Source of the DNA: Acidobacteriota bacterium
Lineage (GTDB): Bacteria; Acidobacteriota; Thermoanaerobaculia; Multivoradales; Multivoraceae
Direction of reading: 5' to 3'
NCBI GenBank assembly: GCA_029263415.1
Contig: JAJCXN010000051.1
Coordinates: 124,001 to 188,000, forward strand
Length of the DNA: 64,000 nucleotides
The notes below the pieces were generated by a model, which ran no database searches, was not told the origin of the DNA, and saw only the letters and a program-made list of their open reading frames with translations. Below, piece after piece: positions 1 through 64,000 of this stretch (positions are counted from its first letter, which is position 1; each line of letters begins with the position of its first letter). The translations under genes were made by a program, and so were the position numbers.

Positions 1-799
1 CGGAGCCATTGGTTGTTGATACATCTTGGCAACACAGCCAGGCGACCTCCGCTGCCACTTCTGTTGGAGCCACGAGGCGTTGATGAGTGTTGGAGGCTGC
101 GTAGCTCGCTAAGACATCCTCCACAGACTGGCCAGTGCGCTGCGCCACGTCCGCAGCTGAGTTGCGGGTCATATCGGTATCAACAAAACCAGGGCAGACC
201 GCGCTGATACCGACACCTCTCGCAGCAGTCTCCTCTGCCAAGGCGCGGGTCAGACCGACCACTGCGTGCTTGGCTGCTACGTACGCCGAGACATAGGGAT
301 AGCCGCGCAGCCCGGCGGTGCTCGCAACATTGACGATGCGACCGGCGCCGCGTTCGAACATTGCAGGCAGAGCCTCAGCGCAGCACAGCCTCACGGGCCG
401 CACGTTGATGTCGAACATCCACTGCCACGCGTCCTCGTCTGTGCGCAGAAACGGCGCCGTGCTGGCAGCGCCAACATTGTTGATCAAGATGCTGACGGGG
501 CCCAACGACTGAACCGACTGCTTGAAGGCCCGGGCGACTTGATCGCACTGCGTTACGTCAGCCGCCACCGCCACTGCCTTTCCAAGCAGAGCGCTCGCAG
601 CTTCCCGAGCGACGGCATGGTCTCGCGCGACGATGGTCACGGCAGCTCCCTTGGAGGACAACTCTTGCGCGATCGCCGCACCGATGCCGCGACTGCCGCC
701 AGTGACTAGCGCGTGCTCGCCCAGCAGCTCTGGCTCGCTGTTCTCCTCTTGCGTCGGCTGACTCACCCCAACACCATTCACACCGGTGACACCGGTCAT
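1..799 (-). CDS. SDR-family oxidoreductase, C-terminus cut by window edge
   Basis: Short-chain dehydrogenase/reductase using NAD(P)H. Translating the complement from an ATG at 799 gives a short N-terminal extension, then the Rossmann motif TGGSRGIG (about residues 35-42), an NNVG-type segment and the catalytic YVAAK (YxxxK) preceded by a conserved serine in VASTAGLRG. The frame stays open to base 1, so the C-terminal end is missing. The ATG overlaps the stop of the upstream monooxygenase/reductase gene (ATGA), so the two are probably translationally coupled. In this operon it could reduce or oxidise a 3-hydroxyacyl-CoA-like intermediate made after the aromatic ring is dearomatised. That substrate is inference; the SDR fold is clear. 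Confidence 0.85.
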   Translation of the reverse strand, partial: MTGVTGVNGVGVSQPTQEENSEPELLGEHALVTGGSRGIGAAIAQELSSKGAAVTIVARDHAVAREAASALLGKAVAVAADVTQCDQVARAFKQSVQSLGPVSILINNVGAASTAPFLRTDEDAWQWMFDINVRPVRLCCAEALPAMFERGAGRIVNVASTAGLRGYPYVSAYVAAKHAVVGLTRALAEETAARGVGISAVCPGFVDTDMTRNSAADVAQRTGQSVEDVLASYAASNTHQRLVAPTEVAAEVAWLCCQDVSTTNGS

Positions 800-3090
800 A
801 CCGGTCCGCTCTGCTCGGCTTCACGCTCGCGCTCTTCCAGCCGCTCTAGTTGATCGCGCCCAGACTCGTACTGGCGTGGCCATTCCACCCCTCGGTAGCC
901 GAGCTCCGCCGCTGCGCGCTGGGTCCAGTTCGGGCTCCACAAGTGCGTGCGCGCGATCAAGCAGAGGTCCGCGCGACCGGACGCGATGATGCTGTTGCAG
1001 TGATCCGGCTCATAGATATTGCCGACCGCCATGGTCGTAATCCCCGACTCGAGCCGTGCCCGCTCGGCAAAGGGCACCTGATACATCCGCCCGTACACTG
1101 GCTTTTGATCCGGCGTGACCTGCCCTGTGGAAACATCCACAGCATCCACATCGTGGTGCTTGAGCATCGTAGAAATCGCCACCGTGTCTTCAATGTCGAT
1201 GCCATCGGGCACCCAGTCAGCAGCGGAGATGCGCACCGACAGCGGCTTGTTCGGGGACCACACCTCGCGCACCGCGTCGATCACCTCAAGCGGATAGCGC
1301 ATCCGGTTCTCCAGCGTGCCGCCATAGGCATCCTGGCGGGTATTAGTGATCGGGGAGATGAAGCTCGACAGTAGATAGCCATGAGCGCAGTGCACCTCCA
1401 CCATGTCAATCCCGAGCGCGTCAGCCCGCTTGGCTGCCGCAACAAAGTCGCCCCGCACGCGCTTCATGTCATCGCGAGTCATTTCGATGGGAACTTGGTT
1501 CTCGCTCGACCAGGGATTTGGCGAAGGGCCATAGATGGGCCAGTTGCCTTGGGCCAACGGGCGGTCCATGCCCTCCCACGCGACCCTGGTCGACCCTTTG
1601 CGTCCCGCATGGCCCAACTGCATCGCGATACGCGCCGGACTGCGATCATGGACAAACTCCACAATCGGCCGCCAAGCGTCCAGGTTCTCGTCGCAATAGA
1701 TCCCGGCGCACCCCGGTGTGATGCGCGCGTCAGCGGACACGCAGGTCATCTCAGTGAACAAGAGGCCGGCGCCACCTAGAGCGCGGGCGCCGAAGTGCAC
1801 CAGGTGGAAGTCATCGACGTTGCCATCGATGGCGCTGTACATCGCCATCGGCGAACAGGCGACCCGGTTGGGTAGTTGCATGTCCCGCAGGGCCAGGGGA
1901 AGGAACATCGGCGGTACCGGTAGCTGCGAACGTGAGCCGGTCTCCTTTTCTTCGAGCCAGAACTCGAACTCTTCTAAGTACTTTGAATCGCGCAATCTGA
2001 GGTTCTCATGACTCACCCGTTGGCTACGGGTAACCAGGCTGTAAGCGAATTGCTTCGGCTCGAACTTGTCGCGCAGCTCGACCTGCTCAAACCACTCGGT
2101 GCTGTTGCGCGCCGCGCTTTGCAGGCGCAGGACTTCGATCCGGCGCGTCTCTTGATAGGTCTCGAACGCCTCGTTGAGCGAGGCCGACTCATGGATCACG
2201 TCGGCCAAGGCGATCGCGCTCTCGATCGCCAGCTTGGTCCCCGAGCCGATCGAAAAGTGCGCTGTTGCCGCAGCGTCGCCAAGCAAAACGACGTTCTGGT
2301 GATGCCACTTTGCACAACTCACGCGGTGAAAGTTGACCCAGATCGCCGATCCGCGCAGGTGATCGGCGTTAGAGATCAACGCGTGGCCGTCTAGATGGTC
2401 GGCAAAGAGACGCTCGCAGAAGCGAATCCCTTCCTCCTTGCTCATGCCGTCTAGGCCACAGGCCCGCCAGGTCTCTTCAGGTGCCTCGACGATGAATGTG
2501 CTCATCTGGTCATCGAAGCGATAGCAATGCGCTTGAAACCAACCGTGTTCTGTTTCTTCGAAGAGAAACGTGAACGCCTCGAACTGCTTAGTCGTTCCAA
2601 GCCAGACGTACTTGCACGTGCGCACGTCGAAGTCGGGTTGAAACTGCTCTTGGTAGTGCTTGCGAATCCGACTGTTGACACCGTCCGCCGCAACGATCAG
2701 ATCAAAGTCCTCGAGTTCGGCCGGGTCCGTGACACCGTGCTCGAAACGCAGCTCGACACCAAGCTCCTGTGCTCTTTGCTCGAGAATGTGAAGCAGGTGT
2801 TTTCGGGAGATCCCACTAAAGCCGTGCCCCCCGGAACGAACCGTCTCAGCCCGAAAGACGACGTCGATGTCATCCCAATGGGCGAGTCGCGCAGTGATCG
2901 CGTCATGGGTGTGCGGGTCAGTCGCTTGCACGCTCTGTAGAGAATCGTCAGAGAAAACGACGCCCCACCCGAACGTGTTGCCCTGCGCGTTGCGCTCGAA
3001 GAGGGTGATCTCGTGAGATGGATCTCGCAGCTTCATCTGGCAGGCGAAGTAGAGGCCTCCGGGACCTCCTCCAACCACGGCAACCTTCAT
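796..3090 (-). CDS. Anthraniloyl-CoA (2-aminobenzoyl-CoA) monooxygenase/reductase-type fusion
   Basis: A 764-residue, two-domain flavoprotein. Residues 1 to about 380 form an FAD-dependent aromatic hydroxylase with the dinucleotide motif VVGGGPGG at the N-terminus. From about 395 an Old Yellow Enzyme-like domain begins (LPNRVACSPMAMYSA) with HxGRKG and active-site-type HCAHGYLL segments. This fused architecture is that of 2-aminobenzoyl-CoA monooxygenase/reductase, which hydroxylates and then reduces the ring of the CoA thioester; salicylyl-CoA 5-hydroxylase is a close relative. The gene begins on the last base of the kynureninase stop (TGATG) and overlaps the SDR by 4 bases. Tryptophan dioxygenase and kynureninase upstream favour anthraniloyl-CoA as substrate. 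The CoA ligase needed to activate anthranilate is not in the window. Confidence 0.88.
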   Translation of the reverse strand: MKVAVVGGGPGGLYFACQMKLRDPSHEITLFERNAQGNTFGWGVVFSDDSLQSVQATDPHTHDAITARLAHWDDIDVVFRAETVRSGGHGFSGISRKHLLHILEQRAQELGVELRFEHGVTDPAELEDFDLIVAADGVNSRIRKHYQEQFQPDFDVRTCKYVWLGTTKQFEAFTFLFEETEHGWFQAHCYRFDDQMSTFIVEAPEETWRACGLDGMSKEEGIRFCERLFADHLDGHALISNADHLRGSAIWVNFHRVSCAKWHHQNVVLLGDAAATAHFSIGSGTKLAIESAIALADVIHESASLNEAFETYQETRRIEVLRLQSAARNSTEWFEQVELRDKFEPKQFAYSLVTRSQRVSHENLRLRDSKYLEEFEFWLEEKETGSRSQLPVPPMFLPLALRDMQLPNRVACSPMAMYSAIDGNVDDFHLVHFGARALGGAGLLFTEMTCVSADARITPGCAGIYCDENLDAWRPIVEFVHDRSPARIAMQLGHAGRKGSTRVAWEGMDRPLAQGNWPIYGPSPNPWSSENQVPIEMTRDDMKRVRGDFVAAAKRADALGIDMVEVHCAHGYLLSSFISPITNTRQDAYGGTLENRMRYPLEVIDAVREVWSPNKPLSVRISAADWVPDGIDIEDTVAISTMLKHHDVDAVDVSTGQVTPDQKPVYGRMYQVPFAERARLESGITTMAVGNIYEPDHCNSIIASGRADLCLIARTHLWSPNWTQRAAAELGYRGVEWPRQYESGRDQLERLEEREREAEQSGPV

Positions 3091-4307
3091 CAGCCCGGCT
3101 CCTTCATCGTGCGTGCAACCTCACCAAGACGGTCCATCGCAGCTTCAAGTTGAGCATCACAAAGGTAAGGCGCAGGGCCCAAACGCAATGTCTGATCGCG
3201 GTAATCGGTAGAGACGCCTCCTTTTGCAAGACCATCTTGCAGAGCACCTGCGCAAGGCGACCGCAGCGCCAAGAAGCCGCCCAGGTCCTCGAGCGAGACC
3301 GCTTGATCGCGGGCGACGATCTTTGGATCGAGATCGAGAGCGTCGAAGCGACGCACTAAGAGACCGATCTGATGCTGACTCACCATCCGCAAGAACTCGG
3401 GGGAGAGGCCGCGCTCTGCGAAGAAATCAAGAACCGCTGCCGCGCGGTAGTTGCTCGCTGGATCGTAGGTAGCGCCAGCGAAGCGGGCGTGACCTTGCCC
3501 GTAGGCGACCTGGCCGGCAGGCGCCTGAGCAAGCTCTGCAAACTCGCTATACCAGCCGGTGACCACCGGACGCAAAGTGCAGTGTGGCGGCACACGCAAG
3601 AAACAGTTCCCCTCTCCGAGCTGGCAGTACTTGTAGCCACCCCCCACAATGAATGCCTGCTCGAGTCCTTCGCCAGCCACCGAGAAAGGAACGGCATTCA
3701 GGCTGTGGTACGTGTCGACCAGCAGTTCGGCACCGTGCTTCTGGCAAGCCTTGGCAACCTCACCCAGTGCCGGAACGATCCGGGCGTCCCCGAACAGGAC
3801 GCTCGACGCCAGGACTGCCGCGGTTCGGTCATCGACGGATGCCGCTAGCCGGTCGGCCAGCTGAGGGACCGGATCGCAAGGAACGGCCTCGACCTCAATT
3901 CGCTCCTCAGCAAGGCGGCCCAGCTGCCGCCGGATGGTGTGGAACTCACCGGTTGTGGTGACAAGCTTGGGGCGCTCTCGCAAGGGCAAGGCCGACAGGA
4001 ACCGCACCAAGAGATCGTGAGTATTGGGCGCCAGCGTGATCGCTCCTGATGAGTCGTTCAGGAGTTGAGCAAAGCCTGATCGCACCCGATCGGCCTTGGC
4101 AAAGGCGCGGTCCCACTTGGCATCTACCAACTCCGCTGCATCCAGCCAAGCCTCGCCCTGGCCATCGAACGCGATGTCAGGCCACGCTTGGTGAGAGTGC
4201 CCGGTCAGCAACAAACGCTGGTCCACCGCGAACCGCGAGTAGAAGCGAGCGAGCGCATTCGGAGCTTGGTAGAGGGCCGAAGGGTCGGAGACCAGCTGAT
4301 CGCTCAA
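3090..4307 (-). CDS. kynU: Kynureninase
   Basis: PLP-dependent enzyme that cleaves L-kynurenine to anthranilate and alanine. The 405-residue product has the fold-type I signature: D198-T-Y-H201 binds the cofactor ring, and the Schiff-base lysine is K226 in GGGYKYCQLGEGNCF, the usual kynureninase motif. Length fits the family. The start is a TTG at 4307, preceded by a strong AGGAGG Shine-Dalgarno, and no ATG fits better. It lies 82 bases downstream of the tryptophan dioxygenase gene and its stop overlaps the next start, so it belongs to a tryptophan-to-anthraniloyl-CoA operon. A kynurenine formamidase is not visible beside it. Confidence 0.95.
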   Translation of the reverse strand: MSDQLVSDPSALYQAPNALARFYSRFAVDQRLLLTGHSHQAWPDIAFDGQGEAWLDAAELVDAKWDRAFAKADRVRSGFAQLLNDSSGAITLAPNTHDLLVRFLSALPLRERPKLVTTTGEFHTIRRQLGRLAEERIEVEAVPCDPVPQLADRLAASVDDRTAAVLASSVLFGDARIVPALGEVAKACQKHGAELLVDTYHSLNAVPFSVAGEGLEQAFIVGGGYKYCQLGEGNCFLRVPPHCTLRPVVTGWYSEFAELAQAPAGQVAYGQGHARFAGATYDPASNYRAAAVLDFFAERGLSPEFLRMVSQHQIGLLVRRFDALDLDPKIVARDQAVSLEDLGGFLALRSPCAGALQDGLAKGGVSTDYRDQTLRLGPAPYLCDAQLEAAMDRLGEVARTMKEPG

Positions 4308-4389
4308 GACTCGCTCCTCCTACTCAGGAACGCCGTCGCAGCCTCAGTGAGGCCAGCATCGAGAGGAGAATCGGCACGCATTGTCGAAA

Positions 4390-5199
4390 CTAGAACTCTG
4401 CCCGAATGGCCCAAAGGTCGGGAAAGATCGGCTTGAAGAGCGTCGTCTTCAAGTACTCAGCGCCACTGCTGTTGCCGGTTCCCATCTTGGCACCGAGCGT
4501 GCGCTGCACCATCTTGACGTGGCGGTAACGCCACTCTTGCAAGCCTTCATCCAAGTCGACCAGCCGTTCGCAAAGCTCCGCGCATTGATGATCGCCGCGA
4601 TAAATCTGCAGTAGCACTTCCTGCACGCCTCTCGACTCACCGACCGGCAATTGCACATCACGCTCTACGGCTTCTCGCGGCAAGGCGTGCCCTCGAGCCT
4701 CGAGACAACGCAAGAACGCATCCCAGAGGGTCGGCTGTGCGAGGCGTGCGGTGAGCCGCTGATAACCCGCTGATCCTTCCGGGTAGCGATCTAGCGCCTG
4801 CGGTTGTTTCGCGCCCAGTACAAACTCGAGCTCGCGGAACTGATACGACTGAAAACCGCTCGCCGACTCCAGATAGCTACGGAAGGAAACGAACTCCAAC
4901 GGCGTCATGGTCTCGATGATGTCGACCTGGGCTACCAGCACCTTGAGCGTTGTCAGAACCCGCTTGAGCTTGTGCAACGCGGTCGGCAATTCGTTCTCCC
5001 TCAAGCGCGGGCACAGATAGTCGAGTTCGTGCAGCATCTCCTTGAACCACAGTTCGTAGACCTGATGCACCACGATGAACAGCATCTCGTCGTGTTCGGG
5101 CCCTTCCGACCGGGGCGACTGCAGGTCCAAGAGCTCCTCAATTCGGAGGTAGCTGGAGTACGTGAGAGACGGACTAGCTTCTGGTCGTGCTGTTGTCAT
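4390..5199 (-). CDS. kynA: Tryptophan 2,3-dioxygenase
   Basis: Haem dioxygenase that opens the indole ring of L-tryptophan to N-formylkynurenine. The 269-residue protein carries the distal-pocket histidine H45 in VVHQVYELWFKE, the substrate-carboxylate arginine R107 in SFRSYL, the proximal haem histidine H227 in WRYRHVKMVQ, and the C-terminal GTGNSSG loop. All match bacterial TDO in order and spacing, and the length is normal. It is the first clear gene of the tryptophan operon, 83 bases after the CHAT gene on the same strand, so it may have its own promoter. Confidence 0.96.
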   Translation of the reverse strand: MTTARPEASPSLTYSSYLRIEELLDLQSPRSEGPEHDEMLFIVVHQVYELWFKEMLHELDYLCPRLRENELPTALHKLKRVLTTLKVLVAQVDIIETMTPLEFVSFRSYLESASGFQSYQFRELEFVLGAKQPQALDRYPEGSAGYQRLTARLAQPTLWDAFLRCLEARGHALPREAVERDVQLPVGESRGVQEVLLQIYRGDHQCAELCERLVDLDEGLQEWRYRHVKMVQRTLGAKMGTGNSSGAEYLKTTLFKPIFPDLWAIRAEF

Positions 5200-5282
5200 G
5201 GGCCTCGATCCTAGTCGATTCTACGTCCGGCACGGACCAGGTTCTGGAACGCATGATTCAGTCCGCGTGGCCGCTAACCGAA

Positions 5283-8200
5283 CTAGCCGGGATCGCCAAT
5301 GAGCAGGAAGCCTGCCCAAAAGAAGGGGTCACTGGTATCTACTGCACCCTTGCTTGGTCGTAGGCCGCCCACGGCTCGAGTGGTCTCTAACTCCTGCTGG
5401 CTTGGCACAGTAGCTTCGTCGTCGCTCTCGCCTCGCAACAGACTCAGCTGTGCTCGCCGCAGCGCTTCGTCGCGAGCAACACCGGCCTCGAGCTCTCGAT
5501 AGAACCGAGACACAAGGCGAGCGCTCGCGCGGTCAGCTATGGGCCAAAGCGTGGCAAGTACCGATCGTGCGCCGGCATGCAAGAACGCCTGCGCTAACCC
5601 AAGTTGGCCTTCACCCGGGAGCTGCCGGCCGCGACCGGTACTGCATGCAGAGAGCGCTACCAACTCAGCGTCCAAACGGAGATGGTCAAGGACTTCGAAG
5701 GCCTGCAGAAAACCATTGTCAGCACCCAACTCGTCCTTCATCGGTCGAGCCAGTACCAGGCCAGACTCGAGAGGATTCGCTACGTCGAGTAGGGCATGGG
5801 AGGCGAAGTGAACAATGCGAAACTCGGAGTTGATCAGCCGCGCATTCGTCTCGCTCGCTTCAACGCCGATGTAGGCCTCGACTTGCGGCGCACCGAAAAT
5901 GGTTTGAATAGCTCCAAGTTCATCGGCGCTTCCAGGAAGAGGTGCTAGATCTCCGGCAAGATCCGCGATTGAGCGCAGCGCGAACGGCGCCACAACGCTT
6001 GGAGTCTCCGAATCACTCCCGGAGTCAGTGCCAAAGGCAGGCGCTCCGAACGCAACGATCCTGTTGCTGGTGACAGGCGGTCGCTGCCGCAACACACCCA
6101 GCACCGTCGCTGAAGGAACCGTGGTGATCGCGAAATCTTCCACGGCCCACCGCCACTCGCCATCGATCCGGCGCCCTAGGGCTGACCAAGGTAACTTCGC
6201 CAACGGACCATCAGCGGCAACGAGGATCCGATTAGTCCCGGAGCGCGTTCGCAGTAGTGGAGCGAGCAAGTCCGCAAACAGGCTCTCTGACGAGAGCAAC
6301 ATCGCTTCGCGATCGCGATCGGCAATCGACTGCAGGAATGCTTCGATCCGACCAGCGAGTTGCTCTTCTGAAACGGGGATCCGTTCACTGCGCGTTCTTC
6401 CGGACTTGTCCATCACGATGGCCATCGTCGCATCACCCAACACTTCGAACGCTACGAACAGTTCTCCGTTCGCTAGCAGCCCGACCGTCTGCGCCACGCT
6501 GAGTGGTTCTGGATAAGCAATACTCGCAAAGCGCGGGTCGGCCGCCTTGGCCTCAAAGATCAACTGCTCTCGCTGACCGGCAAGAACAGAGAGCTTCTGT
6601 TCGAGCTGTTCCCGGTCGCCTGCATCCTCGATCGCTGCGAACTCCGCCACCACTCCATCGTGTTCCACAGCTAAGCGCCGATATCTCGCCGACCACGCCC
6701 CCTCGACCCCGGCGCCAACTACCAGCCCCCGTTCTGCCAGCGCCTTGCGCGTGCTCCATGCCCGGGCTCGCTCAAGCACCAGGAACGCTTCTTCGTTCTT
6801 ACCCTGTGCCAGAAGGCCCTGGGCGCAACCTTCGAACACGCCGTGGTAGAGCACTCGAAACTTGACTTCGCCGCCGCCGCCCCGACCCAAGCGAGGCAAC
6901 TGCTCTTCCAACAAGTCGGCGCCCGCGCAGTGAGCAGTGGCGGACGCGACCGGCTGCCGAGCCGCGTGCTCGACGGCACCCAGATTCTCGAGAGCGCGCA
7001 CTTCGGAAAAGGTTCCTGGGCTCACCCGCCGAACCATCTGCAGTGTTTCGACTGCTTGAGCACGCGCCTGTTCAATCTCTCCCAACTCCATCAAGGCTCT
7101 GCTACGAGCAACGTGAGCAGCAAAGGCATGGCCCCGCGCTAGGGTCGAGTGATCCACTGACTTCATCGCCAGGTTCGCTTTGGCGAGCGCCTCTGACGGC
7201 CTATCCAGCGCAATCAACAGTTCAGCCCAGGCAGCGTTCAGCGGCGCATGGTAATAGTGCCCCGGATCGAATGCTTGAAGCGCCTCTTCCGCGACCTGAA
7301 GCGACTGCTCAGCCCTATCGAGACGTCCTAACTGGGTCGATACCAGGCTCAAGCTGAGAGCTGCCAAGACAAGCTGCTGGCCTGGTGGATCGACATCAAC
7401 GAGCACGTCGATTGCGTTCTGGAAGGAGCGTGCCGCCGCTTCAAGATCACCGAGTTCCTCCGATACCCAGCCCAGATTCACGTGTGCCGTCGACAGCACG
7501 CGGTCATCGTTTCCATTGCCCGCGGCCTCAATCGCCTCGTCAGCAAACGCCTGCGCTGTAGCAAGATCGCCGGAGTTACCAACCACCACGGTATGGTTGA
7601 TCAGGGTAGACGCAAGGGCCGTTCCTTTGGCGCCCAGCTTTCGGGAAATGTCCAACGCCTCAGCACCTGCGTCGATCTCACGAGCGCTCTCGCCGATCAT
7701 CCCGTACATGGCAGCCAACGCACTCAGAGCCTGAACCAAGTTGTGGCGACTACCCAACTCCCGATACGCAACTTCGGCCCGCTTCACCCACTCGATGGCC
7801 TCGGCAATCTCACCACGATTCACCAACAGAATCCCGACGTTGTAGATAGAGACCGCATGCTTGCCTGTGCCCTCGGCGAGTCGCCGACGAACTCGTTCCA
7901 CTCGGCGCAGTGCGTCCTCCGCGATGTCAAGCTGACCACTGTTAAGCGCGTTGGTGCCCACCGTGATCAGCGACTCTGTGGCCGACAGTTCATTGCCACT
8001 GGCTAGCCACTGATCGGCAGACTGTTGAGCCATCTCTTGACCTGCAGCCTCATCTCGTCGGCCGAGCTGGCGAGCGTAGATCATCGGCACATGCCCCTTG
8101 ATCCAGGCGTGGCTACCCCGATTTGCCAGCTCGTGTGCTTCGGCAAGAAGGGCCAACCCTTCATCGAGTTGACCATGCCCACTTAAGCCGAAACCACGCT

Positions 8201-8738
8201 CCATGAGCAGCCAAATCCGGTGGGCGTCCGTGGTTCTACTCACTGCGGCATCGAGCATGCTCGACCAGGCTTCCGTAGCCTCCTCACTCCACATATCACG
8301 CAGGGGCTTCGCCACCGCCCAGAGTGCCGCGAGATTCCCCTCAAACGCCGGCTCCGGCCAAAGGTTGGACCACTTGCCCTGTTGCAGGTTGATTCCGAAA
8401 CTCGAGTCTCCGCGGTCGACGAAGAGTTCCACAGCACCGCGAGGTTCGACCTCCATCGACATCCTCCAGAAATCGAACACCGAGCACAGCGTGCCAGCCG
8501 CTTCGATCCCTCGGGCGTCTTCAGGATCGATCAGTCGCCAACTGCGCAGAAGGTCCCCCGCCTGAAGAACTTCACTTTCCGTGACCTTGGCTACCCTCAC
8601 CGCGCATTCCGCTGCAGTTTGGCCGGAGCTGCTTTGGGCCGAGCCGGGGCGCGCGAGTGCTGTTTGCGCAAGTGCCGCGACCCCAAAGGTCAGTGCCGCG
8701 AGCAGGAACCCAGCGTGGCGCCGCGAGCAGGGGATCAC
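5283..8738 (-). CDS. Secreted TPR-CHAT protein (caspase-like peptidase family)
   Basis: A 1,151-residue protein with an N-terminal signal peptide (hydrophobic stretch about residues 10-28). Roughly residues 150-600 are alpha-helical repeats of TPR type, with many repeated A-L-x-x-L-G patterns. The C-terminal third, from about residue 830, is a CHAT domain. The catalytic pair is visible: histidine near 981 in HFASHALLD and cysteine near 1032 in LSACSTGRG, followed by the usual GLAQAFLHAGARSVLATLW. CHAT proteins are clan CD peptidases. The best studied act in programmed death or defence inside cells, whereas this one should be exported. The start is a GTG with GGGAAGAG before it. It is the last gene of a same-strand run with an ECF sigma factor and a Ser/Thr kinase; its target is unknown. 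Confidence 0.88.
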   Translation of the reverse strand: MIPCSRRHAGFLLAALTFGVAALAQTALARPGSAQSSSGQTAAECAVRVAKVTESEVLQAGDLLRSWRLIDPEDARGIEAAGTLCSVFDFWRMSMEVEPRGAVELFVDRGDSSFGINLQQGKWSNLWPEPAFEGNLAALWAVAKPLRDMWSEEATEAWSSMLDAAVSRTTDAHRIWLLMERGFGLSGHGQLDEGLALLAEAHELANRGSHAWIKGHVPMIYARQLGRRDEAAGQEMAQQSADQWLASGNELSATESLITVGTNALNSGQLDIAEDALRRVERVRRRLAEGTGKHAVSIYNVGILLVNRGEIAEAIEWVKRAEVAYRELGSRHNLVQALSALAAMYGMIGESAREIDAGAEALDISRKLGAKGTALASTLINHTVVVGNSGDLATAQAFADEAIEAAGNGNDDRVLSTAHVNLGWVSEELGDLEAAARSFQNAIDVLVDVDPPGQQLVLAALSLSLVSTQLGRLDRAEQSLQVAEEALQAFDPGHYYHAPLNAAWAELLIALDRPSEALAKANLAMKSVDHSTLARGHAFAAHVARSRALMELGEIEQARAQAVETLQMVRRVSPGTFSEVRALENLGAVEHAARQPVASATAHCAGADLLEEQLPRLGRGGGGEVKFRVLYHGVFEGCAQGLLAQGKNEEAFLVLERARAWSTRKALAERGLVVGAGVEGAWSARYRRLAVEHDGVVAEFAAIEDAGDREQLEQKLSVLAGQREQLIFEAKAADPRFASIAYPEPLSVAQTVGLLANGELFVAFEVLGDATMAIVMDKSGRTRSERIPVSEEQLAGRIEAFLQSIADRDREAMLLSSESLFADLLAPLLRTRSGTNRILVAADGPLAKLPWSALGRRIDGEWRWAVEDFAITTVPSATVLGVLRQRPPVTSNRIVAFGAPAFGTDSGSDSETPSVVAPFALRSIADLAGDLAPLPGSADELGAIQTIFGAPQVEAYIGVEASETNARLINSEFRIVHFASHALLDVANPLESGLVLARPMKDELGADNGFLQAFEVLDHLRLDAELVALSACSTGRGRQLPGEGQLGLAQAFLHAGARSVLATLWPIADRASARLVSRFYRELEAGVARDEALRRAQLSLLRGESDDEATVPSQQELETTRAVGGLRPSKGAVDTSDPFFWAGFLLIGDPG

Positions 8739-8916
8739 GCTCTTCCCTGACGGTCCGGTGTGGCTTCGCTCAAGCTCTACTCCTTAAGGGAGAATGTCGA
8801 TCCTTCGAACAGCGCGTGTGCGCTGGTGCCTGGACCCTCCGTCGCCTATCAATCGAACCCAAGTTCGCACACCGCAATACCGATGACCTCCAGTTCGGGC
8901 GGAGGACCCGAACCGC

Positions 8917-10377
8917 CTAACTCAAGATGTCGTGGATCACCTTGCCGTGTACGTCGGTTAGCCGGAAGTCGCGGCCGCTGTACTGGTAGGTGAGGCGTTC
9001 ATGATCAATCCCCATCAGATGCAGAATCGTGGCATGCAAGTCGTGCACGTGGACTGGGTTCTCGACCGCCTTGAAACCGAAGTCATCAGTCGCCCCATAC
9101 ACCGTTCCGCCTTTGACCCCGCCACCTGCAAGCCACACCGTGAAGCCGAAGGGGTTGTGATCGCGCCCGTTGGTAACGCGGCCTGAAGGAGAGCCCCCTC
9201 CCGTTTCGAGCACCGGCGTGCGGCCGAACTCGGAACCGCATACAACCAAGGTGTCCTCGAACAAACCGCGTGATTTCAAATCCTTGATCACGGCTGCAAA
9301 CGCTTGGTCCGAATCTTGTGCATTGCGTCGATGTTGGAAGATGTCTTCGTGGTGGTCCCAAGGATCGCCCTTGGCGTAGTACACCTGCACCATGCGCACC
9401 CCGCGCTCGATCAGCCGAACCGCGGTCAAACACCCGCGAGCCGTTGAGCCAGGCCCATAGAGCTTCTGGGTCGCCTCGCTCTCCTGGCGGATGTCGAACA
9501 CCTCTGGAGCCTCGGTTTGCATTCGGTAGGCGGTTTCCATCGAGTCGATCGCACCTTCCAACTGCGGATCGCCGCCGGCCTTCTCTAGGTGGACCTGGTT
9601 GAGCTCCGCAACAAGATCTAGCTCGTCGCGCTGGTGCGACGCCACCGTTCCCCGCTGCCGCTCGATATACGGGATGACCTTCTTGGGATCGAAGTCCTTG
9701 GGTCGTCTTGGTTCGCGATCGGTGATGAAGGTTCCTTGATGCACCGGCGGCAAGAACGAAGAACTCCACAACGGAGGGCCGACAACCGTAGGCTGATCTG
9801 GGCAGAGCACAACAAAGCCAGGAAGGTTCTCGTTCTCACTGCCGAGACCGTACGTGAGCCAAGCACCTAAGGCTGGCCTACCGGGCTGGATGTGGCCGGT
9901 ATTCATCAACAGAAGCGATGGCTCGTGGTTGGGAATGTCGGTGGTCATAGACCGGATCATGCAGATGTCGTCGGCGCACGAGCCCACGTTGGGCCAGAGT
10001 TCACTGAACTCGAGACCACTCTCTCCATGCTTGGTGAATTCGAACGGCGACTTCATCAGGACGCCCGTTCGCCGCTCTGTGGTGAGCACCTCACCCGGCA
10101 GCGGCTGACCGTGAAACTTCGTCAGCATCGGCTTCGGGTCGAAGCTGTCGACCTGAGAAACCCCACCGTTCATGAACAAAAAGATGACTCGCTTCGCCTT
10201 CGGAGCGAAGTGCGTTACGCCACCCGCGAGTGCGCCTCCCTCACCAGCGTGGACGGCACCGGTGTCGAGCAAAGACTGCCCCACCATGTTGGCAAATGCC
10301 ATCATTCCGAACCCCGCGCCCATGCGGGACAAAGCCTCGCGACGAGTAATTGGCTGCTCCGGCCTCTTGGTATGCAT
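8917..10377 (-). CDS. DUF1501 protein, Tat-exported
   Basis: A 486-residue protein of the DUF1501 family, distantly related to sulfatases/alkaline phosphatases and typical of planctomycetes, Verrucomicrobia and acidobacteria. The N-terminus has a twin-arginine signal (ITRREALSRMGAGFGMMAF). Family features visible are FLFMNGGVSQVDSFDPKP, SMTTDIPNHEPS, YYAKGDPWDHHEDIF, GSEFGRTPV and the C-terminal HATILHLMGIDHERLTY. An AGAGGAA Shine-Dalgarno precedes the ATG. It follows the PSCyt/DUF1553 gene by 42 bases; the two families are habitual genomic partners, which supports a shared though undefined extracytoplasmic role. The biochemical activity is not known. Confidence 0.92.
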   Translation of the reverse strand: MHTKRPEQPITRREALSRMGAGFGMMAFANMVGQSLLDTGAVHAGEGGALAGGVTHFAPKAKRVIFLFMNGGVSQVDSFDPKPMLTKFHGQPLPGEVLTTERRTGVLMKSPFEFTKHGESGLEFSELWPNVGSCADDICMIRSMTTDIPNHEPSLLLMNTGHIQPGRPALGAWLTYGLGSENENLPGFVVLCPDQPTVVGPPLWSSSFLPPVHQGTFITDREPRRPKDFDPKKVIPYIERQRGTVASHQRDELDLVAELNQVHLEKAGGDPQLEGAIDSMETAYRMQTEAPEVFDIRQESEATQKLYGPGSTARGCLTAVRLIERGVRMVQVYYAKGDPWDHHEDIFQHRRNAQDSDQAFAAVIKDLKSRGLFEDTLVVCGSEFGRTPVLETGGGSPSGRVTNGRDHNPFGFTVWLAGGGVKGGTVYGATDDFGFKAVENPVHVHDLHATILHLMGIDHERLTYQYSGRDFRLTDVHGKVIHDILS

Positions 10378-10419
10378 CTCTATTCCTCTTGAAAACTGTC
10401 GTCAAGACCGCCCAAAGGA

Positions 10420-13400
10420 TCAAGCGACGAATCTGAACTCGTTGGTACTCATCAGGGCGCGCAAGTACCGAACCCAGGGCGACTCCTCTTCGCTCCCAGC
10501 GCTGGTATCGACTGCGCCCGCTGCAGCTGCGCCCGCTCCAGCTGTGTCTTTCCCCGTCGCAGCTTGCGAGCGGGCGCGCTCGAGGAACCGAAGGCCACGG
10601 CGAACCTCTGTGCTTTCGGCGCGCCGGCCAAACAACAGCCAGTAGGCGCGCTCAATGCGTGCTCGCTCACTGGGAGCAGTGCTCGCGGGCGGCAGGGTTG
10701 GCGGCGCTGCGACGTCAGCTGCAAAGGTGGCACCCGTTGGAAGAACACTTGCGACATCGTCCTTCTTCGCATCAGGTTGTTCGAGCCGTTTCGCCAACGC
10801 CTCCGCTTGTCGTCGCACAAAGTCGCTGTTCATGAAGTAGAGGTTCTGCAACGGCACGTTGGTCACGAAACGTCGCTCCGAGGTCAGGCTTGCGTTCGGG
10901 AAATCAAACGTCTGCAAGTAGGTGTCCAACTGGAACCGGCTGACCCACCCATACAACGATCGCCGCACGTTGTCCTCACTCGACAAGGATGTCGAGGGGC
11001 CACCGAGGGTTCGATCGAGCGTGCCGGCCACCGTGAGCAAGGAATCCCTGATCGACTCGGCACTCAGTCGTCGGCGATTTGCTCTCCAATAGAAGCGGTT
11101 TTCGGGATCCTTCTTCTGGTTCGCAGCCAGCGCTTCAGAACTGACCCGATCCGAGGCCAGCTCCGTCGACGACAACCGGTAAGTGCGGGACGAGAGGATC
11201 AGTCGATGCAGCCACTTCATGGAGTAGCCGTTCTCTGCAAACCCCGAAGCCAAAAACTCGAGCAATTCTGGATGGGAAGGTCGCTCGCCCATCACTCCGA
11301 AGTTGCTGGGAGTCTCCACCAGGCCGGTGCCAAAATGCCATCGCCAAATCCGATTCACCACGACTCGGGCCGTAATCGGATGCGACGCCACGGACTCGGC
11401 GAACTGGAGCCGCCCACTACCCTCCTGCCAGCGCGCCGGAGTTCCGTCGGAAAGAACGGTCAGGAAACCCCGCGGCACGGGTGCGCCAAGGTTGCTGGGT
11501 GAGCCTCGCAGGTGCAGTGGCAAATCACTGATCGCCTCTTGGTCGAGGTCGCGCACGCCCATCACAAACTGCAGCTGCTTGTCCGGCTCATCGAAGGCTT
11601 TCAACTGCTCCCTCTGAGCTTGGGAATGCTGCAGCGACTGAGGACTCATCTGCCGGTCGAGCGACCAGCTCCAGAACCGCAGCAGCCCTGGTTCAGGATT
11701 GTAGTAGTCGGTCGTGTTGTGGACATCGTAGTCAAAGACGTCACTAGCCAGCAGCGTCTGCTCCCGAGACAGGCTTTCCAGTTCGAGCTGATGTTCGTCG
11801 AAGAAGCTCTCGAAACCATTGGGCATCGGCACCGACTTTCGATCGCGCGGCGGCTTGGATCCGTTCGCTATGAGGTACTCGTTGTGTTCGCGCAGCTTGC
11901 GCTTGGCCTCTGCCAACTCGAGTAGTTCCCGCTGGAAGCGATCCGCAAGCACTTGCGCGCGCTTCTCCTGGACTTCATCCTCGCCACCGTCCGCGATCAT
12001 GGTTTGCCAGTCGACTAAGTTCGAGTAGAACTTTGGTTCCTTCTGAGTGAACTCAACGAAACGCTCGAGCAGTTCAAGGTCCAATCGTTCCTCGTTAGCC
12101 ACTTTAGTCACCGGCAGTTGCGGCTCACCAGAGACCTTCCAGGTAGCCATCATGTAGGTCGAGACGTCGTGGATCAGTCGATCTCTGAGCTGCTCGGCTT
12201 CTTGTCGCCGGAACAGTGACAGTGCCTTCGAGAGGAGCTTGCGGAACTCCTTGTCCTTTTCATACGCCTCTACCTCTTCTTCGCTGCCGATCGGGTACTC
12301 GTGATACTCGCTGTTCGAGAACAACCCCGCGAGAGCGTAGTAGTCGGCGGTGGGAATCGGGTCGTACTTGTGGTTGTGGCAACGCGCGCAGGCAACCGTG
12401 AGACCCAAGAACCCCCTGGTGGTCACGTCCACCCGGTCGTGCCGTTCGTCAGCGCGCGCGGTCAAGGGTTCGGCAAGGTCGTAGTACCAAGGCCCACCAC
12501 CGAGCAATCCGAGCGCGGGCAACAGTTGTTGTCGACTCAGCCCTGCGGGCACCGGCATGAGATCCGCGGCCAGTTGCGCCTTGACGAAAACTGGCCAGCT
12601 GAGATCTCGATTGATCGAATCGACGACCCAGTCTCGATAACGGAAGGCCTGGCCATATCGTTCGCGGCCGGAGCCGTCATTGGCCAAGCCACGGGTGTCG
12701 TCCTCGCCGAAGCGAGCGACATCGAGCCAGTGCCTGCCCCACTGCTCGCCGTAGTGCTCAGAAGCCAGCAAGCTCTCCACCACCTCGGAGTAGGCATCTT
12801 CCGATGTGCTGCCGACGAATGTCTCAATCGCCTCGGGAGTTGGCGGCAACCCCACTAGGTTGAACGATGCTCTGCGCAGGAGATCGGCCTTGGACGTCGT
12901 TCCCGTCGGCTGAAGGCCCTCTTGATCCAACCGATGCTTTATGAACCGATCGATCGGGTTTGCGGCCCACTCATTGTCCTCGACCACGGGGACCACGACT
13001 GTTCGCAACGGCAGAAAGGACCAGAACTCGCGCTGCTCCTGGGTGACAAGAAACCCAGTGTCGCTCGCAGTGGCCGCAGCCGAGCCAACCTCTCCCACTC
13101 CGGGCCAGGGGGCATCCCGGCTGATCCACTCGGACAGGTCCGCGATTTGTTGCTGCGTCAAACGCCCGCCTGTCATTGGCATCTTGAGCTTGGGCAATTG
13201 GTGGCGCACGGCTTGGATCAGGAGGCTGCTATCCGGATCGCCAAGGACAATGGCGGGCCCGGAAGCTCCGCCGCGCAGAAGGCCGGCTCTCGACTCGAGA
13301 CTTAGGTCCCCCATGCCATCTTCCCCATGGCAGGAAAGGCACCGCTGATCCAGCAGCGGCCTCACACTGCGCTCGAACAGTTCGTGGTCCTCAAGGGTGC

Positions 13401-13533
13401 CCTGCGCGGACAGCGAAGACGCGGCGATCGCGGCACAGGCAGCGATGACCCAGAAGAGGCCGCCAACCGAACGGCCGGATCGGCGAATGCCTCTGAGACG
13501 ATGCTCCGGCGGCCATGCTCTCTTTGTTCTCAA
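10420..13533 (-). CDS. PSCyt1-DUF1549-DUF1553 (planctomycete cytochrome) protein
   Basis: About 1,037 residues. A basic N-terminus and hydrophobic segment ([17 protein letters not shown]) give export. Next comes a planctomycete-type cytochrome c domain with one haem site CLSCH, then DUF1549 (PSCyt2; VNRIW-type and [13 protein letters not shown] motifs, the latter a second CxxCH) and C-terminal DUF1553 (PSD1; [24 protein letters not shown]). The reading frame extends to a TTG at 13566, but a TTG at 13533 has AAGGGAG 9 bases upstream and is preferred. These proteins are thought to be surface or periplasmic redox proteins, often linked to polysaccharide or sulfated-substrate use; no substrate can be assigned. 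It pairs with the DUF1501 gene. Confidence 0.9.
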   Translation of the reverse strand: [1037 protein letters not shown]

Positions 13534-13656
13534 CTGTCTAGTCTCCCTTTGCGGCCATGGATCCAAACCGAGGATCTCAGCTAGTCCAACGACAATCAGT
13601 GTACAAAGCGCACAGCTGATCTGAGAATGTTCACAAGAGCTGGAGCTCTACGACAC

Positions 13657-15282
13657 TCAATGAACTGACGGTAGCGCTATGCATTGCTCGTTGCCCGCGC
13701 GATCCATCGCACAAACAGAGCTGCCCTCGAACTGTCGCTGCGCAAGCCAGCCGCTACGCCACAGCTGCCCCCCATACCACTGCAAAGCCACGGGTTCTCG
13801 CTCTGGGAATCGGAGCGCAACCGCACGAAAATCCTCTCGCTGCACCGGGCTCTTGCCATCATGGACCCGCACCCGAACCCGCCGCTGTACACCGCTTTGC
13901 TCCAGCGAGGGCGACCCCACAACTGGCGCAGCTGTGTCCGGCTCGAGACCAACACCGAGGAAGATTCGTTCTTCCACTGCCGTCTCATGCTCGCCTTGAG
14001 CCATCACAACGTCGAGGCGATCATCGCCATCTAGGTCTGCCAAGGCGATACCCAGGGTGCCAGGCGTCGCAGGGCCCGTGAACACGTCGGAAGCCAGAGT
14101 CAGTGCACCCTCGCCGTCATTCATCAGAAGCCGATCTGGGCCAGTGAGCGATGCCAACAGGAAGTCGGAGTCTCCATCCGAGTCGTAGTCGAGGAAGACC
14201 ACCGCATTGTCGTCCTCGCCTGTGTTGGACAGCGCTGGCCAGAGGCTTGAGGTCCGATCCAAGAAGCGTTGCGTGCGCCCGTCCGCTTGAGCCGGGCGAT
14301 TGATCAAGACATGTTCGCGCCTCGAGTAGCTCGCTCCTACAATGTCGCCGTCGTTGACGGTGACGAGATCGATCGCTCCGTCACCGTTGAGGTCCATGCC
14401 CGCGTAGTCGTAGTTGTTGGTGTAGGCAGGGAGCGCGCCTGGGACAAGCTCAAAGAACCCGTCGCCTGATCCGCGGAACAATGCTCCACCGCCACAACGC
14501 TTGCACGAGACCAGCAGATCGAGGTCAAAGTCACCGTCGACATCGAAGAGTTCGATGTCCCAGGAGAACGCAAACTTCATCTCCGGCAGCCGTTCTCCGG
14601 TTGCGTCCACGAAGGACGGCCTACCGGTCTCCATGAGCTGGTTAATCCACAGCACAGGAGTTCCACCGTCGTTCTTCATCGCGTCGCCCGAGCCCCAATC
14701 AGCGAAGACCAGATCTAGATCGCCATCGCCGTCGACATCGCCAACTTCTACATCACCGAAACTGAAGCTCGACCTAGACGTGTCAGGGCCGGGTTGAGGC
14801 AGGAGAGTCGAGGTCTTCTCCTCGAAAATGCCGTCGCCTTGACCCAAGAACAGCCGGCTCGGCGTCTGGTAGGCGCAGGCAACAATGATGTCTGCCAACC
14901 CGTCGCGATTGAGGTCACGTACCTTGATCGCGCGAGCAAAGTCGGGCCGCGATCCGAAAATGCCATTGGTGGCTTCGACGAACACACCGCCGTCACCGGG
15001 GTTGAGAAACACCCGATTGAGTTCGGGAGTGCCTGGGGTCGAGTAGTCACCCCCATTTGCAAACAAAAGGTCTACGTCGCCATCGCCGTCTAGATCCGCC
15101 GCCTCGACCCGGTGGCTCCACTCCGCCGTGACCGGCAACAGGCGAGCGGTGGCGTCGTGCCACAACGCTGTTGGCTCGCCGCCCTGGCCTCCAGGCCCGT
15201 CTGGTTGCGCCCGCTGCACACACTGGGCGCCGAAAGCAACGGCTACAACCACTACCGCCAGGCGGAGCAACCCGACCCTCAC
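13657..15282 (-). CDS. FG-GAP/VCBS repeat exported protein
   Basis: A 541-residue secreted protein. A hydrophobic signal sequence at residues 3-25 precedes at least seven beta-propeller repeats. Each has a calcium-binding loop of the DxDxDGxxD kind, for example DLDGDGDVDLLFA, DLNRDGLADIIVA, DVDGDGDLDLVFADWG, DLNGDGAIDLVTVN and DYDSDGDSDFLLAS. FG-GAP propellers bind ligands or proteins on the cell surface. The GTG start overlaps the kinase stop (GTGA), so this gene is translationally coupled to the kinase, which is unusual for a surface propeller. Its partner is unknown. Confidence 0.88.
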   Translation of the reverse strand: MRVGLLRLAVVVVAVAFGAQCVQRAQPDGPGGQGGEPTALWHDATARLLPVTAEWSHRVEAADLDGDGDVDLLFANGGDYSTPGTPELNRVFLNPGDGGVFVEATNGIFGSRPDFARAIKVRDLNRDGLADIIVACAYQTPSRLFLGQGDGIFEEKTSTLLPQPGPDTSRSSFSFGDVEVGDVDGDGDLDLVFADWGSGDAMKNDGGTPVLWINQLMETGRPSFVDATGERLPEMKFAFSWDIELFDVDGDFDLDLLVSCKRCGGGALFRGSGDGFFELVPGALPAYTNNYDYAGMDLNGDGAIDLVTVNDGDIVGASYSRREHVLINRPAQADGRTQRFLDRTSSLWPALSNTGEDDNAVVFLDYDSDGDSDFLLASLTGPDRLLMNDGEGALTLASDVFTGPATPGTLGIALADLDGDDRLDVVMAQGEHETAVEERIFLGVGLEPDTAAPVVGSPSLEQSGVQRRVRVRVHDGKSPVQREDFRAVALRFPEREPVALQWYGGQLWRSGWLAQRQFEGSSVCAMDRAGNEQCIALPSVH

Positions 15283-17024
15283 GGCCCGGATCCCGTGCCA
15301 CGTAGCGTCACGATGTCGGCGGCGATCAAGCGCCCGTTGGCCATGCTCAGAACGAGCTCGCGCAGTTCGACCAGCGCCTCTGGCGAGGCCGCACTGACCG
15401 ACTCTTCCAATCCACCCACGCCGCGGGTGGTGGGGTTGAACATGGGCGCGGCCTCAGGAGTTCGACTCGCCGAAGCCACCAGGATCTTCTCGATGGCGCG
15501 CTCGAATTCAGGAAGCGGCTGGTCGCTACGGATGAGCAAGAAGCTCTCGGTGCGGCCCTGGCTGGTAACGACCCAGTCTTGATCGACACCCGCCACTCTG
15601 CCGGGCAATCGATGCTCCCCAGCCGCCAGCGGGTTCGCGGGTTCCGCGCCTTCGATCGGAAACAGGGTGAAGACCTCGCCGTCCGCATCCTCGTTGATCA
15701 AGTACAACCACGTTTGCTCACTATCGGTCTGAACGCGAAGGTGAAGAGCGTCTCCGAGCCTGACGACGTCGCCGTTCCGCAGCGCTGCCGCGTCGCCCGC
15801 TCGAAACAAGGAGGCCCGCACGGACGAACTATCCCTCCCCACCCCGGTTTCAAAAGATCGACCTGTGGTATCCATCGCCACAACGGCCGGAGCCAACTCT
15901 TGGTCAGGTCTCAAGGACAACCACCATGCGAGAAGCGCTACCACTAGCAGGCCCCCAGCGATCGAAGCACCGCGGCTGTGTCGGCCACGCCTAGTCTCTG
16001 GGCCGCCCAGTCGCTCGAGGGCTTCACCCAGAGACCGTGCGCTCTGCCAGCGATCCTCAGGTGCAAGAGCATGGGCCCGATCGATCAATGCGGCCAAGGC
16101 GGGCGAGATCTCCCCTCGTCGGTCGAGCAACGCGGTGGAGCTAGCCTCGCGATGAGCGGTCATGAGCTCCTCAGCATCGGTTCCCTCGAAGGGATACTCC
16201 TTGGTCAAGAGGTTGTAGGCCAACACTCCAAGCGAATAGATGTCCGAACGCGCATCGGCTGCTTTCCCTTGCAGCACTTCCGGTGCCGCGCTCATCGGAC
16301 TCGCCGAACCAAGCTCTGCGACTCCGCTGGAGAGATCAATTGAGGACCCGAAGTCTCCAAGCACAAGGGCCCCGCCGTCTCGGCGCAACACGTTGGCCGC
16401 CTTGATGTCACCATGCACCAGGCCGCGCGCGTGAACCGCAGCCAGACCCTCAGCAAGCTGAGCGAGAATCTCGATGACTTCACCTTCTGAAAGCCGGCCG
16501 TCTTCTTCCAGGCGCCGATCAAGAGATCGGCCCTGCGCCAGGTCCATCCATACGCCAGCTTGACCGCCATGGATCGCCGCGCCGTGAACACGCACGACGG
16601 ATTGATGGTCTAGCTGGGCTAGCAGCCGACCTTCGTTGAGAAACCGCTGCCTTTGTGCTTCAGTTTCGCCCTTCGCGAGCTTCAGCGCGACATCGCGGCG
16701 CAGCACGGGATCGTGGGCCCTGAACACCTCGCTGAACGAACCCTCCCCTAGCTTCTCTCTCACCTCCAAAGAGCCCCACATCTTGAACTCTTGTTGCTCG
16801 TCGCCATGACGGGCAGGATCGATCGGTAGCTCCGCTTGCACCTGCTTGAAGGCACCGCTCACCTCCTGGACCCGTCGCAATCGCCGCCAGGCATCGCGCT
16901 GGTCTGGGTAGTCGACATCGAGCGCATCCCAGTCGACTGACACCTGCTCGTTCACCTGGTCGAGCACCCGGCGATAGATTTCTCCAGTGCCACCGCCATC
17001 CTCGAGTTCGGGCAGTCTAGTCAC
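15279..17024 (-). CDS. Membrane-bound Ser/Thr protein kinase, sigma-factor linked
   Basis: A 581-residue Hanks-type kinase. Visible features are a P-loop LGEGSFSEVF near 92-101, the invariant lysine K115, the catalytic loop HGDIKAANV (D206; HGD instead of HRD) and DFG at 224-226. A transmembrane helix near 350 (GGLLVVALLAWWLSL) is followed by a C-terminal extracytoplasmic domain resembling DUF4384 (TWLYLINEDADGEVFTLFP). The N-terminal 85 residues are of unknown function. The GTG start overlaps the sigma factor stop by 8 bases and its own stop overlaps the next gene, so sigma, kinase and propeller form one transcript. Kinases encoded next to ECF factors without an anti-sigma factor are known to activate the sigma factor by phosphorylation; that role is inferred here. 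Confidence 0.92.
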   Translation of the reverse strand: MTRLPELEDGGGTGEIYRRVLDQVNEQVSVDWDALDVDYPDQRDAWRRLRRVQEVSGAFKQVQAELPIDPARHGDEQQEFKMWGSLEVREKLGEGSFSEVFRAHDPVLRRDVALKLAKGETEAQRQRFLNEGRLLAQLDHQSVVRVHGAAIHGGQAGVWMDLAQGRSLDRRLEEDGRLSEGEVIEILAQLAEGLAAVHARGLVHGDIKAANVLRRDGGALVLGDFGSSIDLSSGVAELGSASPMSAAPEVLQGKAADARSDIYSLGVLAYNLLTKEYPFEGTDAEELMTAHREASSTALLDRRGEISPALAALIDRAHALAPEDRWQSARSLGEALERLGGPETRRGRHSRGASIAGGLLVVALLAWWLSLRPDQELAPAVVAMDTTGRSFETGVGRDSSSVRASLFRAGDAAALRNGDVVRLGDALHLRVQTDSEQTWLYLINEDADGEVFTLFPIEGAEPANPLAAGEHRLPGRVAGVDQDWVVTSQGRTESFLLIRSDQPLPEFERAIEKILVASASRTPEAAPMFNPTTRGVGGLEESVSAASPEALVELRELVLSMANGRLIAADIVTLRGTGSGP

Positions 17025-17586
17025 CGAGTTGCTCGGCCAACTTGTCCAACGCTCGGGTTACCGTCATTCGGGCGGCATTGGCCGAAGGACGGTCGAGCGC
17101 CTTGGCGATCTCCTCAAACGACATGCCGAACTCGACGCGAAGGATCACCGCATGCCGGTGCTCCTCTGGGAGCGCGGCCAAGGCCAGCTCGTAGCGCTCT
17201 AGCTTCTGCTGGCCTAAAAGCCGCTCAATGGCGGATGGCTCGCCATCAGCTAAGTGAGGCTGTGCTTCGACATCCACTTGCCGCGGAGACCTGCCATAGC
17301 GCCTAATCTCGTCCCGAACAGTGTTGAGAAAGATCCGGCGCAGGTACGCGAGGAAGGCGCCCTCGTGTCGCACCTCGAAGCGACCTAGCTGCCGAAGTGC
17401 GCGTTGCAAAGTGACCTGTACGAGATCATCCGTTTCTGCAGTCGAGCGAGCGTAGGCTGGCAACCGTCCATGCGCCCAGCGACGCAACATCGGAAGGTAG
17501 CGATGCAACAGTTCGTCGCAGGCCCGCTCGTCGCCTTGGCGGTACCGCTCCACTAGGACTGCGGTCGAAACTAACTCCTTGCTCAT
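17017..17586 (-). CDS. ECF-type RNA polymerase sigma factor, kinase-linked
   Basis: About 189 residues from an ATG at 17586; the frame is open upstream to 17784 but that extension is arginine/cysteine rich and lacks sigma homology. Region 2 is recognisable in TDDLVQVTLQRALRQLG, and region 4 in LALAALPEEHRHAVILRVEFGMSFEEIAKALDRPSANAARMTVTRALDKL, quoted here as the stretch between about residues 125 and 180. No anti-sigma factor gene is beside it; instead a Hanks kinase overlaps it by 8 bases, the arrangement of STK-linked ECF groups. Likely targets include the genes downstream, but no matching promoter can be proved from this sequence. Confidence 0.9.
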   Translation of the reverse strand: MSKELVSTAVLVERYRQGDERACDELLHRYLPMLRRWAHGRLPAYARSTAETDDLVQVTLQRALRQLGRFEVRHEGAFLAYLRRIFLNTVRDEIRRYGRSPRQVDVEAQPHLADGEPSAIERLLGQQKLERYELALAALPEEHRHAVILRVEFGMSFEEIAKALDRPSANAARMTVTRALDKLAEQLGD

Positions 17587-18239
17587 TCTTGTCTCGCGGG
17601 AATTGCCTTCTACCTTGGCGCAGCACCGATCAGGCGCTCCGGAGTCAGGATACAACCGGCGGGACAGGCCGGGACGGCACCGGGGCTCGTCGCAGCTCTC
17701 GACACGCGCACTGCCCAACTCCAAGAGCGGACTTCGAGAGCTTCCCGCCCGACGGTGATCTGGGGTCAACCCGAGGTGGTTCATACAACAGGCTATCTAT
17801 TGAGAGCGATTGAAGGATAGGCCAATACTAGTTGGCCCACTGAGGTACCAACGTCGGCGCCGTACCGATCGCACACACTGTCTTAGCTAAATGGAACCGT
17901 GTAGGGGTTCTCCTAACTACCGGATAACTACCGGAACGATCGGCGCCGGCGACGTTGCTTTGGGCGGCCGGCAGCAGACCAACTTTGACACTGCTAGCAA
18001 CCCCTCGCCCTCGCCGCCCCGGGATGTCGAGTCGTCGCCAGGCAAGGCCGCCAGACAGGAGCGCCAACCAAGAGTGATCGGTCATCTCAGGGCAAAACAC
18101 TCGCAAGATCATTCGATGTCTGGTTGGCAGATCCCGAGACTGCACCTGAGGCATGTGCGTATGGCCGCCATCATTCGTGCACTGGTCGAATCCCAGGCGT
18201 CACAAGCCGGCCTCTACCGACACCATAGGAGCTGAAGAA
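17587..18239. other. 653-base divergent intergenic region
   Basis: Lies between the start of the sigma factor gene (minus strand) and the first universal stress protein gene (plus strand). No convincing gene was found; a 108-codon minus-strand frame at 17828-18154 has no recognisable motif and no good Shine-Dalgarno. The region must carry both promoters and contains a perfect 11-base tandem repeat at 17914-17935. Confidence 0.6.
17914..17935. repeat. Perfect 11-base tandem duplication, candidate operator
   Basis: TAACTACCGGA occurs twice back to back. A period of 11 bases places both copies on one face of the helix, as for paired protein-binding half-sites. It lies about 300 bases upstream of the universal stress protein gene and a similar distance from the sigma factor start. 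A role in binding a regulator is a guess. Confidence 0.4.
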
Positions 18240-19190
18240 ATGTCTCGGACCATCGTTGTAGCCACCGACTTCTCGGACGTCTCGCAGGACGCGTTCCCCT
18301 TCGCAGTTGATCTGGCAGAGCGTCTTGACGCCGAGCTGGTGCTGACTCACGTCATCCCAGCACTGCCGCGCCTAATGGCAGCGAATCTTCCACGACTCTC
18401 CGGATACGAAGACGCAATGGCCGAGCAGGCTCAGATCGAACTGGACAAGCTCGCTGCTGCAATTGCCGTCAAAGGCCATACGGTGCGTACACACCTGTCG
18501 AAGGATCCACCAGCAGCGTTAGCGATCCTTGATACGGCCAGGGACACCAATGCATCTCTCGTGGTCATAGCCAACCATGGCCGTCGCGGCGCTGCTCGAG
18601 TGCTACTTGGCAGCGTCACAGAAGAGGTGCTCAGAAGATCGAAGGTCCCCGTCCTTACCGTCTGCAGCGAAGCCAAGATGTGGAGCGCCGGCCAACGGAT
18701 GCTGGTGCCGGTCGACTTCAGCGCGAGCTCAGCTCCCGTCCTCAAGGCCGCTGCCCGACTGGCTCGAGTGACCGATTTAGTGGTTCACTTGGTTCACATC
18801 GTTGCCCCGTTGCAGTCGGTAGCCGTGGCCCAGGCCATGCCCGAGTCGGCGCTCATCCCTTCCAATCCGGAGCAGAGGGGTGACCAGCGACACGAGCAAA
18901 GAGAGTCCGCTCTAGCCAAGGAATTGGAACGACTCGCGTACGCGGCGGGCCTAGAAGACAAGTTCCAAATCTCGATCGCGCACGGTGATCCCGACGATCG
19001 CATCTTAGACCTGAGCCGATCACTCAGTGCCGCACTCATCGTGATCGGTTCGCATGGCCGTCGGGGCCTAGGCAGAGCAGTCCTTGGCAGCGTTGCTGAG
19101 GGTGTCGTGCGGGGCGCGCGCTGCCCAACCCTGGTCGTCAAGAGTGACAAGGGGCTCAACGAGTGGCCGGGGCGCGCTGCTCATCTCTGA
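18240..19190 (+). CDS. Tandem universal stress protein
   Basis: A 316-residue protein made of two UspA domains. Each has the ATP-binding signature of the form Gx2Gx9G(S/T): HGRRGAARVLLGSVTEE in the first and SHGRRGLGRAVLGSVAEG in the second. The ATG at 18240 is chosen over an upstream in-frame start at 18153 because the UspA fold begins right there (SRTIVVATDFSD) and AGGAG precedes it. A second, similar tandem protein lies at 36437-37441, bracketing the respiratory island. Such double-domain USPs are commonly induced by low oxygen or stasis; that regulation is inferred. Confidence 0.93.
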   Translation: MSRTIVVATDFSDVSQDAFPFAVDLAERLDAELVLTHVIPALPRLMAANLPRLSGYEDAMAEQAQIELDKLAAAIAVKGHTVRTHLSKDPPAALAILDTARDTNASLVVIANHGRRGAARVLLGSVTEEVLRRSKVPVLTVCSEAKMWSAGQRMLVPVDFSASSAPVLKAAARLARVTDLVVHLVHIVAPLQSVAVAQAMPESALIPSNPEQRGDQRHEQRESALAKELERLAYAAGLEDKFQISIAHGDPDDRILDLSRSLSAALIVIGSHGRRGLGRAVLGSVAEGVVRGARCPTLVVKSDKGLNEWPGRAAHL

Positions 19191-19211
19191 TTGCCATTTC
19201 CTTGATTCCCA

Positions 19212-21680
19212 TCACCTCTGACTCCGGCGAAGGCCCAATAGCGCCGGCAACAAGACCGCGTCCGCCAGCAGCGCGGTCACCATTGCCAACCCGGTGAGCA
19301 AGCCAAAATAGATGGTCGGCTTGAAGTTGGAAATCATCAGGATGGCAAAGCCAAAGGTCACGGCTGCGGTTGTCGCAAACATCGCTCGCCCCACAGTGTC
19401 GTGACTCCGTTCGACAGCTGCCAAAACGTGGCCAGTCTCCTGCAGCTCACGCCGGTAGCGGTAGAGGTAGTGCACGGTGTCATCGACCGAGATGCCCAGC
19501 GTGATGGCAGCAATCATGATCGTCATCATGTCCAGAGGGACACCAGCCCAACCCAAGGCACCGAGCACCACGCACACAGGCAGAATGTTGGGGACTAATG
19601 CGATCAGCGACAGCCTCAACGAACGAAGCAATAACCAGAACATGACAGCGATTGCGATCAGCACCGCGGCCAGAGTCGAAACCTGTGAACTGAACAGGCT
19701 CTGCAGCATGTTGTTGTAGAGGACAAACATGCCCGTCACGCGCTGCTTGTCCTCGGCCACCAAAGGCTCCTCCTCAAGCCGCCGCTGAATCCTTTCCAAA
19801 AGCTCTTCTCGATCGATCCCTACAGTTGACTCAACAACCCGCGCAGTCACTCGGGTCTGCGAGTAGTCCGCCGACACGAATGGGCGCAACGCCGATGCGG
19901 CAACATCTTCGGGAACGCGCTCGCGAATCGTCCTGAGGATGAAGGTGTTGATCTGGGCAGTGCGCAGAGCCGGGTTGGGATCGGATGCGATCACCTGTTT
20001 CAGGATGCCGATCAGTGAGTGCAACGAAGACACATGGCCAATCTCAGGCTGTTGTTCAAGCCAGTCGTGGAACTCACCGAGAGCCGCTAGCCGATCCATG
20101 TCCAGCCATCCATCTGCTCGGTCCAACTCCGCCACCACTTCCAGGGGCGTCGTGCCACCCAGCTGTGAATCGATCAACTGCATGCCACGGTATATCGGGG
20201 TCGACTGTTTGAAGTAGTCGACGAAGCTATTCTCGACGCCCAACCGCATGATCCCCATGAGGCTGAACGCTGTGATCGCGACCGCTGAGACCAGGATCGG
20301 CGCTTGGTTTGCAAGAGACCACCGGCCAGTCCTCTGAAAGAGCGAATCCTCGCCGAGGCGGCCCGAGGTTCCAACGACGCTGCGCGAAGCACCGCTCAGG
20401 CCAGCGCCACCTCGCGAGCTCAACAGCATAATCAGAGATGGCAGCACTAGGAAACAGGAGGCAAAGGCAAGAGCCAATCCCATCGCCATCATCAAAGCGA
20501 AGTCCATCACCGGGCGCAGTCCACTCAGATAGAGCGAACCGAAGCCGACCATGGTCGTGAGAACGGTGAACACGCAGGGCACAAACACGTGCCCCAATGC
20601 ACCCGCTAGAGATCGAGACAATGACTCAGCCTCGCCCACGCTCGTGCGCTCGCGATGCCGGATCGCGATGTGAATCGACATCGCGAGAGTGAGGATGAAC
20701 AACAACGACGCGAGATTAGAGGTCACCACAGTGACCCGCCAATCCATCCAACCCAGGATCCCTAAAAGCGCAAGGACCGTCGTGGCGCAGTTCAATGTGA
20801 TGCCGATTGTCCAGACCATGGAACGAAAGAGCACCGCCACTGCCAGCATCACGAACAGAATGGAGGCGACTCCGAAGACAACGAGGTCGCGGCGGATGTA
20901 GCGGATGATGTCGACCGTGATCATCGGCAAGCCACCAAGCTCGACCAGCCCGATCTCCCGGTGCCTATCCAGCACCTCACGCAACCTCGAAATCAATGCC
21001 TGGCGCCGGTCAGCGGCCGCAAGCACCTCCTGGTGGTACTCCTTTTCGACCTCTTCCAATCGGCGCCGACCTGCGGAATCCAACTGGCCGGTCGCTTCAA
21101 GGTCGCGGTAGCGGTAGCGCTCCTGCTCCAGCAGGAGCAAAGGTTCCTCTACCGCTAAGCTCACTTGCAGAGCAGTGGTGCGACCATCCTTGCTGATCAG
21201 CGCTGAGGAATAGAGGGGGTTGCTGAGGATCTCTGCTTGGGCCATGTCTGGAGCGACGCCATCCGCCGCGATCGTCCGGTAGCCATCCGCCAGTCGAAAC
21301 AGTCCCGTTGGCGGGCTCAAAAAGAGGGGCGCTCGGGTGACGCCAAGAACGCTCACCACCCCCTCATCAGCCGCGAGTTCAACGCTGAGCGCTTCAAGCA
21401 TCTCGAGAGTTGCGGGCTCGAAGACCCCGGCGTTCGGCCTTGCGACCACGATCAACGAAGAATCCGTTCCAAACGTCGTGCGCGTGTCGTCGTAGTAGCG
21501 CAGGTCCTCATCCTGCTCCAGAACCAAGGAGTCACTCGATGCGTCGAGCCTAAAGTGCGACAGCCCCACCAGGCACGGTACAAAGAGGGCCAGCCAAACG
21601 CCCAGAGTGAGCGCAGGGTGGTCGAGAATTCGGCTCAGAGCGGTCTGGCTACCGGACCGCTGATCATGTGCTTCTGGCAT
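19212..21680 (-). CDS. RND/MMPL-family membrane permease
   Basis: About 822 residues with the two-fold RND layout: an N-terminal helix (LTLGVWLALFVPCLVGLSHF), a large periplasmic loop, a bundle of helices around 270-470, then a second helix, loop and bundle. The C-terminal bundle has the GISVDDTVHYLYRYRRE motif in its fourth helix, typical of the MMPL/SSD subfamily that moves lipids or hydrophobic compounds. ATG at 21680 is used; the frame continues to a TTG at 21728. It converges with the USP gene (22-base gap) and diverges from the cytochrome c gene. Substrate unknown; no membrane fusion protein or outer-membrane partner is adjacent. Confidence 0.87.
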   Translation of the reverse strand: MPEAHDQRSGSQTALSRILDHPALTLGVWLALFVPCLVGLSHFRLDASSDSLVLEQDEDLRYYDDTRTTFGTDSSLIVVARPNAGVFEPATLEMLEALSVELAADEGVVSVLGVTRAPLFLSPPTGLFRLADGYRTIAADGVAPDMAQAEILSNPLYSSALISKDGRTTALQVSLAVEEPLLLLEQERYRYRDLEATGQLDSAGRRRLEEVEKEYHQEVLAAADRRQALISRLREVLDRHREIGLVELGGLPMITVDIIRYIRRDLVVFGVASILFVMLAVAVLFRSMVWTIGITLNCATTVLALLGILGWMDWRVTVVTSNLASLLFILTLAMSIHIAIRHRERTSVGEAESLSRSLAGALGHVFVPCVFTVLTTMVGFGSLYLSGLRPVMDFALMMAMGLALAFASCFLVLPSLIMLLSSRGGAGLSGASRSVVGTSGRLGEDSLFQRTGRWSLANQAPILVSAVAITAFSLMGIMRLGVENSFVDYFKQSTPIYRGMQLIDSQLGGTTPLEVVAELDRADGWLDMDRLAALGEFHDWLEQQPEIGHVSSLHSLIGILKQVIASDPNPALRTAQINTFILRTIRERVPEDVAASALRPFVSADYSQTRVTARVVESTVGIDREELLERIQRRLEEEPLVAEDKQRVTGMFVLYNNMLQSLFSSQVSTLAAVLIAIAVMFWLLLRSLRLSLIALVPNILPVCVVLGALGWAGVPLDMMTIMIAAITLGISVDDTVHYLYRYRRELQETGHVLAAVERSHDTVGRAMFATTAAVTFGFAILMISNFKPTIYFGLLTGLAMVTALLADAVLLPALLGLRRSQR

Positions 21681-22134
21681 AGACAAGGGTTCTGGCCCCA
21701 GAGAAGTTGATAGCAAAAACGCCACCAACGCTATCGCGCGCTTCAGGCGTGCGCCATTGGGAGCACTGCCTGCCGGGTCTTCGGCAATCCACTAGTGGGC
21801 CTCGCTGCCAGTCCATGACAGATGGTTGGTCGCGACGAGCGCACCTGCCGTTGCACTCTGCACTGCGGCCTTCCGAAGGCTTGTTACGCGCATCCCCTTC
21901 TACCTCGGTCGGTGCCGCCACAGCTATCTTGTTGGTATTCGAGCCCGTTCGGAATGAGTCATGAGCAACACATGCGCTGTTGCCACACAGGCAAACGCAA
22001 TCGAAGAACCGATGATCAAACCTACTGCCCACGCCGACGCTGGCCAACTCCGAGCGAACACTCCCACAGTGGACCCCTCCGACGCGCCCGAGAACGCTCG
22101 CCTGAGCGGCTTCGGTGGTAGTCGAGTCTCCTTC

Positions 22135-22548
22135 ATGTTGACCGCATTGCTCCTTCTCTTGATTCCGTTCAGTCAAGTCTTGACCTCTTGCGCATCAACG
22201 ACAAGCGAGCCGGACATCGTCTCGATGGCGTTACCTGTCGGTGATCCTGCGCTGGGAGAACACGCCTTTCGAGCGTTACGGTGTGGCGCTTGCCACGAAG
22301 TCAAGGGGCTTCCCGAACTTTCCATCGCGCGTCGGATCAGCAACGCACCCGTGCTCATCCCCGGCAACCCCAGTTTCTCTGCCGGCGACTGGGCAACAGC
22401 GATTGTCGCACCCGCCCACGAGATCAGCTGGTCTGAGGTGCGAGCCGAGAGTGATCTGCCTGCAGTCGAGATGCCCGAGTACTACGACCGAATGACTGTC
22501 GGCGAACTCATGGACCTGGTCGCCTTCCTAGGGACCCAGCGCCAATAG
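22135..22548 (+). CDS. Monohaem cytochrome c lipoprotein
   Basis: From an ATG at 22135 the product is 137 residues with a lipoprotein signal (MLTALLLLLIPFSQVLTSC, lipid cysteine 19). A class I-type haem site CGACH lies at 50-54, with a candidate axial methionine in VEMPEYYDRM and a C-terminal helix MDLVAFL. The same frame is open from an ATG at 21961, giving 195 residues, but that extension would bury the signal sequence. It precedes the truncated haemoglobin gene by 63 bases on the same strand. It probably carries electrons at the membrane surface, perhaps to the oxidase encoded further on; that link is inference. Confidence 0.78.
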   Translation: MLTALLLLLIPFSQVLTSCASTTSEPDIVSMALPVGDPALGEHAFRALRCGACHEVKGLPELSIARRISNAPVLIPGNPSFSAGDWATAIVAPAHEISWSEVRAESDLPAVEMPEYYDRMTVGELMDLVAFLGTQRQ

Positions 22549-22611
22549 TCACACCCGCTAAGTCGTTCAGCATCGACAACCCGACACTACAAACACTCGA
22601 GCACTACTGAA

Positions 22612-22995
22612 ATGTCTGAAGCAGCAGCCAGTCTCTACGAACGGGTAGGAGGTGCCCAAGGCGTGGGCAAGCTCACCGACAAGTTCTACGCCCGGGTCAT
22701 GGCCGACCCAGAACTCTCGCACTTCTTCGACCAGAGCAAGATGGACAAGTTGCGACTGATGCAACGCGAGTTCTTCTCAGCTGCGCTCGACGGGCCTGTG
22801 CAGTACACCGGCATCCCTCTTCCTCACGCACACGCAGGTCGCGAGATCGGCAGTCGCCACTTCGCTCGTTTCGTGGAGCACCTCTTGGACACACTTGAGG
22901 ACATTACATTGAGCGATCGCGACGTGCGGGACATCATCGAGCGCGTCAAGACTTACCACGACGAGATCGTCGGTACTGTTGGAGACACCGGCTGA
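22612..22995 (+). CDS. Group I truncated haemoglobin
   Basis: A 127-residue 2/2 globin. Visible are the start SLYERVGGAQGVGKLTDKFYARV, the FF..MDKLRLMQREFF segment of helices CD-E, and the proximal histidine in the PHAHAGREIG region ahead of FARFVEHLL. Length and order match trHbN. Group I truncated globins bind O2 and NO, and some are efficient NO dioxygenases. Its place beside cytochrome c, a cytochrome c'-like protein and a HAO-type protein fits a role against nitrosative stress, but that is inferred from context. A hairpin follows the stop. Confidence 0.94.
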   Translation: MSEAAASLYERVGGAQGVGKLTDKFYARVMADPELSHFFDQSKMDKLRLMQREFFSAALDGPVQYTGIPLPHAHAGREIGSRHFARFVEHLLDTLEDITLSDRDVRDIIERVKTYHDEIVGTVGDTG

Positions 22996-23007
22996 AACCG
23001 CGAACCT

Positions 23008-23031
23008 GAAAGGCCCTACCGACGGGCTTTC
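23008..23031 (+). terminator. Hairpin terminator after the truncated haemoglobin gene
   Basis: GAAAGGCCC and GGGCTTTC pair around a 7-base loop with one bulged G, starting 13 bases after the stop codon. There is only a short T-rich run, so it is a moderate intrinsic terminator candidate. Confidence 0.55.
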
Positions 23032-23049
23032 TCGTTGTGGATCGCCCTG

Positions 23050-23385
23050 CTATCGACCTGTCGTGTACTCGGTGGCGAAACGCTCACTAGTTCCATGGCG
23101 CTTCACTTGGCCTCGCCGAATGCTCGAGAACACCTTGCGTAGCGCTGTGCAGTGGCGCGCATGAGCAGCTCGCGCTACCACCGGCTCCCTACCAGGAACC
23201 CTCCGCTCAACCACAGCAGATCGAAGCCGGTCCTTGCCGTGATCAGCGCCTCCTTGAACGGTGACGTAGCACTTGGCGAGCTTCGGGTCGAAACGAGCTA
23301 TCTGCTGAGCGAGGCTTCTGATGAAAGCCCATGTCGGCCTCCGTCAAATCGAAGTGGACCGGATTGACGAACAGCCTTGGAAGCG
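23050..23385 (-). pseudogene. Probable frameshifted ribosome hibernation factor-like gene
   Basis: Two minus-strand frames join into one coherent protein if a single base is gained or lost near 23308-23316. The first reads LFVNPVHFDLTEADMGF; the second continues IRSLAQQIARFDPKLAKCY, then VTVQGG and DHGKDRLRSAVVERRVPGRE, and ends at a TAG at 23050-23052. The beta-alpha-beta pattern, the C-x-V-x-V strand, the H-rich turn and VPGREPVV resemble HPF/RaiA-like proteins, and such genes accompany USP and globin genes in hypoxia clusters. No full ATG-started frame exists, so it is decayed or carries a sequencing error. Boundaries are approximate and family membership is tentative. Confidence 0.35.
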
Positions 23386-23784
23386 CGCGCCGCCACGCGA
23401 AACCCGCAGGTTCGCGCGAGGCTGGGCGAGCAGTCACAGAACACGCCGACCAGATCCGCAGCCCTCGAGGCTGCAAAGGCCGATTCAGGTGCCTCCTCCA
23501 AATCATCCCCCGACAGTTACCGAATCATGAACAGGCAACCCTAGGAGTTCGTGCGGGAAGAGAGACTGCCATCCAAGGGATACGAAAAGAGCATCACGAG
23601 AGCCTCCAGCCGCTCCTAGGGTCGCTAGCAGTTACCGAACCTCATCCTGGTGTCATCCCCGATATTGAAAGACGCGGCACCGTCTGATACTCGGTGCACG
23701 TTTGATCGATCTCGCGAAACGCGCACAACGTTCGATCAAGGACCGACCTTCTCCGCAGTTCAACGACACCGAACGGAATGTGCC
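23386..23784. other. Intergenic region upstream of the APH/P-loop kinase gene
   Basis: No convincing gene. AGTTACCGAA occurs twice, near 23515 and 23630, about 115 bases apart, within the likely promoter of the downstream gene. Overlapping open frames here have unbiased composition and no recognisable domain. Confidence 0.45.
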
Positions 23785-25362
23785 ATGGCCGAACCTGGGC
23801 AAAACACCGACCGAGCGACGCAGCTAATCCAGGATCTGTGTGCCGATGGCTACAAACTAATCGAGACTCACATCTCATTGGTCTTCGTCGGTGAGCGCGA
23901 CGTATACAAGGTCAAGAAGCAGGTCGATTTTGGCTTCCTCGATTTCTCGACGCTCGAACTCAGGCACGAGGTGTGCAAGAAAGAGGTCGAGCTGAATCGG
24001 CGCCTAGCACCGGATGTCTACTACGGAGTGGTCCCTGTAACCCTGACAGCCAACGGTCAGCATCGCCTCGGCGGCGAAGGTGATCCGGCTGAATGGGCCG
24101 TCCACATGCGCAGGCTGAACGCCCAGCACAGAGCCGATGTTCTACTCGAACACAAAGCACTCGACCGTCAACACATGACGCAGCTGGCGGAGACACTCGC
24201 TCGATTCCACGAGGATTGCGAGGCTAGTTCGAAAACCGCCTCCTTCGGCACAGCCGAGGCCGTCCGCAGGAACGTCCTCGAGAACTTCGAGCAGACCAAG
24301 GATCTGATCGAGAGCTATATCGATCCCCATGCCGCAGCGGAGATCCAGCGTTGGCAACTCGAGTTTCTAGACATTCGCCAACAACAATTCGCTGCGCGCA
24401 CTAGTGACGGCCGCGTTCGTGACGGCCACGGCGACCTGCGTCTCGAACATGTCTATTTCGAACCCACCGCCAATGGGTACTCCATATCGATTCTTGACTG
24501 CATTGAGTTCAACGACCGGTTCCGCTATGCCGATGTCTGCGGCGACATCGCGTTCTTGGCAATGGACCTTGCCAGAGCAGGATCGGTCGCGCTCGCCGAG
24601 TTCTTCATCGCTGAGTACGCACGGTTCAGCAACGACTATGACCTCTACCCACTGATCAACTTCTATGAGAGCTATCGTGCGTTCGTCCGCGCCAAAGTCT
24701 TGGCGATGACTGAACAGGGGCGCAGCTCTCATCAACAGAAGACTGAACTTCATCAGCGAGCAAGAAAGCACTTCCTCCTGGCCCAGGCTTCCGAGCGCCG
24801 GCCGGTCGCCACAGTTCATGTAATCGCGGTTGGCGGCATGATTGCATCTGGAAAGAGCACGATCGCGGACCAGCTCGGACAGCAGCTAGGCTGTCCCGTT
24901 ATCTCAGCGGACTGGACCAGAAAGTGGCTGCTTGGCCGACAACCATTCGAGACGGTAGCGGAGGACGCCTTCCAGGGCGCCTACAGCGCTACCATCACAG
25001 CGCGCGTCTACCGCGAGATGCTCAGACGGGCTGAACGGGTCTTAAGAACCGGTCGGTGCGTAGTGTTTGATGCCACCTTCAGAGCACACCGCCAACGAGC
25101 ACTGGTCCGTCGACTCGCCTCAGAACTCGGCGCAGAGTTCACCTTCGTCGAGTGCCAGGCCACTAAAGAGGTTTGCCATCAACGACTATTGGCTCGCGAA
25201 CACGATCAGAGCGTCAGCGACGCAACGCTCGATATCTACGACTCCTTCGCGGACTCCTGGGAGTCGGTCGACGAGCTGCCACCAAACCAACACCTGGTCT
25301 TAGACACCGGCTGTTCGATCGAAGAGTCCGTGGCCGGCATCCGCGCGGCTCTGAGACCCTAA
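23785..25362 (+). CDS. Aminoglycoside phosphotransferase-like / P-loop kinase fusion
   Basis: About 525 residues from an ATG at 23785; the frame is open to 23650 but homology begins at MAEPGQ. The N-terminal domain is a small-molecule kinase fold with KVKKQVDFGFLDFSTLE and the catalytic loop HGDLRLEHVYF (about 214-224), followed by a DCIEFNDRFRYADVCGDIA metal-binding segment. The C-terminal domain is a zeta-toxin/AAA-like kinase with Walker A GGMIASGKST near 350-359. This two-domain family (COG2187 plus COG0645) often lies beside universal stress proteins and cyclic nucleotide or oxygen-sensing genes. Its substrate is unknown. Confidence 0.88.
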   Translation: MAEPGQNTDRATQLIQDLCADGYKLIETHISLVFVGERDVYKVKKQVDFGFLDFSTLELRHEVCKKEVELNRRLAPDVYYGVVPVTLTANGQHRLGGEGDPAEWAVHMRRLNAQHRADVLLEHKALDRQHMTQLAETLARFHEDCEASSKTASFGTAEAVRRNVLENFEQTKDLIESYIDPHAAAEIQRWQLEFLDIRQQQFAARTSDGRVRDGHGDLRLEHVYFEPTANGYSISILDCIEFNDRFRYADVCGDIAFLAMDLARAGSVALAEFFIAEYARFSNDYDLYPLINFYESYRAFVRAKVLAMTEQGRSSHQQKTELHQRARKHFLLAQASERRPVATVHVIAVGGMIASGKSTIADQLGQQLGCPVISADWTRKWLLGRQPFETVAEDAFQGAYSATITARVYREMLRRAERVLRTGRCVVFDATFRAHRQRALVRRLASELGAEFTFVECQATKEVCHQRLLAREHDQSVSDATLDIYDSFADSWESVDELPPNQHLVLDTGCSIEESVAGIRAALRP

Positions 25363-25434
25363 GTTGATCTCAGCGTCGTGCTAGTGCTCCGCGCCTAAGA
25401 CGACCTCAAGATCGCCCGCTGTCGGCAAGGGACT

Positions 25435-25947
25435 CTAGCGAGCCGCGCTGCCGCCAGCCGACGATCTAAACTGCATATGGCAGCCCTGGCAGATATCGAC
25501 GATGAGGTCGCCGGCACGAGATATCGCCTCTTGGTCTCGGCTACGGATCGCCTCGACCGCTTGGCCGCCGGCATCGCTCAACTGCAGCGACCATCTCTTC
25601 CAGTTGGGGTCGGCGGCGCGCTGCACGTCCTTGGATGAACGGCCCGGCACCGAGAGCAGAGCGCCAGCGATCTTCAGCTGATATGCGTGCCGTTCCAGCA
25701 CTCGCCACTGCCCGTCGTCGGTCGGCAACTGTGACGCTGCGGCCCAGAGCGGGTCCGCCCCATGGTTCACCATGCTCACCATGACTTCATGGTGGCTCAC
25801 GAGAACCTGAGACGAGTCCGGCTGCGTACCATTCGAGCTTGACGCACGAGCTCTAGTACTTTCGACGCAGCCAACTCCAAAGAGAACGCTGAGGACAACC
25901 AGCACGACTGTTTCTCTCGCTTTGGCACTACTTGATCGAATCCACAT
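25435..25947 (-). CDS. Cytochrome c'-like lipoprotein
   Basis: A 170-residue protein with a lipoprotein signal (hydrophobic run ending LFGVGC, cysteine 27) and a single haem site near the C-terminus, CQGCH at 153-157, followed by MQFR. Low glycine helical composition plus a C-terminal CxxCH is the layout of class II cytochromes c, including cytochrome c', which bind NO. The ATG at 25947 is the only sensible start. It lies downstream of the P-type ATPase on the same strand after a 169-base gap that contains a 13-base palindrome, so it may have its own promoter. Confidence 0.8.
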   Translation of the reverse strand: MWIRSSSAKARETVVLVVLSVLFGVGCVESTRARASSSNGTQPDSSQVLVSHHEVMVSMVNHGADPLWAAASQLPTDDGQWRVLERHAYQLKIAGALLSVPGRSSKDVQRAADPNWKRWSLQLSDAGGQAVEAIRSRDQEAISRAGDLIVDICQGCHMQFRSSAGGSAAR

Positions 25948-26030
25948 GCCACCACTCCTTTGCCTTAACCTTGTGTCGAGTGCCTACGCTGCAGCGCTCC
26001 TTCGGGGGTGTTGATGCGCACAACCAGAAC

Positions 26031-26043
26031 GTAGCAGGGCTAC
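26031..26043. promoter_or_regulatory. 13-base palindrome upstream of the cytochrome c'-like gene
   Basis: GTAGC-AGG-GCTAC, a perfect 5-3-5 inverted repeat, about 85 bases upstream of the cytochrome start. The CTAC half resembles the half-sites ahead of the FixL-type gene. Function is inferred only. Confidence 0.35.
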
Positions 26044-26116
26044 ACCGACGCCAAACACTGAGGATGCCCCTTTGCCTAGCCAAGGGTTTCCCGCTTCCGC
26101 CGAAATCGCCCATTCG

Positions 26117-27997
26117 CTAAAAATCAACCAGAGCCTTCTTGGGCAGGGCCACCCTCAAGGCATTCAGCACAGCTGCAACATCAATGACCTCCTGGCAGAT
26201 CGCGCCCGCGACCGGAGCCAAGAATCCTGCAGCTGCAAACAGCATCCCTACGATGCTGAGAGCCATACCCCCAAGAGCACTCTGAAGTGCGATCCGACGC
26301 ATGCGGCGACTGATGTGCAAGAACTCGTCAATCTTCCGTAGCGAGCCGTCGAGAATAACGACGTCCGCCGCCTCGGTCGTGACGTCGCTGTTCTGGCCGA
26401 GCGCAATTCCAACAGTGGCCGCCATCAACGCAGGAGCATCGTTGATGCCGTCACCAACGAACATCGTGCGTTCTGAGGCCGATTCCCTGTTGACAATCTC
26501 CAGCTTCTGTTCGGGACTTTGGCTGGAGTAGACCTCACTGATTCCCACCTGATCAGCAAGGTACTGAACCTCTCCTTCGCGGTCGCCGGACACCAGCAAG
26601 GTCCGTTGGACTTGATGACGCGGCCCAAGGTGCCGGATAAACGACGCCCCGTCCGGACGCGGGGTGTCGCGGAAGCGGTAGGTCGCAGCATACTCACCAT
26701 CCACCAAGACGACACACTCGAGTCCACCTGCTTGCGGCGGAAGCACGTCGCGCAAATCGGGTCGTTGGCGCAGCAGCTTGGTGCGCCCAGTGATCTCCAC
26801 GGAATGGCCCGCAACAGTGCCGGTCAAACCTTGACCTGGAGGCTCGCTGATCGTCGAGACTGGCCATTGAGGGGTGTTCGCCGCCTTCGCTGCGTCGACA
26901 ATGGCGTGAGCCAGAGGGTGCTTCGAAAAGTGCTCGAGACTGGCGGCAAGTGCCAGAACCTCGCCAGATCGCGCCCGATCGACAGCTAATTGCTCAACAA
27001 GCTCTGGTTCTCCGTAAGTGAGTGTTCCAGTCTTGTCGAAGATCAAAGTTCTACAGCGATCAGCATTCTCAAGTGCCGCGGGATCTCGCACGATGATGGC
27101 GCGCCGAGCAGCCAGCGAAATGGCACCGATGATCGCTACCGGGATCGCGATCAAGAGCGGACATGGAGTGGCCACAACCATCACCGCCAGAAAGCGCACG
27201 GGGTCGCCACTCACAACCCAAGCCGCCAGGCCAATCGCAACCGCCAACGGCGTGTACCACGCGCCCAACCCATCGGCCATCCGCCGCATCTGCGGGCGAT
27301 GCTGTTCGGAGACCTCCATGACCGACATGATCTTTGCGTAGCGAGAGTCGACCGCGAGCGTCGTTGCACGGACCAAGAACGCTGACTCACCGTTGACCGA
27401 ACCAGAGAGTACCGACGACCCAGGGGTCTTCGACATCGTGTAGGGCTCGCCGGTGAGGTACGACTCGTCCATCACGCCGTGACCCTCCACAACGACGCCA
27501 TCGACCGGGCAGATCTCGTGAGGAAAGACGTTGACAACGTCGCCTACGCTGAGCTGATCCAACGCAACATCTTCCACCGCAGATCCGACCTTGAGATGGG
27601 CAACCGACGGCATCCGCTGGCTGAGTGCACGCAGCACGGACGAGGCGCTCCCGACCGCGTATGCCTCAAGGGCCTGGCCCCCAGAGAGCATCAAGACCAC
27701 CAAAGAGCCTGCCAAGTACTCGCCCAGGATGACCGACACAACGATCGAGATTCCGGCAAGCAGATCAGCACCGAACTCACCCCTGGCCACGTCTTTCACA
27801 AGACTCCAGACCAAAGGCATGCCCCCGAAAACCAGGGCGAACAAGAGCGGCAGGTCGCGGCTGAGTTCTGAAACGTCGACTGCAAATCGGAGCACCAGGT
27901 ACCCGACAATCATGGCGATCGAGAACAGAGCAATCACCACGTCGCGCGCCTGCCACCAGCCGGTCTCGGTAGGAGTCGCGGACGTCCTTGGTGCCAT
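26117..27997 (-). CDS. P1B-type metal-transporting ATPase with TPCP motif
   Basis: About 626 residues from an ATG at 27997, 19 bases after the oxidase subunit I stop; the frame also opens at 28045 inside that gene. Motifs are TGEP at 182-185 (actuator), TPCP at 277-280 in the metal-site helix, DKTGTLT with phosphorylated D321, and a [13 protein letters not shown] hinge. There is no N-terminal HMA domain. CPC is usual in copper/zinc pumps; TPC is the mark of the poorly known P1B-5 group, whose characterised member moves Ni/Fe and has a C-terminal haemerythrin domain that is absent here. Placement after the oxidase genes suggests metal supply or homeostasis for the terminal oxidase, as CcoI does for cbb3; this is inference. 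Confidence 0.88.
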
Positions 27998-28016
27998 ATT
28001 CAAAGAGTCAACTCGC

Positions 28017-29660
28017 TCAGAACGGAGAGAAGCCCGGGCTGCCAAACCTTTCGAGCGTCAGAAGTTGCCAGATGGGATAAGCGTACGCCAACACGATCAG
28101 AATCACGGCAATGGCGGTCCAGAGGCCCAGGCGGTCAAATCCACCGGCGGTCTCGGGCAGCGGCTCCAACGATCGCGCGAAGCGCGTCGGCACCATGCCC
28201 ACTTTACTGCCACAAAAGAAAGTCGTTCCAAGTACAGCGATGAAGCACAAAGAACTCACAAACAGTACCACTCCGCCGCTGGCCGACATCAGCGTCAGCC
28301 ACCGCCAGGCCTCGGCGGCTTCTGATCCAAAATAGTCAGACGAGTAGACCCTTCTTGGCTGGCCCATGAGCCCAGTGATGTGGCCGGATATCGAGAACAT
28401 CATCATGCCAACGAACCAAAGCAAAGGCTGCGCGAACGCAACTCGAGGCAGCGCTAGTTCGCGGCCGGTCACTCTTGGTAGCAACCAGTAGGAGGCGCCC
28501 ATGAAGGTCAAGGTGACCGCCGTGCCCACGGTTACATGGAAGTGAGCAGGGATCCAGAACGTGTTGTGGACCATGGCATTCATGGCATATGCGGCGTTGA
28601 TCGCTCCACCAAAACCCCCCACCGTGAAACTCAACATTGCGAGCGCCACCGACAAGAAGAATGGGTCGCGCCAGGGCAGCTTCTTGATCCAACCAAAGAC
28701 ACCGGTGCCACCACGTAGCCGCCCACCAACCTCTAACGAGGCGATCACGGTGAAAGCCGTAACCATCGACGGGAACAAGATTGCGTAGGTGGTCACGGTG
28801 TGCACCAGCTTCCAGATACTCGAGATGCCCGGGTCAGTGAACTGGTGATGAAACCCCACCGGTGTCGAGAACAGAATAAACATAACGAAGACAGCTCGCG
28901 CCAGTCGGTCGCTGAACAGTCGCCCTCCCACGATCTCTGGAAGTACCGCGTACCAGAGAACGTAGGCTGGCAGAAGCCAGAAGTAGGTCAGTGGGTGCCC
29001 GAACCACCAAAAGAAGGTGCGAGCGAGAACCGGGTCGATGGTGTCGACCCACCCGAGCGACCACGGGATCAGCTGCCCAAGGACCTCCATCGCCAACCCA
29101 GAAGTAGCAAGGAACCAGATGATCACCGCGGCCACCATGCCGTGCATTGCTAATGGCAGCGGCGAACTGTTTGATCGTTTCCACCTGCGCCAAGACGCAA
29201 TCATCACTCCGCCCCAGATCCACGATCCAATCACCAGGAGCGCAGCGCCAATGTAAAACGCGGGGTGCGCCATCAACGGCGGATAGAACGTGTAAAGCAC
29301 GGTGCTGGTGCCGGACAAGATAGCGAGAGTGGTGATCAGCGTGCCGCCCAAGGCCACCCAGAACCCGGCCCACGCCCAGCGCTCAGACGCAACACCACCA
29401 ACCGTCGTGCGGGCAACAAAGAGGCCAAAACCCATGATGAAGAACGTGGTGAACACCAGCGCCATCAGCACGCCGTGCGCGGTCATCGAGAGGTAGTAGA
29501 CCTTCGGTGAACGAAACACCACATCGATGTCTGCCCGCGAGAGCGCCTGCATGACAGCCATCACAGCTCCGAGGCCAAAGGCAGAAATGGCGACTGCAAA
29601 GTGCGCAATCTCAAGGCGGTTCCCCGATGAGTCCTGGCTCTTGTCAACTAAGCTGCTCAA
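28017..29660 (-). CDS. ba3-like cytochrome c oxidase subunit I
   Basis: About 547 residues of a B-family haem-copper oxygen reductase. A TTG at 29660 is chosen as start: it overlaps the subunit II stop (TTGA) and GAGGAAG lies 5 bases upstream. The frame is open to 29738 but that would overlap subunit II by 82 bases. Numbered from the TTG, ligands are H62 (low-spin haem), CuB H222 with cross-link tyrosine Y226 in [17 protein letters not shown]271/H272 in GFHHQF, and H373/H375 in IPAHFHV. The retained tyrosine argues for O2 reduction rather than NO reduction. About 13 hydrophobic helices are visible. It forms an operon with subunits II and IIa and the ATPase. Confidence 0.94.
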
Positions 29661-30184
29661 GGATCTTCCTCTCGCGCTGAGCGCGCTATGAACCGACCCT
29701 GCATCATGTGATGAGAGAGGCCGCAAAACTCGTTGCACAACACGAGGTACTCGCCGGCGCGAGGAAACGTCACCTCGAACTCGCTGACGTATCCAGGAAT
29801 CACCGTTACGTTGGCGTTGGTGCCAGCGATCTGAAACCCGTGGATGACGTCAGGGCTGGTGATCCGAAAACGGACCGGTTCACCCACAGGGACCACAACC
29901 GTTTCGGGGTCAAATGTGAACATCGCTGCCACCATGACCACCAGCGTCGAACCATCCGGCTGCGGGAAGACGCCTGGACTAGCGAACTCCGATTCCGTCC
30001 GCGCGGTGGCTGGATCGATCGTCTCGACATGGCTAGGCGGATGCACAGCATGCAACACCGAACTCGCGACAATGATTGCAAGAAAGCCCAGGATCAGAGA
30101 ACTCGCGATCCAAAGCCACCAGCGTTCATAGACATCAACCCGCATTGTTCGCGAGACGGGCGAGGTTGACTGAGCGTTACTCAT
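29657..30184 (-). CDS. Cytochrome c oxidase subunit II (CuA)
   Basis: A 175-residue protein from the ATG at 30184, which overlaps the preceding small subunit's stop (ATGA); the frame opens earlier at 30235 but inside that gene. One transmembrane helix (WIASSLILGFLAIIVASSVL) is followed by a cupredoxin domain. The CuA ligands are H115, C150, C154, H158 and M161 in the pattern CNEFCGLSHHMM, all present. Single-helix, short subunit II is typical of ba3-type enzymes. There is no fused cytochrome c domain, so an external cytochrome must donate electrons; the lipoprotein cytochromes nearby are candidates. Confidence 0.95.
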   Translation of the reverse strand: MSNAQSTSPVSRTMRVDVYERWWLWIASSLILGFLAIIVASSVLHAVHPPSHVETIDPATARTESEFASPGVFPQPDGSTLVVMVAAMFTFDPETVVVPVGEPVRFRITSPDVIHGFQIAGTNANVTVIPGYVSEFEVTFPRAGEYLVLCNEFCGLSHHMMQGRFIARSAREEDP

Positions 30185-30375
30185 AGACCGGTCGCCCCAC
30201 GGGGCAGAAACAGCCCGAAGTAAAGAGCTAACCATCCCAGCGCAAATAGCGCACCAAACACCAGAACAATCGCAAGAGTGCCAACTGGATGCGCTGGTAG
30301 AGCTAAGAGCTCCTCGTCTAAGAGTTCTTGTCTCGCCTCGCGCTCCGGCGAAGACGCATTCGGATCGCTACTCAT
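30181..30375 (-). CDS. Cytochrome c oxidase subunit IIa-like protein
   Basis: A 64-residue protein with a charged N-terminal arm and one transmembrane helix (PVGTLAIVLVFGALFALGW, then LALYFGLFLPRG). The GTLAI...LFALGWLALYFG pattern is that of subunit IIa of B-family oxidases, which supplies the helix missing from subunit II. It is the first gene of the oxidase operon and overlaps subunit II by 4 bases. Confidence 0.85.
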   Translation of the reverse strand: MSSDPNASSPEREARQELLDEELLALPAHPVGTLAIVLVFGALFALGWLALYFGLFLPRGATGL

Positions 30376-30552
30376 CCACAGCCTCCCATCAAAAAACCTA
30401 TTCCGGATTGGTGAGTCAGCTTAGGCGCAGCAACCGCGCGCCGCGACAGGTGATTACCGAAGGGGCGCTACGGGAAAGCCTCGGTTCAAACGAACAGCGC
30501 CCGCTAGATAGGTTGCTCTCACACCGCTAACACCGCTTCCGGAGGCCCGGCG
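30376..30552. promoter_or_regulatory. Divergent promoter region, oxidase versus Rieske/cytochrome b operon
   Basis: These 177 bases separate two respiratory operons transcribed in opposite directions, so both promoters must lie here. No clear FNR/Anr box of the TTGAT-N4-ATCAA kind was found. A CTACGGG element at 30468-30474 resembles the repeats ahead of the FixL-type gene. GGAGG at 30540-30544 serves the Rieske TTG start. Confidence 0.6.
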
Positions 30553-31119
30553 TTGGAAGACAACAATCTCCCCACTAGGCGTGGATTCATGATCGCCGCT
30601 TGCGCATCCTTCGCAGCTGCCTACGGGACCTTTGCTGCGTTCATGGCTCGCTTTCTCTACCCGGCTGAAACTGCGGTTGGCAACTGGACCTATGTGTCCA
30701 CGGTCGCCCGAATCCCGCAGGACGACGCCCTCGTGTTCCGAACTCCGGGTGGTGCCATCGTCAACATTGCACGCAGCCTGGATCAGCCTGAGCGCTTGAT
30801 GGCGCTCTCGAGTACTTGCCCCCACTTGGGCTGCCAGGTGCATTGGGAGGGCCACAACCAGCGCTTCTTCTGCCCTTGCCACAACGGAATTTTTGACCCA
30901 ACGGGCAAGGCCATCGCAGGACCACCGGCCGACGCCGGCCAGAGCCTTCTTCAGTATCCGTTGAAAGAGGACGGCGGTTTACTCTTCATCGACGTTCCCA
31001 ACGAGGAGCTGGCCATGGGCCAAGGCGAGATCCTGGACGCCCCGTCTCCGGCCGCCTGCAAGCTGCCACAAGTGCCACGTGTCCGAAGCAGCACGGCAAG
31101 CTCGCGCGTATCCGTCTGA
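30553..31119 (+). CDS. Rieske iron-sulfur protein of a bc/b6f-type complex
   Basis: A 188-residue protein. The start is a TTG at 30553 with GGAGG seven bases upstream; no ATG fits. The twin-arginine signal-anchor TRRGFMIAACASF leads into one hydrophobic helix. The [2Fe-2S] ligands are C89 and H91 in CPHLGC and C107 and H110 in CPCHNG; the two extra cysteines C94 and C109 form the usual disulfide. The stop overlaps the next ATG as TGATG, so it is translationally coupled to cytochrome b. It transfers electrons from quinol to a cytochrome c on the outer face of the membrane. Confidence 0.95.
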   Translation: MEDNNLPTRRGFMIAACASFAAAYGTFAAFMARFLYPAETAVGNWTYVSTVARIPQDDALVFRTPGGAIVNIARSLDQPERLMALSSTCPHLGCQVHWEGHNQRFFCPCHNGIFDPTGKAIAGPPADAGQSLLQYPLKEDGGLLFIDVPNEELAMGQGEILDAPSPAACKLPQVPRVRSSTASSRVSV

Positions 31120-32195
31120 TGCCTGCCGGACCAATCGCAATGATCGGTAGTTGGCTGCAGGAGCGACTACCAATCCAACTGGACGAGCTCAAAGAGCTCA
31201 CTAACGAGCCCGTCCCTAACCACCTCAAACGGTGGTGGTTCGCGCTCGGAGGCACACCCGCTTACCTCTTTGTTATCCAGATCATCACCGGGCTACTGCT
31301 CGCCGTCTACTACCGTCCATCAGCAGAGAGTGCCTACGAATCGGTTCGCTACATCACCGAGTCCGCGACGTTCGGTTGGTACCTCAGAGGCGTGCATCGC
31401 TGGGCAGCGACGTTGATGGTCGCAGCGGTGATCTTGCATCAGATGCGGGTCTACTTCACAGGCGCCTATCGCAAGCCACGAGAACTGAACTGGATGGTGG
31501 GGATGTGCATGTTGATCTGCACCCTCACACTCGGCTTCACCGGTTACAGCTTGGTCTACGAGCAGTTGTCCTACTGGGGAGCGACCGTCGGAGCCAACAT
31601 CGCAGGTGGCGTGCCCGTTGTCGGCGACTTCATCCGTCGGCTCATGCTCGGTGGAGACGCCTACAACGTGAACACGCTGCCGCGATTCTTCGTGATTCAC
31701 GCAGCGGTTCTGCCGATGACCATGATTTTTCTGATCGTGGTCCACATTGGAATCATTCGACTTCAAGGCGTCACCGAATATGAGTTCGAGGACGACAAGG
31801 ACGACGGTCCCGAGGAGAAGGCAAAGACCTTCAACTTCTTCCCCGACCACCTGCTCACCGAACTGTCCTTGGGACTGTCGCTCATGGTCTTGTTGTCGTT
31901 CTTGGCAACCGTGTTCCCGCCGCTACTCGGACCGCCAGCCGACCCGCTGACCACACCTGAAGTGATCAAGCCTGAGTGGTTCTTCTATGTCGCCTTCCGT
32001 TGGCTGAAGCTGTTCTCCGGAACCGCCGCGATCCTGTCCATGGGATTCGTGGTGTTCGTCATGTTTACTTGGCCATTCATCGACGCATCGATCCGCAAGC
32101 GCACGCGCTTCACTGAGGCAAGTGTGTGGATCGGCATCTTCGGTGTCTTGGCAATCGTTGGACTCACCATCTGGGAGGCAGTGGTAGCCCACTAG
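31119..32195 (+). CDS. Cytochrome b with b6f-like features, fused subunit IV part
   Basis: A 358-residue integral membrane protein that joins a cytochrome b6-like four-helix part to a subunit IV-like part. Haem ligands are H93 and H107 in one helix pair (13 residues between) and H194 and H209 (14 between); the 14-residue spacing is that of b6-type proteins. The quinol-site motif is PEWF at 285-288 in place of PEWY. A charged linker (EFEDDKDDGPEEK) joins the halves. No cytochrome c1 or f gene follows. Instead a membrane-anchored octahaem cytochrome is encoded 67 bases downstream, which may take the place of c1. Confidence 0.94.
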   Translation: MPAGPIAMIGSWLQERLPIQLDELKELTNEPVPNHLKRWWFALGGTPAYLFVIQIITGLLLAVYYRPSAESAYESVRYITESATFGWYLRGVHRWAATLMVAAVILHQMRVYFTGAYRKPRELNWMVGMCMLICTLTLGFTGYSLVYEQLSYWGATVGANIAGGVPVVGDFIRRLMLGGDAYNVNTLPRFFVIHAAVLPMTMIFLIVVHIGIIRLQGVTEYEFEDDKDDGPEEKAKTFNFFPDHLLTELSLGLSLMVLLSFLATVFPPLLGPPADPLTTPEVIKPEWFFYVAFRWLKLFSGTAAILSMGFVVFVMFTWPFIDASIRKRTRFTEASVWIGIFGVLAIVGLTIWEAVVAH

Positions 32196-32262
32196 TCCCA
32201 CCCCCACTCCCGTTGGATTCGCCCGCGACTCTCGCAGCGAGAACCAAGAAGGAAGCATCTCA

Positions 32263-33927
32263 ATGAACCTGAATCAGAAGTACGTCGTCATCTCCGTTCT
32301 AGCTGGAGTGTTCCTCGCATCACTGGTCCTGGTTCAGTGGATGGAGGTCGTTCGGCGCGCGGAGGAAGCCGGCATCTCCCAGCCAAGAGTTTCTGTGCCC
32401 GACTCGTCCGCAGACTGTGTCGACTGCCACAGTCAAACCACTCCTGGCATCGCGCAACACTGGGAAGACAGTCGCCATGCCGAGCGCGGCGTCTCTTGCT
32501 TCGACTGCCACACAGCAGATGTCAAAGACGCTGACAGCTTCGACCACTACGGCACGACCATCGCGACCGTGGTCACGCCGCGCGACTGTGCCGAGTGCCA
32601 TCCAGCGGTGGCCGAAGAGTTCGAGAAGAGTCACCATGCCGCCGCGGGCAACATCCTCGCCTCGCTGGACAACTTTCTTGCCGAAACAGTCGAGGGTGCA
32701 CGGGTGCCCTTCGAACCGCATTCGCCCACGCCTGGTCGCGCTCTCGGGATGGTCAACGGTGGCGCCAGCGCGGCCTCTGGGTGCCAGCAATGCCACGGCT
32801 CAAAGGTCGCCTTGCTCGCAACTGACGGCGGACGCATCAACGTCGACGACCTTCAACCAGACGAAAACGGCATTCCGACCAATCTAGAAGCCCTCTCTAG
32901 GATCAGCCGCGACGGCGCCGCTCGCCCGACGCTCGATCCTCAAACCTGGCCCAACACCGGGATTGGAAGACTGAATCTCGATGGCTCGCGCGGCTCCTGT
33001 TCGGCCTGCCATAGTCGACACGACTTCTCGCCGCGACGCGCGCGTCAACCAGAGAACTGCGGCAAGTGTCACCTCGGCCCCGATCATCCTCAAAAGGAGA
33101 TCTACGAGGAATCGAAGCACGGCGTTGCTTTTCGAGACCTACGCGAAAGCATGAATCTCGACTCAGAGAGCTGGGTCTTGGGTGAGGACTACTCGCAGGC
33201 GCCTACTTGTGCCACGTGCCATATGTCTGGACACAGCCGCAACGGGGGCCGGATCACACACGATCCTGGCGAGCGGATCTCGTGGACCAATCGTCCGCCA
33301 GTAAGCCTGGTCATGGACACTGACGCCGACGGCAACTTAGTCAAAGAGCACGACCCACTAGAACGACGGCGTCTCACAGTCGACAGCGCCGCGATGAAAC
33401 GCGGTCGCATGCGAGAGGTCTGTTTGCACTGCCATGCGCCGTCCTATGTCGACAACTTCTACGTTCAGTACGACGACCTGATAGTGCTCTTCAACGAAAA
33501 GTTCGCGAAGCCTGGCCTGAGCCTGATCGCCGCCTTGCGGGCCAACGACCTGCTCACCCCGACAGAGTTCGACGAGGAGATTGAATGGACCTGGTTCCTT
33601 CTCTGGCACCACGAGGGTCGGCGGGCCAGGCACGGTGCCTCGATGATGGCGCCGGACTACACCCACTGGCACGGCATGTTCGAAGTCGCGGACCGCTTCT
33701 ACATGGAACTGATTCCGCAAGTGCGTGAACGGATCGCCGAAGCCAGGCATGACGGTGAACGGAACGCTGCAAAGGCGGTAGAGGACGTGCTCAACGCGTT
33801 GCTGGCCAGGCCCGAACATCAGTGGTTCGAAGAAGGAGCCACCGACCAGTCGCAAGCGATCCGAGACGCCATGAAGGAACGCTACGGCGACGCAGGTCCG
33901 TCTCGGCGCCCGGGCGCGCCAAACTGA
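32263..33927 (+). CDS. Octahaem cytochrome c of the hydroxylamine oxidoreductase family
   Basis: A 554-residue protein with eight CxxCH haem sites at 52, 79, 109, 174, 246, 266, 316 and 387. Segment 244-290 (CSACHSRHDFSPRRARQPEN, then CGKCHLGPDHPQKEIYEESK) and segment 387-403 (CLHCHAPSYVDNFYVQY) are highly typical of HAO. In HAO a tyrosine cross-links to haem 4 to make P460; here Y466 in MAPDYTHWHG sits at the matching place, near Tyr467 of the Nitrosomonas enzyme, so an oxidative rather than nitrite-reducing type is possible. The N-terminus is an uncleaved anchor helix (about 7-25), unlike soluble HAO. AAGGAAG precedes the ATG. It shares an operon with the Rieske and cytochrome b genes. Its substrate (hydroxylamine, NO, hydrazine-like, or none) is unknown. 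Confidence 0.9.
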   Translation: MNLNQKYVVISVLAGVFLASLVLVQWMEVVRRAEEAGISQPRVSVPDSSADCVDCHSQTTPGIAQHWEDSRHAERGVSCFDCHTADVKDADSFDHYGTTIATVVTPRDCAECHPAVAEEFEKSHHAAAGNILASLDNFLAETVEGARVPFEPHSPTPGRALGMVNGGASAASGCQQCHGSKVALLATDGGRINVDDLQPDENGIPTNLEALSRISRDGAARPTLDPQTWPNTGIGRLNLDGSRGSCSACHSRHDFSPRRARQPENCGKCHLGPDHPQKEIYEESKHGVAFRDLRESMNLDSESWVLGEDYSQAPTCATCHMSGHSRNGGRITHDPGERISWTNRPPVSLVMDTDADGNLVKEHDPLERRRLTVDSAAMKRGRMREVCLHCHAPSYVDNFYVQYDDLIVLFNEKFAKPGLSLIAALRANDLLTPTEFDEEIEWTWFLLWHHEGRRARHGASMMAPDYTHWHGMFEVADRFYMELIPQVRERIAEARHDGERNAAKAVEDVLNALLARPEHQWFEEGATDQSQAIRDAMKERYGDAGPSRRPGAPN

Positions 33928-33983
33928 GAACCGAACTGGCGAATGAAGATGAAGAGGGCTAGTACCTCCACGGGCCGACGCCA

Positions 33984-35216
33984 ATGACAACTGCTCTTGC
34001 ACTACTCCTGGCGGTGGTGTCGTTGCTGTCGCAGCAACAGAACAGCACCGAACCACCCTTGGAATCGTCGGCGCCTCCGGCCTACGAGCTGTCGTTTGGA
34101 CTGCGCTATCGGCTCGAGTCCGTTGACGACGACTCGTTGGCTGCGGTGCCGCTCACGGGAAAACTCGATGCCGCCCTAGCCTCCACGTTGAGGAGTCAGC
34201 TGCGTCTGGACACACGCAGCTGGCACGGGCTTTCGTTTCACATCGCAGTCGAGGACGTTAGGACTCTCGGCAATGACAACTACAACAACGCAGGAGCTGG
34301 CTCGCTCCGCAACGGGCAGCCCGGCCGCGCCGTTGTGGCGGACCCAGCCAACACCGAGATCAGCCAGGGCTTTGTGGTGTTTGAGCCAAACGATCGGGTC
34401 AGCCTCTCGGCCGGACGACAGGAACTCTCGTTCGATCAAGAACGTTTTATCGGCCCAGTGGGTTGGCGGCAGAACCATCAAGAGTTCGACGCCCTGCATC
34501 TCGCTGTCAAACCGACCCAGCGCCTGACGGTACGACTCGGCTTCATCGACCGCGTGCACACCATCACCGGCGCAGAGCAAGCGGCAGGCCATTCGCTGCT
34601 GAACGTGCTGCTTGCTCTGGAGCACTTCAAGATCGGTGGTTACGGCTACTGGCTCGAGTATGACTCTGCGACCCTCAGTCGCTTGTCGAGCGGCACGCTT
34701 GGGCTCCGCTCGTCGGGCACCTTCGCCGAAGGAGCAGCCTCGTTCACGATCGAGATCGCCGAGCAGCAAGACAACGGCAACCATCCAAACGACTTTTCGC
34801 TCGGCTATCGAGGTGCAACCCTTGGTTGGAGTCCACACAATGCCGAGGGCCTCAAGCTCGAGGTAGGAGGAGAGATCCTAGAGGGCGACGGCACCAACGC
34901 GTTCAGGACGCCACTTGCCACCCTGCACAAGTTCAATGGTCTTGCTGATCGATTCTTGGTGACCCCGGCAACGGGTCTAAAAGACCTGTTTGCGACGCTT
35001 TCCTATCGGTGCCTCCAATGGTCGGGCCAACTCACCTATCACCGCTTCGAGCCCGAGCACGGGAGTGGGGCTATGTATGGTGACGAGTGGGACGCCGTCA
35101 TTTCCTACAGACCGACCAAGCGCTTACAGTTCGCGCTCAAGACAGCGCTCTATCAGGCCGACGGCTTCTCGAGCGACGGCACCAAGGCGATGGTCTGGAC
35201 GGCGTGGTCGTTCTAG
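33984..35216 (+). CDS. Outer-membrane porin, alginate-export (AlgE)-like
   Basis: A 410-residue protein with a short signal peptide (TALALLLAVVSLLS) and a beta-barrel pattern of alternating hydrophobic residues ending in a terminal phenylalanine (VWTAWSF). Segments such as YELSFGLRYRLESV, EISQGFVVFEPNDRVSLSAG and RQELSFDQERFIGPVGWRQN match the alginate-export porin family, whose members in non-alginate bacteria are often small-solute porins placed beside respiratory cytochromes. It lies 56 bases after the octahaem gene, presumably in the same transcript, and could admit a small nitrogen compound to the periplasm; that is inference. Confidence 0.82.
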   Translation: MTTALALLLAVVSLLSQQQNSTEPPLESSAPPAYELSFGLRYRLESVDDDSLAAVPLTGKLDAALASTLRSQLRLDTRSWHGLSFHIAVEDVRTLGNDNYNNAGAGSLRNGQPGRAVVADPANTEISQGFVVFEPNDRVSLSAGRQELSFDQERFIGPVGWRQNHQEFDALHLAVKPTQRLTVRLGFIDRVHTITGAEQAAGHSLLNVLLALEHFKIGGYGYWLEYDSATLSRLSSGTLGLRSSGTFAEGAASFTIEIAEQQDNGNHPNDFSLGYRGATLGWSPHNAEGLKLEVGGEILEGDGTNAFRTPLATLHKFNGLADRFLVTPATGLKDLFATLSYRCLQWSGQLTYHRFEPEHGSGAMYGDEWDAVISYRPTKRLQFALKTALYQADGFSSDGTKAMVWTAWSF

Positions 35217-35272
35217 TGCCGATCTCTGAGAGCAAGAAGTGCACTGGGCGCTGCACAGCCTGCAGAACCCGC

Positions 35273-35704
35273 CTAAGCGGCCGGACCACCAGCGAAAGCC
35301 AGGAGCAGCCCCAGCGTCACCAGGACCAATACCAAGTAGACCTTCATTCGGTAGAGATCGTGCAACTGAACCAGAGCAGCGATGAGGTGGCTGAGGTCGT
35401 TGGCGGAGGTGCCAACAATCTGTTGGAACTCAGCGCTGGCCAATAGCGTGCGTCGCGCCACGTAGAACAGATAGAGCCCAAAGAGCAAGGGGACGGCTCC
35501 CCACATCGGGTGAACCAATAACACGGTCGGGACGATCGCAACCAACGCCATTGCACCCACACCGCGCGCAACAGAGGCCGTTGCCCGCAAACGCTTGCCA
35601 AGGGCAGCGACGACACCGCTTTGAGACGGCGACAGCTCCAACCTCACGCTTTCGCCAAGACCATGCTCGCCCGTCGAGTCTGCACCTTTTTTCAGCGGGT
35701 CCAT
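35273..35704 (-). CDS. Hypothetical membrane protein
   Basis: A 143-residue protein from an ATG at 35704 with GGGAGGA six bases upstream; the frame opens earlier at 35761 without such a site. A charged N-terminal 45 residues is followed by two close hydrophobic helices (VGAMALVAIVPTVLLVHPMW and AVPLLFGLYLFYV), a helical loop with a QLHDLYRMK segment and a final helix (VYLVLVLVTLGLLLAFAGG). I do not recognise the family. It converges on the porin gene and diverges from the next plus-strand gene. Confidence 0.65.
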   Translation of the reverse strand: MDPLKKGADSTGEHGLGESVRLELSPSQSGVVAALGKRLRATASVARGVGAMALVAIVPTVLLVHPMWGAVPLLFGLYLFYVARRTLLASAEFQQIVGTSANDLSHLIAALVQLHDLYRMKVYLVLVLVTLGLLLAFAGGPAA

Positions 35705-35992
35705 TCTGTGTCCTCCCAAGGTCAACGGCCGGGTGCCCCCTTTTGGCGATATCAAGCTCAATATTCCACCGGTGTCACCGCAGTGGCTATCCGGGATTGC
35801 CGAAGTCGCCTGCCCTGCGAAAAGGATCTACCGACGCGCAAGCGGACAGAGCGCAGTGGCCAGAGCGGAGGCCTGCATTCCTACGGTTCATGCCTAGAGC
35901 GGTCGTGGACTTTCCCAATAGACGGCTGTGTCACTAGCAGGCACGATCCAAAAGTCCTCAAAACAGCCCAATCTCCCGGCAGGAGCAGACGC

Positions 35993-36382
35993 ATGTACCC
36001 ACCCCAAGACATCTCGACCTTTCCACTGGTTCTAGCGACGGTCTTTGCGACTGCCCTCCTGGTCCTCTACTTCTTGCCCACCATCTTTAGTGTTGCTTGT
36101 CGCCAGCCCAAATGCGCCGAGGTGTTCGGCGTGAACCTCCTGGTCGGGTGGACCGGGCTCGGATGGCTCGCAGCGCTATTCATGGCCGGCTCTGAGCAAG
36201 CTCTGGCAGATCCTCCTCGTCGCACCGTTAGCAACCTCACGCCGAAGGCGATAGCCACGCACCGACCCCGCCGAGCAGCAAAGCCAGGCGTGGCCTCACC
36301 CAGCTCTGCCTTCGCCGGATCACAAGAGCGTCCAGCTCACACGCGCTCGATACCTCTGGCTGCCGCCACGCACTTGCAGTAG
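35993..36382 (+). CDS. Superinfection-immunity-like small membrane protein
   Basis: A 129-residue protein from an ATG at 35993 with AGGAG just upstream; the frame runs to 35621 but the extension has no homology. Two hydrophobic helices with FLPTIFSVACRQPKCAEVF and GVNLLVGWTGLGWLAALFMA match the superinfection immunity protein family, named after phage T4 Imm but widespread as chromosomal proteins of unknown role. The 55-residue C-terminal tail is basic and low complexity. No phage genes are nearby, so an anti-phage role should not be assumed. It is 54 bases ahead of the second USP gene. Confidence 0.75.
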   Translation: MYPPQDISTFPLVLATVFATALLVLYFLPTIFSVACRQPKCAEVFGVNLLVGWTGLGWLAALFMAGSEQALADPPRRTVSNLTPKAIATHRPRRAAKPGVASPSSAFAGSQERPAHTRSIPLAAATHLQ

Positions 36383-36436
36383 GGGATTGAACTCTACTTT
36401 CGGCTGACGCGCACTAACGACCCCACGGCCTAAACG

Positions 36437-37441
36437 ATGCGACAAGCGAACCCACCCGCACTCAGCATCGCGGGAAAGCTCCTTGAGCCCCGGAGAATCG
36501 TAGTCCCAACCGACTTCTCCGAGCTGGCCAAGCGGGCTCTTCCATTCGCGGCCAACCTTGCACGCCACTTTAAGGCACAGGTCGTGCTAATCCACGCCCT
36601 GCCTCAGTTGCCTGAGATTGCAAGCGGGTCGACCGTCAGCATCTCGGACTATCGGGAGGCACTCTTTGAGCAGGCTAAGGTAGAACTTGACGGTCTCTCT
36701 CGCGGTGCTCTCTTTGCCGACCTCAAGGTCAGAACATGGGTATCTCTGGACGACTTGCCCGCACCGGCCACGGTAGAGGCGGTCAACGGACACCGCGCCT
36801 CCTTGGTCATCATCTCCAGCCATGGGCGGCGCGGTGCCTCTCGTGTCCTGCTCGGCAGCGTGGCCGAAGAAATTGCTCGCACGTCACCGGTGCCAGTGCT
36901 AACTGTCACAGATCGAGCAGAGCTTTGGCAAGGAAACCAACCGATCCTGGTGCCGGTGGACTTCAGCCCGGCGTCGCTGTACGCGGTAGAGGCGGCTGCG
37001 CGGATGTCGACCCTACTCAGCCTTCCTGTGCGTCTGGCCCACGTCATCGAACCTCCCCAATCCCCAGCCATCGTTGCGGCATTGCCCGAGGTATCAGAAG
37101 CCCCACGCGCAGATCTTGAGATTGCTGCACGGAAGAAGCTCGGGGATTTAGCCGCGGCTACCGGACTCACAGGTCGCTACCACGCTGACATCACATTCGG
37201 TGGCCCGAAGGAACGCATCGTACGGATGGCCCAAGACCACGACCCAGCGTTGATCGTGCTCGGTTCTCACGGTCGCCGCGGCCTAGGTCGGGTGGTGCTA
37301 GGCAGCGTCGCGGAGGGGGTGGTCCGCGAGTCACAGTGGCCCACCCTTTTGGTGAAGGACGGGCGCTTCTTAGAACGCTGGCCGGGGCCTACATCTTCGT
37401 CTCGCCGGACGCCTGGCACTGCACAGGGCGCCACCTGCTGA
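36437..37441 (+). CDS. Tandem universal stress protein
   Basis: A 334-residue double UspA protein closely similar to the one at 18240-19190. Domain starts are RIVVPTDFSELAKRALPFA and QPILVPVDFSPASLYAVEAA; the ATP-binding loops are SHGRRGASRVLLGSVAEE and SHGRRGLGRVVLGSVAEG. The ATG at 36437 lacks a good Shine-Dalgarno, so translation may depend on the upstream gene. It converges on the FixJ-type regulator gene. Two paralogues at the two ends of one respiratory island suggest a shared regulon, probably induced by low oxygen. Confidence 0.93.
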   Translation: MRQANPPALSIAGKLLEPRRIVVPTDFSELAKRALPFAANLARHFKAQVVLIHALPQLPEIASGSTVSISDYREALFEQAKVELDGLSRGALFADLKVRTWVSLDDLPAPATVEAVNGHRASLVIISSHGRRGASRVLLGSVAEEIARTSPVPVLTVTDRAELWQGNQPILVPVDFSPASLYAVEAAARMSTLLSLPVRLAHVIEPPQSPAIVAALPEVSEAPRADLEIAARKKLGDLAAATGLTGRYHADITFGGPKERIVRMAQDHDPALIVLGSHGRRGLGRVVLGSVAEGVVRESQWPTLLVKDGRFLERWPGPTSSSRRTPGTAQGATC

Positions 37442-37499
37442 CTACGCCTGTCGTGCAGATGCGATCGTTTGCTGGGTCGCAACGCCTCTTAGAGCCGCA

Positions 37500-38111
37500 T
37501 CACCCCTCCAGCCGCAATGAGAGCCGCACCAGATCTGCGAGCGAATCGGCCTCCATCTTCTGCATGACCTGCGAGCGGTGAAGCTCCACAGTGCGCTGCG
37601 AGATATCGAGTCGGTTGGACACGACCTTGTTCGCGCAACCTTGAACCACCAGATCGAACACCTCTCGCTCCCGAGGGGTCAAGCGCTCGAACCGGCTTTC
37701 CACCTCGTGGCGTTGCAGCTCTGACGCTCGCTGACGGTCAGCAACCTTCAACGCCGCATGGATGCGGTCAAGAAGATCTTGCTGTCGAAACGGTTTGGTC
37801 AGAAAGTCCTGAGCGCCGCTCTTCATTGCCGTGACCGCCATTTCGATATCGCCGTGTCCGGTGATAAAGACCACCGGCATAGCGCAGCCGCGCTCAAGGA
37901 GGACCTGCTGAAGCTCCAGTCCACTCATACCGGGCATTCGAATGTCGAGCACAATGCAGCCTTGCCACTCGTCTGAATAGTCTTCGAGAAAGGCCCCGGC
38001 GTCCGCGAAGCTCCGGGTCACAAGATCGACCGAGCCGCACAGCACTTCGAGTGAGTCGCGGAACGCATCGTCGTCATCGACTACATGCACGGTTGTCAGT
38101 TGCTCAGCCAT
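37500..38111 (-). CDS. FixJ/NarL-type response regulator
   Basis: A 203-residue two-domain regulator. Receiver residues are the acidic DDDD cluster near 12-15, phosphorylated D56 in VLDIRMPGMSG, and K106 in FLTKPFR. The C-terminal LuxR-type helix-turn-helix reads RLTPREREVFDLVVQGCANK and VVSNRLDISQRTVELHRSQV, as in FixJ. The ATG at 38111 has AAGGAGG upstream and overlaps the end of the histidine kinase gene by 8 bases. The kinase is its cognate partner, so it probably activates genes when oxygen is low, with the surrounding respiratory genes as likely targets. Confidence 0.93.
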   Translation of the reverse strand: MAEQLTTVHVVDDDDAFRDSLEVLCGSVDLVTRSFADAGAFLEDYSDEWQGCIVLDIRMPGMSGLELQQVLLERGCAMPVVFITGHGDIEMAVTAMKSGAQDFLTKPFRQQDLLDRIHAALKVADRQRASELQRHEVESRFERLTPREREVFDLVVQGCANKVVSNRLDISQRTVELHRSQVMQKMEADSLADLVRLSLRLEG

Positions 38112-39609
38112 CGGTGCCTCCTTCAGCCCCAGGAAGTAGGAACGAGAAGGTCGCTCCGCGTCCACCAGCATTGTTCTCGAACCACAAACGTCCGCCGTGC
38201 TTCTCTACGATCGTTCGGCAGACCGCCAACCCGATGCCCATGCCATCCGTCTTGGAAGTAAAGAAGGGGTCGGTCAGACGCTCAGCGATGCTCGCTGAAA
38301 TACCAGTTCCCCGGTCCTCGACTGCGATCACCAGCCCGGCCTCCGCCGACCGTGCGCTGACTCGAATCGCTGCCTCCGGATGCTGTGTCATTGAGTCGAC
38401 CGCGTTCTGGAGAAGATTGAGCAGGACCTGCTGGATTTGCACTCGATCGACGAACACCAGGGGTAGCTCAGCTTCGTATTCCTTCTCCACTCGGACCACC
38501 AGCAACTCAAGTTGAGACCGATAAAGATGCAGCGTGTCGTTCACAATTTCGCTAGCTGAGAGTGCCTCTCGAGCTGGGCTTTGCCCTCCAGCCAGCGATC
38601 GAAGCCGACGGATAACGTCGGCAGCGCGGTCGGCCTGTTGCCCGATCTGTTTGAAGATGCGCTCCAACTCTTCGGCTGGCACCTGATCCTTTCGAACCAA
38701 GATCTGACCCGCCTCAGCATAGTTGGCAATCGCCCCCATCGGTTGGTTGACTTCATGGGCGATTCCCGCAGTCATCGCCGTGAGTGCACTAATTCGCTGA
38801 TAGTGCGCAAGCTCTTCACGAATCTCCCTCGCCTCCTTCTCCGCCTCTAGTTGAGCCGTCCTGTCGACCAGCTGGACCACGATCCCATGATCGTCGTTGT
38901 GAGCGTGGCGAGGAAATGACGCGAGATAGAGGTCGCCGCTCTTCCGGTGGCCGTCGACTTCGAAGGCGAGCAGCGCCAGCACACATACCGTTGGCGCCTT
39001 CGCGGCTTCATCAAGAGCAGCACCGAGACTTTGCACTTGAGTGTCTGCAGACAAGTAGGAGCCGAGTTCGACGTCAGCTGAGCCATCACAGGCCAGGAAG
39101 GAGTTCAACGCCTCGTTTGCAACCAACAACCGTCCCTTCCCATCGACCAAGCCGGTGGGCACGACAGCGCTATCCATCATCTGTCGCAACTCGGCCTCTT
39201 GCTCTTGCAATGTTTGCAACAGTGCGTGGCGCTCAGTCAGGTCCCGGACGATTCCGACGTACAAACGCTCGCCAGAGAAGCTCCCTTCGCCAACCGACAG
39301 GTCCATCGGAAAGACGACACCGTCGCTGCGCCGTCCCTCCACCTGTCGGCCAACTCCAATGATCTTCGACTCGCCGGTCTCCCGGTACCGCCGCAGGTAT
39401 CCATCGTGCTCGCGGCGGTAGTTCTCCGGCATCAGCATCTTGATGTTGCGTCCGAGGATCTCAGGTAGCTCGTAGCCGAACACCCTGGCACAGGCCGAGT
39501 TTGCCTGGCGCACGGTTCCCACCTCGTCGATGACGATGATCGCGTCCGCAGCTGCTTCTAGCAGGACCGAGAAGAGTGCAGCTTCTTCAGCCGCTAAAGG
39601 TTGGTTCAC
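38104..39609 (-). CDS. FixL-type oxygen-sensing histidine kinase
   Basis: A 501-residue soluble sensor kinase with two PAS domains and no transmembrane helix. The first PAS (about 8-128) has the FixL haem signature: the proximal histidine H68 in NYRREHDGYLRRY and the distal arginine R88 in IIGVGRQVEG, then FPMDLSVGEGSF and YVGIVRDLTER. A second PAS spans about 135-255. The H-box is AGIAHEVNQPMGAIANYAEA with H285, and the ATP-binding domain has the N, G1 (VEDRGTGIS) and G2 (TDGMGIGLAVCRTI) boxes. FixL binds O2 at this histidine and is active when unliganded. It forms an operon with the FixJ-type gene and has an inverted repeat 80-110 bases upstream. Confidence 0.93.
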   Translation of the reverse strand: MNQPLAAEEAALFSVLLEAAADAIIVIDEVGTVRQANSACARVFGYELPEILGRNIKMLMPENYRREHDGYLRRYRETGESKIIGVGRQVEGRRSDGVVFPMDLSVGEGSFSGERLYVGIVRDLTERHALLQTLQEQEAELRQMMDSAVVPTGLVDGKGRLLVANEALNSFLACDGSADVELGSYLSADTQVQSLGAALDEAAKAPTVCVLALLAFEVDGHRKSGDLYLASFPRHAHNDDHGIVVQLVDRTAQLEAEKEAREIREELAHYQRISALTAMTAGIAHEVNQPMGAIANYAEAGQILVRKDQVPAEELERIFKQIGQQADRAADVIRRLRSLAGGQSPAREALSASEIVNDTLHLYRSQLELLVVRVEKEYEAELPLVFVDRVQIQQVLLNLLQNAVDSMTQHPEAAIRVSARSAEAGLVIAVEDRGTGISASIAERLTDPFFTSKTDGMGIGLAVCRTIVEKHGGRLWFENNAGGRGATFSFLLPGAEGGTDG

Positions 39610-39691
39610 AGCTCTGCGCCTCTGTCGATAGCAAACTCTTGCTGGGCCCAGAAGTCTGCGCCCTTGAGAAGCACGGCACCAAGAAGGGGTT

Positions 39692-39719
39692 CTACGGAAA
39701 CAACTACGGATTCCCGTAG
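39692..39719. promoter_or_regulatory. Candidate FixJ/NarL-type operator
   Basis: CTACGGA occurs at 39692-39698 and again at 39704-39710, and the second copy faces CCCGTAG at 39713-39719 across a TT spacer. The result is a 7-2-7 inverted repeat with one mismatch, the geometry bound by NarL/FixJ-family dimers. It lies about 85-110 bases upstream of the FixL-type gene, so autoregulation is likely, though inferred. Confidence 0.5.
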
Positions 39720-39874
39720 GCCCGCCCGGTCGGCGTGAAAGTCACGCAACCGACCTCAGCGACCATTGTGGTCATCCACAAGAAGACTACGCGCATTCCC
39801 TTCTTGCCGAAGTGCGTCGATCAAGTCTACTTTCAATAGCAAGAGAGCACCCAAGACCCTCGATCCGAGAAACG

Positions 39875-39904
39875 CCACAGCCACAGCCACAGCCACAGCC
39901 ACGG
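39875..39904. repeat. Hexanucleotide tandem repeat (CCACAG)n
   Basis: Four perfect copies of CCACAG followed by one variant copy (CCACGG). The tract is intergenic, between the stop of the YkvI-like gene and the FixL-type gene's upstream region, so copy-number change would not alter a protein. Confidence 0.85.
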
Positions 39905-39931
39905 TGCCCCTCAGCTCCTCACCGGCTCGCT

Positions 39932-41032
39932 TCACGCTGGCTCCGGCGGTCGTCGCACCAACTTGAACACACCGATGGTCAGGATCGGAATCACCACCAC
40001 GAAGATGTACGCCCAGGTGATCGTGCCGTATCCCTTGGCAATCAGATTGATGATGCCGAAGCGCGAGAGCGCGGCCGCGATCACCAGAAGCCCTATTGCA
40101 ATCGCAGGTCGCCACCAAGAGGGCATGGTCTTGCCCACGGTCGCTAAGCCACCTGCAATCCGCTCGTTGAAGGCATGGATGAGACCACTGCCGGTTTCAA
40201 TCAAGGTGCCGAACAGCATGACTTGGAAGAACACCTGAAAGCCGCGAGACCCGAGTGTTTCCAACAGGTAGTTCGCAGGTACCGGTCGCGAGACGATCTC
40301 GGGGTACTTGCCGAGCATTGCCAGATAGAACAAGAGCGCGGGCAGAATGGTGATCGGCCCGGTCAAGAAGCCAGCCCACAAGGCTTCGCGTCTTGTCTCG
40401 ATATGGCGTGTCGCAAACAGCACGGCCGGGATCAAACCAACGCATCCTGCGGCGTAACGCACGCCCGAACTGAACCAACCCGGTTCAACTCCGCCTTGGC
40501 TCAACACCGATCGCATCTCGCCACCGAAACGGTTGATCGACCACACAAACAACACCGCATACACGGCAAACAAGACCAGTGACCACCCCGCCAAGAACTT
40601 CTCGATTGTCGCGGTGCCCTTGAAAACAAGAAACGCGACCGCGGCAAGGAGGCCAACCACTCCCACGGCATACGGCACCTTGAAGGTCTCAAGTAGGAAA
40701 TTGCCCGCCGCCGAGCCCAGCACCGCCATGATCAGCAGGATGAAGACCAGGAAGATGACCTCGTAGAGCACCCAGCCACGCCCCAGCAGCTTGCCGTAAA
40801 ACGATCGATAGTCGTAAACCCTAAAAGCACGCCCGAACTCGAACCCCACCATGCAGCACAAGGTGGTAATGATCAGTGTTGGGCCAAGCATGGCCAAGAG
40901 TCCGCCGATAGGTCCGTATTGCAAGAAAAACTCCACCAACTCGCGGCCAGTGCCATAGCCGCCGCCGATGATGATCGACTGGAATACCAGCGCCGGGAGC
41001 AGGATTCTTCGAAACTTGTTGGACACGCTCAT
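39932..41032 (-). CDS. YkvI-family membrane protein
   Basis: About 366 residues, from an ATG at 41032 preceded by TTGGAG; the frame opens 14 codons earlier. Some ten hydrophobic helices are visible. The first carries FQSIIIGGGYGTGRELVEFF, the conserved unwound-helix start of YkvI/NSS-like transporters, and FGTLIETGSGLIHAFNERI lies later. The family is related to amino-acid/sodium symporters of the LeuT fold, but its substrate is not known. It is upstream of the FixL-type gene on the same strand, separated by 322 bases, so it is probably a separate unit. Confidence 0.82.
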   Translation of the reverse strand: MSVSNKFRRILLPALVFQSIIIGGGYGTGRELVEFFLQYGPIGGLLAMLGPTLIITTLCCMVGFEFGRAFRVYDYRSFYGKLLGRGWVLYEVIFLVFILLIMAVLGSAAGNFLLETFKVPYAVGVVGLLAAVAFLVFKGTATIEKFLAGWSLVLFAVYAVLFVWSINRFGGEMRSVLSQGGVEPGWFSSGVRYAAGCVGLIPAVLFATRHIETRREALWAGFLTGPITILPALLFYLAMLGKYPEIVSRPVPANYLLETLGSRGFQVFFQVMLFGTLIETGSGLIHAFNERIAGGLATVGKTMPSWWRPAIAIGLLVIAAALSRFGIINLIAKGYGTITWAYIFVVVIPILTIGVFKLVRRPPEPA

Positions 41033-41183
41033 CGGAACTCCAAGAGTGGGGGGCCGTTGGTGGCGAAGACTCAATCGAGATGGGAGGCGAAGACTATAGC
41101 CGCGTGAGCTTTCGGCTTGGCCTCGTTGCAGTGAAGCCCTTAGGATTGTCGCTCGACACCTCTTTGATCAATCAGTCCTTACC

Positions 41184-42305
41184 TTGAGCAAGTTTCAACC
41201 ATTGAGCAATCAACACTCTGAGACCGACCCCGCAGTTGCCCCGCCAGAAACCGCACCGGTGCGCGCAGGTGAAGAGCTGGACTGGCCAACGATCGAGGTG
41301 CACCTGCGTACAGAGCTGCCCTTAGACCTCGACACCAACGGGCCGCTTGAGGTTCTACAGTTTCCCAACGGGGCGGCCAACCTCACGTACTTGATCAAGC
41401 TCGGAGCCACCGAGCTGGTCTTAAGGCGACCGCCCTTCGGCGTGCTCGCTCCTGGCGCACACGACATGAAGCGCGAGTTCAAGGTGCTCTCTCGTTTGTG
41501 GGAACACTTCGACAAAGCGCCGCGCGCCTACCTCCTGTGCGTCGATCACGCGATCGCGGGCGCCGACTTCTTCGTCATGGAGCGCAGGCAGGGCGATGTG
41601 ATCCGCAACGTTCTGCCTTCGTCGATGAAGAACCATGAGGCGGTCGGCCGACGGATCGGTTTCGCTCTGGTCGACGCCATCGCCGCGTTTCATCTGCTCG
41701 ATCCAGAAGCCTGCGGCCTCAGCGACCTCGGCAAGCCGGAAGGATTTGTCTCCCGCCAGGTCGGCGGCTGGAAGAAGCGCTGGGATCTGGTCCAAGATCC
41801 GGACCACCATGAACTGATGTCGTCGCTGCACGCTCGTTTCGAAGCGTCGCTACCAGAGAGTCAGAGCGTCTCGTTTGTGCACAACGACTTAAAACTCGAC
41901 AACTGCATGTTTCGCTCAGGCGATCCCGATCACGTAGAAGCGTTCTTTGATTGGGACATGACCACGCTTGGCGACCCTTTGATCGACCTCGGCACTCTGC
42001 TCAACTACTGGCCAGACCCGGCCGACGGACCAGACGTCAAGCGCGCCCATCCGGGAATGAGCACCATGGGCCTGCCGAGCCGAGCTGAGGTGATCACTCG
42101 CTACGGTGAAAAGAGCGGGTTCAACGTTGAAAGTGCAGCTTGGTACGAAGCCTTCGGCCAATGGAAGACGGCAGTGGTTGTTCAGCAATTGCACTACCGC
42201 TGGAAAGTCGGCGACTCCACCGATCCGCGCATGGAGTTCATCGCCGATGGCGTACCGGCACTGATGAAGACCGCCGACGCCTTGCTCTCTGGTTTAGGGG
42301 TTTAG
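41184..42305 (+). CDS. Phosphotransferase (APH/choline kinase-like) family protein
   Basis: A 373-residue kinase-fold protein. Key parts are the nucleotide-binding LTYLIKLGATELVLRRPPFG, the catalytic loop FVHNDLKLDNCMF and the metal-binding FFDWDMTTLGDPLIDLGTLL. The family is best known as the N-terminal domain of ACAD10/11 and as separate proteins beside acyl-CoA dehydrogenases in bacteria, where it phosphorylates 4- or 3-hydroxyacyl-CoA substrates; that activity is only a possibility here. The frame starts at a TTG at 41184 with no strong Shine-Dalgarno, so the exact start is uncertain. Downstream lies a G-rich repeat. Confidence 0.85.
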   Translation: MSKFQPLSNQHSETDPAVAPPETAPVRAGEELDWPTIEVHLRTELPLDLDTNGPLEVLQFPNGAANLTYLIKLGATELVLRRPPFGVLAPGAHDMKREFKVLSRLWEHFDKAPRAYLLCVDHAIAGADFFVMERRQGDVIRNVLPSSMKNHEAVGRRIGFALVDAIAAFHLLDPEACGLSDLGKPEGFVSRQVGGWKKRWDLVQDPDHHELMSSLHARFEASLPESQSVSFVHNDLKLDNCMFRSGDPDHVEAFFDWDMTTLGDPLIDLGTLLNYWPDPADGPDVKRAHPGMSTMGLPSRAEVITRYGEKSGFNVESAAWYEAFGQWKTAVVVQQLHYRWKVGDSTDPRMEFIADGVPALMKTADALLSGLGV

Positions 42306-42370
42306 GGGCCTCGGGGCTTAGGAACCTCGGGGTTTGGGGATCTCGATCCCGTGATCTATGCCCTAAACCC
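42291..42370. repeat. G-rich 8-base degenerate repeat with closing inverted repeat
   Basis: From the last codons of the phosphotransferase gene the + strand reads as degenerate 8-base units ending in GGGG (TTTAGGGG twice, then CCTCGGGG, CTTAGGAA, CCTCGGGG, TTTGGGG). Five G4 runs make a G-quadruplex possible. GGGTTTAGGG at 42298-42307 is the exact complement of CCCTAAACCC at 42361-42370, so a 10-base stem can close the block. It sits between convergent genes and may act as a bidirectional terminator. Confidence 0.75.
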
Positions 42371-42376
42371 GATCCA

Positions 42377-44071
42377 CTAAAGAAAGAGCTTGGCGAAGAG
42401 CGCTTCAGACTCGGCCGAACCCACCAGCACCAAGCAACCGTCCGCTGGCATCAACTGGTTTGGATCAGGGTTCACGCTGCGGCCTGCTGGAGTCTCTATC
42501 GCAACCACCGACGCACCAGTCTGCGGACGCAGTCGTGATTCAGCAAGAGATTTTCCCGCGAGCGAAGCGGGCATTGGGTAGCGGAACACCGATAGGCCCT
42601 CGGCCACCGTCAACACCTCGCTCGAATCCAGACGCTGGTAGATCGCATCTGCACCCATGCTGCCGTAAGACAGCACCAGGTCCGCCCCAGCTCGATAGAG
42701 CGTGCCGACGTTACGGCTTCGGGTGGATCGCGAAAGGATCTGGATCTCCGGGCGAAGCTTGCGGCAGTAGATGGTCAAGAATACGTTCATGTCGTCGTCG
42801 TGCGTGGTCAGGATCACCGCAGCCGTGTCCGCTATGCCGGCCTCCTGCAGCACCTGGCGATCCGCAGCATTGCCAATGATGACGCGCTTCTTGTCTTTGA
42901 TCCTGCCGTGCACCTTCTCCACGATCCGGTAGTCGAGCCCACCAGCTGCAAGAGACCGTGCCGTCGCACGGCCTACCCGGCCACCGCCTAAGATCAACAC
43001 TGGTTTCGTCGATCGTCCGACGCTACGGAACAACTGGTCATACACAACGAACTGTTCCTTGGTGCCAACCATCAGCAACACACTGTCGTGCTCGATCACC
43101 AGCTCGCCTGAACCCGGAGAAAATTGGCCGTGGCTCAACAGGCCCACCACCGACACTCCCACTCGCTGCCGTAGCCGCGCCTCTTCAAGAGTCTTGCCCT
43201 CAAGCTCGGTGTGGCGGGCGTTAGCCTCGGCGATGACCAGCCCCTCGATCTCGCCGATCGGATGAGACACCGTGTCGATGCCAGTCACTCGCCGGGCCAG
43301 CGCCGAACCTAAGCGTTCAGCAAGCTGAACCACCTCGGTTGCCCCTGAGAGCTGCAGCACATCGACCGAATCGATGTCGTGGGCAATGGCTACGATTGGC
43401 ACCAAGCTATCGATCTCTCGAACAGTGAACGCCACGTGCGCGTTCTGTGCATCAGACCCAGTGGCAGCCACTAGCGCCGCACGCTCTGCTCCCGCCCGGC
43501 GCCAGGTCTCTGGTCGGTCGAGGTCGCCAATTATCACGCGCCAGCCCCGGTCGTAGTACCTACGCGCCTCCTCGCGATCAGACAGCACCAGAATCAGAGG
43601 GATCTTCAAGTGCTGAAGCTTCTTGCGCAGCGCTCGCGCAGTGAGGTTCGCGCTGGTGATCAGAACATGACCCTTGACCCCTGCATCCACCTGGCGCGGC
43701 ACCCGTTTTGCGTCTCGCGCAGCTCTCCACGGAATGTAGAACATCTCAATGAACAGAAAGGGCAGCAGCACCAGCAGTAGCACCATGCCGGTTAGGAGAA
43801 CCACCATGGTGAACAATCGGCCCACGTCGCCCTCGAACGCAATGTCGCCAAACCCTAAGGTCGACATCACCGTTACCACCCAATAGAACGCCGTCGCCCA
43901 CGAGTGTTCGAACCCCTCGCGCGCCATCAGCACGCGGAAGATGATCATGAAGATCGCGGTCAGCACGACCAGTGCCACCATCACAGTAGAAACTACGCGC
44001 AGGCTCCGCGTGTGTACGCGGTTCTTCTGCACCATGGCGAGCTGGGCGAACAGAGATTTCATAGTCCGCAC
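42377..44071 (-). CDS. Potassium channel with two RCK (TrkA-N/C) units
   Basis: A 564-residue ion channel. Two N-terminal helices (VVSTVMVALVVLTAIFMIIF and LFTMVVLLTGMVLLLVLLPF) flank a pore helix and filter VMSTLGFGDI, a GFG variant of the TVGYGD potassium filter. Two cytosolic RCK modules follow, each with a TrkA-N nucleotide-binding fold and a TrkA-C lobe; the second has the clear Rossmann motif VLILGGGRVGRATA. The layout is like GsuK/MthK-type channels but with the tandem RCKs encoded in one chain. The first codon is GTG; an in-frame ATG at 44062 is equally possible. It is the last gene of a potassium operon. Confidence 0.9.
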   Translation of the reverse strand: MRTMKSLFAQLAMVQKNRVHTRSLRVVSTVMVALVVLTAIFMIIFRVLMAREGFEHSWATAFYWVVTVMSTLGFGDIAFEGDVGRLFTMVVLLTGMVLLLVLLPFLFIEMFYIPWRAARDAKRVPRQVDAGVKGHVLITSANLTARALRKKLQHLKIPLILVLSDREEARRYYDRGWRVIIGDLDRPETWRRAGAERAALVAATGSDAQNAHVAFTVREIDSLVPIVAIAHDIDSVDVLQLSGATEVVQLAERLGSALARRVTGIDTVSHPIGEIEGLVIAEANARHTELEGKTLEEARLRQRVGVSVVGLLSHGQFSPGSGELVIEHDSVLLMVGTKEQFVVYDQLFRSVGRSTKPVLILGGGRVGRATARSLAAGGLDYRIVEKVHGRIKDKKRVIIGNAADRQVLQEAGIADTAAVILTTHDDDMNVFLTIYCRKLRPEIQILSRSTRSRNVGTLYRAGADLVLSYGSMGADAIYQRLDSSEVLTVAEGLSVFRYPMPASLAGKSLAESRLRPQTGASVVAIETPAGRSVNPDPNQLMPADGCLVLVGSAESEALFAKLFL

Positions 44072-44126
44072 CAGCCTAACGCGTGAGAGCCTCCGCTTGC
44101 ATCAAATCAATGACTGGAGCAATCCT

Positions 44127-45566
44127 TCACCGACGCCAGAAAGAGCGCGTAAGCAGCGAAGCAATGGCCAAGATCTCAAGCCTACCCAGCAGCATGAGAC
44201 CGACCAGCACCAGTTTGTCGAACGAACTGAATGCCGCATAGTTTTGTTCGGGACCCACACCGCCAAGGCCAGGCCCAACGTTGCCGAGAGTAGCGAGCGC
44301 GGCGGTCGACGCTGTGACCAAATCCGTGCCGCCGCCCGCTAGCAGCAACGTGCCGGTGATCAAGAACACGAAGAACAGCAGCAAGAAGGCGGTCGTACTG
44401 CCGACCACCGACTCCGCTATCACTCGACCGCGCATGCTCACAGGGATCACCGCCTCCGGCTTGAACGAGAGTTTCACCTCGCGCAGAACCGTCTTGAATG
44501 CCAGATAGATTCGCGACACCTTGATGCCACCGGCAGTCGAGCCTGCGCAGCCACCAACCATCATTACCAACAGCAGGATTCCGCGCGCACCCGCTGGCCA
44601 GCCATCGAAGTCGACACTAGAGAAGCCGGTCGTGGTCATCAGCGACGCCGTTTGAAACACCGAATCCAGCAAGGCCTTAAGAGGCGGAACGCCTTGGCTA
44701 TCGACTAACAGAATCGCGATCAGCAATGCCGCTGCGCCCAGCATCACAACATAGGCCGAGAACTCTCGGTCCTGCCACCATCTGAAGCGCTTGAAGCGCA
44801 GACCGTAAATCAGTGAGAAATTGACCCCTCCGATTACCATGAACACAATGATGATGATCTGCGCCAACGGCGCTAACCCCGCAGCGCTATCGGCCCTGGG
44901 CGAGAAGCCACCGGTCGACACGGTGGACAAGGAGTGAGTCAACGCCTCAAAGAACGACAAGCCCGCCAACTTCAACAGCACCGTTTCTGCCACCGTCAGC
45001 ATCACATACAACTTAAACAACGCCGAAGCCGTTTCATGCACCCGCGCATGGAGTACTTCGGTTGTCGGCCCAGGCACTTCAAAGCGATAGAGCACTCGTG
45101 CATTCGAGCTCTGGCCTGAAAGCAGTGCTAAGAACACCACCACGATGCCCAACCCGCCCAACCATTGCGTCAAGCTGCGCCAAAACAAGATGCCGTAGCC
45201 AGCGCCTGGGATATCGAGCAAGACGCTCGCTCCAGTGGTGGTGAAACCGCTCGCCGACTCGAACAGCGCATCCACCGGCCCCACCAAGACGCCCGAAAAC
45301 AAGTAGGGAAGCGCGCCGATCACCGAGCCCATGCCCCAGCCCAGGACGACGATCAAGATCCCTTCGCGCCGGTAGAGGGTTGGATCGCGGTTGGGAATCG
45401 CCGCAAGCGCCAGGCCAACGGCAACAGCAATACCAGCTGACCACACGAAGGCCGATAGAACAGACGTCTCGTCGAACCAGAGACACCAAGCGATCGGCAG
45501 CAACTGAACGGAGCCGAGGAGCACTGCCAAGCGGCCAAGAAGATTGAAAACGGCCGAGAAGTTCAT
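44127..45566 (-). CDS. trkH: Trk potassium uptake transporter, TrkH
   Basis: A 479-residue membrane subunit with four repeated M-P-M units. Filter-like segments include FESASGFTTTGASVL, HSLSTVSTGGFSPR, QTASLMTTTGFSSVDFD and ATLGNVGPGLGGVGP. Each holds the glycine that lines the K+ pore, and MMVGGCAGSTAGGIKVSR is the conserved loop between. The ATG at 45566 is 27 bases after the TrkA stop, so the two are co-transcribed. TrkH imports K+ with TrkA as its cytosolic nucleotide-sensing gate. Confidence 0.95.
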   Translation of the reverse strand: MNFSAVFNLLGRLAVLLGSVQLLPIAWCLWFDETSVLSAFVWSAGIAVAVGLALAAIPNRDPTLYRREGILIVVLGWGMGSVIGALPYLFSGVLVGPVDALFESASGFTTTGASVLLDIPGAGYGILFWRSLTQWLGGLGIVVVFLALLSGQSSNARVLYRFEVPGPTTEVLHARVHETASALFKLYVMLTVAETVLLKLAGLSFFEALTHSLSTVSTGGFSPRADSAAGLAPLAQIIIIVFMVIGGVNFSLIYGLRFKRFRWWQDREFSAYVVMLGAAALLIAILLVDSQGVPPLKALLDSVFQTASLMTTTGFSSVDFDGWPAGARGILLLVMMVGGCAGSTAGGIKVSRIYLAFKTVLREVKLSFKPEAVIPVSMRGRVIAESVVGSTTAFLLLFFVFLITGTLLLAGGGTDLVTASTAALATLGNVGPGLGGVGPEQNYAAFSSFDKLVLVGLMLLGRLEILAIASLLTRSFWRR

Positions 45567-45593
45567 GGGATTGATCGTCTTCTAAAGAGAGCT

Positions 45594-46961
45594 CTAGGTG
45601 GTAGCCACCGACTCGGGGAACAACCGGTCCGCCTCGGGCAATTTCGATTCGTGGACAAACAGGAGCAACTCGTCGCCGAGAAGCAAACGGTCGCTACCGA
45701 CCGGAATCCATGCGCGCTCGCCGCGTTGAATGGCACCGACGATCAACCCTTGTGGCGCTGCGAGGTCACCCAGCGCAGTGTTGATTGCCGGACTGTCTTC
45801 ACTGACCTCGCGCTGGAGCAAGCGCAGGGCACCCCGGGCGAGCGAAGTGAGATTGGCCCGGTAGCCGTTCTCGATGTACTCACGAATGCGCTCGGCCGCG
45901 AGGAACCGAGGCGACACCGCGCGGAACGAACCTGCCTTGCGCCACAGTTCGCTGGTTTCAGAACGGCGCACCATCGCAATCACTTGGCCCGCGCCCAGTT
46001 CCTGAGCGACCAGGGCCGCCATTAGATTCGCCTCATCGTGACCCAGGGCAGCAACAAATGTGTCCGCCTCTGGCACACGGTGACTGCGCAAGAAGGCAAC
46101 GTTGGTGACATCGCCACACAAAACATCGGCCCTAGGAAACTCCTCCGCAACCAGACCAGCCTGGTCACGATTGCGCTCCAGAATCATGAGGTGTTTGACG
46201 TGGCCGGTCAACTCGCGCGCAACCGCGCGCCCCATGAGGCCGCCGCCCGCAACCACCACCACTCGGTCGGACTGTTTGGCGCAAGCAAACAGTCGCTCGA
46301 CCCTGTCGGCGCGATCGGAAGAGCACAGCACGATCGCCCGTCCCCCTGCCGCCGGCATTTGTTCGGGGTCTGGAATCGACAGCTCATGGCCCTGGTCAAG
46401 GTAGCCGACGACGCGCGTGCCCGGCGGCAGCTTCGCCTTGCGCAAAGAACGCTGAGTGATCGCAGAACCCTCTTGGATTGCGATTGTGCGCAGTTGAACC
46501 TGACCGTGCGCAAAGAAATCGATCTCTTGAGTGTCATAACCCAAGACCAAGTTCACGACGCGAATCGTCGCAAGGTGCTGCGGCGAGAGCAGCAAGTCGG
46601 CGCCGAAAAGTTGCTCGTACTCCGAGCGATAAACCGACAGCTCGTCGGCGTCCTCCAACCGGACTACACAACGACGAGCCCCCAAGTGTTTTGCGAACGC
46701 CGACGCCACCAGATTCACTTCTTCGGCATCAGCGGCAGCAATGAACAGCTCCGCTTGGCCAACACCGGCGGCCTTGAGGATCCGAATATCAGTGCCGTTG
46801 CCCACAAAGAAGGACACATCGAGTTCCTCCTCGTAGCGCTGGCGCAGCTCGGGATCGGTATCAACAATCGCCACTGGGCGCCCTCGATCAACCAGGGTGC
46901 GTGCCAAGTGATACCCAACCTCTCCACCGCCAAGGATGACGGTGCTTCCTACATTCTTCAT
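45594..46961 (-). CDS. trkA: Trk system regulatory subunit TrkA
   Basis: About 455 residues from the ATG at 46961, the usual TrkA length of about 458; the frame is open to 47108 but the extra 49 residues are not TrkA-like. The protein has two Rossmann/TrkA-N domains (VILGGGEVGYHLARTLVD and VVVAGGGLMGRAVARELTG) and two TrkA-C lobes. It binds NAD(H)/ATP and gates TrkH. First gene of a three-gene potassium operon, followed by trkH and the RCK channel. Confidence 0.95.
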   Translation of the reverse strand: MKNVGSTVILGGGEVGYHLARTLVDRGRPVAIVDTDPELRQRYEEELDVSFFVGNGTDIRILKAAGVGQAELFIAAADAEEVNLVASAFAKHLGARRCVVRLEDADELSVYRSEYEQLFGADLLLSPQHLATIRVVNLVLGYDTQEIDFFAHGQVQLRTIAIQEGSAITQRSLRKAKLPPGTRVVGYLDQGHELSIPDPEQMPAAGGRAIVLCSSDRADRVERLFACAKQSDRVVVVAGGGLMGRAVARELTGHVKHLMILERNRDQAGLVAEEFPRADVLCGDVTNVAFLRSHRVPEADTFVAALGHDEANLMAALVAQELGAGQVIAMVRRSETSELWRKAGSFRAVSPRFLAAERIREYIENGYRANLTSLARGALRLLQREVSEDSPAINTALGDLAAPQGLIVGAIQRGERAWIPVGSDRLLLGDELLLFVHESKLPEADRLFPESVATT

Positions 46962-47222
46962 AGGTGGCGTAGAAGCATTCAGCGACAGAAAACTGGTCGA
47001 AGCTCGAAACACCCACGCTAGGGGCCGTGCGCAAGACGCTGCGGCGCTATCGGAGGGTTCGGCAGAAGGAAGAGAGCTTGCGCTCGTCGTCTGACGAGCC
47101 CAGAACATCGATCATGACGCAAATCAACCCGCGGGTACATCCATTGCCTCGATTTGGTAAGAGCTTGAAGGGGCCTTGAGCCGCCACTCTGTGGAAACCG
47201 GACGGACTAGGATCAATCACAT

Positions 47223-48887
47223 ATGAAACACCGTTGGACATCGTGGCTACGCACGCTTGCCCTGCTAGCACCACTCTCGCTCTTGCCGTTGCAACTCGCC
47301 GCGCAAACGGCCACTTTCGATCTCGTCATCCGCAACGCCCGCGTGCTCGATGGCGCGGGCAACCCGTGGGTCAAAGCCGACGTCGCCATCGAGGGTGGTC
47401 GCTTCGCAAAGATCGGCCATGTCACCGCCGCCGGCAAGCGGGAGATCGACGCAGAAGGCCTGTACTTGTCGCCCGGCTGGATCGACATGATGGACCAATC
47501 CGGCGCGGTGCTACTAGTCAACGGCCTCGCCGAGAACAAGCTCCGCATGGGCGTGACCACCGCCATCGGTGGCGAAGGCGGCACGCCGCCGGCCGATGGC
47601 AAGCGTGAGTTGCAAGACGGCGCTAGCGACGTAGGCGCTTACTTCGCTCGACTACAACAAGGCGGCATCAGCATCAATTTCGGCAGCTACTTCAGCGCCA
47701 CTCAAGCGCGAATGGCTGTGCTCGGCAGCGACGCGCGTGCACCCAACACGGATGAACTCGCGCGCATGGCGAGCATCATGGGTGAGGCGATGGAGGCGGG
47801 CGCTTTGGGCATGACCACCGCGTTGATATATCCGCCCAGCTCGTACGCAACAACCGACGAACTGGTCGCACTTGCGACGGTGGTGGGTCGAGCTGGCGGC
47901 CTTTACGCAAGTCACATCCGGGGCGAAGGCAAAGAGCTAGTGCAGGCGGTGAGTGAAGCAATCGAGATTGGCGAGCGCGCGAGCTTGCCAGTTGAGATCT
48001 TTCACTTCAAAGCAGCTTACGAGCCCGGATGGGGCGTCTTGATTGACAAGGCCATCAGCCAAATCAACACAGCACGCGAGCGCGGTGTCGACGTCGCAGC
48101 AGACGTCTATCCGTACACCGCCGGCGGCACAGGACTGGAGGCAACCGTCCCGTCCTGGGCACACGAAGGCGGTTCAAATGCACTCAAGAAGCGGCTGCGT
48201 GATTCAAAAATCCGGGACCGATTGAAGCGAGAGGTGGAGACCGGCTCGCCCGGCTGGTGGAACATCATCGAAGCTGCCGGCGGCTGGGATCGCGTGGTGT
48301 TAGTCAACGCGCGTAATGAAAGCAACGCTTGGCTCGAGAACAAGTCGATCGCCGAGATCGCTCAACTCTCAAAGAAGCACCCGGCGGACGCAGCCTGGGA
48401 CCTGGTGCTCGAGGGTGAGGGCCGGGTGATGGGCATCTTCCACATGATGAGTGAAGCCGATATCTCCCGAGCGCTCGCTGAGCCGTGGGTGAGCATCGGT
48501 TCCGACGCGGGTGCTGCTTTGGGCAATGGCGAAGGGGATGGCCTTGGCCTACCGCACCCGCGCGCCTATGGAACTCATCCACGGGTGCTTGCGCACTTTG
48601 TGCGGGAACTCGGCGTGCTCAGTTTGGAGGAGGCCATCCGGCGCATGACCTCATGGCCCGCCAGCAGAATGGGGCTAATGGATCGCGGCTTGGTGCGCGA
48701 AGGCCTTTGGGCCGATGTGGTGTTGTTTGATCCTGAAACCATCACCGACCGGGCAACCTACGAGCAGCCAGAGCTTTACCCCACGGGAATCCACACGGTG
48801 ATCGTCAACGGCCAAGTGGTCATCGAGAACGATCGACACACCGGCAAACGACCGGGCAAGGTGCTCTACGGCAAAGGCCACCGATAG
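47223..48887 (+). CDS. Secreted D-aminoacylase-like amidohydrolase
   Basis: A 554-residue protein with a signal peptide (cleavage likely after LQLAAQ) and an amidohydrolase fold: small beta domain FDLVIRNARVLDGAGNPW, a barrel, and a C-terminal ADVVLFDPETITDRATY segment. Related N-acyl-D-amino-acid deacylases have an HxH after the first strand and a metal-bridging cysteine. Here those places read GWIDMMDQSG and GGEGG, so HxH is lost and Glu replaces Cys. The later ligands remain: histidines in YASHIRGEG and EIFHFKAAY and aspartate in IGSDAGAAL. It should be periplasmic and may act on D-amino-acid amides or a cyclic amide; substrate uncertain. Confidence 0.85.
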   Translation: MKHRWTSWLRTLALLAPLSLLPLQLAAQTATFDLVIRNARVLDGAGNPWVKADVAIEGGRFAKIGHVTAAGKREIDAEGLYLSPGWIDMMDQSGAVLLVNGLAENKLRMGVTTAIGGEGGTPPADGKRELQDGASDVGAYFARLQQGGISINFGSYFSATQARMAVLGSDARAPNTDELARMASIMGEAMEAGALGMTTALIYPPSSYATTDELVALATVVGRAGGLYASHIRGEGKELVQAVSEAIEIGERASLPVEIFHFKAAYEPGWGVLIDKAISQINTARERGVDVAADVYPYTAGGTGLEATVPSWAHEGGSNALKKRLRDSKIRDRLKREVETGSPGWWNIIEAAGGWDRVVLVNARNESNAWLENKSIAEIAQLSKKHPADAAWDLVLEGEGRVMGIFHMMSEADISRALAEPWVSIGSDAGAALGNGEGDGLGLPHPRAYGTHPRVLAHFVRELGVLSLEEAIRRMTSWPASRMGLMDRGLVREGLWADVVLFDPETITDRATYEQPELYPTGIHTVIVNGQVVIENDRHTGKRPGKVLYGKGHR

Positions 48888-48924
48888 CGTTCAAACCCAC
48901 CCACGTGCATCGATGAAACGGCAT

Positions 48925-49713
48925 CTACGTTGGCCGATGGGCAACGAACATCTCGTGCACATTGGCCTCGACCTCCGAGTGCTCCAGCGGCACCGCTTTG
49001 ACCTCGAATCCCGTTCCTTCGAGCACCTCTAGCCATTGCGAGCGCGCGAACAGTCCCTCGATGTGCCGGTCGTGCACAACGGTGACTGAGCCGTCGCGTT
49101 CGCGCACCATGTAGGCGTAGTCGGTGACGTACTGATCATCGGTCGGATCAGGATCCCAGCACCACGAGAGGTAGCGCAGCCCTCGCGGGCAAACCTCGCC
49201 TTCTTTGAGGCCACCTTCAGCGAGTTGCTCGTCGTGGCCACCTTGCTCGCTGCACGAACCGGGAAAGGTCTCCTTTAGGTAGTCCGGAGCGAACAGAGCC
49301 GCGCCGCCCGGACGACAATGCACCCAAGCAGTGTCCGCTACTTGGCGCAGATCTTCACGGCTCTTCATGTAACAAATGGCGTCGTGAACAAACACCGCAT
49401 CGAAGGTGCGGCCCAGTCGCACCGTCCGCATGTCGCCTTGCAGGTGCTCGCACTCCGGGTTCAGCTCTCGGCTGACATCGAGCATGCTTTCGGAAAGATC
49501 GGTGAGCACCAGTTGCTCGAACCGACGCTTCATATAGACCGCGTTATTACCGCCACCCGAACCCAGTTCGAGCAGCTTCGGGGCGGGGCCGTCACAGGTC
49601 TCTTCGAGAAGAGTGGAGTAGATCCCCGCCTCCTCTTGGTAGTCCCCCGGGGAAGACATGAGCGGCCACCAAGGCGCGAGGTCTCCGTACAACTGATGCT
49701 CCTCGCTGCTCAC
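48925..49713 (-). CDS. Class I SAM-dependent methyltransferase
   Basis: A 262-residue methyltransferase. The SAM-binding motif I is KLLELGSGGGNNA, followed by acidic VLTDLSESML, GDMRTVRLGRTFDAVFVHDA and later FAPDYLKETFPG. The N-terminus (LYGDLAPWWPLMSSPGDYQE) is typical of the small-molecule subfamily. The GTG start has AAGGAGG just upstream. Substrate unknown. It is convergent with the amidohydrolase gene and divergent from the dehydratase gene. Confidence 0.9.
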   Translation of the reverse strand: MSSEEHQLYGDLAPWWPLMSSPGDYQEEAGIYSTLLEETCDGPAPKLLELGSGGGNNAVYMKRRFEQLVLTDLSESMLDVSRELNPECEHLQGDMRTVRLGRTFDAVFVHDAICYMKSREDLRQVADTAWVHCRPGGAALFAPDYLKETFPGSCSEQGGHDEQLAEGGLKEGEVCPRGLRYLSWCWDPDPTDDQYVTDYAYMVRERDGSVTVVHDRHIEGLFARSQWLEVLEGTGFEVKAVPLEHSEVEANVHEMFVAHRPT

Positions 49714-49810
49714 TGCTTCCTCCTTTGTGCTTCACCGCCGACCTTGGACACTTCCTCGAACTCTGCCATAACAGCCAAAGTTCCCAACGACTGACTATGC
49801 TTGAGGTCCG

Positions 49811-50794
49811 ATGACCGTTTCTCTCCCGGCACCCACCGACCAAGACATCGACGCCGCCCAACAGCGGATCGCTGGCTTTGTGAACCGCACCCCTTTGGTG
49901 CCGCTCACCTTGCGCGACTGCCCGGCCGGGATCTATCTCAAGCTCGAAAACCTGCAGCCTTTCGGCTCCTTCAAAATTCGCGCTGCGACCAACGCTCTTC
50001 GCGCCTTGCCGCGAGCTGAAACGGCACGCGGCATCGTCACCGCGAGCGCCGGCAACTTTGCACAGGGTCTCGCCGCAGCAGCTGGGCAGCTCGGCGTTCC
50101 GTGCACCGTCATCGTTCCCGACACCGCGGCCGTCAGCAAGATTGGAGCGCTCAGAGGTCTCGGCGCGCAGATCGAGCAAGTTCCGTTCGAGGCATGGTGG
50201 CATGTGCTCAGCACTCGGCAGGTTCCCGGCCACCACGGTCACTTCGTGCATCCGGTGGCCGAGCGGGAGGTCATCGCTGGCAACGCGACCATCGGGGTCG
50301 AGATTCTGGAGGATCTGCCGGACGTTGACGCAGTGCTCCTGCCGGTCGGTGGTGGTGGTCTAGCAGCTGGCATTGGTTCGCTGATCAAGGCCCGTCGGCC
50401 GCAGACGCACATCATCGCAGCAGAGACCGAGGCTGCAGGACAGATGGGTGCGGCACTCGCCGCCGGTGGTCCAGTCGATGTTGAGTACCAGAAGACCTTC
50501 ATTGACGGCGCGGGCGGCACCTCGGTCCTCGCTGAGATGTGGCCGCTGCTGCGCGACGTTATCGACCAAGCGGTGAGCTCGAGCATTGCTGAAGTCATCG
50601 ACGCCGTGCGTCGCCTTGCGACCGAGCAGTCGCTCATCGCCGAAGGTGCTGGCGCCACGCCGGTTGCAGCTGCGCTTGCCGGACGCGGTCACCGCAAAGG
50701 GCGCAAAACGGTGTGCGTCGTCTCAGGCGGCAATCTTGATCCGCAGATCTTGGCCGCGATCCTCGAGCGACGGCCCTTGCCATCGAGCAACTGA
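49811..50794 (+). CDS. Threonine/serine dehydratase-family PLP enzyme
   Basis: A 327-residue fold-type II PLP enzyme. The cofactor lysine lies in LENLQPFGSFKIRAATNAL, the asparagine-containing substrate loop in TASAGNFAQGLA, and the phosphate-binding glycine loop in LLPVGGGGLAAGIGS. There is no C-terminal ACT regulatory domain, so it is the catabolic or serine-racemase-like short form that deaminates L-threonine/serine to 2-oxoacids. AGGT lies a few bases before the ATG. No neighbour defines its pathway. Confidence 0.92.
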   Translation: MTVSLPAPTDQDIDAAQQRIAGFVNRTPLVPLTLRDCPAGIYLKLENLQPFGSFKIRAATNALRALPRAETARGIVTASAGNFAQGLAAAAGQLGVPCTVIVPDTAAVSKIGALRGLGAQIEQVPFEAWWHVLSTRQVPGHHGHFVHPVAEREVIAGNATIGVEILEDLPDVDAVLLPVGGGGLAAGIGSLIKARRPQTHIIAAETEAAGQMGAALAAGGPVDVEYQKTFIDGAGGTSVLAEMWPLLRDVIDQAVSSSIAEVIDAVRRLATEQSLIAEGAGATPVAAALAGRGHRKGRKTVCVVSGGNLDPQILAAILERRPLPSSN

Positions 50795-50870
50795 TTCAAG
50801 CCTCCGCTGTAGAGTCTCACTCTCCGCTGCTGAGGTGCGCCCGTGGTTCCGAGCACACCTGCGTTGCCTG

Positions 50871-50921
50871 GCACGCAGCTGCTCCGGGCACAGGGACTCC
50901 TCGCACAGGGACTCCTGGCAC
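50871..50921. repeat. 15-base tandem repeat upstream of the MBL hydrolase gene
   Basis: GCACAGGGACTCCT plus one variable base occurs at 50888-50902 and 50903-50917, flanked by degenerate copies at 50871 and 50918 that begin GCACGC. The repeat is intergenic, 40-90 bases upstream of the hydrolase ATG, within its likely promoter. Confidence 0.75.
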
Positions 50922-50958
50922 GCCGTGCCAACTCACTCAACAAGGGAACAACTTCCAC

Positions 50959-51954
50959 ATGCGCACGCTATTTTTGGCTATCAGTCTGGCCGCTCTTACG
51001 CTGCCCGCGCTCGCCCAACCGGGCGCGGCACCACCTGATGTGCTCACTGACGACGCACTGCGCGCCTTTGTTTGTGGCTCAGCCTCGCCGCTCGGCGCTG
51101 ATCCCACCCGCGAGCAAGCCTGCATTGCGGTGATGGCTGGCGAGCGCATCTTCTTGGTCGACACCGGTGCAGGATCGAACAAGAACCTCGCACTCGCGCG
51201 CTTGCCCCTCGAACACCTCAAGGGGGTCTTGCTGACCCATTTCCACTCAGATCACATCGGCGCCTTGCCCGACATCAACATGAACTCTTGGACCTCTGGC
51301 AGAGCCGAGCCCTTGACCGTCATGGGGCCCACCGGTGTCGAGCGTGTGGTCGGCGGGTTCAACACCGCCTACTCGTTCGACCGGGCCTACCGCACCGCCC
51401 ACCACGGCGCAGAACTGTTGCCCGTGGAGACCGGTCCGATGGTCGCCAAGACGATTGTGCCAGGAACAATCTATGACCAGAACGGCCTGACCATCACCGC
51501 CTTCAAGGTCGATCACCCGCCAATCGAGCCGGCCTTCGGCTATCGCTTCGATTTCGGTGGGCGCTCCATCGTGGTCTCAGGCGACACCAACCGCACACAA
51601 ACCCTCGAGACCGCGGCTAAGGGCGCCGACCTCTTGTTTCACGACACCATGGCTCTAGGGGTGCTGCAGCAATTGCAGCGCATGATGGCAGCCTCAAACC
51701 CGCGAGCGGCCAAGTTTGTCGCCGACGTGCAGACCTACCATGCGGCTGCCCCAGATGTTGTCGCGCTGGCCCAAGCTGCGGGTGTCAGGAAGGTCGTCTT
51801 CTACCACCTGATTCCCAACCCAGTGAACCCGATGGTGGCAAACGCATTCAACAGCGTACTGCCTGCCAACGGAGTCATCGCGACCGACGGCATGTTGTTC
51901 ACCCTGCCGATCAACAGCGAAGTGGTCGAACAAACGCAGCTGCTCCAACGATAG
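50959..51954 (+). CDS. Secreted MBL-fold metallo-hydrolase
   Basis: A 331-residue protein with a signal peptide (LFLAISLAALTLPALAQ). The metal-binding HxHxDH motif is THFHSDHIG, with further ligands in VSGDTNRTQ and the C-terminal VVFYHLIPNP. The fold and arrangement match ribonuclease Z/arylsulfatase-like MBL hydrolases, here exported and so acting on a small ester or phosphodiester rather than tRNA. The ATG at 50959 follows AAGGG and a repeat-containing spacer. Substrate unknown. Confidence 0.9.
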   Translation: MRTLFLAISLAALTLPALAQPGAAPPDVLTDDALRAFVCGSASPLGADPTREQACIAVMAGERIFLVDTGAGSNKNLALARLPLEHLKGVLLTHFHSDHIGALPDINMNSWTSGRAEPLTVMGPTGVERVVGGFNTAYSFDRAYRTAHHGAELLPVETGPMVAKTIVPGTIYDQNGLTITAFKVDHPPIEPAFGYRFDFGGRSIVVSGDTNRTQTLETAAKGADLLFHDTMALGVLQQLQRMMAASNPRAAKFVADVQTYHAAAPDVVALAQAAGVRKVVFYHLIPNPVNPMVANAFNSVLPANGVIATDGMLFTLPINSEVVEQTQLLQR

Positions 51955-51963
51955 GGCCCCTTC

Positions 51964-51978
51964 TTTTTTGGGGGGGGG
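51964..51978. repeat. Adjacent T6 and G9 homopolymers
   Basis: Ten bases after the hydrolase stop the + strand has six T followed by nine G, preceded by GGGCCCC. The G run is the longest homopolymer noticed in the window and is prone to slippage or sequencing error. It may help end transcription; it is not a standard terminator. Confidence 0.8.
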
Positions 51979-52158
51979 TAGCACCTCCTCAAGCAAACAA
52001 GTCGAGCTGCGAGCCCACCGGCCACCGCGGGACGCGCCCGCCATGCAGGGGGAAGCTCGGCGCTGCCACCTGCTCTAAGCCATCTTCAGCATCATACGAG
52101 CAGCCAAGGCACGAACTTGTCAGCAGGCGGACCCAGCGATGGCAGCTATTCTCGGCCG

Positions 52159-53061
52159 ATGCAGAAGCACAACCCAAGTGAGACCGCCCTTAAGGTCGCC
52201 CATAGCGTCTTGACCTTGAGCCACACCGGCGACTGGAACGACCGGCTGCCACCAAGACTGAGACAGCTGACCGAAGAACTGATGATCGCCGCCAAGCTCA
52301 GGCGCTACACCCCAAGAGTGATTCAAACCGCCAGGAAATCTTGGATGGCCCGCATGTACCGCTGGAACGATCTTCTGCTGCCTGGCATGTTTCACGCTCT
52401 TGGCTACCGCAAGTGCTACATCAACGACACTGCACTGAAGGCGATCGCAGCCGGGGCGACACAAGTCGTGATCTTAGGGGCGGGGTTCGACACGCTTGCT
52501 ATGCGATTGGCCCCAGAGTTCGCGCAAGTTCACTTCTTCGAAGTCGATCATCCGGCAACAGCCAAAGCAAAACATGCCGCGATCACAGAACTCGGCCAGC
52601 CCGATAACGTTCACTTGCTCTCGGTCGATCTTGAGAGAACCAAGATCCCTCAAGCAATGGCCATGGACAAGCACTGGCAGTCGGCCGCCAAAACCTTGTT
52701 CATCGCAGAGGGCCTACTGATGTACCTGCGACACACAGACGTGCTCGACCTGTTTCAACAGGCCTCGTCGTGCGCAACCAAGGGCAGCCAGATCGTGTTC
52801 TCGCACTGCCTGCCGGCATGGGCGACCGGAACCGCCGGCACCGTCGGTCGCTTCATGGTGCGGACCGTGGGAGAGCCGATTCAATCCTGGGTCAACAGCG
52901 CCGACTTGCCCGAGTACCTCGACAGCACGCCTTGGACCGTCGTCTCCGGCGTTGACTCAGACAATCGCCACGGCATCGAGCGCTACGCGGTCGCAGAACT
53001 CCTTGAGGCGTCTTCGCATCGCCCAACTCACCCACCCCTTGGACGCGAGGGCTGGGCGTGA
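52159..53061 (+). CDS. SAM-dependent methyltransferase, LCMT/PPM1-like family
   Basis: About 300 residues from the ATG at 52159; the frame opens at a TTG at 52117 as well. The SAM site reads VVILGAGFDTLAMRLAPEF with the acidic VHFFEVDHPATAKAK, and FIAEGLLMYLRHTDVLDLFQ follows; this is the pattern of the TIGR00027 bacterial family related to leucine carboxyl methyltransferase. The N-terminal helical part (ETALKVAHSVLTL) also fits. Substrate unknown; in actinobacteria many paralogues act on small molecules. It stands alone on its strand. Confidence 0.9.
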   Translation: MQKHNPSETALKVAHSVLTLSHTGDWNDRLPPRLRQLTEELMIAAKLRRYTPRVIQTARKSWMARMYRWNDLLLPGMFHALGYRKCYINDTALKAIAAGATQVVILGAGFDTLAMRLAPEFAQVHFFEVDHPATAKAKHAAITELGQPDNVHLLSVDLERTKIPQAMAMDKHWQSAAKTLFIAEGLLMYLRHTDVLDLFQQASSCATKGSQIVFSHCLPAWATGTAGTVGRFMVRTVGEPIQSWVNSADLPEYLDSTPWTVVSGVDSDNRHGIERYAVAELLEASSHRPTHPPLGREGWA

Positions 53062-53068
53062 CGGCTAG

Positions 53069-53138
53069 GCGTTGACCTACGAGGTGTGACCTACGACGGT
53101 GCCCTTCGAAGTGCTGGCCTACGAGGCACTGACCTGCT
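53069..53138. repeat. Degenerate 15-16-base repeat after the LCMT-like gene
   Basis: Units built on GACCTACGAG/GGCCTACGAG recur four or five times with a period of roughly 15-16 bases, running from the stop of the methyltransferase gene into the end of the convergent DUF6151 gene. The copies are imperfect, so it may be an eroded minisatellite. Confidence 0.55.
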
Positions 53139-53739
53139 GCGCCTGTGCAAGCTCTTCTGCACTCAAGACGTGAGCAGTCGTCACCGGCGCACCGTTGGCG
53201 AAGAATGGGGAACGCTTGTGTTCTCCCCGCAACCATCCACCACCGAGGAGCCGCAGCAAGCCGAGCAACATGCTCAATGAACCGGGTCCGCTCGCGGCCA
53301 GTTGTTCAGAGTCCTTCAGCGCATACTTGGTGTGCACTCGAAGGCGGTTGAGCCCTGCGATCTGATCGAGCTGCGCAGCCGTCATCGTTCGATCAATCGA
53401 CGCGCGCAGCAGCCCGACAAAAGGCACCCATGACTTGCCCAGGGTGTTAGCAATCGGTGTCTTGCAGCAGCTGGCATACCAACGGCGTAGTGCGCCTTCC
53501 GTCAGTTGTAAGCAAGCAAGGTTCTCTACGCCGCTGGTGAACTCCAACTGGCCCGACGAGAACTGCAAGATCTCGGTGCCGCCGTACTCATCCAAGACCT
53601 GATCGTCGTGTGCCAAATGGCGTGCGAATGCCTGGCAATCATCGCAGTAGCAGGTGCCGCGGTTGATGCGCCGAGGCGAGGCGTTGCGCACTACCCCGCA
53701 CAGTTCACCACAATTACACCGAATCTCGATCTCGCTCAT
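53119..53739 (-). CDS. DUF6151 (GFA-like zinc-binding) protein
   Basis: A 206-residue protein. Cysteines are arranged as in GFA/CENP-V zinc-binding folds: CNCGELCG near the N-terminus, TCYCDDCQAF, and ASCCKTPIAN in the middle. This pattern is that of the DUF6151 family, of unknown activity; glutathione-dependent formaldehyde-activating enzyme relatives bind zinc and thiol adducts. The ATG overlaps the MFS transporter stop by 4 bases, so transporter and this protein are translationally coupled. Confidence 0.82.
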   Translation of the reverse strand: MSEIEIRCNCGELCGVVRNASPRRINRGTCYCDDCQAFARHLAHDDQVLDEYGGTEILQFSSGQLEFTSGVENLACLQLTEGALRRWYASCCKTPIANTLGKSWVPFVGLLRASIDRTMTAAQLDQIAGLNRLRVHTKYALKDSEQLAASGPGSLSMLLGLLRLLGGGWLRGEHKRSPFFANGAPVTTAHVLSAEELAQAQQVSAS

Positions 53740-55031
53740 GCGACCATCTCCGTTAGCTGCTCGCGACGTCGCGCCGACAAGCGTTGAAAGGCAACGGTCG
53801 CCAGCACCCCGACAAGCGCGAACAACCCAACCACTTTGAACACGTCCTCGTGGCCGCCGGCCCCGGGTGTGCGATCTGTCAAGTATCCCATCAGTGGCCC
53901 CATAAAAATGTCGGGTGTGTAGCCGACCACCGACACCAACCCGATGGCAGTACCGGTGAACGACCGGGGAATCGCACCCTCACCGAAGAGAGCGAAGTAG
54001 ACACCGCGCAACGCATTCAAGGCGAGGCTAATGGCCAACACTCCGATTACAAACAGAGCCGGCAACGACCCTGGCACCACACCTAGACCCACGCTGCCCG
54101 CACTCAAACACAAGAGCACAAACGAGCAAACCAGCACTCTGGAGGAGCCGAAGCGGTCGCCTAACAAACCTGCAGCAAACGCCGCGATCGGGCGCATGTA
54201 GAACGAGATCGTTCCGATCGACGCCGATTCCACATCGTTCATGCCAAACCCGTCGCGCGCATAAAGAGAAAAGTCATCGATGCTCTTGTAGGCCACATAC
54301 GCACAAATCACGATCACCGCCTGCATCCATAGACCGGGAATCTTGAGCACTGCGGGCACACTCGACCACTGGAACCGCTCTATCGCTTCTCCCTTGGCCC
54401 GAGCCCGGTAGTCAGCCGCCGCTTCTTCCGGAACGCAGAACCAAACCAGCACCGCGGCTAGGGCGGTAAAGCCGGTGAACATCAAGATCACCACGCTCAG
54501 CGCGTGGCCGCGCTCTGCCAAGGTCGCATGCGACGGATCACCTGGCAGGAGTGCTGCGAGCAGACCGACCATGGCGGTGGCAGCCAGTGCAGCGACCAGC
54601 CCGCGACCGCCATCGAGCATGCCGTAGGCGCGGCCTTGTTGAAGCTCGCCACCCCATTGCCGGGTGGCGCGCAGCAAGGCTGACCAGAACAAGAGCACAC
54701 TAGACAGCCCCCAGAATCCGAACAGCAGGGTCAACATCTCTAGACTCGGAATCCACGAGTAGACGACGCCTCCCCCAGCCGTTGCCAACAACGAGAACGC
54801 CATCAGCCGGCGCGCGGAAAAGCGGTCCGCAAGCATGCCTCCTGGAAAGTAGGAGAGCATCGCGACCACGCCGTACAAAGAGAACGCTGCGCCAAGCTGT
54901 AGATTGGTGATGCCGAAGACATCGAGCAGGGTCGGCCGGAACAGTCGGGCGACCAGGAACGGCAGCGCATACACCGCCTCGCCCGCGACGATCAGCGCAA
55001 GCATGAAGAGGAACCGGCTACGGCGAGTCAT
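53736..55031 (-). CDS. Major facilitator superfamily transporter
   Basis: A 431-residue, 12-helix MFS protein from the ATG at 55031, which has GAGG upstream; the frame is open to 55190 but the extra part is polar and arginine rich. The loop between helices 2 and 3 has the family motif GGMLADRFSARRLM, and its repeat in the second half is GLLGDRFGSSRVL. Overall it resembles organic-anion or nitrate/glycerol-phosphate-type antiporters, but the substrate is not evident. Operon with the DUF6151 gene. Confidence 0.9.
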   Translation of the reverse strand: MTRRSRFLFMLALIVAGEAVYALPFLVARLFRPTLLDVFGITNLQLGAAFSLYGVVAMLSYFPGGMLADRFSARRLMAFSLLATAGGGVVYSWIPSLEMLTLLFGFWGLSSVLLFWSALLRATRQWGGELQQGRAYGMLDGGRGLVAALAATAMVGLLAALLPGDPSHATLAERGHALSVVILMFTGFTALAAVLVWFCVPEEAAADYRARAKGEAIERFQWSSVPAVLKIPGLWMQAVIVICAYVAYKSIDDFSLYARDGFGMNDVESASIGTISFYMRPIAAFAAGLLGDRFGSSRVLVCSFVLLCLSAGSVGLGVVPGSLPALFVIGVLAISLALNALRGVYFALFGEGAIPRSFTGTAIGLVSVVGYTPDIFMGPLMGYLTDRTPGAGGHEDVFKVVGLFALVGVLATVAFQRLSARRREQLTEMVA

Positions 55032-55289
55032 TGCGACCTCGTATTCAGAGCATGAATTGCGACTTGGTGGCGAGCGGAAGGAATGGCAGCTTAACCTGAG
55101 CCCTTGGCGCGCAAACCGAGCATCGAGAAGCGAGACGATCTCGCGTGACGGGTCTCGACATCTGGGCGGCGCTCGTTCTCGCGAAACCAACTTGCCGATC
55201 GACAGCTAGTCCCAGGGGCCGAACTTCAGGCGCGAGTTCCGGAGCGGCTCCTCAGCGATGACTGCCAGCGGCAGGGCTTTGCCCTTTGA

Positions 55290-56084
55290 TTAGTTCCCGG
55301 TGAAACTGGGTTTGCGCTTCTCAAAGAACGCAGACACCGCTTCTCGAAAATCCTCGGACTGACTCGCCAGTAGCCACTGGTCGGCGTCCATGTGCATGAT
55401 CGCGCGGTCCAACGCGCCGCTCGTTTGGTTGATACTGCGTTTGATCATTTGCACCGCCATCGGTGGCAGCTCGGTGTACTCCTGCGCCCAACGCAAAGCT
55501 GTGTTGTCGAGCTCTGCGAGTGGAACCACCTCGTCAAGAAAGCCCCACCGCTCAAGCGTCTCAGCATCGAACAGTTTGCCGGTCATGATCAATTGCTTGG
55601 CGCGGCTCGGCCCCACCAAATGCAAGCACACCGGCACTGCCGTCCACATCAGGTTGATGCCGATCTTGACCTCGCCGTAGCCAATGCGTGCGTTGGACGC
55701 TGCCACTCTGAAGTCACACGCCGACGCGATGCAAGCGCCGGCGCCGGTGGCGATGCCTTGCACCGCTGCGATCGTCGGCTGAGGGATTTCTTGCAGACTG
55801 CGCATCAACGCGGCGCCCAACTCGACCCCGCGCCGACGCATCAAGAGCGACGGCCGTTCGCCGCCAGAAAACCGCGGTTGGGAAAGATCTGCGCCGACAG
55901 AGAAATCGCCGCCGTCAGCCTTGATGATGACCGCGCGGGTGTCTTCGTCGGCACTCAGTCTGCGTGCCATGCGTTCGAGGTCGGCCATCATCTCGTTGGT
56001 GATGGCGTTGCGCTTGGCCGCACGATCAATGGTGATGCAGGTGATCGCGCCCTCGCGCGTCGCGTTGATGAACGAGTCGGACAT
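55290..56084 (-). CDS. Enoyl-CoA hydratase/isomerase (crotonase) family
   Basis: A 264-residue crotonase. The oxyanion-hole segments are FSVGADLSQPRFSGG and QGIATGAGACIASACDFRVA, and the CoA-binding region is ARIGYGEVKIGINLMWTAVP. The first catalytic glutamate is expected in the EVKIGI segment, while the second position is not the usual glutamate, so isomerase or another crotonase reaction is possible. A MaoC-type hot-dog gene lies 97 bases upstream on the same strand, consistent with acyl-CoA metabolism. Confidence 0.92.
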   Translation of the reverse strand: MSDSFINATREGAITCITIDRAAKRNAITNEMMADLERMARRLSADEDTRAVIIKADGGDFSVGADLSQPRFSGGERPSLLMRRRGVELGAALMRSLQEIPQPTIAAVQGIATGAGACIASACDFRVAASNARIGYGEVKIGINLMWTAVPVCLHLVGPSRAKQLIMTGKLFDAETLERWGFLDEVVPLAELDNTALRWAQEYTELPPMAVQMIKRSINQTSGALDRAIMHMDADQWLLASQSEDFREAVSAFFEKRKPSFTGN

Positions 56085-56181
56085 ATGAGTCTCCGTAGTC
56101 TTTCTTCCGCTGCGCGCTGGGGATGCTTTCGCGCGCGTCCTCGGGTCTGGGGTCGGCGGCGACGAACGGACTTGGTAGGTC

Positions 56182-57141
56182 TTAGCCTAGGGCCGGGTAC
56201 TCTTCGTCGTAGGCCTCATACGACCCCTTGAGGGTCGCGTGATTGAGGATCATCTCCGCCACCACGTCCCCGCTCGCAGGGTCTCTGATTGTGGTCTTCA
56301 CCCAATAGGACTCGGTGCGCCGGCTCTCACTCAGGGCGACGATCTCACGCTCAATGGTGTAGTCCTGGCCAACGAACAACGGCCCCTTGACCATGCGGAT
56401 TTGTTGGCCCGCAAACAGGCCGACCGCTGGGCCACGCACCGGGAAGGCCGCTTGATGGCTGGTGTACTCAGCCAGCACGCTGACCATCTCCAGAGGGACG
56501 ATGGCCTTACCCCAAGGCGAACTCTTGCCGCCCTCTTCGGTGTACCACGGCGACGGTTCGGTGATCGCAGACAGCTTCTCGTTGAGCGAGAACGGGTAAA
56601 GCTTGCCCATGTTCTGGTCCGGATCCATGCGCACCTCTTCGACTTGCTTGCCCTTCATGCCGACCTCGAGATCACGAAGGATCACTAGCCGCTCGACCGG
56701 TCTGAGGTTTGCGATGCGCTCTTCCAGGACGGTCGGTGTAGCGTCACTCGCCGGGCCAATGGACGCGCTGCCGATCAGCACCTCGGTGCCGTCTTCCTTC
56801 TCAGCGCGCACTGCCACCTGGTTCGAGCCATCAACCGGCTCGTCTGAAAACGCACGCACACCCTCGCCCTCTACCACCATGTTGCGGTAGTGAGAACTCA
56901 AGGTGCCGGTCTCAAACCATGCGCTGCCCCAGATTCTCGCCAGCAACGGGACGAACTGACTGAAGTGCGTGGGGCCTTCGATGGGGCCAGCACGGAAGCC
57001 CAGCTTCTCGGCCATTGCGTCGTCGTGGATCGACTGGTGACCACCGTACTCTTGATCGGCAAGCATCTGCCGTGGGTGGCGTAGCGGACCGACGACGGTA
57101 CCGCCCTCAACTGTCAACGGCGATTCGAACGCATCAGTCAT
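56182..57141 (-). CDS. MaoC/hot-dog fold dehydratase-like protein
   Basis: About 319 residues from the ATG at 57141, although the frame is open to 57237. The sequence is a tandem hot-dog: the first half has QEYGGHQSIHDDAMAEKLGF and RAGPIEGPTHFSQFVPLLAR, the second has GLFAGQQIRMVKGPLFVGQD and the TESYWVKTTIRDP strand. This resembles the MaoC/FAS1-like hydratase family acting on enoyl-CoA or acyl intermediates. GGAG lies upstream. It probably works with the crotonase encoded next; its substrate is unknown. Confidence 0.78.
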   Translation of the reverse strand: MTDAFESPLTVEGGTVVGPLRHPRQMLADQEYGGHQSIHDDAMAEKLGFRAGPIEGPTHFSQFVPLLARIWGSAWFETGTLSSHYRNMVVEGEGVRAFSDEPVDGSNQVAVRAEKEDGTEVLIGSASIGPASDATPTVLEERIANLRPVERLVILRDLEVGMKGKQVEEVRMDPDQNMGKLYPFSLNEKLSAITEPSPWYTEEGGKSSPWGKAIVPLEMVSVLAEYTSHQAAFPVRGPAVGLFAGQQIRMVKGPLFVGQDYTIEREIVALSESRRTESYWVKTTIRDPASGDVVAEMILNHATLKGSYEAYDEEYPALG

Positions 57142-57262
57142 CGCTTGAAAGACTCCACAGTGGTCGAAGGGAGCCGGCATCCTACAACTCGACTCGCCTC
57201 GACCCTCTGCACGAAGACTCGCCCGTCTCCGACTCACGCCAGGCTCAGTCGGTCGGTGCTAG

Positions 57263-57484
57263 CTAGTTCGCTCGACGCAGCATGGCGATGAAAGCGGCAA
57301 TTCCGCCTGCCACCAGGATGGCACCCACCACGCGGATGAAGCTGATCACCCAGGCGATCCCGATGCCTAGTGCGGCCCACTGAACCCACCAGTTGCCCGG
57401 CGAGGTCATGAAGTTGATAACCACCAACAGTGCAAGCACCAACGGTCCGACGAACATGAACTTGAGTGCGGCGAGCGTTTTCAC
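57263..57484 (-). CDS. Small hypothetical membrane protein
   Basis: A 73-residue protein with hydrophobic helices at about 10-26 (FVGPLVLALLVVINFM), 32-47 and 50-68 (VVGAILVAGGIAAFIAMLRR). The N-terminal part resembles 2TM domain proteins. The start is a GTG at 57484, 3 bases after a 26-codon frame, and it is likely co-transcribed with the GT39 gene. Function unknown. Confidence 0.7.
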   Translation of the reverse strand: MKTLAALKFMFVGPLVLALLVVINFMTSPGNWWVQWAALGIGIAWVISFIRVVGAILVAGGIAAFIAMLRRAN

Positions 57485-57487
57485 GGG

Positions 57488-57568
57488 TTAATCTCCAAGA
57501 AGGTCGAGCAGGGCATCAACACCCAACTCGTTGCACCAGTACGGGCGCGGCGGTTGTTCTGTTTCCAT
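57488..57568 (-). CDS. Possible 26-residue small protein
   Basis: An ATG at 57568 opens a 26-codon frame (ending GVDALLDLLGD) placed 12 bases after the GT39 stop and 3 bases before the GTG of the 73-residue membrane protein. The tight spacing argues for translation, but there is no good Shine-Dalgarno and no known family. It could be a leader that couples translation of the next gene. Confidence 0.35.
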   Translation of the reverse strand: METEQPPRPYWCNELGVDALLDLLGD

Positions 57569-57580
57569 GACCGCCGGTTT

Positions 57581-59269
57581 CTAGTCGCTCGCGGCGTCTA
57601 GAGCGCGGCCAAGCACGCGGGCGAGGTGGTAGTTGAAATAGGGATGCTTCACCATCTTAATGTCTTCAACCCGGTGTGTCTTAGCCAGCAGGTGCGCACG
57701 CTCATCGGTATAGATCACAAAGCGGATCGCAGCCTCGGGTTTCGACTCACTCAGCGTTTCAGGGAGTATCCGTACCTCACGCCCCAAGTAGTGGAGGAGG
57801 GTTGCGTGCTTGCCAGCATGGTCTGACGGAGCAACCATCCACACCGTCTCGTCCTTTGGGATGAGCGGATCGAACACCGCCGCCACCTCGGTGGTGTCGC
57901 GCCTGAGCGCACGACCGGGCATCACCACGAATGCGTAGGCCACCGTGAGCACCAAAGAGCACGCCACCAGTTGAGGAACCACCGAGCGTCTCACCGAGGG
58001 CAACAGCGAGAGACCAGCGGGCACCAAGATCGCCACAATGAGCCCGGCGCTCGCAAGGCCACGATCCACCGCCGTGCCGATTGCGCCCAACACAAACAGC
58101 ACCAAGAACACCCGAATGGTGATCAAGAGAGAGCGCGGATTCGAGCCGCGGCTAACCATGGATTCCGCAATCACCCCGCTTGAGATCGCAGCCGCCGCCG
58201 CTAAAGGCAAGTAGTAGCGCATCTCGTGGGTCGACACCACACAGAAGGCCAGGGTACCTCCGCAAAAGAACCCCAGCGCAGCCAAGAGCACCCGGCGCGC
58301 TCTGGGTTCGAGCACAATCAGTGTTTGCTTGGTCCGCAACAACAGGAGCGTCCAGGGCATGAAGGCGGCCAAAATCAGCACCGGCTTGAGCAAAGTGATG
58401 CCCAGAGTCGAGAGTGTCCACCCCACCGACCGCCGCCCGGCCTCGGCCGCCGGCTGATCGAAAATCGCGCTGCCATCTACCGCCACCGCAGATCCGATGT
58501 AGAAGCCAACCATCCCCAGGAACAAGGCCGCCCCCAAGATGTGATCCCAGCGAAAGAGGCGGCGCACGTTACCGGTCAGAAACGCGGCGGCCAGAAGCCC
58601 CGGGCCGAAGACCATGAGTGCAGGCACCCCCTTGGCGATGAAGCCAAGGAAGGCAAACCCATAGGCAGCCACCCAGAGGGCCGCTTGCGCGCCGGCTGAG
58701 GAGAACGGCGTGGCCAGCGCCCCTGTGGCAACCGGCACACCAGCGCGGGGGCCGCTCACAGCTAGCGCCGCCACCGCTGCCGCGATCGCTAGCCCGGTGT
58801 AGACCGCGATGGGACCGTCGAACTCGGCGATCCGGATCTTGTCCAAGAAGAGCAGGCCACCGGTTGCAGCCAAGGCAATGAACACTCCGGTGCGAGGCCC
58901 AAGCAAGCGACCGAACAACCACAGCAGGCCCATCGCCAGCAGCACACCGCCTCCAGCGAACGGTGCGCGCAATGCAAGTTCACTCGGCGCCTGAGCGATC
59001 GACTGCGGGAGTGCCGACAACCAGTAGGCAAACGCAGGCTTGTACGTGTAGACATCGCCATAGACCCGCGGCACCCACCAATTGCCGCTGTGCATCATCG
59101 AGCGAGCACCGTCGATGATCATGCCTTCCATCGACATCAACGCGTAGCCGCCCAGGTTCAAGAAGCAGAATAGCGAGGAGAACAGACCGACAGTGGCGAT
59201 CGCGACCGGCCAGCGCTCGAGAACGGCGAGCTGGCTCGGGTGGCCCGGTTGGGTTGGCGTGTCACTCAT
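57581..59269 (-). CDS. GT39/ArnT-like polyprenyl-phosphate glycosyltransferase
   Basis: A 562-residue membrane protein with about 12 helices. The first periplasmic loop carries the acidic/DGARSMMHSGNWW segment and VYGDVYTYKPAFAYWLSALP, which is the catalytic loop of the PMT/ArnT-type fold (GT39/GT83). Such enzymes transfer a sugar from a polyprenyl phosphate to lipid or protein on the outer face. The soluble C-terminal part (VWMVAPSDHAGKHATLLHYL) is short. Substrate is not evident from neighbours. Confidence 0.87.
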   Translation of the reverse strand: MSDTPTQPGHPSQLAVLERWPVAIATVGLFSSLFCFLNLGGYALMSMEGMIIDGARSMMHSGNWWVPRVYGDVYTYKPAFAYWLSALPQSIAQAPSELALRAPFAGGGVLLAMGLLWLFGRLLGPRTGVFIALAATGGLLFLDKIRIAEFDGPIAVYTGLAIAAAVAALAVSGPRAGVPVATGALATPFSSAGAQAALWVAAYGFAFLGFIAKGVPALMVFGPGLLAAAFLTGNVRRLFRWDHILGAALFLGMVGFYIGSAVAVDGSAIFDQPAAEAGRRSVGWTLSTLGITLLKPVLILAAFMPWTLLLLRTKQTLIVLEPRARRVLLAALGFFCGGTLAFCVVSTHEMRYYLPLAAAAAISSGVIAESMVSRGSNPRSLLITIRVFLVLFVLGAIGTAVDRGLASAGLIVAILVPAGLSLLPSVRRSVVPQLVACSLVLTVAYAFVVMPGRALRRDTTEVAAVFDPLIPKDETVWMVAPSDHAGKHATLLHYLGREVRILPETLSESKPEAAIRFVIYTDERAHLLAKTHRVEDIKMVKHPYFNYHLARVLGRALDAASD

Positions 59270-59553
59270 TCCGATGCCATCTCCTACGATGCAAAATCAT
59301 GCTCTTGATGCCCCCCGTCCGTTGCCAGCTCACGGATGAGCCGGACCCTCGGCGCAACAAAACCCTACTTCGACACGTCTACTTGTTTGACGAATGCATC
59401 ATCATTTGCGATCATGCCCCATGGTGCCGACTGGCCGATCGGCCAACTCGTTTGGTTGACCGCCGAGCCGACAACCTCAGGCTCGCGCCAGCCACCACTG
59501 TTTTAGTGCGCTCCCGACGCCAACTTCGGGCAAACTCTAAGGAGACCCACACC
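59270..59553. promoter_or_regulatory. Divergent spacer before the cytochrome/copper protein gene
   Basis: These 284 bases separate the divergent GT39 and cytochrome/copper-protein genes. No gene is supported: an in-frame extension of the downstream gene has no signal peptide. AAGGAG at 59539-59544 is the ribosome-binding site for the ATG at 59554. Confidence 0.5.
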
Positions 59554-61068
59554 ATGAAGCGAAGCATCTCAACACTCGGAATCGCGATCCTCTTGGTCAC
59601 GATGGCTGCACTCCCAGCAGCCGCAAACACCGAGTCCGCGGACCTTGAAGCCCCCACATTTCACAACGAAGTGTCGAGGCTCCTTCAGGCCGAGTGCCAA
59701 GTCTGCCATCGCCCCAACGGCGCCAATCTTGGCGGCATGGTGGCACCCATGGCGTTGGTCACTTACGACCAAACCCGCCCTTGGGCCAAGTCTATCGCTC
59801 GCAAGGTTCAAAGCAGAGAGATGCCGCCATGGCATGCCTCGGCCGGTCAAAACGGACTCTTTAAGAACGAACGCACCATCACCGAGGAAGAAGTTGACGT
59901 GTTCGTCCGCTGGGCCGCGGCCGGTGCACCCGTCGGCGATCCGGCAACCGCTCCTGAAGCGCGCGAATGGCCGACAGACGGCGGCTGGATGATCGGCGAA
60001 CCCGATTTGGTGCTCAACGTTGATGAGCCCTACTTCGTCGAAGATGACGTCGAGGACCAGTACATCTATCTCAAGACCACGATGACCAAAGACCTGCTCC
60101 CGGAAAACCGGATGGTCAAGGCGATCGAGTTCAGGCCCGGCAGCTCGGCCGTTCATCACATCATCGTTCCCAACCTGGGTGGCATTGCCCCCGGCAACGA
60201 TCCCACCATCTACACCGACGGAATCGCTTCCGAGCTCAAGGCTGGCCAGGATCTGCAATGGCAGATGCACTACCACAAGGAGCCCGGCGAGGGCACCGGC
60301 GTCTGGGACCAGTCACAGGTTGCCCTCAAGTTCTATGCACCAGGTGAAGAGGTCAAGTACACGCTCCAAGGAGCTGGCTTGAGCCGCTTTGATTTCGCCT
60401 TGGCGCCAGGTGACGCAGACGTCACCACCACCGCAGAGCATGTCTTTGATGAAGAGGCGCGCATCGTCTCCTACCTGCCGCACATGCACTTGCGCGGCAA
60501 GTCAGCCAAGTACACGGCGTACTACCCAGACGGCAGTTCCGAGATCCTCTTGGACGTGCCCAAGTACGACTTCAACTGGCAGACCGCCTACGAGTACGGG
60601 GAATTCAAGACCGTGCCCGCTGGCACCAAGGTTGTGTTCCAGTCCTGGTGGGATAACTCGGCTGATAACCCGCACAACCCAGACCCGACCGCCACTGTAC
60701 GGTGGGGCGAACCGACCACTGACGAGATGAGCTTCGGCTTTCTCTCCTTCATCACCGAGAGCAACAGCGGCGGCAGCATGTTCGGCGGCGGTGGCAGTGA
60801 TCGCGACGAGATGGACATGACCGCCATCGTTGCTTTCATGGACGAGAACCGCGACGGCAAACTGCAAAAGGACGAAGCTCCGAAGCAGTTGTTGGCCTAC
60901 TGGGCGATGATCGACACAAACAAAGACGACGCCATGGACATGGTCGAGGCGAAAGCTGCAAACGCAGCCCTCGCTAAGATGATGGCGGCACGCGGCCAGA
61001 AGGCCGACGTCGAGGACAAGGGTCCCGGCGCCGAACCGACCAAGAAGTCGAGCGCTGGCGACCGCTAG
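59554..61068 (+). CDS. Exported cytochrome c / copper-monooxygenase-like / EF-hand protein
   Basis: A 504-residue protein with a signal peptide (cleaved near PAAANT). Order: an N-terminal cytochrome c-like domain with CQVCH at 48-52, a middle part like copper type II ascorbate-dependent monooxygenases with histidine pairs in SSAVHHIIVPN, WQMHYHKEPGEG and LPHMHLRGKSA, and C-terminal EF-hands DENRDGKLQKDE (about 430-441) and DTNKDDAMDMVE (about 454-465). The copper domain resembles the PHM/DBM fold, in which histidines bind two coppers; the fused haem could supply electrons. Substrate unknown. A strong AAGGAG precedes the ATG and a hairpin follows the stop. Confidence 0.85.
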   Translation: MKRSISTLGIAILLVTMAALPAAANTESADLEAPTFHNEVSRLLQAECQVCHRPNGANLGGMVAPMALVTYDQTRPWAKSIARKVQSREMPPWHASAGQNGLFKNERTITEEEVDVFVRWAAAGAPVGDPATAPEAREWPTDGGWMIGEPDLVLNVDEPYFVEDDVEDQYIYLKTTMTKDLLPENRMVKAIEFRPGSSAVHHIIVPNLGGIAPGNDPTIYTDGIASELKAGQDLQWQMHYHKEPGEGTGVWDQSQVALKFYAPGEEVKYTLQGAGLSRFDFALAPGDADVTTTAEHVFDEEARIVSYLPHMHLRGKSAKYTAYYPDGSSEILLDVPKYDFNWQTAYEYGEFKTVPAGTKVVFQSWWDNSADNPHNPDPTATVRWGEPTTDEMSFGFLSFITESNSGGSMFGGGGSDRDEMDMTAIVAFMDENRDGKLQKDEAPKQLLAYWAMIDTNKDDAMDMVEAKAANAALAKMMAARGQKADVEDKGPGAEPTKKSSAGDR

Positions 61069-61081
61069 TCGGTCTTCAATG

Positions 61082-61116
61082 AGTCGGCCCTCAGCTCTTC
61101 GTGGCTGAGGCCGACT
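61082..61116 (+). terminator. Strong hairpin after the copper/haem protein gene
   Basis: AGTCGGCC-C-TCAGC pairs with GCTGAGGCCGACT across an 8-base loop, a 13-base stem with one bulged base, 13 bases past the stop codon. It lacks a T run, so it may be a terminator or an RNA-stabilising hairpin. Confidence 0.6.
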
Positions 61117-61260
61117 AAGATGCAGCCCCCGCGCGGCGGCTGGTGCTCGGAAGCACTGGCTCTAACCGGGGGCTTTTCTATGCCCGCTGAGGCCACACCA
61201 AAACTCGGCGCCTACCCCCAACATCCCAACTCAACAACCGGCCCGAGACGGAGACCAACC

Positions 61261-62259
61261 ATGCAAGCACTGCTAGTCCACAAGGGCGACAAAGAACACG
61301 GTACCGAGTACCGCACCGAACTCAGCGACGTCGCGGAGACCGACCTGCCCGAAGGCAGCGTCACGATCGCGGTCGAATACTCGACTCTGAACTATAAGGA
61401 CAGTCTTGCAATCACTGGCGCCTCGCCGGTGGTGCGCAAGTCGCCCATGGTTCCAGGCATCGACTTCGCAGGTACCGTGGAAACGTCCGACGACGAGCGC
61501 TACTCTGCCGGTGACAAGGTGGTTTTGAACGGCTGGGGCCTCGGCGAGACCCACTGGGGAGGCCTCGCCCAGAAAGCCCGCGTACGCGCAGACTGGCTGG
61601 TCGCGCTGCCCGAGGCCTTCACCACGCAACAGGCTATGGCGATCGGCACTGCGGGCTACACCGCGATGCTGTGCGTCCTGGCGCTTGAGCGCGGCGCGGT
61701 AACTCCTGCAAGCGGCGAAGTGCTGGTGACCGGCGCCGCTGGTGGCGTCGGAAGCGTTGCGGTCGCCATCTTGAGCAAGTTGGGTTACACCGTGGTTGCC
61801 TCCACCGGCCGAGCCGAAGAGACCGACTACCTCACCGCACTGGGCGCAAGCAGCGTGATCGATCGGGCGGAACTCTCCGAACCCGGACGGCCTCTGGCCA
61901 AGGAGCGCTGGGCGGGCGCTGTTGATGCGGTCGGCAGTCACACCTTGGCCAATGTCTGTGCCGCCACTAAGTACCGCGGTACCGTAGCCGCTTGCGGACT
62001 TGCTCAAGGCATGGACCTGCCCACGACCGTGATGCCCTTTATCCTGCGTGGTGTCACTCTTGCCGGTGTAGACAGCGTTTACTGCCCCCTCGAACTGCGC
62101 CAAGAGGCGTGGTCGAGACTTGCTTCAGACCTCAACGCAGAAGCGTTGGCTTCGATGACCACGTTGATTCCGCTGGCTGCAGCCATCACCACCGCGCCCG
62201 AGCAGCTAGCAGGCAGGGTTCGTGGTCGAGTGGTGGTCGACGTCAACGCCGGCCAGTGA
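61261..62259 (+). CDS. YhdH/AcuI-type quinone oxidoreductase (acryloyl-CoA reductase family)
   Basis: A 332-residue zinc-independent MDR protein from the ATG at 61261, with GGAG upstream; the frame opens at 61120 but the extra residues look unrelated. Family features are [48 protein letters not shown] and the nucleotide-binding [18 protein letters not shown]. This subfamily includes AcuI, which reduces acryloyl-CoA with NADPH and detoxifies acrylate. It is not zinc-binding, unlike the alcohol dehydrogenases it resembles. Confidence 0.93.
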
Positions 62260-62309
62260 ATGCCCGAAGGCCCTCCAATGCAACAACCCTCTAGCCGCTG
62301 TCGCCGGCG

Positions 62310-62699
62310 ATGACTCCTGACCTCTATGCGCTCGCGGCGGTAGTGCTGCTCGCCGCCGCGCAGGTCGGGCTTGCAAGTATCGCGACGCTCAAGAAGGCTG
62401 GGCCCAGGTGGGTACTTGGCCCTCGCGACAAGCCATTCGATGTTCCGGGGGCTTCGGGCCGGATTGTGCGCGCGCACCGCAACCTGCTCGAAATCCTGCC
62501 GCAGTTCGTAGCAGTGATTGTCTTGGTGCATCTAGCGGACTCGGTCTCGCAGATCTCTACGATCGGCGCATGGACTTTCTTCGCCGCCCGCGTGCTCTAC
62601 ATTCCGGCATACGTCAGCGCCATCCCGTGGCTCCGCCCGATCTGTTGGCAGGTCGCCTTTGGCGGTCTACTCGCGGTGCTCGTCGACGCCTTTGTCTGA
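62310..62699 (+). CDS. MAPEG-family membrane protein
   Basis: A 129-residue protein with four hydrophobic helices. Segments GRIVRAHRNLLEILPQFVAV and FFAARVLYIPAYVSAIPWLR are MAPEG hallmarks (an arginine- and glutamate-containing glutathione-binding patch). Eukaryotic relatives are glutathione transferases/peroxidases of leukotriene metabolism; bacterial ones are mostly uncharacterised. It follows the AcuI-type gene by 50 bases on the same strand. Confidence 0.88.
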   Translation: MTPDLYALAAVVLLAAAQVGLASIATLKKAGPRWVLGPRDKPFDVPGASGRIVRAHRNLLEILPQFVAVIVLVHLADSVSQISTIGAWTFFAARVLYIPAYVSAIPWLRPICWQVAFGGLLAVLVDAFV

Positions 62700-62807
62700 G
62701 TCCCCGCGGACCGCGCGGACGGCAGCAGCGGTACGTTTCGATAGTCTGCGCAAGCCTTTCCCAAGTGCTCTAACTTCTACGCCACAACCCTTTTCAAGGA
62801 GTCACCA

Positions 62808-63185
62808 ATGATCGGTTACATCACCCTAGGCACCAACGACCTTGCCCGAGCAGCTGAGTTCTATGACGCCTTGCTTGCCGAGGTTGGCGCAAAGCAGGCG
62901 TTCGGGATGGACCGCATCAAGTTCTGGAGCGCGGGCGAGGGGCAGCCGATGTTGGCGGTTTGCATCCCGTACGACAAGGAACCACAACACCAGGGCAACG
63001 GCAACATGGTCGCGATCCCGGGTGGGGACCGCGCAGGGGTCGACGCTTTACACGCCAAGGCGCTCGAACTCGGCGCCACTTGCGACGGCGAACCCGGCGA
63101 GCGCATGCCGACCTTCTACGGTGCCTACGTGCGCGATCTAGACGGCAACAAACTGTGCTTCTTCCAGATGGGCCCCGCTTCTTAA
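62808..63185 (+). CDS. VOC-family (glyoxalase-like) protein
   Basis: A 125-residue vicinal oxygen chelate protein. It begins MIGYITLGTNDLARAAEFYD and has the beta-alpha-beta pattern with VAIPGGDRAGVDALHAKALE and the C-terminal YGAYVRDLDGNKLCFFQ, which carries the usual second-half metal-side glutamate or aspartate region. Members bind divalent metals and act as lyases, dioxygenases or drug-binding proteins. AAGGAG lies just before the ATG. Function not assignable. Confidence 0.92.
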   Translation: MIGYITLGTNDLARAAEFYDALLAEVGAKQAFGMDRIKFWSAGEGQPMLAVCIPYDKEPQHQGNGNMVAIPGGDRAGVDALHAKALELGATCDGEPGERMPTFYGAYVRDLDGNKLCFFQMGPAS

Positions 63186-63274
63186 GCGACGCGCCTGCCT
63201 CTGTTCGACACGGCCTCTTCCGCTAAGGGCGTATTCGACACGAGCCTCCACCCCTCGGAGGGTCTGACATTCGA

Positions 63275-63298
63275 GCGCCGCCGCCCAAGCGGCGGCGC
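63275..63298. terminator. Bidirectional hairpin terminator
   Basis: GCGCCGCCGC and GCGGCGGCGC form a perfect 10-base stem with a CCAA loop between the convergent VOC and dehydrogenase genes. It has no long T run but is very stable, so it probably insulates the two genes. Confidence 0.7.
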
Positions 63299-63314
63299 CT
63301 TGGATCCTCAACCC

Positions 63315-64000
63315 TTAGGCGTTGGGGTTGATCAAGTACTTCTCTCCAGTTGCTTGCTTGCCGTAGATCCCGATGTGCCCAAGTTCGAGCGCCTGAGCCA
63401 AGGACACCTCTTGAGCGTAGGTGCTCTTGAAGGTGGTCTTAATCTCGCTAGCAACCCGCATGCGCAGGCGTTGCGCGGTCTCGAAGCCGATCTTCTGCAA
63501 GAACGGAATCAGCAGCCAACCGCCGATTCCCCAAGCCATGCCGAAGTTGCGCTGCAACACCGAGGGGCTGCGATCGAGACCGCCATAGATGTACACCTGT
63601 TTGTGGGTGGTGGATCCGTAGCGGCTGTACTCTTTGGCAGTGAGGTTTGCGGCGCGCTCCATGCAGGACAAGATGCGGCCGGCCAGATCGCCACCGCCAA
63701 TAGCGTCAAACGCGAGCGTTGCGCCGGTGGCGACCAAAGCGTCGGTGAGGTCTTGCATGAAGCTCTCTGAGCTCGAGCTGCACACGTGCTCAGCACCAAT
63801 GCCGCGCAGCAAATCTTCTTGCTCTTGCTTGCGCACGATGTTGACCAGCGGCACACCGTCGGCCAAACAGATCTTGTTGAGCATCTGACCGAGGTTGGAA
63901 GCGGCAGCCGTGTGCACCAGTCCGCTGTGTCCTTCAAGTTTCATGGTCTCGACCATGCCCAGCGCGGTCAGCGGGTTAACGAAACACGACGCACCTTCAG
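63315..64000 (-). CDS. Zinc-binding dehydrogenase family protein, N-terminus cut by window edge
   Basis: The frame is open to base 64000 and therefore starts beyond the window; about 227 C-terminal residues are visible. They include the nucleotide-binding segment GLVHTAAASNLGQMLNKICL, followed by VFDAIGGG-like TLAFDAIGGGDLAGRI, and a C-terminal lid ending YLINPNA. The first ATG in view, at 63956, is internal. It belongs to the MDR superfamily; substrate unknown. It is convergent with the VOC gene. Confidence 0.85.
   Translation of the reverse strand, partial: EGASCFVNPLTALGMVETMKLEGHSGLVHTAAASNLGQMLNKICLADGVPLVNIVRKQEQEDLLRGIGAEHVCSSSSESFMQDLTDALVATGATLAFDAIGGGDLAGRILSCMERAANLTAKEYSRYGSTTHKQVYIYGGLDRSPSVLQRNFGMAWGIGGWLLIPFLQKIGFETAQRLRMRVASEIKTTFKSTYAQEVSLAQALELGHIGIYGKQATGEKYLINPNA

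Follow-up and report, generated by a model that had tools for sequence, protein, structure and literature searches.

A conserved Rieske–cytochrome b–octahaem cytochrome gene trio and its possible role as a menaquinol:N-oxide oxidoreductase

Gene arrangements that bring a Rieske protein and a cytochrome b together with an octahaem cytochrome are already described in anammox bacteria (PMC12954380) and in Caldithrix (PMC5317091). All subunits of R/b-3 of Kuenenia stuttgartiensis (kuste4569-4574) are reported to co-migrate, and nitrite reduction has been proposed for it (PMC12954380). For the Nap-Rieske-cytb-epsilonHao cluster of Caldithrix abyssi (Cabys_2564-2556) the proposal is quinol-driven nitrate/nitrite reduction (PMC5317091), and Campylobacter has an electrogenic, Qcr-driven Nap (PMC6195509). 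As to octahaem cytochromes themselves, HAOr lacks the Tyr crosslink, according to the title of Ferousi 2021 (cited in PMC12485887), and IhOCC is membrane-associated, going by the title of a paper cited in PMC8840924. The operon studied here, which a sequence-only reading had called an undescribed energy module if certain nitrogen genes were lacking nearby, is a variant of these arrangements, and 'undescribed' is too strong; our literature search, outside which most subscription papers lay, found only precedents.

The operon and its genome

The window (the whole stretch of DNA analysed, 64,000 nucleotides from an Acidobacteriota genome) carries the following genes.

30553..31119, + strand: Rieske [2Fe-2S] protein with a Tat-type N-terminus; starts at TTG, cluster motif CPHLGC...CPCHNGIF
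31119..32195, + strand: cytochrome b as a b6–subunit IV fusion; haems ligated by H93/H107/H194/H209, PEWF as the Qo motif
32263..33927, + strand: octahaem cytochrome c (OCC) of the HAO superfamily; N-terminal membrane anchor, Asp274-His275, 8 CXXCH
33984..35216, + strand: outer-membrane porin-like protein; PF13372, weak
29657..30235, - strand: ba3-like (B-family) oxidase, CuA-type subunit II; a divergent neighbour
28017..29738, - strand: ba3-like oxidase, subunit I; active site with the motif HPLTY, its Tyr retained

The TTG start of the Rieske ORF is preceded by GGAGG, and the N-terminus has a Tat-like TRRGFM motif. The Rieske and cytochrome b ORFs share one base (TGATG), 67 bases separate cytochrome b from the OCC and 56 the OCC from the porin, and the operon has no cytochrome c1 or f gene, the OCC gene sitting in that place. 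This composition and spacing had been given by the sequence-only reading, and every checkable detail was confirmed on the ORFs. Family profile searches gave 43 bits for the Rieske ORF (PF00355), 172 bits for cytochrome b (PF00033, with PF00032 also matched), 70 bits for the OCC (PF13447, cut-off 21.9) and 32 bits for the porin (PF13372), little above the cut-off of 25.2. Promoter and terminator scans did no better than shuffles. The ba3-like oxidase lies outside the complex and is possibly a functional neighbour; it could also be the real electron sink, a point against a reductase role for the OCC.

Both potential-raising residues are absent from the Rieske protein, Ser being replaced by Gly and Tyr by Phe in 75 of 75 sequences; the corresponding yeast mutations lower the potential by about 130 and 65 mV (PMC12954380). 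The substitutions fit a low-potential Rieske protein of the menaquinol type. The C-terminal residue of cytochrome b is an invariant His (H358) which, speculatively, may dock or ligate an OCC haem.

No further PF00033 cytochrome b and no further PF13447 protein was found elsewhere in the genome (99.2% complete), so that the OCC is its single HAO-family product. A separate set of Alternative Complex III (ACIII) and caa3-type oxidase is present, and the Rieske/b/OCC complex is therefore not needed as an ordinary complex III. Since no NapA ortholog, NrfA or NirK scored over cut-off in this genome, nitrite would have to come from outside or from another enzyme; the same absence weighs against nitrite reduction by the OCC. 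A search for AMO gave no match, its control being likewise silent.

Conservation of the trio and affinities of the octahaem cytochrome

Relatives were taken as the best 80 matches (63-74% identical, from at least seven phyla), 68 of which had enough upstream sequence to be testable for upstream context. Rieske and cytochrome b genes lay directly upstream of the OCC gene in 66 of these 68, showing that the grouping is not due to chance and that the trio is a conserved module across many bacterial phyla. Other neighbours were scored by searching specifically for NapA, the porin and the oxidase; automatic neighbour clustering, full of wrong-frame ORFs, was discarded. A NapA nitrate reductase gene directly followed the OCC in 25 of the best 80, next to a tetrahaem protein in most cases, and in the one example tested NapA scored over the NCBI equivalog cut-offs. 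At such loci nitrite would be produced beside the OCC, because NapA directly follows it. NapA is missing at two thirds of the loci, which speaks against a reductase. The porin, which had been read as part of the module, does recur beside OCCs, but is not constant and is absent from most loci.

The OCC has exactly eight CXXCH motifs, a single hydrophobic N-terminal segment (residues 8-26) and, in profile comparisons, a match to HAO at E 1e-20; together with the PF13447 score this places it in the HAO superfamily and bears out the HAO-family sequence blocks noticed earlier. Its closest solved relatives are 4qo5 (E 2e-52), which we take to be IhOCC of Ignicoccus hospitalis, and 6h5l (E 7e-31). 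Asp274-His275, invariant in 32 of 32 aligned OCCs, matches D267-H268 of HAO and follows the sixth haem motif. Opposite the crosslink Tyr467 of HAO the alignment has H468, and His, Gln or Trp occupies this place across the window OCC and its relatives. Two residues off, the sequence alignment shows an invariant Tyr466; its motif, PDY466, had been a candidate for the crosslink Tyr and was dropped when alignment via L087 put HAO Tyr467 at H468. An AlphaFold2 model (32-row alignment, haem-less) was poor, with a mean pLDDT of 65, and active-site geometry in three dimensions was therefore left unused; the sole Foldseek match of this model at E < 0.001 was 6h5l, with a TM of 0.3.

A tree was built without the sequences of ammonia-oxidiser HAO, that of Nitrosomonas included, or of epsilonHAO, IhOCC and kuste4574; stand-ins chosen by gene context and similarity were L221 for kuste4574 and L211, L212 and L215 for HAOr. 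The window OCC fell in its own 29-row clade (SH-aLRT 100), apart from a 16-row group of anammox HDH, HAO-type and HAOr proteins. The HDH model scored 66 bits against it, below the cut-off of 900, and HDH/HAO membership is rejected on these features. No member of the window OCC clade has a known activity, which also counts against a reductase. The anammox-type genome L221 has an R/b-3-like cluster with an NAD(P) oxidoreductase-like protein, a hexahaem protein, a split cytochrome b and an OCC of a different clade; the earlier comparison with anammox operons thus holds for the basic combination of Rieske, cytochrome b and octahaem protein, but not for the extra subunits, the split cytochrome b or the type of OCC.

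The uncleaved anchor is kept where the operon has Rieske and cytochrome b genes, likewise in a second clade (L101, L106, L108). Most sampled OCC relatives lacking Rieske/b have a signal peptide, or the anchor is missing (L230, L232, L234, L059). That the OCC replaces c1/f as a subunit, as had been suggested, is very probable given the conserved trio and an anchor that tracks adjacent Rieske/b genes in most sampled relatives. Some sister-clade OCCs lie beside NrfH- or NapC-type quinol dehydrogenases, with a related porin, indicating that this type of OCC takes quinol electrons. This epsilonHAO/HaoCA-type partner (a NapC/NrfH-family dehydrogenase) turned up in the sister clades only; at the window operon the partner is Rieske/b.

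Candidate function and alternatives

We propose that the product of the operon is a membrane-bound complex that moves electrons from menaquinol to nitrite (or another N-oxide) and translocates protons, the OCC being both the c1/f substitute and the terminal reductase, and give this about an even chance (roughly 0.5). Cytochrome b and the low-potential Rieske protein would oxidize menaquinol via a Q-cycle. From the Rieske head an electron would go straight to one of the haems of the anchored OCC, in place of c1/f, and the OCC would act as terminal reductase at the haem beside Asp274-His275, with nitrite the likeliest substrate and NO or ammonium the product; the porin may let the substrate in. 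We infer the physical complex, the electron direction, the menaquinol donor and the substrate, the observed base being the trio, the anchor, the Asp-His pair, the residue changes in the Rieske protein, the His that ends cytochrome b, and the gene links of relatives to NapA and to NapC/NrfH.

A serious competitor, though not one we think probable, is that the OCC serves as a mere wire: standing in for c1/f, it would store Rieske electrons and relay them to periplasmic acceptors, and reduce nothing itself. The acceptors would be NapA via the tetrahaem protein where present, and otherwise a soluble carrier and the ba3-like oxidase. This agrees with an operon that lacks c1/f and encodes the only Rieske/b complex of the genome, with the ba3-like oxidase genes that adjoin the trio in the window and at L003, and with the NapA and tetrahaem genes next to the OCC in 25 of the best 80 relatives; the extreme conservation of the OCC could reflect docking surfaces. 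However, a pure wire has no need of an invariant Asp-His pair, eight haems seem more than a relay would call for, the pairing of this OCC type with NrfH/NapC-type dehydrogenases in sister clades is reductase-like, and the genome already has its ACIII and caa3-type set.

Electrons might instead run the other way, the OCC oxidizing hydroxylamine, NO or hydrazine and feeding the quinone pool via Rieske/b, as the sequence-only reading had also suggested. HAO superfamily membership, the shared Asp-His pair and an invariant Tyr near the crosslink position are in keeping with such a role, but it is improbable, and electron entry by way of hydroxylamine oxidation is made less likely, by the position of the OCC outside the anammox HAO/HDH group, His, Gln or Trp where HAO has Tyr467, the NapA and quinol-dehydrogenase links and the low-potential Rieske protein. 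Reverse running of Rieske/b would moreover be uphill, the genome has one HAO-family gene only, and the AMO search, for all the silence of its control, found no match.

Transfer from the OCC through the porin to extracellular acceptors is very unlikely: a porin adjoins the OCC here and other octahaem proteins elsewhere, but its 410-residue barrel is far smaller than MtrB-type conduits, no outer-surface multihaem gene is adjacent, and most loci have no porin. That the module belongs to the R/b-3 type of anammox bacteria, with electron bifurcation to NAD(P), is hardly credible and is refuted by the features tested, since for all the common idea of Rieske, cytochrome b and HAO-like octahaem protein (PMC12954380) the operon has no NAD(P) oxidoreductase or hexahaem gene, its cytochrome b is fused, its OCC is in another clade than that of L221, and its Rieske potential markers are opposite to those of Kuste4569 (PMC12954380).

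The trio is probably a widespread, little-studied route to respire nitrite or a similar compound. More tentatively, it may represent a widespread, unrecognized energy-conserving class in which a low-potential Rieske/b core is wired to an anchored HAO-type reductase, the C-terminal His of cytochrome b touches or ligates a haem, and nitrite reduction is proton-translocating. If so, many 'hao' genes of non-nitrifying Planctomycetota, Acidobacteriota and Gemmatimonadota would encode such complexes, and respiration of nitrite or related N-oxides in several large, mostly uncultured phyla would conserve energy at Rieske/b, which would replace the non-electrogenic NrfH/NapC route there; the union of the octahaem family with Rieske/b cores would have come about at least twice. 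In such genomes 'hao' calls, which are sometimes read as a sign of nitrification or anammox, can refer to this other type of OCC; a single HAO-family gene was found in the groundwater MAG nzgw515, and it belongs to the window OCC clade.

Comparison with known systems

The core resembles b6f/bc1 in its Rieske protein, its cytochrome b with four His ligands and its Qo PEW motif, and differs in the missing cytochrome f/c1, the fused cytochrome b and, by alignment, the lack of a Cys at the b6 haem-cn position; canonical b6f membership is rejected on these features. NrfHA/HaoCA-type modules likewise pass electrons from a quinol dehydrogenase to a multihaem nitrite reductase, and sister OCCs have NrfH/NapC-type genes, whereas in the window a Rieske/b complex, which can conserve energy, acts as the quinol dehydrogenase.

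Among the octahaem cytochromes, IhOCC, the closest solved relative, has Val for the active-site His in the aligned Asp-His pair, and we know of no Rieske/b link for it. Kustc0458 (HAOr, 6h5l) shares eight haems and the Asp-His pair and reduces nitrite to NO, but it belongs to another clade, is soluble and has a dihaem partner.

R/b-3 has the same three components. It differs in having an NAD(P) oxidoreductase, a hexahaem protein, a split cytochrome b/SUIV and an OCC of another clade, and its Rieske protein is high-potential (+303 mV) where that of the window is, by its residues, of the low-potential type. The Caldithrix abyssi cluster, compared by description only, also has Rieske, cytochrome b and octahaem HAO-type genes in a row beside nap; wide conservation is not reported for it, and its description is chiefly one of separate enzymes, with NapM mediating, and considers direct transfer too (PMC5317091).

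The operon and its conservation

The operon comprises four genes:

30553-31119, plus strand, Rieske protein (Pfam Rieske), with a TTG start, GGAGG before it and a Tat-like TRRGFM stretch
31119-32195, plus strand, cytochrome b (Pfam Cytochrome_B plus Cytochrom_B_C)
32263-33927, plus strand, octahaem protein (P0003), with exactly eight CXXCH motifs (Pfam Multi-haem_cyto, 70 bits, cut-off 21.9)
33984-35216, plus strand, porin-like ORF (Pfam Alginate_exp, 32 bits, cut-off 25.2)

The sequence-only reading had described these genes and their spacings, and re-deriving them from the window sequence gave the same result. The Rieske and cytochrome b ORFs have one base in common (TGATG), 67 bases separate cytochrome b from the octahaem gene, and a further 56 bases precede the porin-like ORF. 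The sole hydrophobic segment of the octahaem protein spans residues 8-26.

A contig scan with the octahaem protein as query yielded at least 532 confirmed relatives, of which the best 80 (63-74% identity) were studied. These 80 came from MAGs labelled by their depositors as Planctomycetota, Acidobacteriota, Gemmatimonadota, Deltaproteobacteria/Myxococcota, Omnitrophota, Krumholzibacteriota, Chlamydiae and others. In 66 of the 68 loci among the best 80 that had at least 2.5 kb of upstream sequence, the octahaem gene was immediately preceded by Rieske and cytochrome b matches in the same orientation; median identity among relatives was 69% for cytochrome b and 45% for Rieske. NapA lies directly downstream of the octahaem gene, on the same strand, in 25 of the best 80 of at least 532 relatives, followed in most by a four-CXXCH protein; that of Acidobacteria bacterium Mor1 scored over both NCBI NapA equivalog cut-offs. 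A porin of the window kind was found near the octahaem gene, upstream or downstream, in about a dozen of the best 80 loci.

A locus titled Candidatus Kuenenia stuttgartiensis (CAMDPK010000213.1, L078, genome G199) has all three genes. With only one PF13447 match in its 7.4 Mb, this genome is without the numerous HAO paralogues that anammox genomes carry, and the record seems to be mislabelled. PMC8862662 discusses the groundwater MAG nzgw515 (L069, G200) as clade II anammox with a hydroxylamine oxidoreductase gene; the search here turned up one HAO-family match in it, the Rieske/b-linked octahaem protein. Several loci came from OFTM-numbered MAGs resembling those in PMC10732223, which reports hao and napAB for its MAG set.

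The octahaem protein among its relatives

A profile search of solved structures matched the octahaem protein to 4qo5 (E 2e-52), 6h5l (7e-31), HAO (1e-20) and HDH (9e-18). Its D274-H275 pair, kept by all 32 aligned relatives, is the counterpart of the active-site residues D267-H268 in HAO; the aligned pair in 4qo5 is Asp-Val. The crosslink residue of HAO, Tyr467 (its position was counted by hand along the alignment), corresponds by way of the L087 relative to H468 of P0003, sister clades having Gln or Trp, and Tyr466, invariant in octahaem relatives, aligns with HAO Trp465. On these two alignments, sequence alone does not predict a P460 crosslink.

The sequence-only reading had also proposed a tree with HAO, epsilonHAO and the anammox paralogues. 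A quick IQ-TREE tree (92 rows, several long branches; bacterial HAO, epsilonHAO and IhOCC not among the rows) covered the anammox side of that comparison. The window protein fell in a clade of 29 rows (support 100). A separate group of 16 rows held HDH and further HAO-type proteins of anammox bacteria, the HAOr type with its dihaem partner (stand-ins L211, L212 and L215) and, from an R/b-3-like cluster, the octahaem protein at L221, which stands in for kuste4574. The anammox identities were inferred from matches to HDH and from neighbouring genes. Genomes with anammox-kind HDH or HAO-type genes (L203, L205, L206, L208, L209) also encode orphan octahaem proteins related to that of the window; searches of about 6-8 kb around these gave neither a Rieske nor a cytochrome b match. 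In another anammox octahaem lineage (L210, L213, L214), a large P-type ATPase-like gene immediately precedes the octahaem gene.

Quinol-oxidising partners and anchor

Gly and Phe replace the potential-raising Ser and Tyr in 75 of 75 aligned Rieske sequences. In yeast, loss of this Ser or Tyr costs about 130 or 65 mV, roughly additively, and the Kustd1480 Rieske potential stays high without the Tyr (PMC12954380); because of the latter, a low potential of the window-type Rieske is only a prediction from sequence. Cytochrome b retains its four His ligands, spaced much as in b6f, and the PEW[F/W/Y] motif; in the alignment, the b6 haem-cn position has no Cys. Its C-terminal residue was His in 75 of 76 sequences, the residues just before it being variable; in a second clade, L106 has the terminal His and L101 does not. 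By homology with subunit IV, this C-terminus would face the periplasm, the same side as the octahaem protein. No earlier report of a terminal His was found within the limited literature covered.

The uncleaved N-terminal anchor was common to 31 of 32 aligned octahaem proteins, the exception (L059) being also without Rieske/b. In the second clade a similar anchor is present in L101, L106 and L108, where a cytochrome b gene immediately precedes the octahaem gene; the octahaem proteins of L230, L232 and L234, where Rieske/b gave no matches, start with apparent signal peptides. The link between anchor and Rieske/b is not absolute, because two more distant relatives without Rieske/b, L225 and L226, show a hydrophobic stretch at the N-terminus which may serve as one.

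Sister-clade octahaem genes adjoin the gene for an NrfH-type tetrahaem protein (L223) or for a NapC-domain pentahaem protein (L227, L233 and L235 by Pfam; L237 and L239 by similar length and haem count). The octahaem protein has therefore been combined with different quinol-oxidising modules. A related porin occurs in several sister-clade loci, and the five pentahaem loci constitute a parallel Acidobacteriota module, with the porin in some.

Proposed function and known systems

The genome assembly (6.9 Mb, 60 contigs, 99.2% complete) encodes one PF00033 cytochrome b and one PF13447 protein, both the window copies, and three COX1 genes. No NapA ortholog was found in it (best match 29%), and neither NrfA nor NirK was found over cut-off. 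No NorB was recognised among the three COX1 loci, judged by context and, for the window gene, by the HPLTY motif only. A search for AMO gave zero matches, its control being equally silent. On contig C39, genes for a pentahaem, a 1077-aa and an NrfD-type protein, further subunits and a monohaem precede a caa3-type oxidase (order by eye except for the NrfD and COX1 families), the genes before the oxidase having the look of Alternative Complex III. In addition to this Alternative Complex III-like set, the genome has a second set, of molybdopterin-type, FeS and NrfD-type genes (L137:8681-13605).

We favour, at a probability of about one half, a menaquinol:nitrite (N-oxide) oxidoreductase. Menaquinol would be oxidised through a Q-cycle, and the octahaem protein would both stand in for c1/f and act as terminal reductase of nitrite (N-oxide). 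Nitrite would come from outside, because the genome has no NapA, NrfA or NirK over cut-off.

The main rival, which is less probable, makes the octahaem protein no more than a wire carrying electrons to NapA or the oxidase. Oxidative use of the module is unlikely, well below either of these readings.

Divergent from the window operon, on the minus strand (26117-30235), are ba3-like oxidase subunits II and I and a heavy-metal P-type ATPase, and a FixJ-like regulator and FixL-like PAS kinase lie nearby (37500-39609, minus strand); these neighbours suggest low-oxygen use. At L003, similar oxidase genes come after the NapA-bearing operon.

The joining of Rieske/b with an HAO-like octahaem protein is already known from anammox R/b-3, for which nitrite reduction has been proposed and co-migration reported, the activity of kuste4574 being unproven (PMC12954380, PMC12485887). 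The window system differs from R/b-3 in every distinguishing feature tested. Campylobacter Nap is driven through Qcr (PMC6195509). In Caldithrix abyssi, Rieske, cytochrome b and epsilonHao genes stand in a row with nap genes alongside (PMC5317091); judged by this published description, the window system may be of the Caldithrix kind.
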